DNA of 37,695 nt, from positions 1-37,695 of the forward strand of contig JAGXKN010000033.1 of assembly GCA_018335195.1 (NCBI GenBank), read 5' to 3'. Position 1 is the stretch's first letter. Each line of letters begins with the position of its first letter. The DNA comes from Desulfobacterales bacterium (GTDB lineage: Bacteria; Desulfobacterota; Desulfobacteria; Desulfobacterales; Desulfosalsimonadaceae). The position numbers and the translations under genes were made by a program. The notes beneath the pieces were generated by a model that saw only the letters and a program-made list of their open reading frames with translations, did not search any database and was not told the DNA's origin. Below, in pieces: positions 1 through 37,695 of the stretch.

Positions 1-701
1 GCCCCGGCGCCGGTTTTGCCGATCCGGTTTTCTGCGGGTACCCGGACGTTTTCAAACGTGACATGGGCAAAATCAATCAGGTTGCCGCCCAGGCTCGGGC
101 CTGCGGGCGCTGCGGTAATGCCTTGGGAACCGGTATCCGCAACGATCAGGGAAAGGTTGTTTTTCGGGGTCTCCGCATCCGGGCCGGTTTTGCACAGAAC
201 CACGTAGAATCCGGCGCTTGCGCCGTTTGGCACGTATACCTTGGTGCCGTTTAAGATCCATGCATCTCCGTCCTGTACAGCCGTAGTCTGAATTCCGGAC
301 AGTTCGGCCCCCTGACTGTATTCAAACAGGGCGGCGGCCGCGCGCATTTTTCCGGCAGCCACAAGGGGAAGATATTTGTCTGCAGGCGGGCCGGTTTCAA
401 ACCGGAAAAGGCATTCCGCGCCGAACCCGGCAAGCATCAGGGCAATACCCGCGGCAGAGTCCTGCTTGCACATCTGTTCAGCGGCAAGGGCGTAGTCTAG
501 CAGGTCCATCCCCCCGCCGTCGTATGCTTCCGGAAAATGAATGCCAAAAAATCCGAGTTCAGCGGCTTTTTTCCAGATTTGAGAAGGAAACTCCCCGCTG
601 CGGAGCAGGTCGACAATGGTTTCCTTGTCAAATTTTCCCCTGGCAAATTCCCGTACCGCCTTCTGGATTTCCTTCCGGGACTTGTCGAGCGCAAATTCCA
701 C
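1..701 (-). CDS. Acyl-CoA dehydrogenase, N-terminal part (cut by window edge)
   Basis: The reverse-strand frame is open from a GTG at 701 to the window edge, giving about 233 residues of an FAD-dependent acyl-CoA dehydrogenase that should oxidise an acyl-CoA to the 2-enoyl-CoA and pass electrons to ETF. The start reads VEFALDKSRKEIQK, followed by the helical N-terminal domain with the family stretch GFFGIHFPEAYDGGG, and then the beta middle domain (AVQDGDAWILNGTKVYV, then VTFENVRVPAENRIG). The catalytic C-terminal domain lies outside the window, so substrate cannot be judged. GTG is chosen because TGA and TAA lie just upstream in frame and AAAAGGGG sits 5 to 8 bases before it. An inverted repeat overlaps this leader. 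I am confident of the family, not of the substrate. Confidence 0.88.
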   Translation of the reverse strand, partial: MEFALDKSRKEIQKAVREFARGKFDKETIVDLLRSGEFPSQIWKKAAELGFFGIHFPEAYDGGGMDLLDYALAAEQMCKQDSAAGIALMLAGFGAECLFRFETGPPADKYLPLVAAGKMRAAAALFEYSQGAELSGIQTTAVQDGDAWILNGTKVYVPNGASAGFYVVLCKTGPDAETPKNNLSLIVADTGSQGITAAPAGPSLGGNLIDFAHVTFENVRVPAENRIGKTGAG

Positions 702-710
702 GTGCGGCCC

Positions 711-758
711 CTTTTATCAAATAAGTGCTTCCAGCAAATGATGGATAATTGATAAAAG
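711..758. promoter_or_regulatory. Inverted repeat in the acyl-CoA dehydrogenase leader
   Basis: CTTTTATCAA (711-720) and TTGATAAAAG (749-758) are perfect 10-base inverted arms separated by 28 bases. The proximal arm abuts the ribosome binding site of the acyl-CoA dehydrogenase. It could be a DNA operator for a fatty-acid regulator (two separated half-sites) or an mRNA hairpin that masks the ribosome binding site. No regulator gene is adjacent, so the role is inferred. Confidence 0.35.
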
Positions 759-802
759 ATCCGATTTCAAATGTCAAGCATTTGCTTTCAAAGCCGCCCG
801 GG

Positions 803-2611
803 TTATTGATTCCCTGTGGAATCGGTTTTCATCTGGAGAGAAAGAAGCCGGTTTTCCATGTTTGCCAGCATGTCCCGCATCTGCATGGACATATCGGCGT
901 ATTTCCGGGTCAGTTCCCCGCGATAATCCTCATGCAGCTTGTTAATTTTGTGCTGCATCTGCTTGAGGTATTTTATGCGCATGTCCCACAGCTTCTTGAC
1001 GCTGTCAAACTGCTGCCGGGATCCGGTCCGGGCCGCCTCGGAGTACTGGTTCACCATTGCGGTGAATTGCCGGTATTTTTTGTCCAGGATATCCGCGATT
1101 TTTTCCTTTTTCAGGGTCTGCCGGGTAATGGTGTGATAATGGTGCCCGTAAATGGCAAATGTCACTGCCTCGCCGAACAGGTCCCGGTTTTTGAAGAGGT
1201 TTCGAGCGAGATATTTCAGGTAATTTGCGCCATACGGGGTAAACGGCTGCCGGAAAAGGGAGCGGAAAAAGATTTTTACTTCTTCGAACCGGATTTTGCG
1301 CTCGTAGAATTCCCGGTGTTCGATCCGGTCGAGCAGATGGCTGCACCTGTCAAAATAGTTCTTCAGCCGGAAATCGTAGAGATTGGACAGGATCTTTCTG
1401 TATCCGCTGCGCAGGGTCTCCGGCTCCATAATGGTTTTAAAATTGGTCTCCGTGCTGTGGGTGTTGTTGCCACAGGACTGGCCCACTATGCGTCCCTCGG
1501 CTTCCAGGCGCTCATAGAGCCTGGTTCCGGGAAGTGCGTTTAACAGGCCGATCATGGCCTGGGGGATGGCGTTTTTCTGGATGAAGTCGATCTGCTGATC
1601 AAAAATATCCGGGGTGTCATTGTCAAATCCCAGGATAAATCCGGCCAGCACCTCGATACCGTTTCTCTGGATGGTCCTGACTGCAACTTCCATGTCGGAT
1701 TTGAGATTCTGGGTCTTGCCGGTTTCTGCCAGGCCCTCGGGGCTGGGGGTTTCAATGCCGATAAACACGGAGTTGAATCCCGCCTCGCGCATCCCGGTCA
1801 TCAGGTCGGCATCGTCTGCCATGTTGATACTGGCTTCGGTAAAGAAGTGGTAAGGATAGTCGTGTTCTTCCTGCCACGCCTTCAGCGCAGGCAGCAGTTC
1901 CCGTTTGACCCGGCCCTTGTTGCCGATGAAGTTGTCGTCCACGAGAAACACGGCGCCTTCCCAGCCCAGTTCGCGCAGGGCGTCGAGTTCCGCTGTAAGG
2001 GTGCCGGCGGATTTGAGCCGCGGCCGGTTGCCGTAAACCGTCCAGATGTCGCAGAATTCGCAGTGAAACGGGCATCCCCGGGAATACTGGATCGCCATGG
2101 AAGCATACTTGTCCAGGTCCAGGAGCTCGAATCTGGGCACCGGGTTGTCGGAGATATCCGGGTGCCTGGGCATTTCATAGACGGGCTTGGCGGTGCCGTT
2201 GTCCAGTTCGCTTAGAAAATCCGTGAGGGTGGCATCCACTTCGCCGCGCAGCATATGATCCACACCCGTAATTTCATCATAGCTGTTGGTCACATAGGGG
2301 CCGCCGGCCACAACGGTTTTCCCCATTTGGTTGCATCGCCGGACCACTTCTTCCATGGACTGTTTCTGGACGATCATGGCGGATACAAATACGGCATCCG
2401 CCCACTCCAGGCTCTGGTCATCCAGGTCCGTGATGTTCATGTCCACGAGCTTCAGTTCGTAATCCGCCGGAAAGCGGGCGGCTATGGTAAGCAGCCCCAG
2501 CGGGGGCATGACGCTTTGCTTTTTGACGAATTCGAGCGCGTATTTGTAGCTCCAGTAAGTATTTGACGGGACGTGCGGGTAAACCAACAGGATTTTGCGG
2601 TGCTTTGTCAT
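803..2611 (-). CDS. B12-binding radical SAM protein with DUF4070 and C-terminal coiled-coil extension
   Basis: This 602-residue protein has an N-terminal cobalamin-binding-like Rossmann domain (about residues 1-140, beginning KILLVYPHVPSNTYW, with AGGPYVTNS), then a radical SAM core with the CxxxCxxC cluster motif in GCPFHCEFCDIW near residue 185. The sequence VDDNFIGNKGRVKRELL and the following barrel match the DUF4070-containing radical SAM group that includes hopanoid methylases, but no hopanoid genes are nearby and the substrate is unknown. From about residue 500 a charged helical extension rich in K, R, E and M (for example KQMQHKINKLHEDYRGEL) predicts coiled coil and makes the protein longer than most relatives I know. 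ATG is preceded by GGGAGG. Transcribed alone, with a plausible promoter upstream. Confidence 0.85.
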   Translation of the reverse strand: MTKHRKILLVYPHVPSNTYWSYKYALEFVKKQSVMPPLGLLTIAARFPADYELKLVDMNITDLDDQSLEWADAVFVSAMIVQKQSMEEVVRRCNQMGKTVVAGGPYVTNSYDEITGVDHMLRGEVDATLTDFLSELDNGTAKPVYEMPRHPDISDNPVPRFELLDLDKYASMAIQYSRGCPFHCEFCDIWTVYGNRPRLKSAGTLTAELDALRELGWEGAVFLVDDNFIGNKGRVKRELLPALKAWQEEHDYPYHFFTEASINMADDADLMTGMREAGFNSVFIGIETPSPEGLAETGKTQNLKSDMEVAVRTIQRNGIEVLAGFILGFDNDTPDIFDQQIDFIQKNAIPQAMIGLLNALPGTRLYERLEAEGRIVGQSCGNNTHSTETNFKTIMEPETLRSGYRKILSNLYDFRLKNYFDRCSHLLDRIEHREFYERKIRFEEVKIFFRSLFRQPFTPYGANYLKYLARNLFKNRDLFGEAVTFAIYGHHYHTITRQTLKKEKIADILDKKYRQFTAMVNQYSEAARTGSRQQFDSVKKLWDMRIKYLKQMQHKINKLHEDYRGELTRKYADMSMQMRDMLANMENRLLSLQMKTDSTGNQ

Positions 2612-2684
2612 TTTATGTGTTCCTCCCTGGGTGTTTGCACCGGTTGGGGGATGCGTTGACTGTACTTGGATGTCTTATCAATTT

Positions 2685-2713
2685 ACAATAATGCTTTGAC
2701 CCGGGTTTGGCAA
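2685..2713 (-). promoter_or_regulatory. Putative sigma-70 promoter for the DUF4070 radical SAM gene
   Basis: On the reverse strand TTGCCA and TATTGT are separated by 17 bases, matching the vegetative consensus at 9 of 12 positions, about 75 bases upstream of the ATG at 2611. This is a consensus match only. Confidence 0.4.
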
Positions 2714-2752
2714 TACCAACCCCCGAATTGAACGATGCAAAAAAATAAAAAA

Positions 2753-2920
2753 CTATATTTTATTATTTGAAATCAGTTCAGCGCCCGAGCAGTCCTGCCA
2801 CCGGGCGATCATTTCCAGGTCTGCGGCTTTGGTCAGGGCCAGGGCCTCGTTTTCATCGACCCGGTATGCCGGGTCTGCCAGGAGGTTTTCCGTGATCCGT
2901 CTGATATCCGGATGTTCCAT
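2753..2920 (-). CDS. Small 55-residue ORF, hypothetical
   Basis: An ATG-to-TAG frame begins MEHPDIRRITENLLADPAYR and continues VDENEALALTKAADLEMIARW, ending in SNNKI. The stretch with EALALTKAADLEMIA resembles the first 40 to 50 residues of biotin-synthase-like radical SAM proteins, where such a helical segment precedes the barrel, yet the reading frame stops before any cluster motif. It may therefore be a truncated relic or a genuine small protein. The ribosome binding site is weak (GGGAAAC). The codon choice (mostly G or C in third position until the A+T-rich end) looks like real coding sequence. The similarity was judged by eye. Confidence 0.4.
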   Translation of the reverse strand: MEHPDIRRITENLLADPAYRVDENEALALTKAADLEMIARWQDCSGAELISNNKI

Positions 2921-3046
2921 GATTGTTTCCCGTATTCTTAAACAATATTGGCCACAAGGGGTACAAAGGATGGCGCATCAAATTTGATAAAAAACAAATC
3001 ACTTTGTGTTCCCCGGGCACTACGTAGCTGAAACTTCCGGTGGAGG

Positions 3047-3244
3047 CTATATTGTGCCGGATTGCATAAGCCGGGTAAAATGTTCAAAAGAGCGGTCATA
3101 AGTGGCTTCGGCATCCGCGGGAAAACAGCACGCCGGAGGCTGCCGGCTTTTCAAATGGAGGCGGATGCACTCGCAGCAGATGCCTTTCCGCTCGCAGGGT
3201 TCATAAGTGCAGTTGCAGTGCGAAAGGTTTTTTGCTGATTGCAT
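3047..3244 (-). CDS. DUF6485 cysteine-rich protein, N-terminus probably frameshifted
   Basis: The 65-residue frame contains a dense cysteine pattern, HCNCTYEPCERKGICCECIRLH, followed by PPACCFP and YDRSFEHF, which is the layout of the DUF6485 family (small proteins of unknown function, probably metal binding, frequent in anaerobes). The listed ATG at 3244 lies 15 bases from the AAGGAG site, too far. Another ATG at 3249 lies 10 bases from it and encodes MECNQQK, the expected family start, but in a different frame; the two frames meet at an A6 run (T6 on the plus strand, 3228-3233). One extra A, or a minus-one slip there, would give a continuous MECNQQKNLSHCNCTY. So this is either a real or artefactual one-base deletion, or a slippage-dependent gene. 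Confidence 0.75.
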   Translation of the reverse strand: MQSAKNLSHCNCTYEPCERKGICCECIRLHLKSRQPPACCFPADAEATYDRSFEHFTRLMQSGTI

Positions 3245-3383
3245 TCCATGGGTTTGCGTCTCCTTTTTATCCGGAAGTTGATTTTTTCAATTCGGTTTCT
3301 GCCAAAGCGTTTGAACTGAAAAGAACATGCGTTTATAACAAAAATGCAGGGAACAATGGAAATCAAACAAGCAGGGAGAAACT

Positions 3384-4664
3384 ATGCGGGTTCTGCTGAT
3401 TTCCGCCAATACCGAACAGATCAACGTGCCGGTGCTGCCCGTGGGCATGGCCCGGGTGGCGGCTGCTGCAGAGCAGGCCGGGCATGAAATCCGGATTTTG
3501 AATCTGATGCGCCCCGGGCATGTCAGCCGCGTACTGGCGGATATGATCGGCGATTTTTCCCCGGAGGTAATCGGGTTGTCCGTGCGCAATATCGACGACC
3601 AGAACAGGGAATCCCCCCGTTTTCTGCTGCCGCCGGTCAGCAGGGTGATTGAGGAATGCCGCCGCTGCAGTTCGGCGCCGGTGGTTCTGGGTGGCCCGGG
3701 ATACAGCATTTTTCCGCGTGCGGTTTTGCATTACCTGAAGGGGGACTACGGCATACGCGGGGAGGGAGAGCATGCGTTCTGCCGGCTGCTTGACCGGCTT
3801 GTCCAAAACGCGTCCGTATCCGACGTTCCGGGTTTGATATTGCCCTGGCAGAAAAATGCGCGCCCGCCGCTGCGCCTGCGGGATCTGGACGCGTTTCCGC
3901 TGCCGCGGCCCGGCGTGCACCTGGATATCCCTTCGGACGTGGATGCCGAGCAGATCTGGGTGCCTTTTCAAACCCGGCGGGGATGCCCCATGAACTGCAG
4001 CTATTGTTCCACCCCGGCCATTGAAGGGCGGGTCATGCGTCGCCAGTCGGTTTCCGCGGTTATTGAAAATCTCAAAGTCTATGTGCGTGCCGGATACAGG
4101 CGTTTTTTCTTTGTGGACAACGTTTTCAACCTGCCGCCCACCTATGCGCAAAATCTGTGTGATGCCATAATTGATGCGGGCCTGGAAATCGCCTGGCAGG
4201 CCATTGTCTATCCCATTCGGATCCGGCCGTCTCTGGCGGAAAAAATGGCCCGGGCCGGATGTGTCGGTGCCGCCCTGGGATTTGAAAGCGGTCATCCGGA
4301 GGTGCTATCCGGGATGAACAAGCGGTTTTCGCCCGGCGATATCCGGCAGGCCGCATCCGTGTTGGGCCAATACGGCATTTCGCGGAAGGGGTTCCTGCTT
4401 CTGGGCGGGCCGGGCGAGACCCGGCAAACCGTTTGCCAAAGCATTGAATTCGCAAAATCTCTGGAGCTGGAATCGGTCAAGCTGACTCCGGGTATTCGCA
4501 TTTATCCGGAAACGCCGCTGGCAAGGCGGGTGCGGCAGGCCGACATGATCGCTCCGGATGCCGATCTGCTTGAACCGACCTTTTACCTGGAGCCGGGCCT
4601 GGACGGGTGGCTGCAGGAAAAAACCGGGCAAATGGTTTCGCAAAGGGATAACTGGCACACCTAA
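3384..4664 (+). CDS. B12-binding radical SAM protein
   Basis: The 426-residue product starts with a cobalamin-binding-like domain (MRVLLISANTEQINVPVLPVG, with VVLGGPGYSIFP near residue 100) and continues with a radical SAM barrel carrying CxxxCxxC in RRGCPMNCSYC near residue 205, then GFESGHPEVLSGMNK and LLLGGPGETRQTV, which are typical of the B12-dependent radical SAM group. It ends soon after the barrel without an extra domain. Substrate unknown; members act as methyltransferases, ring-forming or rearranging enzymes. The ATG follows AGGGAGA. It is divergent from the DUF6485 gene and convergent with the thioesterase, so it is likely a single-gene transcript. It is not close in sequence to the other radical SAM protein 1 kb away. 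Confidence 0.85.
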   Translation: MRVLLISANTEQINVPVLPVGMARVAAAAEQAGHEIRILNLMRPGHVSRVLADMIGDFSPEVIGLSVRNIDDQNRESPRFLLPPVSRVIEECRRCSSAPVVLGGPGYSIFPRAVLHYLKGDYGIRGEGEHAFCRLLDRLVQNASVSDVPGLILPWQKNARPPLRLRDLDAFPLPRPGVHLDIPSDVDAEQIWVPFQTRRGCPMNCSYCSTPAIEGRVMRRQSVSAVIENLKVYVRAGYRRFFFVDNVFNLPPTYAQNLCDAIIDAGLEIAWQAIVYPIRIRPSLAEKMARAGCVGAALGFESGHPEVLSGMNKRFSPGDIRQAASVLGQYGISRKGFLLLGGPGETRQTVCQSIEFAKSLELESVKLTPGIRIYPETPLARRVRQADMIAPDADLLEPTFYLEPGLDGWLQEKTGQMVSQRDNWHT

Positions 4665-4700
4665 CCCCGGGGATTTGCTCGTATGCTTGCTTGCCCCCGA

Positions 4701-5168
4701 TTATTCCGGCTGCCGGACCCGGATGTCCCGGGCGATCTTGAACACCGAGGAAAATGAGAACACGGCTTTTCCATCCGTGTTGTACACGGTGGCTTCACCT
4801 TCCAGTGTTCTGCCTTCCTGCCGGGTTACCGTGGCTCTTGCCGTGACAATACCGCATTTGACAGGATACAGGAATTTGGATTCCATGCCGACAGTAGCAA
4901 AGTGGGAGTTTTCCGGCAACAGGCTCTTGATAGCCATGACCACCGCGGTATCGGCCAGGCTGACCAGGGCGCCGCCGTGCATGAGACCGGCCCCCTGGGC
5001 ATACTCCCGGCAGAAAGGCATATGCAGTATGGCCTTTCCGTTTTCCGCCTGTTCGAGGTGCATGTTCAAAAGCTTTTCAAACGGCGCGCAGTCAATCCAC
5101 CCGCCGAGTTCCACCCGGTGTGGGCCTGTAAAACAGTCTGCGGGAATATCGGTTTCCGGTTTTGTCAA
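4701..5168 (-). CDS. PaaI-family hotdog-fold thioesterase
   Basis: The 155-residue hotdog-fold protein should hydrolyse acyl- or aryl-CoA thioesters. The family core is clear: GLMHGGALVSLADTAVVMAI (residues about 60-80, with the HGG turn and the acidic residue of the central helix), FLYPVKCGIVTARATV and the final strand GKAVFSFSSVFKI. The start is TTG, chosen because AAGGAGGA lies six bases before it; the reading is TKPETDIPADCF. It has no operon partner: the upstream side is the repeat-filled gap and the downstream neighbour is convergent. It could serve to recycle CoA from stalled acyl-CoA intermediates alongside the acyl-CoA dehydrogenase at the window edge, but that link is only inferred. 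Confidence 0.85.
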   Translation of the reverse strand: MTKPETDIPADCFTGPHRVELGGWIDCAPFEKLLNMHLEQAENGKAILHMPFCREYAQGAGLMHGGALVSLADTAVVMAIKSLLPENSHFATVGMESKFLYPVKCGIVTARATVTRQEGRTLEGEATVYNTDGKAVFSFSSVFKIARDIRVRQPE

Positions 5169-5262
5169 TGCGTCCTCCTTGCCTTCGATTCAGCGTAATC
5201 AACTTTGTATATCAGATTTTACTTCCCCCGCCTACCCCCCCCGAACCGCGCAAGTCTTGCTG

Positions 5263-5313
5263 CATCGAAATCGGGATCGGTATCGAAATCGAAGGAAAAA
5301 TGCCGATTCCGAT
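5263..5313. repeat. Degenerate ATCGAAATCG / ATCGGGATCGG tract
   Basis: A short run of imperfect six-base units (ATCGAA, ATCGGG, ATCGGT, ATCGAA, ATCGAA) followed by CCGATTCCGAT. In translation it gives alternating I-G or I-E dipeptides, the hallmark of simple-sequence repeats miscalled as ORFs. Similar tracts are scattered in intergenic DNA of many environmental genomes. Confidence 0.55.
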
Positions 5314-5381
5314 CATGACAACGAGCCCGCCCAAGCAACCAAACGTTGGTTGGCTGCCGGGTTTTTCCAGTATGCGGCGCC

Positions 5382-5539
5382 CTGCAAAAAAGCAATTCGA
5401 TTCTTCAGGAATTTTCGCAGGGTCGGGCCGGCAGGGAAGTTTGCGCATCTGCCGTCCGCTGTCGCGCCCGATGCATCTGCGCAAATCACCCGCCGTCCCG
5501 CCCTGGCCAACTCCTCGGCGGTTTCACCCGTCTAATTCC
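5382..5539 (+). repeat. 158-bp dispersed repeat, copy 1
   Basis: From CTGCAAAAAAGCA to the region of CTAATTCC this segment matches the reverse complement of 37302-37459 over its full length at roughly four of five positions by eye, including the blocks AATTTTCGCAGGGTC, ATGCCGTCCGCT-like DNA, CGCGCCCGATGCATCTGCGC and CCGCCGTCCCGCCCTGG. Neither copy lies in a gene. The conserved blocks are stop-free in several frames, which produces spurious ORFs. Confidence 0.8.
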
Positions 5540-5560
5540 GGAAGGCTTCAAAACCCTGCC

Positions 5561-5587
5561 GTAGGGGCGAACCTGTGTGTTCGCCCG
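5561..5587 (+). repeat. GGGGCGAACCTGTG element, half copy
   Basis: GTAGGGGCGAACCTGTGTG followed by TTCGCCC is the left arm of the palindromic family seen complete near 6.77 kb. The right arm is missing here; the element abuts the 158-bp repeat. Confidence 0.65.
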
Positions 5588-5815
5588 AGTGCCGCGAAAT
5601 GCGGTTGCCCCGGCAATTCCCGGGAGTTCGTGCTTTCCGGAATTCAAAGGAAAATCGATTGGTTTGTTGCGCCTTAAGTCAGACTGTGGGGCCCGGCGGG
5701 GTTGTCCCGGCCCCCCGGGTTTTTGCTTTGTTATTGCCTGTGCCCGGAAAATCTGCAATAAAATCGTCGACAAGAAAAATATCCGGACCGAAAAGACCAG
5801 GGAGCAGGCAGACGA

Positions 5816-6589
5816 ATGCGGGTGATGACTTTTAATCTGCGGTTTGAAAATGAGCGGGATGGTGAAAATGCATGGTTTTATCGCAGGGATATGATCGTGC
5901 GGATGATTCAGAAGTATGCACCCGATATTCTCGGCACCCAGGAGGGCAAATGGGACCAGCTGATGTACCTGCGGCGCCATCTGCCGGCATATGCCGCGCA
6001 TATGCCGGATCGCGAGGCGGACAAGGTCATCCAGTGTCCCACGTTGTTTGTGAAAAAAGATCGGTTTGTGATTTCCGGCGGCAGGGATTTCTGGCTGTCA
6101 AAAACGCCCGAGGTTCACCTGAGCAAGGACTGGGACAGTGCTTTTCCCCGGATGATCAGCTATGCAAAGCTTCAAACGGCAAAAGCGGAAAGCAGAAATT
6201 TCTGCGCGGCGGTCACCCATTTGGATCACAAGGGCGTACAGGCGCGTTTTCACCAGGCAGAGATTATCGCGCAGTGGGCAAAGGATCTTTGCGATCCCCT
6301 GGTTCTCATGGGCGATTTCAACGAGGCCCCGGATGCGAACGTGTACCAAGTGCTCACCGACCCGCAGGTGGGGCTTTTTGATACGTGGCGGGTGCTCGAA
6401 GGCGGGGAAGGGCTGGAGAGCTTTACCCATCACGCGTTTACCGGCTCCCCCACGGCAACCCGGATGGACTGGATCCTGGTCAGCAGCGCCCTGCGCGTTT
6501 CCGATGCTTCAATCATCAAGTACCAGGAAAACGGCTATTACCCCTCGGATCACTTTCCCTACATGGCTGACCTGGAGTGGCGGAAATAG
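5816..6589 (+). CDS. Endonuclease/exonuclease/phosphatase (EEP) family hydrolase
   Basis: The 257-residue protein shows the full EEP (DNase I-like) metal-hydrolase signature: MRVMTFNLRFEN (metal-site Asn), PDILGTQEGKWDQL (metal-binding Glu), THLDHKGVQAR (catalytic His), LMGDFNEAPD (Asp/Asn), RMDWILVSSALRV (Asp) and YPSDHFPYMADLEW (final Asp-His pair). The family cleaves phosphodiesters or phosphomonoesters in nucleic acids, lipids or sugars. Lack of a signal peptide and the length favour a cytoplasmic phosphatase of the small bacterial endonuclease/exonuclease/phosphatase group, so the substrate is open. AGGGAG precedes the ATG at 12 bases; an ATG three codons later would also fit. It is monocistronic between repeat-rich gaps. 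Confidence 0.85.
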   Translation: MRVMTFNLRFENERDGENAWFYRRDMIVRMIQKYAPDILGTQEGKWDQLMYLRRHLPAYAAHMPDREADKVIQCPTLFVKKDRFVISGGRDFWLSKTPEVHLSKDWDSAFPRMISYAKLQTAKAESRNFCAAVTHLDHKGVQARFHQAEIIAQWAKDLCDPLVLMGDFNEAPDANVYQVLTDPQVGLFDTWRVLEGGEGLESFTHHAFTGSPTATRMDWILVSSALRVSDASIIKYQENGYYPSDHFPYMADLEWRK

Positions 6590-6619
6590 CCGGTTTTTGA
6601 ACAAAAGGCCGGGGCAGGT

Positions 6620-6660
6620 GAAATTCGAATATCGAAACCCGAAACAAATTCGAAACTCCA
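6620..6660. repeat. AATTCGAATATCGAAA dispersed repeat fragment
   Basis: AAATTCGAATATCGAAACCC followed by GAAACAAATTCGAAACTCC matches the left arm of the large inverted repeat at 33.3 kb (CGAAATTCGAATATCGAAAC, then AAATTCGAAATTC). Only one arm is present. It lies between the convergent EEP and adenine deaminase genes. Confidence 0.65.
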
Positions 6661-6743
6661 ACGGCAGAATTTACAAAACCAGATCTGCCGCAACCCCTAT
6701 GTTACGGACAGAGATTAACGGCATTTCCCGAAGACAAGGCACT

Positions 6744-6803
6744 GCAGGGGCGAACCTGTGTGTTTACCCGGGGAAAGGGCGAACACACAGGTTCGCCCCT
6801 ACG
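6744..6803. repeat. GGGGCGAACCTGTG palindromic element, complete hairpin copy
   Basis: AGGGGCGAACCTGTGTGTT (6746-6764) is followed after 17 bases by its perfect reverse complement (6782-6800). It sits between two convergent genes and would form a 19-bp stem in RNA from either strand, so it may stop or stabilise both transcripts. Two other family members occur in the window. Confidence 0.8.
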
Positions 6804-6841
6804 GATATATGATTGTCAATTTCTGCATTTTTTTGGAAAAA

Positions 6842-8614
6842 TTAATCTGCGAATAAGTCTACAGTGTTGCCGGTCTTGAGATCCACCAGTCCCTGTTCGC
6901 AGATGCGCAGAAACGGAATGGCGGCGCCGGTCAGTGTCATCAGGCTCAACACCGGGTCTGGAAAGCCGATGCCCAGTGTTTGAGCAGCCGCCTTGAGCGC
7001 CCGGTTGGCTTCAATGATCCGGTCCATGGGCAGCTCGGACATCACGCCGAGCACCGGCTGGGGCAGTTCGGCAACCACACGGCCGTCTTTGAACGCCACA
7101 GTGCCGCCCCCGGTCTCGCGGATCCGGTTTACGGCCGCGGCCATGTCCGCCTCATCCGCCCCCACAACGATGAGATCCGAGGTGTCCCAGGCCCCGCTGG
7201 AGGCAAGCGCACCGGCATGAATGCCGAAACCAAAGATAAACCCGGTAAAGCATCTGCCCGGGACCTGCCTGCGGTTGATGGCGGCCGCCTTGCTGATGTC
7301 CTTTTCCGGATCTGCGGCAATTTCTCCGCCTGCGACCGGCATATCCAGGATTTTTTCCCGGGTCACCAGGTCCGTGACCATTTCCATGGCACGGATGCGC
7401 CGGGTCGGTCTTTCATCCGGGGCGCGGACCGCAAAATCATCTGCCGTAAAAGCCCGGGGCAGGCTGACCGTATTTCCGGATGCTTCCGAAAATGTGTGGG
7501 AACGGGGCGAAACCAGCAGTTTTCCTTGCCGGGCGATAATCCGGCCGCAGCTTACCACGCATTCGACCCGGATGGTCTCCAGGTCCGGCACCAGCAGGAA
7601 GTCGGCATCCCGACCCGGGGCCACCGCCCCCATCTGCTGATCGATGCCGAAATGTTCGGCCACGTTCAGAGTGGCCATGCGGATGGCATCCACCGGCGCG
7701 AATCCCAGGTCAATGGCCTTTTGTACAATGGCTTCCATGTATCCGTTTTCCACGAGAGTTTCCGGCGTGATACCGTCGGATACCAGGGCGGCGCGTCGCA
7801 GGTCCGCGCCCTTGTTCCGGATTTCGGAAACCGCTTCCAGGTCCCGCCGCACGCTTCCTTCGCGGATCATGACGCATAAACCCTGGCGGAGCCGGGAAAG
7901 GGCTTCTTCTGCCGTGATGGGCTCATGACAGGAGGAAATGCCCGCGGCCAGGTAGGCGGCCAGCTTTTGTTCACCCGCCCCGGCGGTATGTCCTTCCAGG
8001 GTTTTTCCGGATCTGCGGACCGCTTCAAATGCAGAAATATATTTTTCCGGATGCTGCAGGACCCCCTGCCAGTATGATTCACCCATACCCAGGATTTCGG
8101 GCCGGGCCAGCAGATGCGCCAGGTCTTGCGGATCAATGCCGGCCGACAAGCCGCTGATCGAGACCATGGCCGGGGCCGTGGCAAAAATCTTGATCGGCTG
8201 GTCTGCGCAGGCCGCAAGAAAATCCAGAACGCCTTCCAGACCGGCGAAAAAATAGGACTCAAACACTTCCGTGACCACGGCGGTGGTGCCGCCGCGCATG
8301 GCGTAGTTCAGGAATTCTTCCGGGCAGTAGCCGCCGGCGATATGGGCATGGCCGTCAATAAACCCGGGTATCACAACCATGCCGTCCGCATCGATTACAT
8401 GGGTGTCCGCGCCGGTCATTTCCGGGCGGATCTGTCCCACGTAGGCAATTTTTCCCGCGGTGACGCAGACGCACTGGTTTTCCAGCAATTCGCCGGTAAA
8501 CACGTTTAAGACCCGGGCGTTGATAACCGCCAGATCAGCTGCCTGCCGGCCCAGGGCCGTATCCATGAGGTGCCGTATGTTGTCGGTTTGTTCGGATGCT
8601 GAGTTTGCCGTCAC
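6842..8614 (-). CDS. ade: Adenine deaminase
   Basis: At 590 residues this matches the usual length of the bacterial Ade family of the amidohydrolase superfamily, which converts adenine to hypoxanthine and ammonia for purine salvage. Visible markers in order are VIPGFIDGHAHIAGG (metal-binding HxH near residue 90), GGTTAVVTEVFE, LEGHTAGAGEQKL (metal His), ISSCHEPITAEEAL (metal His), AALVSDGITPETLV (metal Asp) and AVAPGRDADFLLVPDLE, followed by the family-specific C-terminal domain with SGAWDTSDLIVVGADEADM and GIGFPDPVLSLMTLTG. Start is a GTG six bases after the stop of the upstream acidic protein gene, so the two are probably translated from one message. The first in-frame ATG is 16 codons later and also possible. 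Confidence 0.9.
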   Translation of the reverse strand: MTANSASEQTDNIRHLMDTALGRQAADLAVINARVLNVFTGELLENQCVCVTAGKIAYVGQIRPEMTGADTHVIDADGMVVIPGFIDGHAHIAGGYCPEEFLNYAMRGGTTAVVTEVFESYFFAGLEGVLDFLAACADQPIKIFATAPAMVSISGLSAGIDPQDLAHLLARPEILGMGESYWQGVLQHPEKYISAFEAVRRSGKTLEGHTAGAGEQKLAAYLAAGISSCHEPITAEEALSRLRQGLCVMIREGSVRRDLEAVSEIRNKGADLRRAALVSDGITPETLVENGYMEAIVQKAIDLGFAPVDAIRMATLNVAEHFGIDQQMGAVAPGRDADFLLVPDLETIRVECVVSCGRIIARQGKLLVSPRSHTFSEASGNTVSLPRAFTADDFAVRAPDERPTRRIRAMEMVTDLVTREKILDMPVAGGEIAADPEKDISKAAAINRRQVPGRCFTGFIFGFGIHAGALASSGAWDTSDLIVVGADEADMAAAVNRIRETGGGTVAFKDGRVVAELPQPVLGVMSELPMDRIIEANRALKAAAQTLGIGFPDPVLSLMTLTGAAIPFLRICEQGLVDLKTGNTVDLFAD

Positions 8615-8620
8615 GCCACC

Positions 8621-9109
8621 TTATTCTCCTTGATCGGAAATGTCGATATCAGAGGTGTCCGTATTGATCTCGGCCTTGATGTTGTTTAGCCCGTTTTCGT
8701 AGAATTCCTCGGCAAACCGCGCTTCCAGGGCCTTTAACTTGGCCGCGTTGGTCTCGTCGAAAAGCTCGTCATAGGTCTCGATGCCTTCCTCGTCCACCAG
8801 GGTTTTCAGTGCCATGCGCTGGGCCATGCCGAACCAGAACAGGTTGTCCTCGAAGTCCTCGAGCAGATCCATGACCTCGGATTCCTCTTCATAGTCCGGC
8901 GTGGGATAGCAGGCGCCGGTTTCCTCGTCCCTTGTGACCAGCTCTCCCAGGCCCATCTCCTCGGCACCGGCGTAGATTTTGTGGATCACCTGGTCATAAT
9001 CCCGGGTTTCGGGGTTTTCCTCGGTTTCAAACACGTGCAGAACCCAGTTGGCGATCATGGCCAGGTCCATTAAACGGCGATACTCTTCCTTGGTAAATTG
9101 GCTCGACAT
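8621..9109 (-). CDS. Acidic hypothetical protein upstream of ade
   Basis: This 162-residue protein is not assigned to a family. It is predicted soluble and strongly acidic, with DYEEESEVMDLLEDFEDN in the middle and a tail SDIDISDQGE. The N-terminal half (EEYRRLMDLAMIANWVLHVF) looks helical. There are no cysteines beyond one and no obvious catalytic motif. The ATG follows AAAAGGGGAAA at good spacing and the frame has coding-like G+C third positions. It ends six bases before the adenine deaminase start, which makes a shared transcript likely; it might be a partner or regulator of that enzyme, or simply co-transcribed. Confidence 0.75.
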   Translation of the reverse strand: MSSQFTKEEYRRLMDLAMIANWVLHVFETEENPETRDYDQVIHKIYAGAEEMGLGELVTRDEETGACYPTPDYEEESEVMDLLEDFEDNLFWFGMAQRMALKTLVDEEGIETYDELFDETNAAKLKALEARFAEEFYENGLNNIKAEINTDTSDIDISDQGE

Positions 9110-9323
9110 ATTTTCCCCTTTTTGTTTTTTTTGTCGGATTTCAGTGCAATGCAGTGATCAAGGGAGCAGTAACAGAAAGTAGTCGGATTTTCAAGGCAGA
9201 TCCCCGCTCTTGACAAAACATCGGCATTTTGTATTGATAGGCGTGTGTTTCATGGTTTTCATTTATCATCCGTGAGGATCCGTATCTGTGTGAGATCATC
9301 CCGGAAAACCAAAGGAGCGGGCT

Positions 9324-9791
9324 GTGAATATTGAAATCCCCGGGTATGGAACCCTGAGCATAAATCAGGTGGTCATGGATTACAACGGCACGCTGGCAGT
9401 GGACGGCGTGCCGGCCGCGGGCGTGCAGGCGGCCCTGGAAAAACTCGCGGGCAGCCTGGAGCTGCATGTGCTCACGGCAGACACCTTTGGCAAAGCCGCA
9501 GCAGAGATGGAAGATATGCCCTGTCATCTCTCCATCCTGCCCGGGGGGGACCAGACCGTTGCCAAGCGCGATTACGTGAAGCATCTGGGCGCCGAACAAA
9601 CCGCTGCTATCGGCAACGGGAGAAACGACCGGATGATGCTTGAGGCCGCAGCCCTGGGCATCTGCGTGCTGCTCGAAGAGGGCGCTGCCGTGCAAACCCT
9701 GCAAAGTGCCGACGTGGTCTGTCCTTCCATTGTCTCAGCATTGGATCTGCTGGCCAGTCCCCTGCGCCTGACCGCCACCCTGAGAAGCTGA
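9324..9791 (+). CDS. HAD-like hydrolase, stand-alone P-type-ATPase-like phosphatase domain
   Basis: The 155-residue product has HAD motif I as VMDYNGTLAVDG (nucleophile Asp followed by Asn where most HAD phosphatases have a second Asp), motif II as LTADTFG, a Lys in the AKRDYVKHLG segment, and motif III/IV as IGNGRNDRMMLEAA. The layout with no large cap domain is that of the small HAD proteins often annotated as soluble ATPase P; they resemble the phosphorylation domain of P-type ATPases, but no transporter segments exist. Phosphatase activity is plausible, substrate unknown. Start is GTG with AAAGGAG upstream. Its TGA overlaps the ATG of the next gene (TGATG), indicating translational coupling. 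Confidence 0.8.
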   Translation: MNIEIPGYGTLSINQVVMDYNGTLAVDGVPAAGVQAALEKLAGSLELHVLTADTFGKAAAEMEDMPCHLSILPGGDQTVAKRDYVKHLGAEQTAAIGNGRNDRMMLEAAALGICVLLEEGAAVQTLQSADVVCPSIVSALDLLASPLRLTATLRS

Positions 9792-10267
9792 TGAACATGT
9801 TCTGGGTCATACTCATCGTGGTGCTGGGGCTGATCTATATCGTCTGGCCTTATGATCTGCTGCCGGATATCTTCCCGATCACCGGGTGGATTGATGATAT
9901 CGGGATCCTGGCCATGATTTTTTATTACATGAAAACCGGGCGCCTGCCCGGTTTCGTGTCGCAAATCGGCAGATGGCTGTTTGGCGGGAAACCCGGTGAG
10001 CAGGGGAAAACCGGCGGCCGGCAAAGCAGCGGTGCCGGGGGCAGCAAATCCGGGCGGCAGGATACCGGCAGAAAGGACCCGTATACCATTCTCGGTATTG
10101 AGCCGGGCGCATCCAAAGAAGAAATCCACGAAGCCTACCGCCGCCTGGTGCAGCAGTATCATCCGGACAAGGTTTCGCACCTGGGAGATGAATTCCGGGA
10201 ACTGGCCCAGGATAAGTTTGTGGAAATCCAGTGGGCATACGAGGAGTTAACGGGCCGATCCCGTTAA
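9791..10267 (+). CDS. DUF1232 membrane/J-domain protein
   Basis: Residues 1-50 form a hydrophobic hairpin containing YDLLPDIFPITGWIDDIGIL, the DUF1232 signature, so the protein is membrane attached. A Gly/Ser/Lys-rich linker (about 60-95) leads to a J domain (DPYTILGIEPGASKEEIHEAYRRL, then QQYHPDKVSHL with the HPD motif that stimulates DnaK ATPase, and ending in FVEIQWAYEELTG). The J domain would lie in the cytoplasm and recruit DnaK to the membrane. It overlaps the HAD gene by one base and ends before a hairpin repeat. DUF1232-J fusions are known; the client is not. Confidence 0.88.
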   Translation: MNMFWVILIVVLGLIYIVWPYDLLPDIFPITGWIDDIGILAMIFYYMKTGRLPGFVSQIGRWLFGGKPGEQGKTGGRQSSGAGGSKSGRQDTGRKDPYTILGIEPGASKEEIHEAYRRLVQQYHPDKVSHLGDEFRELAQDKFVEIQWAYEELTGRSR

Positions 10268-10324
10268 GCAGAGATACCGCATCCAGGTCGGGTTTCCCGT
10301 GGTATTGTCCGGGAACACGGCATC

Positions 10325-10384
10325 TTAGGGGAGGACTTGTGTGTCCGCCCTTTGCCCGGGAGCACACGCAAGTTCGCCCCTATG
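10325..10384. repeat. GGGGCGAACCTGTG palindromic element, diverged hairpin copy
   Basis: TAGGGGAGGACTTGTGTGTCC is followed by GCACACGCAAGTTCGCCCCTA, arms of an imperfect stem related to the perfect copy at 6.77 kb. It lies between the convergent J-domain gene and nth, and its end supplies the TAG stop of nth (ATAGGGGCGAAC on the reverse strand). Confidence 0.7.
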
Positions 10385-11033
10385 GACTGTTTCCGGTCGT
10401 GCGTTTGTCTTCCGAGTAACAAAGGTGGGCGATAAAGCAGTTTCCGCAGTTCGGCTTCCGGGCCTTGCAGACCTGCCGGCCGAAGAAAACCAGATGCAGG
10501 GAAAAATCGTTCCACTCGGCCTCGGGGATGATCTGCATGAGATCGGTTTCGATTTTTTCCGGGTCCTCGCTGGTGGTTAAATCGAGCCGCCGGGAAATGC
10601 GCGCCACGTGGGTGTCCACCACTATGCCCGGAATCCCGAAAGCCGCGCCGAGCACCACGTTGGCGGTTTTGCGGCCCACGCCGGGAAGCGACACCAGGTC
10701 CTCGATGGTCTCCGGCACATTGCCGCCGAAGCGTTCCTGTATCGCCCTGGCGCAGTTTTGGAGGTGCCGGGCCTTGTTCCTGTAAAAACCGGTCGGCCGG
10801 ATCAGGGCCTCCAGGGTCTGCAGGTCGACTGCGGCAAAATCGGCCGGGGTTTTCAGTTTTTGAAACAACGGCCCTGTCACCGCGTTGACCTGCCGATCCG
10901 TGCACTGGGCGGATAAAATTGTGGCCACCAGAAGCTGAAATGGGTTGTCATGTCTGAGCTGTGTCTTGACATCCGGGTAACGGGCCTTTAGTATTCTGCG
11001 GATTTCCCGGATGCGGTCTTTTGGTTTTGTCAT
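10380..11033 (-). CDS. nth: Endonuclease III
   Basis: The 217-residue protein is a DNA glycosylase/AP lyase of base excision repair that removes oxidised pyrimidines. It shows PFQLLVATILSAQCTDRQVN, the helix-hairpin-helix LVSLPGVGRKTANVVLGAAF with the catalytic Lys, IVVDTHVARISRRLDL with the catalytic Asp, and a C-terminal CKARKPNCGNCFIAHLC cluster loop (C-x6-C-x2-C-x5-C) for the 4Fe-4S cluster. The start at MTKPKDRI is preferred over a 131-codon upstream extension, which runs through the divergent thiolase gene and has no family similarity; length then matches Escherichia coli Nth. No strong ribosome binding site is seen. The stop codon falls inside a repeat element, so the last residues may have been altered by its insertion. 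Confidence 0.93.
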   Translation of the reverse strand: MTKPKDRIREIRRILKARYPDVKTQLRHDNPFQLLVATILSAQCTDRQVNAVTGPLFQKLKTPADFAAVDLQTLEALIRPTGFYRNKARHLQNCARAIQERFGGNVPETIEDLVSLPGVGRKTANVVLGAAFGIPGIVVDTHVARISRRLDLTTSEDPEKIETDLMQIIPEAEWNDFSLHLVFFGRQVCKARKPNCGNCFIAHLCYSEDKRTTGNSP

Positions 11034-11121
11034 TGAAAAAATTACTGTTTTGTTGTTGTCTCGGGTTTCGACATTTGGATCTTGATATAATGTTAACAAA
11101 AATACAGGCATTATAATACCA

Positions 11122-12174
11122 ATGAATGAATACGCCAATACGGAAAACCATATATGGGATACCACGAATCCGGGCAAAAGCAAACCCAAAGCCCTGGGCC
11201 TCTGTTCGGGCGGGCTCGACAGCATCCTGGCCGGCATGGTGCTTGCGCGACAGGGGGTTGAAGTGGTATGGGTCGGTTTTGAAACTCCGTTTTTCTCGGC
11301 AAGCAAGGCCCGGGCGGCTTCAAAAATGACCGGTATCCCGTTGATCGTCCGGGACATCACCGAGCGGTACCTGCCCGTGCTCACCGATCCGCCGGCAGGA
11401 TACGGGCAGTATATGAACCCCTGCATGGACTGTCATGCCCTGATGTTTCGCATTGCCGGGGAGATGATGGGGCAAACCGGGGCGGATTTTCTGTTTTCCG
11501 GCGAGGTCCTGGGCCAGCGGCCCAAATCCCAGGCCAAAACCTCCCTGCGCTATGTGGAAAAGCGTTCCGGATTTGACGGATATATTCTGCGGCCGCTTTC
11601 TGCAAAGAAGCTGCCGGTTACCGCCATGGAGCAGCAGGGCTTGGTAGATCGCGAGGCATTGCTCGATTTTTCCGGGCGCAGCCGAAAACCGCAAATGGCT
11701 CTGGCCGAATCCTTCGGGGTTACAGAGTACCCGGCCCCTGCCGGCGGATGCCTGCTTACGGACCCGGGTTTTTCAAAGCGCCTGGAAGACCTGATGGCTC
11801 ATTGCGCGGCGTTGACCCGGCGAGAGCTGGAATTGCTGAAGTACGGCCGGCATATGCGCCTGGCCCCTGAAGCCAAGCTTATCGTGGGCAGAAACAAGTC
11901 GGAAAATGAACGGATTCTGTCGTTTTTTGATCCCGGGGAAGATACCCGGATCCGCCTGCGGTCCACTGCCGGGCCGGTGGGCGTGATGCCGAAAAGCGGT
12001 CATTGCGAAGTAATCGAGCAGGCTGCAGGGATTTGCGCGGGATACAGCAAGGCCCCCGGGCGCCATTTGGTGGAAGTCGAAGTCAAGAAACCCGGCAGAC
12101 AGCCCGGGGTTATCCCGGTGATGCCGATTAATCCGGAAAATGCAAGCGAGTTGATGATTCTACCATGCAAATAG
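11122..12174 (+). CDS. PP-loop tRNA-thiolase-like protein (ThiI/MnmA-like)
   Basis: Residues about 22-45 (KALGLCSGGLDSILAGMVLA) contain the SGGxDS PP-loop that binds ATP in adenylating enzymes; PCMDCHALMFRIAGEM carries the CxxC-type cysteines and FLFSGEVLGQRPKSQ follows, as in the bacterial group annotated as tRNA 4-thiouridine or 2-thiouridine synthases. A later GGCLLTDPGFSKRLEDL and a C-terminal domain (about 230-350) with small beta features are shared by this group, which is distinct from true MnmA and from ThiI because no THUMP domain precedes the PP-loop. It probably activates a tRNA uridine for sulphur insertion, but the target base is not established. It is divergent from nth and overlaps the next gene by ten bases. 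Confidence 0.75.
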   Translation: MNEYANTENHIWDTTNPGKSKPKALGLCSGGLDSILAGMVLARQGVEVVWVGFETPFFSASKARAASKMTGIPLIVRDITERYLPVLTDPPAGYGQYMNPCMDCHALMFRIAGEMMGQTGADFLFSGEVLGQRPKSQAKTSLRYVEKRSGFDGYILRPLSAKKLPVTAMEQQGLVDREALLDFSGRSRKPQMALAESFGVTEYPAPAGGCLLTDPGFSKRLEDLMAHCAALTRRELELLKYGRHMRLAPEAKLIVGRNKSENERILSFFDPGEDTRIRLRSTAGPVGVMPKSGHCEVIEQAAGICAGYSKAPGRHLVEVEVKKPGRQPGVIPVMPINPENASELMILPCK

Positions 12175-12995
12175 AAAAAATTATATCCGGTGCGCAGACC
12201 GGAGCGGACCGGGCGGCCCTGGACTTTGCCATCGAGTACGACATTGAGCACGGCGGCTGGGTGCCTGAAGGGCGCCGGGCAGAAGACGGCATCATTGACG
12301 GGTCGTATCGCGTCGAGGAGCTTGCCGGCGGCGGTTATGTGGAGCGCACGGAACAAAACGTGATTGATTCAGACGGCACCCTGATTGTCAGCCGGGGGGA
12401 TCTCGTGGGCGGCTCCCTGTTGACCCGGGAGATGGCGGAAAAGCATGCCAAACCCTGTCTTCATGTGAATATCGGCGAGGTCATCGTGTTTGATGCCTCC
12501 ATTGACGTGTATGAGTGGTTAAGAGCGCATGACATTCGGGTTTTAAACGTGGCCGGCCCGCGCGCCAGCAAGGATGACCGGATTTACGAGATCGTCTGGA
12601 ATCTCCTGGAAATGGTGCTGCATATTGATGCGATTTCCGGGGCCATGCCGAATTTGTCCGCGGCGGATGCGGGCGCTGTCCATGGAGCGGACAGGGAACC
12701 GGCTTTGCCCCAAACCGTGGACGAGGCCGTGGAGATGCTGCTGGAGCAGTTGACGAAAAAGACCAAGTCCCGGATTGCGGGCCGGGAGGGCAAAGCGCTG
12801 GATGATTTTGAAAATGATCTGCGCCGCTACATTGTCGAGCAGTCCGGGCTTGCCTCCGGCAACCCGGCGCTGCTGGAGGACTGCTGCCAAGCGGTCGGCA
12901 AAAGCGACATGGACATTTCCGATGCGGCATTTATCATCATGCAGAAACTGGGGCAGCGCCTGCGGGAAATGGGCCATCTGCGGGTGGTAAAGTAG
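12165..12995 (+). CDS. Molybdenum-carrier-like Rossmann protein with C-terminal DUF6794-like domain
   Basis: Residues 1-155 resemble the putative molybdenum carrier family of Rossmann proteins: IEKIISGAQTGADRAALDFA at the start, GGWVPEGRRAEDG, DGTLIVSRGDLVGGS and VLNVAGPRASKDDRIY. The molybdenum role comes from homologues of Moco carrier proteins and is not proved. A second domain (about 185-276) reads TVDEAVEMLLEQLTKKTK, then LRRYIVEQSGLASGNPALLEDC and ends with ALREMGHL-like helix, resembling DUF6794, a small helical domain of unknown function. The fused arrangement is unusual to me. Its ATG lies within the last codons of the PP-loop gene, so the two are translated together. Confidence 0.75.
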   Translation: MQIEKIISGAQTGADRAALDFAIEYDIEHGGWVPEGRRAEDGIIDGSYRVEELAGGGYVERTEQNVIDSDGTLIVSRGDLVGGSLLTREMAEKHAKPCLHVNIGEVIVFDASIDVYEWLRAHDIRVLNVAGPRASKDDRIYEIVWNLLEMVLHIDAISGAMPNLSAADAGAVHGADREPALPQTVDEAVEMLLEQLTKKTKSRIAGREGKALDDFENDLRRYIVEQSGLASGNPALLEDCCQAVGKSDMDISDAAFIIMQKLGQRLREMGHLRVVK

Positions 12996-13037
12996 AACGG
13001 GGCGCGACTGCTGCAATCTTTCGAGGCCCGCAGACGA

Positions 13038-16000
13038 TCACGAATGAAAAAACAAGACTGCTTCCCGGACCCGATCATCCGGGTCCTGCTTGAGCTCCCG
13101 TATCATGACTTCCGTGTGCTCCCCGGGGATTTGGAACACGGTGTAGGCCGCGACAATGCGCACCCGGCTCGGATACCTGCGGCGCCTGAAAAGCCTGCGC
13201 CTGGGCAGCAGGATTTTTGCCAGCGGCTGGACGAAGTCCGGACTGCCGATTTGGCCCATGGCGCGGCAGGCCGCGATCAGCACGTCCGGGTCCGAGGATG
13301 TGGTGAGGATCTCGCTCAAGGTGCGCGAGACGCTTTCCGCTTTCCGCCGGCCCAGGGTTTGGATGGCTAATACCGCCAGCTCGGTGTCCCGGCTGTAAGC
13401 CAGTTCGGCCACCAGGCGGTTTACCTCGGCCCGGTTCAATCGCCGGGCCAGCCGGAAGGCGGCATGCCGCACCGGATCCTCGGGGTCCATCAGGGTGTAT
13501 TTGAGCTCCGTGACCAGGTCCGTGGTCACGGAATCGATGACTTCCAGGATGCGCGATTTTTCCTCTGCGTGGCTTTCGTTGATCAACGACTGCTTGAGCT
13601 GTTCAATGCCCGGGCGGCCCAGGCGGCCCAATAGTTCCGCGGCCAGCCGCCGCGGGTGAATTTCCTTTTCCTGCCGGATGAAGTCCACCAGCATCGGTGC
13701 CACGCCCTGGCCCATGGTGCTGATGAGCTGGCCGGCCTCCTGGCGGCGCTGCTTGTCCGAAGACTTCAGATCCGAGCAGAGCGCGTCCACGATCCGGGGA
13801 TCCAGGTATTTTCCAAAGGCGTGGGACTGGTTTCGGACTTCTGCGGGGGCGGCTTCGTCGAATCCGGAATGTTCCTGCAGCCGGGTGAAAATCCGGGTCG
13901 CGGAAGGATACTCACTGAACAGGATCAATTCCGCCGCGGCCTCGTGCAGTATTTCCGCGCCCTGGTCCAGGTGATCGCCGTATTCGGCCGCTTCAAAAAC
14001 CGGAATCAGGTGTCTGACAAACAGGTTAATATACGCCGGGCTCGGCTGCCAATCGGGCGGACTTAAAACCGCGCCGAAAGTATCGAGAATGGCCTTTTTC
14101 CCCGAATCTCCGGATTCCGGGAATTTCTGCGCAATCTGTTCCAGTATGGCGGATATGCGATCGGTTTCGTCGTTTAGGAACAGATCCCGAAGCTGTCTGG
14201 CCAGGGTTTCATCATCGCTCCGGTCAACCGGCACAGACTCTGATGCTTCGGGCTCCCGGGCCGGATCGGGACTGTCGGCCCAGGTTTCCTGGTCAGTGCT
14301 TTGCTGCGGGTTCGGGGAGATGTCTTGCGCTTCGGTTTCGAGGGCTGCCTGCGGGCGGATTTGACGGACCCTGTAAATCCGCTGATCGAAAAAAAGGCCC
14401 GACATGTCCCGGGTGCTGGAAAACTCCTGCCAGAATGCGCTGTTGAGCTTTTGCTCCGGAGTCTGAAACAGGATGTTAAAAAAAGCGAGGAGATCGTCTT
14501 CGGAAATTTCCTTTGAAAATGTCAGGCTGCTCAAGCCCGCATTTGTAAGCATTTTCACCATGGCATCGGAAAGGGCCTCAAATCCCGTGGGATCTACTTT
14601 TATATCGTTGACCAGCAGCGCGTGGTCGATCCGTGCAATGGTAAGCTGCGGATTTTCTGACAGATACGTATGGAGCTCTTTGGCCAGCCGCGACACCGCC
14701 CTTCTTGCCACAGGCCCGCCGGCGGGATAGAGTTTGAGCTGGCTGTAGGTGCCCAGCAGGTGGCTGATTACCCTGCGGATTTTTCTTAAATGCGGTTCCG
14801 GGTGCGGGGTGTCCGCGTCCGGGCGCAGTCCCATGATTTCCGGGGGTATTTCGGTTTCCGTTCCGGGATCGGTTTCTTTTCCCGCCGCCGTGCCGGAGGG
14901 CATTTTCGTATAAGTCACCTGGCGAATATCAATATGGGGCAGTTCCCGGTTTTGCAGAAAGGATTGCCAGAATCCGGGCGGGATGGTTTTGCGGTCTGTC
15001 CGGCTGATTTCATCGAGCAGGGTCTGCAGCTCGGTCTCGGTGAGGCCCTGCTTGAAGACCAGGGACTTGATTTCCAGCCGGTCGAGAAGCTCCAGGATTT
15101 TTTCGGCCAGCGCGGGCCAGCTGCCGGACTCGATTTCTTCCCCGTTGATCCAGATTTTCTGTTGCTGGCTGGTCACGGAAACACTGGCATTGAGTTGAAA
15201 AATCCGTTCCAGCAGTTTGAGCAGGTCCCTTGCCGCACTGGTCACGGATTTGCTTCCGGCCGGATACAGCCGGGTATTGCGCACGGCTACCAGCAAGGCC
15301 CGCAGCAGAAACGGTATCAGTTCAAGGCTCCGGCGGCTCAATGCAACCTCGCCCAGCCCCTCCGCGGTCCCGGGGGTTGGGGGGGATTCTTCAACCTCGG
15401 GTTCGGTCGTATCGGGGCCTTTTCCGATTTCCCGCTCGTCAAATACCAGTTGGTTGCGGGTTTTCTGGAACTCTTCCCAGGCCCCGGCCTTTTCCGGGTC
15501 ATCTGCGCGGCTGAAATGATGGGCCAGAAATGAAGCCGAGGGCAGCAGGTTTTGTTCAAAGAGCTTTTCCTGGTACGCGCCGATTTCCCTGTGAAGCACC
15601 CGTTTTTCTTCCGGGGAAATGCCGTCGTATATGATATTCCTGACCTGTTTGCTGGAAAACCGGATGTTCTCATCGTTTTCGGCAAATTCGGTGTGCACGA
15701 TTCCCTGTTCCTCAGCCGTTTTGACGATGTCATAGAGCCGGGCTGAATGATCCCGGGTAATGCCGGCCAGCATGCTCAGGAAACTCGTCTCCCCGAACGC
15801 CGAGGCCCGGTCCAGGAATTTTCGGCTTTGTTCATCCAGGATTTCCATTTTGTCATGTACGATTTCCTCCAGGGAGCGGGGGAAGTAGTCCTTCTCCGGA
15901 GAGGAGATGCACCATTTTTCTTCCTGCATGAAAATATGGCCGTCCCGGATCATTTTCCGGATCAGTTCCACCAGAAACAGCGGATTGCCCTGGGTGACCC

Positions 16001-17333
16001 GGGCCATTTCACTGCCCAGCCCGGTTGGCAGATCAAGGCCCGAAAAGAGCATGCGGAGGTATTTTGCAATATCCTCCTCTGCAAGCGGGGTCAGTACAAA
16101 GTTCTGGATGTCGAGCTCTTCTGCGTAAGCGTTTCGGAAAAGCTCCAGGGGAACGGATTCCCCTGTGGTTTGCTCCTCCAGGGATGCCGTGGCACAGACA
16201 AATATCAGCAGGTCCTCGGATTTCATGAGCATCCGGATCAAATGAAGCGAGGCCGGATCGCAGAAGTGAAAGTCGTCAATGAGCAGAACCAGGGGCTTTT
16301 TGCCGGCCAGTCGGCCCAGAAACCGGGTAAAGGTTTCAAAAATGGCTTCGCGTTCCCGGGGATCGTCTTCAGCAGCCGGCGGGGAGCCGCCCTTGAGCTG
16401 GGGGATCACCTGGGCAAGCCGGGAAATCTCTTTATCGGCCAGGGATTCGAGTACCGAAAGGCCCTTGTCCGGCAACTGGTTCATCAGGCCCATGGCAACG
16501 TATGCAGCCATGTAATAGGGTCGGAATGCTTCCTGGACCACCCCGTTGATACGGATCGGGCGCAGCCGGGTTTTTTCCAGGTTTTCCTGGATGGTGGCCA
16601 GAAAGCTGGTTTTGCCCATGCCGGGTTCCCCCTCGGCAATGATTAACCGGCTGGTGCCTTCGGCCACTTTTTTGAGCGCCTCGCTGACCCTGGCAAGCTG
16701 TGTTTTCCGTCCGGCAATGCCTGCGCTGTCAAGATAGCGGAGCGCCATTTTCGGAAACACATCCGTACTGACCAGCTCCGCCGCATCCGCACTTCGGTCC
16801 CTGCCCGACTGCTTGGCGTGATACATGGCGGTGTCCGCCTTGTGTATCAGGGTTTTGCCGTCTGCGGCATCCTCGGGAGCTGCGGCAATTCCGATGCTGA
16901 CCGTCAGGGGGATTTCCGCGGAGGCCTCGGCCGGGGAAAACGGGTTTTTGCGGACCAGGTGAAGCAGCTTCCGGGCAAGTGCGCGCGCGTCGGGTTTTTG
17001 TCCTTTCGGCAGCACAATCAGGAAGTTGTCCCCTGCATACCGAACCGGGATCGCGTTTCTGGGAAGGGCGTTTTTGATGATTTCAGCGGCGTGCACCATG
17101 GCCTGGTCGCCGACGTCATGGCCGTATTGATCGTTGATCCGCTTGAAATAGTCCACGTCAATCATCATCAGGCAAAGCGGGTTTCGTTCCAGTGCGGCCC
17201 AGTTGACGCGGTTTTTGAAGTAGTGCAGCAGATAGCGCCGGTTGTTCAGGCCCGTGACTTCATCTTCGAAGATGAGCGCGGCGGGGTCTCTGCCGACGTT
17301 TTGGAGGAAATAGAAAAATTTTTGATACTGCAT
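13038..17333 (-). CDS. Giant signalling protein: degenerate GGDEF, STAND-type ATPase, duplicated LYPxG domain, HEAT repeats
   Basis: The 1431-residue protein begins with a GGDEF-fold domain (about 20-185; DEVTGLNNRRYLLHYF, IDVDYFKRINDQYGHDVGD), but the signature loop reads AGDNF near residue 100 instead of GGDEF, so diguanylate cyclase activity is doubtful. Next comes an AAA/STAND ATPase (about 205-600) with Walker A EGEPGMGKTSF (about 235) and Walker B KPLVLLIDDFHF (about 350). Two related segments follow (about 665-805 and 850-1000), sharing TRLYPAG/LKLYPAGG, an INGEE/VNDIK strand and an FWQ motif: an internal duplication. The C-terminus (about 1190-1431) is HEAT-like repeats such as AAELLGRLGRPGIEQLKQSL. 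No membrane segment is seen. AGGGGG precedes the ATG. It looks like a large cytoplasmic sensor/scaffold; ligand unknown. Confidence 0.85.
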   Translation of the reverse strand: MQYQKFFYFLQNVGRDPAALIFEDEVTGLNNRRYLLHYFKNRVNWAALERNPLCLMMIDVDYFKRINDQYGHDVGDQAMVHAAEIIKNALPRNAIPVRYAGDNFLIVLPKGQKPDARALARKLLHLVRKNPFSPAEASAEIPLTVSIGIAAAPEDAADGKTLIHKADTAMYHAKQSGRDRSADAAELVSTDVFPKMALRYLDSAGIAGRKTQLARVSEALKKVAEGTSRLIIAEGEPGMGKTSFLATIQENLEKTRLRPIRINGVVQEAFRPYYMAAYVAMGLMNQLPDKGLSVLESLADKEISRLAQVIPQLKGGSPPAAEDDPREREAIFETFTRFLGRLAGKKPLVLLIDDFHFCDPASLHLIRMLMKSEDLLIFVCATASLEEQTTGESVPLELFRNAYAEELDIQNFVLTPLAEEDIAKYLRMLFSGLDLPTGLGSEMARVTQGNPLFLVELIRKMIRDGHIFMQEEKWCISSPEKDYFPRSLEEIVHDKMEILDEQSRKFLDRASAFGETSFLSMLAGITRDHSARLYDIVKTAEEQGIVHTEFAENDENIRFSSKQVRNIIYDGISPEEKRVLHREIGAYQEKLFEQNLLPSASFLAHHFSRADDPEKAGAWEEFQKTRNQLVFDEREIGKGPDTTEPEVEESPPTPGTAEGLGEVALSRRSLELIPFLLRALLVAVRNTRLYPAGSKSVTSAARDLLKLLERIFQLNASVSVTSQQQKIWINGEEIESGSWPALAEKILELLDRLEIKSLVFKQGLTETELQTLLDEISRTDRKTIPPGFWQSFLQNRELPHIDIRQVTYTKMPSGTAAGKETDPGTETEIPPEIMGLRPDADTPHPEPHLRKIRRVISHLLGTYSQLKLYPAGGPVARRAVSRLAKELHTYLSENPQLTIARIDHALLVNDIKVDPTGFEALSDAMVKMLTNAGLSSLTFSKEISEDDLLAFFNILFQTPEQKLNSAFWQEFSSTRDMSGLFFDQRIYRVRQIRPQAALETEAQDISPNPQQSTDQETWADSPDPAREPEASESVPVDRSDDETLARQLRDLFLNDETDRISAILEQIAQKFPESGDSGKKAILDTFGAVLSPPDWQPSPAYINLFVRHLIPVFEAAEYGDHLDQGAEILHEAAAELILFSEYPSATRIFTRLQEHSGFDEAAPAEVRNQSHAFGKYLDPRIVDALCSDLKSSDKQRRQEAGQLISTMGQGVAPMLVDFIRQEKEIHPRRLAAELLGRLGRPGIEQLKQSLINESHAEEKSRILEVIDSVTTDLVTELKYTLMDPEDPVRHAAFRLARRLNRAEVNRLVAELAYSRDTELAVLAIQTLGRRKAESVSRTLSEILTTSSDPDVLIAACRAMGQIGSPDFVQPLAKILLPRRRLFRRRRYPSRVRIVAAYTVFQIPGEHTEVMIRELKQDPDDRVREAVLFFHS

Positions 17334-17457
17334 TCAGCCCCCTGATGGGAAAGCACCTTGCATGATATCTGACAATTTTAAAATGATCATAAAAAAAACC
17401 AAGTTAAATGGCAAACAGAAATCATGTTTTTTCAAGCCGAAATCAGCCGCCGGGGTT

Positions 17458-17475
17458 GCGCGGATCGATCCGCGC
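17458..17475. promoter_or_regulatory. 18-bp perfect palindrome upstream of the CBS gene
   Basis: GCGCGGATCGATCCGCGC is self-complementary over all 18 bases and lies 40 bases before the CBS-protein start, in the divergent gap shared with the giant ATPase gene. It could be an operator for a dimeric regulator of one or both genes. The surrounding gap is A+T-rich, so the G+C-rich palindrome stands out. Confidence 0.4.
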
Positions 17476-17514
17476 GTTAGATTTGGAATAAATAGAGGCA
17501 AAAAGGGGGAAGCA

Positions 17515-18021
17515 ATGAAAACCGCGGCTGATATTTTACGGGAGAAAAGAACGTCCCGCTTGGTGGAAATCCCGCATGACGCCACGATCATGGAGGCTGC
17601 CGCCCGGATGGCAGGCGAGCGGGTCGGCTCCATTCTGGTGCGCAGAGATGATCAGATTGTCGGCATTTGGACCGAGCGCGATTTTCTCCACAACATGCTC
17701 GAGCCTGGTTTTGACCCGCACCGTGCCGCCGTGGGCGATTACATGCAGACCGCGCTGGTGGCCGTGTCAGCAGATACGCCCGTTTACAGGCTGGAGGAAA
17801 TGTTTCTGGGGCTTTTTATCCGTCATCTTCTGGTCAAGGCAAATGAAACCTACCTGGGACTGCTTTCCATCGGGGACGTGCTGCGTTCCAGCCTTCTGGA
17901 AAAGGACCGGGAGATCCGGGAGTTAAACCGGATTGCCAGTTGGGAGTATTATGAAAATTGGGCATGGCATCACAAGTATGAGCCCAAAACCGGCCGCGGT
18001 CGCAGGGATGAAGAGGAATGA
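17515..18021 (+). CDS. CBS-domain-pair protein
   Basis: The 168-residue protein consists of two tandem CBS motifs: SRLVEIPHDATIMEAAARMAGERVGSILVRRDDQIVGIWTERDF split over residues about 12-55, then TALVAVSADTPVYRLEEMFLGLFIRHLLV and YLGLLSIGDVL (about 75-125). CBS pairs bind adenosyl ligands such as AMP, ATP or SAM and signal energy state. A charged tail (WEYYENWAWHHKYEPKTGRG) follows. ATG at 17515 is chosen because AAAAAGGGGGAA lies just before it; an upstream in-frame ATG would add 51 unsupported residues. It is divergent from the giant ATPase gene and convergent with the histidine kinase gene, whose stop is ten bases away, which suggests a signalling neighbourhood but not an operon. Confidence 0.9.
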   Translation: MKTAADILREKRTSRLVEIPHDATIMEAAARMAGERVGSILVRRDDQIVGIWTERDFLHNMLEPGFDPHRAAVGDYMQTALVAVSADTPVYRLEEMFLGLFIRHLLVKANETYLGLLSIGDVLRSSLLEKDREIRELNRIASWEYYENWAWHHKYEPKTGRGRRDEEE

Positions 18022-18031
18022 GAGGGGGCCT

Positions 18032-19957
18032 TTACGCGTTTACCGCTGCGACCGCCGGCATGGTCACGGTAAAGCGGGCGCCTTCGCCCGGCTCGGATTC
18101 CACGTGCAGTTGCCCGCCGTGCTGCGAAACCACCTTTTGGGCGATAAACAGCCCCAGCCCGGTGCCCCGGCTGCCCTTGGTGGAGTAGAATTTGCTGAAA
18201 ATTTGTTCTTTCTGCTCCGCATCCATGCCCGGACCGTTATCCGTGATCGCAAAACGCACATTATCGCCGTGCCTGCTGACTGAAAAACAGACCTGTAATT
18301 CGCGTTCCAGGTGCGGGTCCATGCACGCTTCCATGGCGTTTTCCAGAAGATTGATCAGGACGGATCGAAAGATGTCCCGGTCGGCTTCAAACGTACCGGG
18401 TTCGGGATCCACGTCACAGACAAACTCGATGTCCCGGGCGCCCATTTTCGGCCAGACCTGCCGGCAGACATCATCTGCCAGTTCCGCGATATCCACGCGT
18501 TCCACTTCCAGTTCCCGGGGTTTGGCATAATAGAGCACGTCCAGGACCAGCTTGCGGATGCGCTCTGTCATCAGGGTGGCCACCTCCAGGCCCTCTTCAA
18601 TGCGGCCCGGCACGTTTTTGTAAAACCCGTAATCGATATGGTACAATCCGGCATCGAGCCCTGTGAGAATCCCCTTGATGTTATGGGAGATCACGCTGAA
18701 CATCAGTCCGAGGGTGGACAGATTGTCTTCCAGGCGGCGCAGTTTCGTGACGTCCTTGAAGATGACAATGAGCTGAAAAACATGGCTGCCGATATCGTAG
18801 ACCGCGGCAGTGGAGAGCATCACGTTGAATTTGCGGCTGTCCCGGGTCAGCAGTTCGGTCTCGACATGCCGCGCCTTTCCGTCATCCAGGGTCTGGGCAA
18901 GCGGGCAGTCGTTTTCCGAAAAGGTTTTCTTGGAAAAAATATCGAAAAAACCGCCTCCTGTGTGATCGCCGAATTCCTCCTGGAATCTGCGGTTAATGGC
19001 GGTGATCCGGAATTTCCGGTCCAGCACCGCGATATAATCCGGCACTTCGTCAAAAAGCTTCTGATATTTCTGCTGGGTGGTGCGCAGTTCCTTTCGCAGC
19101 TGCCGGATCTCCCTGCTCCCGGCCGCGACCTCGAGCACCAGCTCCATCTTTCCGTGATTGTTGTAGATGGGCGCGGTATGGACGACAACAGGCGCTTTTT
19201 TGCCTCCCGCGTACTTTACCACTGCCTTGTTTCTTTGCACCATGCCGGTCTCAACGGTTCTCCACACCGGGCAGTTCTCCGGTGCGGCGGCCTTTCCGTG
19301 GTAGATGTCCCAGCTGTTCGCCCCCACCCTGTTGCCGAAGTATTCCTGGTAGGTGGTGTTATTGGCCACGATTTTGAGATCGCAGTCGTGAATCGCAACG
19401 AAATAGGGTGTGCTGTGAAAATAATGAACCCCGTCATCCACGTCCCGGGCAATCTGGCCGATAAAATGCGACATTTTATCCACCAGCTGCTTGACAATGA
19501 TAAAGCGCTCGGTTTCCAGCAGATCGGAGATTTGCGACGGATCTTCCCGGGCAGGGGGGGATTCAAGCTGCTTGATTCGCGTCTTGCGGGCGGCAGCTTT
19601 TTGGGTTCGGGTGAGCACGATTTCAAGATACGTCGGGTCCACGGGTTTGGCGAGAAACTCGTCAGCCCGGTCTTTTAAGCGCATCATGGTCTGTTTCAAA
19701 TCCGGCTCGTCGACGAGCACGGCCACCTGGGCATCCGGAAAACGCTTTTTGACCACCTCAATCCAACGGACTTCAGGGACGCCGTTGCCGGAGGGTTCAA
19801 GGACAAGCAGGTCGGGCTCACACGGAAATGGGCCGTCAAGGTCTTTTTCAGAGGCGGTAGCTTCGAAAAACTTGAAATCCCTGTCCGCCGTGATCATGGC
19901 CTTGAGGCGCTCGGCGGTATGCGGCCCGGTATTTAAGGCCAGTATCTTTGCTTCCAT
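18032..19957 (-). CDS. Cytoplasmic PAS-containing histidine kinase with degenerate receiver domain
   Basis: Residues 1-120 fold like a receiver, with AVLVDEPDLKQTMMRLKDRADEFLAKPVDP, but the position of the phospho-accepting Asp reads LLVLEPSGNG (Glu), so it may be locked or pseudo-active. Two PAS regions follow (about 180-285, containing YFVAIHDCDLKIVANN; about 300-415, containing DYIAVLDRKFRITAINRRF), joined by a coiled coil. The kinase core has MFSVISHNIKGILTG with the phospho-accepting His near 424, and a HATPase domain: VLINLLENAMEAC, ITDNGPGMDAEQ, GTGLGLFIAQKVV and FTVTMP. No membrane segments, so it senses an internal signal. No partner regulator lies beside it; the NifX-like gene 40 bases upstream is on the same strand and may be co-transcribed. 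Confidence 0.9.
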   Translation of the reverse strand: MEAKILALNTGPHTAERLKAMITADRDFKFFEATASEKDLDGPFPCEPDLLVLEPSGNGVPEVRWIEVVKKRFPDAQVAVLVDEPDLKQTMMRLKDRADEFLAKPVDPTYLEIVLTRTQKAAARKTRIKQLESPPAREDPSQISDLLETERFIIVKQLVDKMSHFIGQIARDVDDGVHYFHSTPYFVAIHDCDLKIVANNTTYQEYFGNRVGANSWDIYHGKAAAPENCPVWRTVETGMVQRNKAVVKYAGGKKAPVVVHTAPIYNNHGKMELVLEVAAGSREIRQLRKELRTTQQKYQKLFDEVPDYIAVLDRKFRITAINRRFQEEFGDHTGGGFFDIFSKKTFSENDCPLAQTLDDGKARHVETELLTRDSRKFNVMLSTAAVYDIGSHVFQLIVIFKDVTKLRRLEDNLSTLGLMFSVISHNIKGILTGLDAGLYHIDYGFYKNVPGRIEEGLEVATLMTERIRKLVLDVLYYAKPRELEVERVDIAELADDVCRQVWPKMGARDIEFVCDVDPEPGTFEADRDIFRSVLINLLENAMEACMDPHLERELQVCFSVSRHGDNVRFAITDNGPGMDAEQKEQIFSKFYSTKGSRGTGLGLFIAQKVVSQHGGQLHVESEPGEGARFTVTMPAVAAVNA

Positions 19958-19997
19958 CGCTTTATCCGGGTAGCCTTTTAAAAGACCGGGCGCTGAT

Positions 19998-20387
19998 TCA
20001 ATGGCAGCCGCCTGCGGCGCTCCCGCCGCATGTGTGATCCTGGCTGAATCGCTGCAGCCGGTCGTTTAGCAGTTCCTTCACGGCAGAACCCACCGTAGCA
20101 CTGGTGCCGCCGTAATATACTTCAATGCCCGCCTGGTTGAATCCCATCAGGGGCCTGAGCCCCATGCCGCCGGCAATCAGCGTCTGCACCTGTTTTTCCG
20201 CAAGGTACTGCACCGGCGCCATACAGCCGCCCTGTTGGTGAGGAATGTTGGGCACGACCTGCACATCCAGGATTTCGCTGTTTCCCAATGTAACCAGGGT
20301 GTAGAGGTCGCAGTGGCCGAAATGCGATTGAAGCGGGGCGTCGAGTCCGCCGGGCGAGGCTGAGGGAACGGCGATTATCGTATTCAT
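19998..20387 (-). CDS. NifX/NifB-like iron-molybdenum-cofactor-domain protein
   Basis: The 129-residue protein belongs to the dinitrogenase iron-molybdenum-cofactor domain family: it starts IIAVPSASPGGLDAPLQSHFGHC, continues VVPNIPHQQGGCMAPVQYL and LIAGGMGLRPLMGFNQAGIEVY, and ends in a Cys/His/Gly tail (HTCGGSAAGGCH). Many stand-alone members in anaerobes are not tied to nitrogen fixation; they are thought to carry metal clusters. No nif gene is present here, so a cluster-binding regulatory or storage role is more likely. ATG follows GAAAGGAA. It lies just upstream of the PAS kinase and could be part of the same transcript. Confidence 0.85.
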   Translation of the reverse strand: MNTIIAVPSASPGGLDAPLQSHFGHCDLYTLVTLGNSEILDVQVVPNIPHQQGGCMAPVQYLAEKQVQTLIAGGMGLRPLMGFNQAGIEVYYGGTSATVGSAVKELLNDRLQRFSQDHTCGGSAAGGCH

Positions 20388-20576
20388 TGCGTATTCCTTT
20401 CAATTAAGCTGAATTGATGTCCGGTCAAAGATAACCGAATTTACAGGGGGTTGGATAAAAGTTGGCATAACTTAATGTCTTGGTCAAAGGTTGTCAAATG
20501 ATTTTTGTCCGCGGGCCGCGGGATTTCTGACGGTTAGCATTTCCGGTGCACGCAGGAGATTTCAGATTGAAAAGGG

Positions 20577-20604
20577 TTGCAATTCAATGGTCATAACATA
20601 TAAA
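20577..20604 (+). promoter_or_regulatory. Putative sigma-70 promoter for satP
   Basis: TTGCAA and TATAAA are separated by 16 bases, an otherwise good vegetative match, placing transcript start about 60 bases before the satP start codon. Consensus match only. Confidence 0.45.
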
Positions 20605-20670
20605 CATGGTTAATTTTTACAAACGAAGATCTGTCACAAAAACACACAGGATGAAGAAAGGGGGATGAAT

Positions 20671-21240
20671 ATGGCGGACACCTATGCGAATCCGGCGCCT
20701 TTGGGGCTGATGGGCTTCGGCATGACCACCGTGCTGCTCAACATTCACAATGCCGGTTTTTTTCCGCTCAGCGCCATGGTGCTTTCCATGGGTATTTTTT
20801 ACGGGGGCATCGCCCAGATTATTGCGGGAATCTGCGAGTACAGCAAGGGAAACACATTCGGGTTTGTGGCCTTTCTGTCGTTCGGTCATTTCTGGCTGAC
20901 CCTGGTCGGGTTGCTTCTTCTGCCGGAACTCGGCTTGAGCGAGGGCACGTCTCCCGGGTTTATGGGATGGTATCTGTTTATGTGGGGGCTGTTTACATTT
21001 TTGATGTATATTGCCACCCTGAAGAAAAACCGGGCGCTGCAGACCATTTTCCTGACGCTCTGGATCCTGTTTTTTCTGCTGGCCATCCACGATTGGACCG
21101 GAATCGGCGTGATCGGCACGATCGCCGGCTATGAAGGCATCGTGTGCGGGGGCAGCGCCATTTATCTGGCCATGGCCGAGGTGATCAACGAGAGCATGGG
21201 CCGGGTGGTCCTTCCCATTGGTGAGCCTGCCGCAGGATAG
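20671..21240 (+). CDS. satP: Acetate/succinate-type transporter, GPR1/FUN34/YaaH family
   Basis: This 189-residue membrane protein has the family signature [23 protein letters not shown] at its start (the NPAPLGL motif) and six hydrophobic segments: about residues 10-30, 35-58, 68-90, 98-118, 125-145 and 150-175. The family moves acetate, and in some members succinate, across the cytoplasmic membrane. ATG at 20671 is favoured over one six bases earlier because AGGGGG then has normal spacing. A promoter and a terminator bracket it, so it is transcribed alone. Position 2 kb from malate synthase and isocitrate lyase agrees with growth on acetate. Confidence 0.88.
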
Positions 21241-21250
21241 CCCGTCATAC

Positions 21251-21302
21251 GGCATGGTCCCAGTTGCGGGTGTTTTTTCCCGTCCCGGGACATGCCCTTT
21301 TT
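21251..21302 (+). terminator. Rho-independent terminator after satP
   Basis: GGCATGGTCCC pairs with GGGACATGCC (one bulged base), with an inner CGGG/CCCG stem, followed by CTTTTTC. It begins 10 bases after the satP stop. Confidence 0.55.
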
Positions 21303-21419
21303 CGGGATTCCCCCGTCGGTGTGCAGGCAATTTATTCTCTCCTTGAACGACGTGTTTAAAAAAGATAAAAGAAAAGCTCCTGTACATTTATTCAAGTTTT
21401 TCCCCAGGAGGAGTGCATT

Positions 21420-22397
21420 ATGACCCCGGAACAGCAGTTTGTGCCGCCGCCCGGCCTGAAGGGGCCGCATGTCCAGTCAATACTGGCAAGTGCCCGGTTC
21501 CGTGCAGGGGGCAGTCATGCCATGCACGAGGCAGCCCGGGTGCAGATCCTGGAAACCGGGGAGGGCGTCCGACTCCAGGGGTTTTATTCGCCGCAGCCCC
21601 AACAGCTGCAAAAGGGCTTGGTGCTTTTGCTCCACGGATGGGAGGGAAGCGCGGAATCCACGTATGTCAAGACCACGGGCAGGTATCTTTTCGATCAGGG
21701 GTATTCGATTTTCCGCCTGAATTTGCGGGATCACGGCGATTCCCACCATTTGAACCGCGGCCTGTTTTTCGGAACCCTTTTTGACGAGGTTTTTGAGGCC
21801 GCAGCCCAAGCTGCCGGCCTGGCGGAAAACGGCCGGTTTTTCGTGGCCGGCTTTTCCCTGGGTGGCAATTATGCCCTGCGCATTGCACGGGAACACGCCC
21901 GCCGGTCGATTCCGCAGTTGTGCCACGTGGCTGCGGTCAGCCCGGTGATCGATCCCATGGGCGCTACCAACCGCGCGGATCTCACATTATTGTACCGGTA
22001 TTATTTCCTGAAGAAATGGAAGCGTTCCCTGATGCGCAACCAGGAACTGTATCCGGAATTGTATGATTTTTCCGATCTTATGTCACATCAAACCATACTC
22101 GGGCTGACCGCGGCACTGCTGCCGCGCTGCAGTCCGTTTACCGATCCGGAGACGTATTTCGACAGCTATACCCTCACAAACGATGCGCTTGTGGATATTG
22201 CCGCGCCCACCACCATTGTTACCGCAGAAGATGACCCTCTGATCCCGGTGGCCGATTTTTACAACCTGCAGCGCAATGATCTCACCGGGTTGATCGTCCA
22301 TGCCCACGGCGGGCACAACGGGTTTATCGCGAACTACCGGCTCAATGCCTGGTATGAGCAGGCCCTGGACCGGATTTTTGAACGATACTGCGGCTAA
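21420..22397 (+). CDS. YheT-like alpha/beta hydrolase
   Basis: The 325-residue protein matches the YheT (UPF0017/ABHD1-3) branch of alpha/beta hydrolases: PPGLKGPHVQSILAS at the start, LVLLLHGWEGSAESTY (oxyanion-hole region), NLRDHGDSHHLN, FVAGFSLGGNYALR (nucleophile elbow with Ser), TAEDDPLIPVADF (acidic member of the triad) and HAHGGHNGFI (catalytic His). Related enzymes act as esterases or lipases on acyl chains; the bacterial substrate is unsettled. A strong AGGAGGAG lies before the ATG. A terminator separates it from satP, and it is convergent with the YkgJ gene. Confidence 0.9.
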   Translation: MTPEQQFVPPPGLKGPHVQSILASARFRAGGSHAMHEAARVQILETGEGVRLQGFYSPQPQQLQKGLVLLLHGWEGSAESTYVKTTGRYLFDQGYSIFRLNLRDHGDSHHLNRGLFFGTLFDEVFEAAAQAAGLAENGRFFVAGFSLGGNYALRIAREHARRSIPQLCHVAAVSPVIDPMGATNRADLTLLYRYYFLKKWKRSLMRNQELYPELYDFSDLMSHQTILGLTAALLPRCSPFTDPETYFDSYTLTNDALVDIAAPTTIVTAEDDPLIPVADFYNLQRNDLTGLIVHAHGGHNGFIANYRLNAWYEQALDRIFERYCG

Positions 22398-22423
22398 CCC
22401 GTAAAGCCGATTCCTGACAGGGC

Positions 22424-22440
22424 ACAGATTTTAAATCTGT
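22424..22440. terminator. Palindrome between convergent genes, possible bidirectional terminator
   Basis: ACAGATTTTAAATCTGT is a perfect palindrome with 8-base arms about one central base; as RNA, ACAGAT/ATCTGT with a five-base loop is feasible. It lies in the 58-base gap between the yheT-like and ykgJ-like genes. There is no U-tract, so termination is uncertain. Confidence 0.3.
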
Positions 22441-22455
22441 CCGCCCCGAGACGCC

Positions 22456-23175
22456 TCAACCTGCAAAACCCGTGCATCCGGTCATTGCGGCGTGTTTGCG
22501 CGAGCCCGGGTACTGCCGGCAGATCTCCGGCTTGACATCGTGAATTCGGCAGATCCATGTACCGGGGGGCGCCCGTGAATCTGCCGGCGCCAGCCAGGGG
22601 CAGACCGGGGCAAATCGCCGGGTGCCCGGTTCCACCCATATGGCATAGGAAATGATTCTGCCGCTACGGGTAATGGTGGCCACCCGTTCCAGGATGTCGG
22701 TTCTTCCCAGCTCCTGCCAGAGCTGATAATCGGCCGCGGACAGCTCATGCCGGTAATCCAGCTCCCTGCAGCACCGGCCGCACTGCCTGCATTTGAAACG
22801 GGCCATGCCGGTATCCACCCACAGCCCGGTGCCCCTGCCGGTGCCGTTGCTTTCGGGTTCCACCTGTGCGGCAAAGGTGCGCCGGCAGATTTCGGCCATC
22901 ACTTCTATGGGCGGGGGGCGGGCGGTAAGGGTATCAAGCAGGATGCGGGCCAGCTCCTGCGAGCTGATTTTGCGCATCCGGCTGAAATGCCGCCGTCCGG
23001 GGGCGGATATCCACAGGCCGTTATAGCGGGCGTCTTCCACCGCAGCGGTGTTCGGGCCCAGGATCAAAGGACAAAGCTCCAGGAATAAGCGGTTCTGGGA
23101 GGGATACTGGCAGAAATCGTTGCGTATTGCGGAAATCGCCTCTTCAATGGACAAAAAGATGCGTTCTTCGTCCAC
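22456..23175 (-). CDS. YkgJ family cysteine-cluster protein
   Basis: The 239-residue product has the YkgJ (CxxCxxCC) motif FKCRQCGRCCRELDYRHEL near residue 127, then CPWLAP and CRIHDVKPEICRQYPGS, the expected later cysteines, consistent with a zinc or iron-sulphur site. The first 120 residues (DEERIFLSIEEAISAIRNDF onwards) form an extension without an evident domain, longer than the minimal family. Function of the family is unknown. The start is GTG, with AAAGGAGG seven bases before it, a strong ribosome binding site. Confidence 0.85.
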   Translation of the reverse strand: MDEERIFLSIEEAISAIRNDFCQYPSQNRLFLELCPLILGPNTAAVEDARYNGLWISAPGRRHFSRMRKISSQELARILLDTLTARPPPIEVMAEICRRTFAAQVEPESNGTGRGTGLWVDTGMARFKCRQCGRCCRELDYRHELSAADYQLWQELGRTDILERVATITRSGRIISYAIWVEPGTRRFAPVCPWLAPADSRAPPGTWICRIHDVKPEICRQYPGSRKHAAMTGCTGFAG

Positions 23176-23487
23176 GGGCGGACCTCCTTTATCAAGGGGC
23201 GGCCAGGACCGCTTGTCGGGATCCTGGATAGACTCAAACGGGACTGTCTGAATTTATAACCGATTTTTTATTCAAATACCAGGGTTTTTTCTTCGTGTCC
23301 TTCGCGGGCTTTGTGGTTTTGTTGATGACTGCAAATGAAAATCATGTGTCAAAACCGGGAAAGGGGATTATTATTACGAAATGGAATCACCGATTAAGCC
23401 GGAATGCGGGCAGGCGAATTTGGGGCCGCGGTTTGCGGGGCCGTCAGAAATGCCGCCCGCGCTTGTCATTGATTAAGGGAGGCAGCT
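23176..23487 (+). other. Gap upstream of the glyoxylate-shunt operon
   Basis: No gene is supported here. The left side holds the leader of the divergent YkgJ gene. TTCTTCGTGTCCTTCGCGGG at about 23290 recalls a simple-sequence type found between genes in many genomes. The right side must carry the aceB promoter, but no convincing -35/-10 pair was found; GGAGG lies four bases before the aceB ATG. Confidence 0.4.
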
Positions 23488-25086
23488 ATGGCGGAAAAAG
23501 ACTTGCACCAGGAAGGGGTTGAAATCAACGCCCCGATCACAGACGCGTTCAGGGAAATCCTGACCCCCGGGGCCGTGGATTTTGTTGCCGGCCTGGCCCG
23601 GCAATTCGAAGACCGGCGTCAAGAGGTCCTGCAAAAACGCAGGCAGTTCCAGGCAGAGATTGACAGCCGGAAGTTCCCGGATTTTTTTCCGGAAACAAAG
23701 GCGGTCCGGGACAGTGAGTGGACGGCCGCGCCCATACCGGGTGACCTGCAGGACCGGCGCGTGGAGATCACGGGTCCGGTCGACCGCAAAATGGTGATCA
23801 ATGCGCTCAATTCCGGTGCCAGCACCTTTATGGCCGATTTTGAGGACGCCCATACCCCGAGCTGGGAAAACAACATCCACGGCCAGATCAACCTTCGCGA
23901 CGCGGCCACCGGGAACATGGAATACACCAGCCCCGAGGGCAAGCAATACCGACTCGGCAGCAGGCCCGCCACCCTGATCGTGCGGCCCAGGGGGTGGCAC
24001 CTGCATGAAAAGCACATGAGAGTTGACGGCAGGCCCGTTTCCGGCGGGATATTTGATTTCGGTCTGTTTTTTTACCACAATGCGCAAAAACTGCTCGACA
24101 AGGGCAGCGGCCCGTATTTTTACCTGCCCAAGTTCGAAAGCTACCTGGAAGCCCGGCTGTGGAACGACGTTTTTGTGGCGGCCCAGAAACAGCTCGGTAT
24201 TGCCCAGGGCAGCATCAAGGCCACGGTGCTCATCGAGACCATCCTGGCTTCATTTCAGATGCACGAGATCATTTATGAACTCAGAGACCACATGGCCGGG
24301 CTCAACTGCGGTCGGTGGGATTACATTTTCAGCTTCATCAAGCGCTTCCGCAATATTCCGGAATATCTTTTCCCCGACCGCGTCCAGATCACCATGACCC
24401 GTCACTGCATGCATTCTTATTCCCTTCTTGCCATTGCCACCTGCCATCGGCGGGGGGTGCACGCCATCGGCGGCATGGCCGCCCAGATTCCGAGAAAGGA
24501 TGATGAAGCAGCCAACGCGGCGGCCATACAGAAAGTGCGCGAGGACAAGACCCGCGAGGCCACCGACGGCCATGACGGCACCTGGGTGGCTCATCCGGGG
24601 CTGGTTGCCGTGGCCAGGGAAGAATTTGACAAGCATATGCCGAATGCCAATCAGATTGACCGGCTTCGCGACGATGTCCGGGTTTCTGCACAGGACCTGC
24701 TCAAGCTGCCTGACGGCACCATCACGGAAACCGGGCTGCGCAACAATGTGAGCGTGGGCGTCCAGTACCTGGCTTCCTGGCTTTCGGGGACCGGGTGCGT
24801 GCCCATCAACCACTTAATGGAGGATGCGGCTACCGCCGAGATTTCCAGAACGCAGATATGGCAGTGGATGCATCACCCGGATGCCGAACTTGAAGACGGC
24901 CGGCCCTTGGATCTGGATCTTTTCCGGCAGATCCGGGACGAGGAGCTTGAAAACATAAAAAAGGCCGTGGGCAGTGAGCGGTATACATCCGGCAACTTTG
25001 AAAAGGCGGCCGGAATTTTGACCGAAATCATCGAAAATCCGGAGCTCGAGGAGTTTCTGACCCTGCGGGCCTACGAGCACATTTAA
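23488..25086 (+). CDS. aceB: Malate synthase A
   Basis: This 532-residue enzyme condenses glyoxylate with acetyl-CoA to malate, the second step of the glyoxylate shunt. Length equals the A-type enzyme of Escherichia coli. The A-type signatures are visible: RKMVINALNSGASTFMADFEDAHTPSW (residues about 92-118, with metal-site Glu-Asp), LIVRPRGWHLHEKHM, ATVLIETILASFQMHEIIYELRDH (catalytic and metal-site Glu), GRWDYIFSFIKRF and GGMAAQIPRKDD. It sits 24 bases ahead of isocitrate lyase in an obvious two-gene operon. GGAGG gives good translation start support. Confidence 0.96.
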   Translation: MAEKDLHQEGVEINAPITDAFREILTPGAVDFVAGLARQFEDRRQEVLQKRRQFQAEIDSRKFPDFFPETKAVRDSEWTAAPIPGDLQDRRVEITGPVDRKMVINALNSGASTFMADFEDAHTPSWENNIHGQINLRDAATGNMEYTSPEGKQYRLGSRPATLIVRPRGWHLHEKHMRVDGRPVSGGIFDFGLFFYHNAQKLLDKGSGPYFYLPKFESYLEARLWNDVFVAAQKQLGIAQGSIKATVLIETILASFQMHEIIYELRDHMAGLNCGRWDYIFSFIKRFRNIPEYLFPDRVQITMTRHCMHSYSLLAIATCHRRGVHAIGGMAAQIPRKDDEAANAAAIQKVREDKTREATDGHDGTWVAHPGLVAVAREEFDKHMPNANQIDRLRDDVRVSAQDLLKLPDGTITETGLRNNVSVGVQYLASWLSGTGCVPINHLMEDAATAEISRTQIWQWMHHPDAELEDGRPLDLDLFRQIRDEELENIKKAVGSERYTSGNFEKAAGILTEIIENPELEEFLTLRAYEHI

Positions 25087-25110
25087 ACCGAGAAAAATAG
25101 GAAGGCAGCC

Positions 25111-26463
25111 ATGATTAAAACCGTCAGTGAACAGGCTGTTGAGCTGGAAGAAAAAATTTCATGTCATATGATCGATAACCAGGAGATCGATGCATTGGCA
25201 CGTTCCTGGGAAACCGATCCCCGGTGGCAGGGAATTGAAAGACCTTATACAGCCTCGGATGTATTGAATTTAAGGGGTACCCTGCCGGTGGAATACACGT
25301 ACGCATCCGCCGGGGCCAAGCGCTTGTGGCGGCTGCTCAATTCAGAAGATTTCGTTCCCGCCCTGGGCGCCCTGACAGGCAACCAGGCCGTGCAGCAGGT
25401 GGAGGCCGGCCTGAAGGCCATTTATTTAAGCGGATGGCAGGTGGCCGCGGATAACAACGTTGCCGGGGAGATGTACCCGGATCAGAGCCTGTATCCGGCC
25501 AACAGCGTGCCCAACGTGGTGCGGCGGATCAATAACGCGCTCAAGCGCGCCGACCAGATCCAGGTGCTGGATTGCCGGCAGGGCGGGCCGTACTGGTTTG
25601 CGCCCATCATTGCTGATGCGGAAGCCGGCTTCGGCGGGCCGCTAAACGCATTCGAGCTGATGAAATTCATGATCGATGCCGGGGCCGCGGGCGTTCATTT
25701 CGAGGACCAACTGGCCTCGGCCAAAAAATGCGGCCATCTTGGCGGAAAGGTGCTGGTGCCCACCCGGGAGTTTATCACCAAGCTGATCTCCGCCCGTCTG
25801 TCCGCGGATATCTGCGGGGTGCCCGCGATCCTGATTGCCCGTACGGACGCGGACGCCGCCAGGCTGCTGACCAGCGACATCGACGAGCGCGACCACCCGT
25901 TTATCATCGGCAATGAACGCTCTGACGAGGGATATCACTGGATTCAGCCGGGCGTGGAATCTGCCATTGCGCGGGGGCTTGCCTATGCCCCGTATGCGGA
26001 CATGGTCTGGTGCGAGACCTCGGTGCCGGACCTGGAGCAGGCCAGGCGGTTTGCCGAGGGCATCCGTGAACATTATCCGGAGAAACTGCTGTGCTATAAC
26101 TGCTCGCCTTCGTTTAACTGGCAGGCCAATCTCGATGATGCGGCCCTGGCCAGATTTCAGCGGGAATTGGGGGCCATGGGATACAAGTTCCAGTTCGTCA
26201 CACTGGCCGGGTTTCACACCCTGAACCTGGGAATGTTCGAGCTGGCCAGAAGCTACCGGGACGAGGGAATGGCGGCCTACTCGCGCTTCCAGCAGGAGGA
26301 ATTCAAGTATGGAAAACAAGACGGTTACATGGCCACTACACACCAGAAATTCGTGGGTACCGGTTATTTTGACCGGGTCATGACAACCATTACCAGCGGC
26401 AAGGGCTCTACCGGAGCCATGGCCGATTCCACAGAAACGGCCCAGTTTAAATCCGAGTCATAG
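25111..26463 (+). CDS. aceA: Isocitrate lyase
   Basis: The 450-residue enzyme cleaves isocitrate to glyoxylate and succinate. It contains [22 protein letters not shown], the active-site signature with the catalytic Cys, plus [40 protein letters not shown] (metal-site region), [11 protein letters not shown] and [15 protein letters not shown], all characteristic of bacterial isocitrate lyase. Length is slightly above the 434 residues of Escherichia coli. Together with the upstream malate synthase it permits net carbon gain from acetate or fatty acids while bypassing the decarboxylating steps of the citrate cycle. No kinase/phosphatase for isocitrate dehydrogenase lies nearby. Confidence 0.97.
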
Positions 26464-26468
26464 AGCTG

Positions 26469-26487
26469 CCGCAGGTAAGCGGTTTTT
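26469..26487 (+). terminator. Short hairpin with T-tract after aceA
   Basis: CCGC and GCGG form a four-base stem around AGGTAA, directly followed by TTTTT, a few bases after the isocitrate lyase stop. The stem is short, so this is a weak candidate. Confidence 0.3.
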
Positions 26488-26497
26488 CCTTAATTGT

Positions 26498-26526
26498 TTG
26501 ACTTTGCCAAAACCCCCGGTTACCTT
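26498..26526 (+). promoter_or_regulatory. Possible promoter of the act-cco gene run
   Basis: TTGACT and TACCTT are separated by 17 bases about 80 bases before the actB start. The -35 is good and the -10 is poor, so an activator would be expected. No clear FNR or Crp box was seen next to it. Confidence 0.3.
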
Positions 26527-26603
26527 TTTCGGGGAAAAGAGAAAAGATCAAGCCCTTTGACCAGATCATCGGTTAACCCGTTTGCCCAGGAGCACGTCGC
26601 CGA

Positions 26604-29549
26604 ATGGACCGCCGAACTTTCCTGAAACTTGCGGGCATGGGAAGCCTGACTTTTGCTTCCGCGTGCACCCTGGAAAGCGAGAAAAAGCTTTATTCCCTGG
26701 TCAAAAACCAGGATGACATGGTTTCGGGAAAGGCCAATTGGTATGCCGCCACCTGCCGCCGGTGTCCGGCTGGCTGCGGGGTTTTGGCCAAAAACCGGGA
26801 GGGGCGGGTCATCAAGCTCGAGGGCAACCCGCTGCACCCGGTAAACCGGGGAAAACTCTGCATCCGCGGTCAGTCCGGGCTGCAGGCGGTCTATCACCCG
26901 GACCGGCTCAAAAGGCCGCGGATCAAACAAGACGGCCGGTGGCAGGCCCTTTCATTTGAAGAAGCAATCGCCCGGCTTGCCGAAAAGACCCGGAGCGCGG
27001 CGGCTCGCGGGAAAAACCGCGTCCGGATGCTCACCTGCCTGGAAGGTGATGTGTGCATGGGGCTTTTCGAAAAATCCATGGCCGCTTTAAACGGTACAGG
27101 TCCGCTGGTTTTTGAACCCTTCTCCCATGAACACCTCAGGTCGGCCAACCAAGCCGTGTTCGGCGTATCCGGCCTGCCTTCCTACCGGCTGGAAAACGCG
27201 GACTGCCTGGTCAGTTTAGGGGCGGACTTTCTCGAAACCTGGCTTTCGCCCTTGGAATACGCCCGCAGGTTCAAGGCCATGCACGCGTATGCGGACGGCA
27301 AAAAAGGCCTGTTTTTTCATGTCAGCCCGTGGCGGGGCCTGACCGGGGCCAACGCGGATGCGTGGCTTTCGTGCCGGCCGGGAGCCGAGGCGGTGATATG
27401 CCTGGGCCTGATCCGGCAGGTGCTGGCCCGAAAAGGCCCATCCGGTATTTCCGCACAGGCGGCCCGGCAAATCCGGGCTGTTTCCGAACCATATACCCGG
27501 GAAAAGGTGATTGAACTCTCCGGCATTGATCAGTCCGGCTACGATCAGATGGCGGATGCGCTTTTGCTGGCCAAAGATCCCCTGATCCTGGGTGCCGGCG
27601 CACTCGGCCGGGGTCGCGGGGATCTCCAGGCCAACATCGCGGCCAACCTGCTGAATTTCGTACTGGACCCGCAATTGGGGAAGATCGATTTTACGCGCCG
27701 GCATCGTGCGGAAAAAGCCGCCGGCCACGGCGAAATCGCCGCGTTTTTTGATCAGCTTACCGGTAACCCGCCGGATGTGCTGCTGTTGAACAACGTCAAC
27801 CCCGTATACGCCCTGCCGCCGGAAATGGAAACCAGCGGGATACTGGCCAACCAACAGATGTTTACGGTCTGTTTTTCCAATTTCATGGATGAGACCGCCC
27901 AATGTGCGGACATGGTCTTTCCGGTCAGCATGGCCCTGGAATCGTGGGACGAATACGGCGCGTATCCGGACCTGCTGTCCTTTTGCCAGCCGGCCATGAA
28001 GCCGCTTTACGGCGCTCCCCAGATCGGGGACGTTTTTTTGCGCATCGCACCGGATGGTGCTGTCGAAAATAAGGACGCCAAGCAGGAGCTGATTTCCCGG
28101 GTGCAGGAGCGCTGGGGGATTTCCGATACCGGGGCCTGGCTGCAGGCGGTCCGCGCCGGCGGGCGGTTTGACCACAAGGACGCATCGGCCGGTGCTTCCG
28201 GGCCTGCCGTGATGCCCGCATTTCAAAGCTGGTTCGAGGATCCGCCCGCGTTGATACGTTCTGAGTCCCTTTTATTTGCGGCGCTGCCGTCGGTCCGATT
28301 TTTCGACGGCAGGGATGCCCATATTCCCTGGCTTTGTGAAATTCCGGACCCGGTAACCAAGGTGGCCTGGCAGAGCCCGGTGCTGATGCATCCGGAAACC
28401 GCCCGGAAATACGGCGTTCGCACCGGGGACGTGATAAACCTCATGAACCGCAGCGGCTCGGTTTCCGCCCCGGTATATGAAACCCAAAACATCCGGCCGG
28501 GCCTGGCGGGGCTCCAGGCCGGGCAGGGGCATGCGGGACCCGGCAGATACAGCGGGGGGCGGGGGGCAAACCCGTTTTCGCTGTTTTCCCTGCAGCGGAC
28601 CGCCGATACGGAGACGGCCTTTTATGCGGCGGACACGCTGCGCCTTGAAAAGTCCGGGTCGCGGCAGAAACTGGCATCAACCGCGGGAAGCATGGACCCG
28701 CACGGCCGCAAAATCGCACTGACAGTCGCGCTTTCGGATCTGACCCGGCCGCCTGGCCCGGAAAAACAAGGCCTGGCTATGCATGATTTCCCCCTGACCC
28801 TGCCGATGCCCGAAGGATACGATGCGCACCGGGACTTTTACCCTCCGCATGGCCATGCGGATTACCGCTGGGCCATGGCGGTGGACCTGGACCGGTGCAT
28901 CGGGTGCAGCGCGTGTGCCGCGGCCTGCTATGCGGAAAACAACCTGGCGGTGGTCGGGAAGCAGGAGGTGATCAATGGCCGGGAGATGTCCTGGATGCAT
29001 ATCGAGCACTACCAGCAGATGGACCGCCCGGATCAGCCGATTTTTCTGCCCATGCTCTGCCAGCACTGTGATAATGCGCCGTGCGAATCGGTATGCCCGG
29101 TTTTCGCACCCCATCACAACAAGGAGGGGCTGAACAACCAGATTTACAACCGCTGCATCGGCACCCGGTTCTGCGCCCAGAACTGCCCGTACAAGGTGCG
29201 GCGGTTCAACTGGCATGACTGGAACTGGCCGCAGCCGCTCAACCTGCAGCTTAACCCGGACGTGACCGTTCGCAGCAAGGGAGTCATGGAGAAATGCTCC
29301 TTTTGTGTGCAGCGCATCAAGGCGGCCCATGGCAACGCAAAGGACGAAAACCGTATGATCCGGGATGGCGAGGTCAGCCCGGCCTGTGTGCAGACATGCC
29401 CCACAGGGGCTCTGGTGTTCGGCAGCCTGATGGATCCGAACAGTCGGGTATCGAAACTGGTCTCCGACCGCCGGGCCTACCAGGTGATGGGTTACTTGAA
29501 TACCAAGCCCGCGGTGATCTACCTGAAAAAGGTCGTGCATGAAATTTGA
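26604..29549 (+). CDS. actB: Alternative complex III subunit ActB: molybdopterin-oxidoreductase-like plus Fe-S domains
   Basis: The 981-residue subunit begins DRRTFLKLAGMGSLTFASAC, a Tat signal ending in a possible lipobox Cys, so the mature protein faces the periplasm. Residues about 40-690 resemble molybdopterin oxidoreductases (CRRCPAGCGVLAKNREGR, GNPLHPVNRGKLC); relatives in ACIII lack molybdenum. The C-terminal part holds ferredoxin motifs: CIGCSACAAAC near 765, CQHCDNAPCESVC near 818, CIGTRFCAQNCPYKVRRFNW near 850 (Thr in place of one Cys, as in ActB, fitting a 3Fe-4S site), CSFC near 897 and ACVQTC near 926. It relays electrons from quinol oxidation to the c-hemes. The fusion of both parts and the GTRFC motif separate it from Qrc, Psr and Nrf relatives. 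First gene of the run. Confidence 0.93.
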   Translation: MDRRTFLKLAGMGSLTFASACTLESEKKLYSLVKNQDDMVSGKANWYAATCRRCPAGCGVLAKNREGRVIKLEGNPLHPVNRGKLCIRGQSGLQAVYHPDRLKRPRIKQDGRWQALSFEEAIARLAEKTRSAAARGKNRVRMLTCLEGDVCMGLFEKSMAALNGTGPLVFEPFSHEHLRSANQAVFGVSGLPSYRLENADCLVSLGADFLETWLSPLEYARRFKAMHAYADGKKGLFFHVSPWRGLTGANADAWLSCRPGAEAVICLGLIRQVLARKGPSGISAQAARQIRAVSEPYTREKVIELSGIDQSGYDQMADALLLAKDPLILGAGALGRGRGDLQANIAANLLNFVLDPQLGKIDFTRRHRAEKAAGHGEIAAFFDQLTGNPPDVLLLNNVNPVYALPPEMETSGILANQQMFTVCFSNFMDETAQCADMVFPVSMALESWDEYGAYPDLLSFCQPAMKPLYGAPQIGDVFLRIAPDGAVENKDAKQELISRVQERWGISDTGAWLQAVRAGGRFDHKDASAGASGPAVMPAFQSWFEDPPALIRSESLLFAALPSVRFFDGRDAHIPWLCEIPDPVTKVAWQSPVLMHPETARKYGVRTGDVINLMNRSGSVSAPVYETQNIRPGLAGLQAGQGHAGPGRYSGGRGANPFSLFSLQRTADTETAFYAADTLRLEKSGSRQKLASTAGSMDPHGRKIALTVALSDLTRPPGPEKQGLAMHDFPLTLPMPEGYDAHRDFYPPHGHADYRWAMAVDLDRCIGCSACAAACYAENNLAVVGKQEVINGREMSWMHIEHYQQMDRPDQPIFLPMLCQHCDNAPCESVCPVFAPHHNKEGLNNQIYNRCIGTRFCAQNCPYKVRRFNWHDWNWPQPLNLQLNPDVTVRSKGVMEKCSFCVQRIKAAHGNAKDENRMIRDGEVSPACVQTCPTGALVFGSLMDPNSRVSKLVSDRRAYQVMGYLNTKPAVIYLKKVVHEI

Positions 29550-29570
29550 CCCGGAGTCGATCAGGTAAAC

Positions 29571-30884
29571 ATGGAAAAGCTTTCTTTTGCCGAAATTGAC
29601 AACACGGTAAACGCCACCCTGGAACCGCCGGGACGCATGTACTGGACGGTCGTGGCACTGCTGTTTTGCGGGGTGCTGGTGGGCGCGGCTTGCTGGGGCT
29701 GGCAGATCCTGGTGGGCATCGGCGCAGGCGGACAGAACAGCCCGGTCAACTGGGGGACCTATCTGATCAACTTCGTGTTCTGGGTGGGCATCGCCCATTC
29801 CGGAACCCTGATTTCAGCCATTTTGTACCTGCTGCGCGCCGGGTGGCGAAATCCCATTGCCCGGGCCGCGGAAACCATGACGGTGTTTGCCGTCTGCACG
29901 GCTGGGCTTTTCCCGTTTATCCACCTGGGCCGGGTGTGGATGGTCTACTACATGCTGCCCGTGCCCAACCAGCGCACATTGTGGCCCAATTTCCAGTCGC
30001 CGCTGATGTTTGACGTGGTGGCCATCAGCACGTACTTTATCGTGAGCGTGCTTTTCTGGTATACTGGCATGCTGCCGGATTTTGCCGTAATCCGGGACCG
30101 GGCCGCGGGTGTGCGCAAAAAGATTTTTACCGTGCTTTCCCTGGGCTGGACCGCCAGGTACGAGCAGTGGCGGCATTATTCCCGCGGATATCTGCTGTTT
30201 GCCGCCCTGGCCACCCCGCTGGTGATCTCGGTGCACAGCGTGGTCTCCTGGGACTTTGCCCTGGGCGTGGCACCGGGCTGGCACACCACCATTTTTGCGC
30301 CGTATTTCGTGGCCGGGGCCATTCATTCGGGCCTGGCCATGGTGCTGACCCTGATGATCCCCATGCGCAGGATTTTCAATGCCCAGCGCATCATCACCAT
30401 GCACGTGCTGGAAAGCGTGGCCAAGACCATCGTGTTTACGGGCCTGATCGTGGGGTTTGCCTACGGCACCGAGTATTTTATTGCCTGGTACAGCCGGAAC
30501 AGCGTGGAAATGGAAGTCTTTGCCTTACGATCCACGGGCGATTTTGCCCTGCAATACTGGATCATGGTGGTCTGTAACAGCTTGGTGCCCCTGCTGTTTT
30601 TCATCCGGCGCATCCGCACCAGCATCATATGGCTGTTTGCCATTTCCATCCTGGTCAACATCGGCATGTGGTTTGAGCGCTTCGTGATTATTATCAGCAG
30701 CGTGGCCCGGGATTTTCTGCCCCATGCCTGGGGCGATTATGCGCCCACGGGCATTGAATACGGCATCATGCTCGGCAGTTTCTGCCTGTTCTTTTTCCTG
30801 TTTTTCCTGTTTGTCAAGCATCTGCCGTCGATTTCCATGACCGAGATGAAGGAATTGCAACACCAGGCAGGTACACATGACTGA
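29571..30884 (+). CDS. actC: Alternative complex III quinol-binding subunit ActC (NrfD/PsrC family)
   Basis: The 437-residue integral membrane protein has about ten hydrophobic helices and the ActC landmarks NWGTYLINFVFWVGIAHSGTLISAILYL, AGLFPFIHLGRVWMVYY, SPLMFDVVAISTYFIVSVLFWY and HSVVSWDFALGVAPGWHTTIFAPYFVAGAIHSG (each quoted by its visible core). The family binds quinol at the periplasmic side and hands electrons to ActB. It begins 21 bases after actB and its end overlaps actD by eight bases. The Asp and His residues in the PIHL-like and HSVVSWD segments are the candidates for quinol chemistry. Confidence 0.93.
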   Translation: MEKLSFAEIDNTVNATLEPPGRMYWTVVALLFCGVLVGAACWGWQILVGIGAGGQNSPVNWGTYLINFVFWVGIAHSGTLISAILYLLRAGWRNPIARAAETMTVFAVCTAGLFPFIHLGRVWMVYYMLPVPNQRTLWPNFQSPLMFDVVAISTYFIVSVLFWYTGMLPDFAVIRDRAAGVRKKIFTVLSLGWTARYEQWRHYSRGYLLFAALATPLVISVHSVVSWDFALGVAPGWHTTIFAPYFVAGAIHSGLAMVLTLMIPMRRIFNAQRIITMHVLESVAKTIVFTGLIVGFAYGTEYFIAWYSRNSVEMEVFALRSTGDFALQYWIMVVCNSLVPLLFFIRRIRTSIIWLFAISILVNIGMWFERFVIIISSVARDFLPHAWGDYAPTGIEYGIMLGSFCLFFFLFFLFVKHLPSISMTEMKELQHQAGTHD

Positions 30885-31404
30885 TCACGATATCCATATC
30901 ACCGCGCTTTTTGCCGATGACACGCGGGCGGCAGATGCGGTCACCGCGCTGCGGCAGACCGAATGGCCCGTTGCCGACGTGCACGGGCCGATTCCGAGCC
31001 AGGCCATTTCCGATGCCCTGGGGATAAAAACAAGCGGCGTGGGGTGGTTTACCCTTGCCGGCGGGGTTTTCGGGTTTTTCCTGGGTTATTTCCTGGCCGT
31101 GTTCACCTCGGCACGCTGGGGGCTGATCGTCAGCGGCAAGCCGGTGCTGTCCTATATCCCGTTTTTTATCGTGGGCTTTGAATTCACGATCCTGTTTTCC
31201 GTGCTGGCAAACGTGCTCGGCCTGATCCTGTTGATGCGCCTTCCGGCACACCGGGATCTGCCTTGCTATCGCCCGGAATGCTCGGCAGACCGCTTCGGCG
31301 TGGTGGTGGGCTGCAGGCGGGACGAAGTACCGGAAGTGCGCCGGTTTTTAACCGAACTGGGCGGAGAAATGCCCGGACAAGCAGATACGCAGAGAGATTC
31401 ATGA
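30877..31404 (+). CDS. actD: Alternative complex III subunit ActD (DUF3341)
   Basis: The 175-residue protein has a soluble N-terminal segment (ITALFADDTRAADAVTALRQ), two hydrophobic helices (about 52-75, containing GWFTLAGGVFGFFLGYFLAV, and about 90-118, containing YIPFFIVGFEFTILFSVLAN), and a cytoplasmic tail with DRFGVVVGCRRDE. This is the DUF3341/ActD layout, an ACIII subunit without redox centres. Its ATG lies within the end of actC and its TGA overlaps the actF ATG (ATGA), so translation is coupled on both sides. Confidence 0.92.
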   Translation: MTDHDIHITALFADDTRAADAVTALRQTEWPVADVHGPIPSQAISDALGIKTSGVGWFTLAGGVFGFFLGYFLAVFTSARWGLIVSGKPVLSYIPFFIVGFEFTILFSVLANVLGLILLMRLPAHRDLPCYRPECSADRFGVVVGCRRDEVPEVRRFLTELGGEMPGQADTQRDS

Positions 31405-32633
31405 GCAACGGATCCCAATCGGTGCAGAACGCAAAAAGCAGAATCATCCCGGCGGCCCTGGGACTGGTGCTCATCGGGACGGTCGCCTTTGGGTGGAGCC
31501 TTGCCGCGGGCCGTCCGGCCGCCGCGTGGCGGGCCTACCTGGTGAATTTCCTGCTTTTTTCGGCAATCGCCCAGGGTGCGCTCGTGTTTTCGGCCATGAT
31601 GCATACCGTGCATGCAAAGTGGAGCCGCCGGCTGGAAAACTTGGCAGAATCCTTTGCCGCGTTTTTCCCGGTTTCGTTTGTCCTGTTTCTGGGGCTGTTT
31701 TTCGGCCGGGCCTACGTATTTCCCTGGATGCACCAGGATCTGCACGGCAAGGAAGTCTGGTTAAACGTGCCGTTTCTGTTTTCCAGGGACGGCATTGCGC
31801 TGCTGGTGCTCTACGGGCTGGGGTTTGCCTATTTGTACTACACGTTGTGGTTCAAGGTGGACGCCGGCAATCCCGCCACCGGGCTGCAGCATCGGCTGGC
31901 GCGCCTGTGGGCGCGGCGCCGGCCGGATCCGGAAAAATACCAACACCGCAGGTACCTCTTTGGGGTGCTCTACCTGATGGCCTTTGCCGTGGTGCTTTCC
32001 CTGATCGGATTCGACCTGGTCATGGCGGCCGAACCGCACTGGTATTCCACCCTGTTTGGCGCCTATACCTTTATCAAGGCGATTTACGTGGGATTCGGCG
32101 CGCTACTCATACTGGCGGCCTGCACGCATGCAAGCCGCGGCACCGGCTTTTTGCTCAGCCGGTCCGAATTCATTGACATGGGAAAGCTGTTTTTTGCATT
32201 CTGTCTGGCATGGGCGGATTTTTTCTACTGCCAGCTCGTGGTGATCTGGTACGGCAACATTGCCGAGGAAACCGCATACGTGATCACGCGCACCATGCTG
32301 GCCCCGTGGAATCGGGTTGCCTGGGCGGTTTTTATCGTCTGTTTCGTGGCTCCGTTTCTGATCCTGCTCAATCGCCGGATCAAGACCGTACCCTGGTTTA
32401 TGACATGTCTTTGCGGCATCGTGCTCATCGGCATGTGGCTGGAGCACTACCTGCTGCTGGGCCCGGCGCTTGCAGGTCACAACGGCTCGTCCATAGCGTT
32501 TTCCGCAGGGGATGTGCTGATTTTTCTGGGCTTTGCCGGCCTGCTGATCGCAGCGGTGACCGGCTACCTGCGGCAGTTTCCCGGCATGCTGGAGGCTGCG
32601 GCAGGTAAGGCAGAGCAAAAAGGGACGGATTAA
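31401..32633 (+). CDS. actF: Alternative complex III second quinol-binding-type subunit ActF (NrfD family)
   Basis: From the ATG at 31401 the product is 410 residues with about ten transmembrane helices, including WRAYLVNFLLFSAIAQGALVFSAMMHT, FVLFLGLFFGRAYVFPWMH and LLILAACTHASRG. It is the second NrfD-like membrane subunit of ACIII, paralogous to ActC but with divergent quinol-site residues, and may help with proton translocation. The upstream in-frame ATG at 31263 lies inside actD and is rejected because the ATGA junction with actD is the natural start. It ends three bases before actA. Confidence 0.9.
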   Translation: MSNGSQSVQNAKSRIIPAALGLVLIGTVAFGWSLAAGRPAAAWRAYLVNFLLFSAIAQGALVFSAMMHTVHAKWSRRLENLAESFAAFFPVSFVLFLGLFFGRAYVFPWMHQDLHGKEVWLNVPFLFSRDGIALLVLYGLGFAYLYYTLWFKVDAGNPATGLQHRLARLWARRRPDPEKYQHRRYLFGVLYLMAFAVVLSLIGFDLVMAAEPHWYSTLFGAYTFIKAIYVGFGALLILAACTHASRGTGFLLSRSEFIDMGKLFFAFCLAWADFFYCQLVVIWYGNIAEETAYVITRTMLAPWNRVAWAVFIVCFVAPFLILLNRRIKTVPWFMTCLCGIVLIGMWLEHYLLLGPALAGHNGSSIAFSAGDVLIFLGFAGLLIAAVTGYLRQFPGMLEAAAGKAEQKGTD

Positions 32634-32636
32634 TTC

Positions 32637-33266
32637 ATGGAAATCCTGATTGCCACCATTGCCGGACTTGCGCTGATGGTCATTGTTGTGCTTATCGGCA
32701 CCCGCGGCAGGCCCGGCAGGTTTGTCAGTGCTGTCGGGCAACTCCTGGCAGTCATTGGCGGCAACCGATGGCAGGTGTTTGTCTTCGTGCTTGCCGCAGG
32801 TATTGCAGGGGTGTTTGCCTGGCTGCTGTATATTTATCCGTCTGCGGGCATCGGGGCGGCCCAGCCGATCCCGTTTTCCCACCGGGTGCATGCCGGGGTC
32901 AAGCAGATCGATTGCCGCTTCTGTCACCCGTACGCGGAGCGCTCTACGTATCCGGGCGTGCCGCCGGGGCAGAAGTGCCTGTTCTGCCATGATCACATTA
33001 TCGCCGGGCACCCGGAGATCCGGAAGGAGCACGATTATTTCAACACCAATACGCCTGTGCCGTGGCGCAAGGTGAATTATCTGCCGGAGCACGTGTTTTT
33101 CAATCATCAGCGCCACATCAAAAAGGATGTGGCCTGCCGGGAGTGCCACGGCGATGTGGAAAGTATGGACCGGCTGAAGGGAAGGGACTTTAAAATGGGA
33201 TTCTGCCTGGACTGCCACAGGAAAAAGGATGCCAATATTGGCTGCTGGCTGGCATGCCACAATTAA
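32637..33266 (+). CDS. actA: Pentaheme c-type cytochrome ActA of alternative complex III
   Basis: The 209-residue membrane-anchored protein has two N-terminal hydrophobic stretches (about 1-20 and 45-68), then PIPFSHRVHAGVKQIDCRFCH (first heme near residue 93), CLFCH, CRECH and CLDCH, and CWLACH as a CxxxCH fifth site. The PxxFSHxxHAG lead and the NTNTPVPWRKV segment match ActA. It would accept electrons from ActB and pass them to the monoheme cytochromes or the oxidase. In the textbook ACIII order actA comes first; here it follows actF, three bases away. Immediately after its stop lies a strong hairpin. Confidence 0.9.
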   Translation: MEILIATIAGLALMVIVVLIGTRGRPGRFVSAVGQLLAVIGGNRWQVFVFVLAAGIAGVFAWLLYIYPSAGIGAAQPIPFSHRVHAGVKQIDCRFCHPYAERSTYPGVPPGQKCLFCHDHIIAGHPEIRKEHDYFNTNTPVPWRKVNYLPEHVFFNHQRHIKKDVACRECHGDVESMDRLKGRDFKMGFCLDCHRKKDANIGCWLACHN

Positions 33267-33267
33267 A

Positions 33268-33292
33268 GCCTGAACAAATACTTTGTTCAGGC
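33268..33292 (+). terminator. Perfect 11-bp hairpin after actA
   Basis: GCCTGAACAAA and TTTGTTCAGGC form a perfect 11-base stem with a three-base loop, starting one base after the actA stop. No U-tract follows on the plus strand, so it may weaken read-through or mark an mRNA processing or stability point between the act and cco halves. Confidence 0.45.
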
Positions 33293-33297
33293 AAAAC

Positions 33298-33445
33298 CCA
33301 AATCCCGAAATTCGAATATCGAAACAAATTCGAAATTCAAATGACCGAATATTTGAGTCCATTTATTGCAACGACCGGTTTATGTCATTCAATCATTCGA
33401 ATTCTGGTCATTGTTTCGGATTTCGCGCTTCGAATTCCGGATTTG
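33298..33445. repeat. Large A+T-rich inverted repeat (TTCGAATATCGAAA family)
   Basis: The left arm (33300-33350; CGAAATTCGAATATCGAAAC, then TTCAAATGACCGAAT) pairs imperfectly with the right arm (33395-33445; ATTCGAATTCTGGTCATTG, then CGCTTCGAATTCCGGATTT) around a 45-base loop. The same left arm occurs alone at 6.62 kb. It is unlike the G+C-rich neighbours and appears inserted between actA and ccoN. Confidence 0.7.
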
Positions 33446-33492
33446 CGCTTTCAGATCAAATCGTGAACAATTAGCAACAGTGGGGAAAACGC

Positions 33493-34863
33493 TTGACCGA
33501 AACCGAGACCATCAAACTGTCAGACTATGCAACGGCCAAGGGATTCTGCCTGACTTCGGCTTTTTGGATGATGGCGGCCACGTTTATGGGGCTGCTGGGG
33601 GCCACAGAGCTGATTGCCCCTGCGGTGACCGAAAATATCGGCGGGCTGGTTTTCGGCCGGGTGCGGCCCACCCATGTCAATTTGGTGCTCTTCGGGTTTG
33701 CCACGCCCGGGCTCTTGGCGGCCACGTTTTATTTTTTCCCCCGGGTGCTGCAGACCCGGCTGTACAGCGAAAAGCTGGGCGTTTTCACGGTGATTGCCTG
33801 GAATATCATGCTCGTGTGCACGGTGGCCACGCTGCTTTCCGGGAACACCCAGGCCCGGGAATACGCGGAGATGATCTGGCCGGTGGATATCCTGGTGGTG
33901 CTGGCATTTGCCCTGATCGTGTTCAACTTTTTCATGACCGTGCAGCGGCGCACCGAGCCCCTGATTTATGTTTCGATCTGGTATGCCTGTGCGGCCGCGG
34001 TGCTGACCATGCTGACCTATGCCCTGGGCAACGTGATCTGGCGGCCAGACGGCGGTGCGCTCACAGGCATCCCGGATGCCATCCTGCTGTGGTTTTACGG
34101 GCATAACATTTTCGGGCTGCTTTTGACCCCGCTGTCGATCGGGGTGGCCTATTACGTGGTGCCAAAGGCCATCCGGGCGCCGCTTTACAGCCACACCCTG
34201 TCTCTTTTGGGGTTCTGGGCGCTGATCGTCGTGTACACGCATATCGGCACTCATCACCTGCTGCAGGTGCCCGTACCCACATGGCTCAAGGTGGTGGCCA
34301 TTGTGGATAGCATTGCCATGGTCATTCCGGTCATGGCGTTTCTGATTAACATCTGGTACACGGCCAGGGGCAAGCTGGGCGCGATTCACGCGGATATCGG
34401 CGCCAAGTTCGTTTTCACGGGCACGATCATGTATTTCTTTGTCAGCATCCAGGGCTCCATGATGGCCCTGCCCCAAGTCCAGCGGGTCACGCACTTTAAC
34501 AACTGGGTGGTGGGCCATGCCCACATCGGCGTGCTGGGATTTTCGGGCATGATCGCCCTGGGCGGGCTGTATTACGTGCTGCCCCGGATGACCGGCAAGC
34601 CTTTGTTCTCGCGGTTTCTGGCCGATTTCCAGTACTGGCTGATACTGATCGGCGTGGTGGGCTTTACGGTGATTCTCACCATTGCCGGCTTGATCCAGGG
34701 CAATGCGTGGCTAAACGGCGAGACCGTCTACCGGGTGCTGCCGGAGATTCACCTGTATTACGTGATCCGGGCCGCGCTGGGCGTGCTGATCTTTGTTTCC
34801 GCCGTGCTCGGGTTCTACAACATCGCGCGGACCATGTTCATGCCTGAAAGAGGTGCCGGATGA
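33493..34863 (+). CDS. ccoN: cbb3-type oxygen reductase catalytic subunit (CcoN)
   Basis: The 456-residue, roughly twelve-helix heme-copper subunit shows the cbb3 metal ligands: RPTHVNLVLFG (low-spin heme His), LLWFYGHNIFGLLL (CuB His), VVYTHIGTHHLLQVPVPTW (cross-linked Tyr candidate and CuB His pair) and NNWVVGHAHIGVLGFSG (heme b3 and heme b His). It would reduce oxygen with high affinity, supplied with electrons by CcoO. The start is TTG: a TAG lies eight codons upstream in frame and the next ATG would delete the first helix, which begins KLSDYATAKGFC. GTGGGGAAAA precedes it. It overlaps ccoO by four bases (ATGA). Confidence 0.92.
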   Translation: MTETETIKLSDYATAKGFCLTSAFWMMAATFMGLLGATELIAPAVTENIGGLVFGRVRPTHVNLVLFGFATPGLLAATFYFFPRVLQTRLYSEKLGVFTVIAWNIMLVCTVATLLSGNTQAREYAEMIWPVDILVVLAFALIVFNFFMTVQRRTEPLIYVSIWYACAAAVLTMLTYALGNVIWRPDGGALTGIPDAILLWFYGHNIFGLLLTPLSIGVAYYVVPKAIRAPLYSHTLSLLGFWALIVVYTHIGTHHLLQVPVPTWLKVVAIVDSIAMVIPVMAFLINIWYTARGKLGAIHADIGAKFVFTGTIMYFFVSIQGSMMALPQVQRVTHFNNWVVGHAHIGVLGFSGMIALGGLYYVLPRMTGKPLFSRFLADFQYWLILIGVVGFTVILTIAGLIQGNAWLNGETVYRVLPEIHLYYVIRAALGVLIFVSAVLGFYNIARTMFMPERGAG

Positions 34864-35795
34864 AAATGACCCCTGCGGTAATATTTGCCGGAAGCGTTTT
34901 GATTCTGGCCGCGGTGGTGGCCATCGTAGTGGTGCTGCCATTTTATCACACCAGTCAAACCGAGCCCTCTGCGATTTTCCGGCCCAGGACCGCCGCCGAA
35001 TCCAGGGGCCGGCAGATCTATATCGAAAACGGGTGCGTGTACTGCCACAGCCAGTCCGTCCGCACCATTGATTGGGGCCTCGGCGCCGAGCGGATAGCCA
35101 GGGCCGGCGATTACGTGGAAGACCGGCCCATCCTGCTCGGATCCCAGCGCACCGGGCCGGATTTGTCCCAGCAGGGCGGCGAGCACCCGGATGACTGGCA
35201 CAAGGCGCATTTTGTCAACCCCCGGTATACGAGCCCTTTGTCAATCATGCCGGCCTTTGAATTCCTGGGAGAGGAAAAGCTCGATCACCTGACCGCCTAC
35301 GTGCAGAGCCTGGGGATGAAGGATGCGGACCGCCGCGTGGCCCGGCAGGAAAAATGGAAGCAAAAGGCGGTTGAAGCCTATGAAAATGGGCCTGATCAAA
35401 ACGTGCAATGGCTGCACTCCCGGGTGCCCGAGCAGTGGCAGAAACTGCCCAACCCGTACGGGACCTCGGATGCCGGTCTTGCCCGCGGGCACAAGATTTA
35501 CCAGGATTTCTGCATGGGATGCCACGGTCCCATCGGCGACGGCATGGGCCCGGCCCAGCCGTATCTGTATCCGCCGCCGCTGAACTTCACCGTATTACAG
35601 GACCGGGGCATAACCGGCGGGATCCTGTATTACCAGATCATGAACGGCATTACCGGCACGGCCATGCCGTATTTCAAAAAGCACCTGGAATCCGAGAAAA
35701 TTTGGGATGTGGGCAATTACGTGGCGGTCTACTTTATCAACCAGAGTGATGCCGGAGACAATGCCGGCGGCATTGATGCGGCTTACGAGCCGTAG
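34860..35795 (+). CDS. ccoO: Diheme cytochrome c subunit: CcoO with fused second cytochrome c domain
   Basis: After an N-terminal membrane anchor (about 6-28) comes a CcoO-type domain: GRQIYIENGCVYCHSQSVR (heme CVYCH at 59-63), LLGSQRTGPDLSQQGG and NPRYTSPLSIMPAFEFL, with the axial Met in SIMPAF. A linker of about 50 residues leads to a second class I cytochrome c domain with CMGCHGPIGDGMG at 218-222 and GTAMPYFKKHL (axial Met). Standard CcoO is monoheme; here the second domain resembles one half of CcoP, and no full-length CcoP is found in the window. So one polypeptide may combine both roles. Translation is coupled to ccoN. Confidence 0.9.
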   Translation: MKMTPAVIFAGSVLILAAVVAIVVVLPFYHTSQTEPSAIFRPRTAAESRGRQIYIENGCVYCHSQSVRTIDWGLGAERIARAGDYVEDRPILLGSQRTGPDLSQQGGEHPDDWHKAHFVNPRYTSPLSIMPAFEFLGEEKLDHLTAYVQSLGMKDADRRVARQEKWKQKAVEAYENGPDQNVQWLHSRVPEQWQKLPNPYGTSDAGLARGHKIYQDFCMGCHGPIGDGMGPAQPYLYPPPLNFTVLQDRGITGGILYYQIMNGITGTAMPYFKKHLESEKIWDVGNYVAVYFINQSDAGDNAGGIDAAYEP

Positions 35796-35805
35796 GAGCA
35801 CAAAA

Positions 35806-36063
35806 ATGTATTTTCCGTATTTTGCTACATACATGGCCGTGGGTATCGCGCTGGCGATTGCGGCATTTGTGTGGGCCCTGAAAAACGGGCAGTTTACAGA
35901 CCAGCAGCGGGCCCGGTTTCTGCCCCTGGAAGACGATGCCGGTGCCGGGGAGGTAAAAAGATCCCGTATGGGCCGGCTGGAAATCCTGGCCCTGGGTTTT
36001 CTGGCCTGCGCCGGGCTTGCCGCCAGCGCGGCGGTGCTGGTCTTCGCACTGGTGTCCTTTTAA
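35806..36063 (+). CDS. CcoS-like small membrane protein
   Basis: The 85-residue protein has a first helix and the following segment MAVGIALAIAAFVWALKNGQF, then TDQQRARFLPLEDD, close to the CcoS pattern (helix, W-x-(3)-GQF-D, then a short acidic end), and a second helix (about 58-82) that normal CcoS lacks. CcoS helps insert heme and copper into cbb3 oxidase. The ATG at 35806 follows TAGGAGCACAAAA; a longer reading starting at 35707 lies inside ccoO and is rejected. Confidence 0.65.
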   Translation: MYFPYFATYMAVGIALAIAAFVWALKNGQFTDQQRARFLPLEDDAGAGEVKRSRMGRLEILALGFLACAGLAASAAVLVFALVSF

Positions 36064-36078
36064 AACGGAGGTCAACGC

Positions 36079-36354
36079 ATGCGTTTTTTTGATTTGCTCA
36101 ACAACCTCCACATATTCATGTACCTGTTTCCGGCCCTGGGATTTATCCTGGTTTTCGGCCTGGCCCTGGCATATTCGCATTTCCGGTCCCAAGGCGATCA
36201 GCAGCGGTTCATCGAAATCGCCCACCGCTATCCCGAGGGGCTGGAAAGCCGGGATGCACCCTTTCCCCTGGCCATGACCATGATTATCATCGCCACCGTG
36301 GTGTGGGCTTTTTTCTACATCCTGTTTGTGGGGATATCCGGGCTGGTGATCTAG
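36079..36354 (+). CDS. Small two-helix membrane protein of the oxidase cluster
   Basis: The 91-residue product has a first helix FMYLFPALGFILVFGLALAY, an amphipathic loop (RFIEIAHRYPEGLESRDAPFP) and a second helix LAMTMIIIATVVWAFFYILF. The ESRDAPFPL-then-helix arrangement recalls the segment before the membrane helix of CcoP, suggesting a stand-alone anchor without hemes, but the match is loose. AACGGAGG lies before the ATG, 15 bases after the CcoS-like gene. A role in oxidase assembly or as an accessory subunit is inferred from position only. Confidence 0.7.
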   Translation: MRFFDLLNNLHIFMYLFPALGFILVFGLALAYSHFRSQGDQQRFIEIAHRYPEGLESRDAPFPLAMTMIIIATVVWAFFYILFVGISGLVI

Positions 36355-36401
36355 TGGTTTGAAACCGGGGAACGGCGCAGGTTGTTTGTGGATTCAAAAG
36401 G

Positions 36402-36418
36402 ACCCGGTGCCGCCGGGT
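36402..36418 (+). promoter_or_regulatory. Short hairpin in the gap before the next small gene
   Basis: ACCCGG and CCGGGT pair around TGCCG, followed by TTGT, 17 bases before the ATG at 36435. It may be a weak attenuating or stabilising hairpin. Confidence 0.3.
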
Positions 36419-36434
36419 TTGTAAGGGGATAAAA

Positions 36435-36662
36435 ATGAAAGACAACAACGGACACGGATCATTGTTTCGTACGTGGGTGATTATCAGCATGCTGCTGGTG
36501 CTGATCGTGGCCAAGGGCTTTTTTGCATTCGCGCTGGTGGGAGACCGGGGGCAGCCGGACTGGAGCTACGGTACGGTGCAAGACGTGCCGGCTTCCTCGC
36601 CCTTTGCCGAGTATGAATTGGTACCGCATCCGCAGCACGTAAGAGGAGCCACGGGAGAATGA
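36435..36662 (+). CDS. Small single-helix membrane protein of the oxidase cluster
   Basis: The 75-residue protein has one membrane helix (about 12-38; WVIISMLLVLIVAKGFFAFALVG) and a tail DRGQPDWSYGTVQDVPASSPFAEYELVPHPQHVRG, placed outside if the N-terminus is inside. I do not recognise a named family. AAGGGG is seven bases before the ATG. Its TGA overlaps the ATG of the cytochrome c gene (ATGA), so it is made together with that cytochrome and may be a subunit or docking partner. Confidence 0.75.
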   Translation: MKDNNGHGSLFRTWVIISMLLVLIVAKGFFAFALVGDRGQPDWSYGTVQDVPASSPFAEYELVPHPQHVRGATGE

Positions 36663-37174
36663 TCAGGCGGATTCTTGTACTGGGTGTTTTGGGCGCGGTT
36701 GTGCTGGTCGGCGTTTATGCGGCGGTGACGCTTTATGATCGGTACATGCCTGCCGGCCGCATGTGGGAGACACCGGCTGTAAAACCGCACGACCAGCCCG
36801 TAGACCCAATGGGAGAAGGGGTGGTGCCGTTTTCCGGCGGGGAGGCCCAACTGCGGGCAACGCCCGCCCAAAATCTCCATCCCCCTTATGACCGGGTTGA
36901 CAATGAAATCCGCAAAAAGGGCAAAATCGCTTACAACCGTTTTTGCGTGCAATGCCACGGCAGGCATTATGACGGCATGGGCACGGTGGGCCAGAGTTTT
37001 TCTCCCCTGCCCACGGATCTGACGCGCCCGCAGGTGCAGAACATGCCCGCAGGAGAAATGTTTCGCTCCATCAGCTACGGCACGGAAAACGGCCGCCAGC
37101 CCCCGCTGCACGCCACCATCCCCCCGAAGGAACGCTGGTACGTGATTGCGTTTGTCAAGTCATTGGATGAATAA
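36659..37174 (+). CDS. Membrane-anchored monoheme cytochrome c (ActE-like or CcoP-like)
   Basis: The 171-residue protein begins with a membrane anchor (IRRILVLGVLGAVVLVGVYAAV), then a long linker with PVDPMGEGVVPFSGGEAQLR, and one class I cytochrome c domain with NRFCVQCHGRHYDGMGTVG (heme CVQCH at 96-100), a segment LPTDLTRPQVQNMPAGEM offering an axial Met, and WYVIAFVKSLDE at the end. In ACIII loci a monoheme ActE normally lies between actD and actF; that place is empty here, so this gene is the best ActE candidate. It could alternatively feed the oxidase like a CcoP domain. Last gene of the run. Confidence 0.82.
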   Translation: MIRRILVLGVLGAVVLVGVYAAVTLYDRYMPAGRMWETPAVKPHDQPVDPMGEGVVPFSGGEAQLRATPAQNLHPPYDRVDNEIRKKGKIAYNRFCVQCHGRHYDGMGTVGQSFSPLPTDLTRPQVQNMPAGEMFRSISYGTENGRQPPLHATIPPKERWYVIAFVKSLDE

Positions 37175-37301
37175 TGATTTTTAGGGGAAGTCACCGGGAA
37201 AAAATCGTGTTTAAAAGTTTATCCAGGGGTTGGGAGGCTTGTCAAAAGGGGGGGGCAACCCGCATGGTTTATCTTTGATCCGCGGGAGATTTGAATCTTT
37301 C

Positions 37302-37459
37302 GTGAATTGGATGGGGGAAGCTGTTGAGGCGTTGGACCAGGGCGGGACGGCGGGGTGGTTTGCGCAGATGCATCGGGCGCGCCAGCGGACGGCATATGCG
37401 TAAACTTCCCCGCCGGCCTGACCCTGCGAAAATTCTTGAAGCCCGATGCTTTTTTGCAG
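37302..37459 (-). repeat. 158-bp dispersed repeat, copy 2 (inverted relative to copy 1)
   Basis: The reverse complement matches 5382-5539 along its length, with shared blocks CTGCAAAAAAGCA, AATTTTCGCAGGGTC, GCCGTCCGCTG, CGCGCCCGATGCATCTGCGC and CCGCCGTCCCGCCCTGG. It lies beyond the end of the oxidase run. Both copies produce the same spurious peptide pattern (FRRV.PAGKF...PSA.APDASAQ), so translated similarity here does not indicate a gene. Confidence 0.8.
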
Positions 37460-37695
37460 AGCCTTGTGAAGTTGAGAGCGCCTGGGAAAAGACAGTATTC
37501 AACGCCGATCCGCGAGCCTCGCTTGCCGGGACAGCCGCCTGCCGCTGCACTCGGGCCGGGCATCTCTAAGGCTCGCTTCGCGGCGGCTCGGCAAACTCGC
37601 CTTTCGGCTCAAACAAAGCCGGCCGCCTGCTCCGCTTCGCCAAGAGCTGCTCCGGCCCTCGTGCAATGCGCCATGCGGCAGCCCCGTCAACCTCC
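37460..37695. other. Gene-free G+C-rich tail
   Basis: Together with 37175-37301 this is the gap after the cytochrome gene. From about 37500 it is a very G+C-rich sequence with recurring short words (GGCTCGCTTCGC, CTCCGCTTCGCC, GCCGCCTGC). All frames give low-complexity Arg/Ala/Ser-rich peptides, so I see no gene. It may be part of another multicopy element running past the window edge. Confidence 0.45.

Follow-up and report, generated by a model that had tools for sequence, protein, structure and literature searches.

A large Desulfobacterales protein with a probable ATP-driven switch, a GGDEF domain of altered signature and a duplicated LYP domain

What might a GGDEF domain with an altered active site do at the head of a protein that continues into an ATPase, a duplicated segment and HEAT repeats? 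The question is raised by a gene on Desulfobacterales contig JAGXKN010000033.1 (assembly GCA_018335195.1), of which 37,695 nucleotides, here called the window, were analysed. A preliminary description of the sequence had proposed a 1431-residue protein with the domain order GGDEF, P-loop ATPase, two homologous segments (here LYP) and HEAT; the open reading frame was confirmed, and Pfam searches bore out this order (Table 1). The start methionine does not vary among the 25 family members aligned. As judged from its sequence, the product is probably a large bacterial signalling protein in which an ATP-driven switch is coupled to a GGDEF domain with an altered active site.

Table 1. Positions of the features in the window, with the evidence on which each was placed
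Feature	Residues	Positions	Strand	Basis
Sigma-70-like site upstream of the start codon		17386..17414	-	10/12 matches; consensus match alone
Whole gene, stop codon included	1431 aa	13038..17333	-	ORF call; ATG start
GGDEF domain	24-180	16794..17264	-	Pfam PF00990 E 2.3e-42; PleD alignment
Altered signature AGDNF	100-104	17022..17036	-	aligned with PleD GGEEF
AAA_16 P-loop ATPase core	207-374	16212..16715	-	Pfam PF13191 E 2.7e-22
Walker A GEPGMGKT	235-242	16608..16631	-	motif and alignment
Walker B VLLIDD	349-354	16272..16289	-	motif and alignment
Post-core part; presumed helical and winged-helix STAND parts	375-616	15486..16211	-	TIGR03903 match
GNPLF, GxP-like motif	449-453	15975..15989	-	placed by motif, not structure
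LYP copy 1	662-812	14898..15350	-	homology; AlphaFold2 model pLDDT 92.7
LYP copy 2	846-992	14358..14798	-	homology; AlphaFold2 model of both copies
HEAT-repeat region	~1178-1424	13062..13802	-	PF13646 E 6.6e-16; PRK13800 match 1178-1424

The ATPase core and its STAND-like layout

The Walker motifs had been described as intact, and they are: G235, G238, G240, K241, T242, D353 and D354 do not vary across 25 aligned family members, nor do G449, P451 and F453 of the GNPLF motif. A wider set of 32 rows leaves K241 and D353 invariant and D354 and P451 nearly so, with a serine at T242 in some. By sequence, the protein combines a P-loop nucleotide-binding domain with Walker A and B, a GxP-like motif, an N-terminal GGDEF effector and a C-terminal HEAT sensor. 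Because the P-loop ATPase and the GxP-like GNPLF have a terminal effector on one side and a repeat sensor on the other, which is the STAND plan as the available part of PMC6468293 gives it, a STAND layout was assigned. Of the nucleotide-switched scaffold suggested in the preliminary description, the anatomy fits this layout, whereas the switching itself is what such a sequence would predict.

The ATPase part matched the TOMM system kinase/cyclase fusion family TIGR03903 (residues 202-616, E 2.7e-24), which differs in its effector; the match scored 85 bits, far below the family's cut-off of 705.75. When a profile of residues 195-640 was compared with solved structures no convincing STAND protein was retrieved, the best match being 7jgr_G (E 0.0026, about 70 columns) and the best NB-ARC match having an E of 0.14. 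A sensor-1 arginine is found in many STAND proteins. The corresponding region of the window protein, FVCATAS, is without it, and this, like the outcome of the structure comparison, counts against the STAND reading favoured below. The window protein resembles the STAND ATPases MalT, PH0952 and APAF1 in its P-loop core, placed between effector and C-terminal repeat sensor and followed by a GxP-like motif, but it differs from them in the missing arginine, in a winged helix that is here presumed, in having GGDEF as the effector, and in a sensor made of two LYP copies and HEAT instead of TPR, WD40 or LRR repeats.

The duplicated LYP domain and its relatives

Homology of the two segments was confirmed by profile-profile alignment with hhalign (144 columns, 22% identity, E 1.5e-38); on this sequence comparison they are true duplicates and not a chance resemblance. 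Their boundaries, first drawn at about 665-805 and 850-1000, were refined so that each copy comprises some 145-150 residues. The shared LYP and tryptophan that had been pointed out (L689 Y690 P691 and W789 in copy 1, L868 Y869 P870 and W968 in copy 2) are invariant in 25 rows; of the shared asparagines N730 is invariant and N909 nearly so. The match to a known domain that would have refuted the preliminary description did not arise, as profile searches gave no Pfam or NCBIfam match above cut-off: for 34 members the best Pfam match had an E of 0.0021 and no family recurred in more than three, and neither window copy matched NCBIfam at E ≤ 0.5.

Structure prediction, which had been recommended, was carried out with AlphaFold2, and a single copy was modelled confidently. 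Foldseek searches of the PDB with models of both copies and of one copy gave no match at E ≤ 0.001. The top match, relevant to a GAF/PelD-like fold, was PelD (4etz_B, E 0.029, TM 0.22, rmsd 13.6). VIA-align rows reached Z 6.8 and 6.1, mostly over the N-terminal helical hairpin alone (about 50 residues), and the best E in a viral structure library was 0.46. One PDB profile match (E 0.00059, 35 columns), which fell on Octarellin V.1, a designed protein, was set aside as chance. Going by these models LYP is possibly a new fold; absence of structural matches does not establish novelty.

Behind the LYP copies lies the HEAT region, in which Pfam HEAT_2 matched best at residues 1306-1376. Elsewhere in the phylum LYP is joined to an HD-GYP-like domain (8 of 20 scanned proteins) or to HEAT (10 of 20) in proteins that share the LYP domain with the window protein but have no GGDEF domain or ATPase. 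Pfam scanning left out loci L134, L136, L140 and L147. Eleven LYP-HD proteins keep HD[IV]GK and GYP and are missing the Glu of HHE. Libraries currently name LYP proteins by their HD-GYP-like or HEAT parts alone. At all four loci examined, picked for carrying two different LYP genes per contig (G151:C211 and G245:C105 were left out), the LYP-HEAT and LYP-HD_5 genes adjoin on the same strand. Together with the two tandem copies in the window protein, this could mean that LYP serves chiefly for homotypic docking, through which LYP-HEAT and LYP-HD-GYP-like proteins would pair, with the window protein as a scaffold that gathers c-di-GMP enzymes and its ATPase tuning assembly rather than cyclase activity. 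We consider this unlikely: several family members do have a second LYP protein, but none was found in the window genome, where the two matches at E ≤ 1 both fell in the gene described here.

The altered GGDEF signature

The AGDNF loop to which the preliminary description had drawn attention is present, in a full GGDEF domain (E 1e-29 to PleD). D59, K64, N67, D76 and D102 align with D, K, N, D and E of PleD, residues that we take to be catalytic or GTP-contacting, and Asn103 is the exception. In VCA0965 the AGDEF form is active and AGDAF inactive, according to the available part of PMC3974145. As the asparagine of the window occupies the same fourth position, its GGDEF domain probably does not synthesize c-di-GMP, by analogy with the data in that part of the source. 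To this extent the earlier view is supported. It does not hold as a property of the protein type: the pattern [GA]G[DE]EF, absent from the window, was found in 32 of 47 orthologues, which keep AGDEF or GGDEF. This implies that the altered site is the state of a lineage. Most orthologues carry AGDEF, as VCA0965 does. The window protein shares the full domain with PleD, WspR and VCA0965 and differs from these three in its AGDNF, in having no visible RxxD and in its ATPase partner.

The signature is changed in the remaining 15 orthologues, and at least five changes are needed on a tree built from columns outside the GGDEF domain (47 rows, each with more than 600 such residues); five are forced by its starred branches, on a quick, unrooted tree with SH-aLRT support alone. 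The changes are read as losses because distant members are intact, and AGDEF also occurs in three more distant single-LYP homologues. The signature survey comprised 55 rows, of which three were without signature and one (L124:3-977) was a second reading of the L119 gene. Contig ends truncate rows L072 (query residue 239) and L073 (query residue 187); both were left out of the orthologue count, and no LYP match was found in the genome of L073; rows L074-L117, among the best 80 of 221 matches, match the GGDEF domain alone. The window genome has 15 other GGDEF matches, and all seven loci read carry GG[DE]EF.

Could the altered domain instead be a nucleotide receptor, in which GTP or c-di-GMP in the former active site gates the ATPase? 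The PleD-aligned residues kept in the window, all but the fourth signature position, are compatible with this, and degenerate GGDEF domains elsewhere are c-di-GMP receptors, as the accessible text of PMC3974145 describes. However, the RxxD product-inhibition site, common but not universal, is absent from the window and by eye from all 52 aligned rows. Moreover, further residues are lost in L035 and L036 (GSYEF with GLIGIDRVI) and in L012-L014 (MINID for MIDVD), so that nucleotide binding is not kept everywhere, and we regard this reading as distinctly improbable. It is more improbable still that the window domain makes c-di-GMP despite AGDNF: the exceptions to the signature rules given in the part of PMC3974145 consulted concern the first position, whereas AGDAF, the inactive form there, is altered at the fourth. 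The ratio of GGDEF to ATPase divergence has a median of 1.19 in the window's genus (21 pairs) and of 0.89 (105 pairs) and 0.87 (120 pairs) in two intact groups, the pairs not being independent of one another; the faster divergence could mean decay, which, like the missing RxxD site, counts against the explanation favoured below.

Distribution, related systems and a proposed mechanism

Within the family nearly every genome carries the gene (33 of 36). Outside the family its occurrence is patchy, with 11 of 116 genomes in the order and 6 of 198 in the phylum, counts that include the genome of the window. No neighbour is widely conserved among 37 loci (36 and the window, many on short contigs): the commonest, a SLOG-family gene, occurs at five and the next at four, and no pathway was inferred because of this low recurrence, which also weighs against the explanation favoured below. 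A SLOG-family gene is among the neighbours of the window gene; the other scanned neighbours resemble housekeeping or signalling genes. The SLOG superfamily has ties both to nucleotide signalling and to conflict systems. An Avs-like anti-phage STAND protein with GGDEF as an alarm-signal effector would suit the STAND-like plan of terminal effector and repeat sensor, the SLOG neighbour and the rare use of GGDEF as an effector in NTP-dependent conflict systems, in which STAND NTPases are employed too (accessible portion of PMC7159879). It is the least credible reading, as PADLOC (2023 library) gave four marginal partial matches, the best of them to HEAT repeats (E 0.00024), the gene is carried more widely in the family than a defence-island gene would be, and the other neighbours look housekeeping or signalling.

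Two further systems invite comparison. In VMAP conflict systems, which likewise feature STAND NTPases and HEAT repeats, GGDEF is a rare signal-making effector, but as far as the available text of PMC7159879 goes these are three-component vWA-MoxR systems, and partners of that kind were not noted next to the window gene. Escherichia coli DgcE has a nucleotide-hydrolysing partner, the GTPase RdcA, thought to promote cyclase dimerisation and activity; in contrast to the window protein these are separate proteins, with a dynamin-like GTPase and a membrane MASE1 domain (available part of PMC6510439).

Directly established are the domain order, the duplication, the conservation of the ATPase motifs, the repeated signature change and the near-universal presence in the family. 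The reading that we favour, with moderate confidence, is a STAND-type signalling ATPase with an N-terminal GGDEF effector, a central nucleotide switch and an LYP-LYP-HEAT sensor, which would act as a regulated cyclase in the majority of members and as a pseudo-cyclase in the window. In the majority, binding of a ligand to the LYP/HEAT end would free the ATPase core from its ADP-closed form, and ATP-driven oligomerisation would then pair the GGDEF domains for c-di-GMP synthesis. In the window's genus, where another residue takes the place of Glu at the fourth signature position, the same switch would drive a pseudo-cyclase, which may still bind nucleotide or a partner and not make c-di-GMP. ATP switching, oligomerisation, ligand, loss of catalysis and output are all elements that we infer.

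More tentatively, and with some doubt, we suggest a family of ATP-switched (STAND-type) diguanylate cyclases in which at least five losses of catalysis, with switch and sensor retained, gave rise to pseudo-cyclase hubs, together with a domain, LYP, possibly of new fold, that links HEAT repeats to c-di-GMP enzymes. Judged by titles and the beginnings of abstracts, none of the papers listed in a literature search dealt with a GGDEF-ATPase-HEAT protein or with the LYP segment. If the proposal is true, c-di-GMP synthesis would be placed under a STAND switch, by the same logic as in MalT and the NLR immune receptors, and the repeated active-site change within a conserved protein would provide a natural test of non-catalytic GGDEF roles. 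LYP would then merit a family entry of its own, because it marks HD-GYP-like or HEAT proteins in many genomes of the phylum.

Domain order of the protein and occurrence of the gene

The ORF encodes 1431 residues, and Pfam recognized a GGDEF domain, an AAA_16 ATPase and HEAT repeats in it, which bears out the architecture proposed in the preliminary description. Between the ATPase and the HEAT repeats no Pfam match rose above the cut-off. The Walker residues, together with G449 and P451 of a GxP-like motif, are invariant in 25 sequences of the window's family (Desulfosalsimonadaceae); among 32 wider sequences K241 and D353 are invariant, D354 and P451 nearly so, and T242 is Ser in some. A TIGR03903 match over residues 202-616 fell far under that model's own cut-off, and a profile of the ATPase region found no convincing STAND match among solved structures. 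In the STAND plan the effector and the repeats occupy opposite ends of the protein (PMC6468293), and the placement of the GGDEF domain and the repeats agrees with this plan.

In each of the four groups that were compared, the leader ahead of the GGDEF domain, which carries no domain name, is better conserved than any other stretch, with 85% in the genus of the window. A sigma-70-like site, a consensus match only, ends 53 bases 5' of the start codon. The divergent CBS-domain gene is separated from the start by 28 bases, and a relative of the convergent SLOG-family gene lies in the vicinity of the GGDEF-ATPase gene in 4 of the 36 named loci. The ThiI-like and NFACT-R_2 domains belong to one 350-residue protein. 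The 256-residue ORF, upstream of a same-strand dinitrogenase iron-molybdenum cofactor-like gene, gave no Pfam match at E <= 0.01.

Features in the window and in homologous loci
Feature	Position	Strand	Remark
Gene of the window protein	13038-17333	-	ORF
Leader	residues 1-22 (17268-17333)	-	
GGDEF	residues 24-180		Pfam
AAA_16 ATPase	residues 207-374		Pfam; AAA_22 overlapping
LYP1, LYP2	residues 662-812, 846-992 (roughly)		duplicated LYPxG segment
HEAT repeats	C-terminal part		Pfam
ThiI-like + NFACT RNA-binding (NFACT-R_2)	11122-12174	+	
Circularly permuted YpsA (SLOG family)	12165-12995	+	
CBS-domain protein	17362-18021	+	
256-residue ORF	20620-21387	-	
Doubled whole gene	G170:C39:11058-20175; G389:C226:13132-22438	same strand	close together
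LYP-HEAT / LYP-HD_5 pairs	L159:1390-4521; L160:1381-4375; L161:847-3852; L162:1403-4836	same strand	
LYP-HD proteins lacking the HHE Glu	L144, L145, L146, L147, L148, L153, L154, L159-L162		

Of the 36 genomes of the family, 33 hold the protein, whole or as a fragment. The best matches in the remaining three, G004 (82% complete), G013 (76%) and G017 (60%), had E-values of 3.5e-18, 3.7e-24 and 1.3e-22, the latter two covering the GGDEF domain only. At E <= 1e-60 the orthologue profile matched 11 genomes in the order (116 searched) and 6 in the phylum (198 searched), the window's genome included in both. Among the best 80 of 221 loci on named contigs, the match extends past the GGDEF domain in 34 (L038-L071), mostly titled Desulfobacterales, Desulfobacteraceae or Deltaproteobacteria. 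Also among the 34 are single metagenome-assembled genomes with the titles Nitrospirae (L052), Rokuibacteriota (L063) and Acidobacteria (L069), in each of which one frame of 1401-1420 residues contains two LYP copies; these placements may be binning errors.

The cyclase site

Alignment with PleD showed that D59, K64, N67, D76 and D102 are kept, that Asn103 stands at the second Glu of the PleD GGEEF and that the RxxD site is absent. The signature, AGDNF at residues 100-104 of the window protein, is intact in 36 of the 52 rows covering it (AGDEF 32, GGDEF 4), one intact row being a second reading of another row's gene. It is altered in 16 (AGDNF 4, AGDSF 2, GSYEF 2, and SGDNF, AGDKF, AGDIF, AGDAF, GAGEL, GVGEF, GADEF and GAGEF once each); the 7 covering rows that belong to the window's genus are all of the altered kind. 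A tree of 47 orthologues (32 intact, 15 altered), built without the GGDEF columns, requires at least five signature changes, and the starred branches by themselves force five. In a study of VCA0965, AGDEF is active and AGDAF inactive (PMC3974145). We infer that the family were ancestrally cyclases and that catalysis was probably lost several times within it; the window protein is probably inactive as a cyclase. Whether the domain keeps a role is judged differently by two measures: its divergence relative to the ATPase, 1.19 in the window's genus vs 0.89 and 0.87 in two intact groups, counts against a kept role, and its mean identity there, 64% as in the ATPase core, counts for one.

The duplicated LYP domain and its partners

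The LYP1 and LYP2 profiles (34 and 33 sequences) aligned over 144 columns with an E-value of 1.5e-38 and 22% identity, so the two segments noted at the outset as homologous are true duplicates. Their lack of a named family also held: Pfam at E <= 1 gave no family in more than 3 of 34 LYP members, and NCBIfam none for either copy of the window. The duplicated domain is real, and neither library has a name for it. AlphaFold2 modelled a single copy (mean pLDDT 92.7, pTM 0.87) as three helices, one of them short and the others long, then two paired strands, a helix, a strand, another two helices and a final strand; the tandem scored 84.6, with a low-confidence linker. Foldseek found no match to LYP at E <= 0.001 among solved structures.

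Searches with the LYP1 profile detected the domain at E <= 0.01 in 59 of the 247 phylum genomes and at E <= 0.001 in 30 out of a set of 40 nearer relatives; in the window's own genome no other gene carries it. Pfam found HD_5 in 8 of 20 LYP proteins, HEAT in 10 (below cut-off in L143 and L150), PAS with HisKA in 1 and nothing in 1. The full-length genes behind two LYP-HEAT proteins read GGDEF-ATPase-LYP-HEAT with a single LYP copy, as does a third, L157; in L158, one of the two full-length genes, the ATPase match is below cut-off. All three single-LYP proteins have AGDEF, and therefore the single-copy form may be older than the tandem one. In all four fetched loci, picked for having two LYP genes on one contig, a LYP-HEAT gene has a LYP-HD_5 gene next to it on the same strand. 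Eleven LYP-fused HD proteins keep HD[IV]GK and GYP and lack the Glu that an HHE motif normally has; by these motifs their HD domains are a divergent HD-GYP-like group.

From its sequence, the window protein is best seen as known parts newly combined, a putative STAND-type switch whose effector is a GGDEF domain, together with the uncharacterised LYP domain. LYP itself tends to occur alongside c-di-GMP enzymes.
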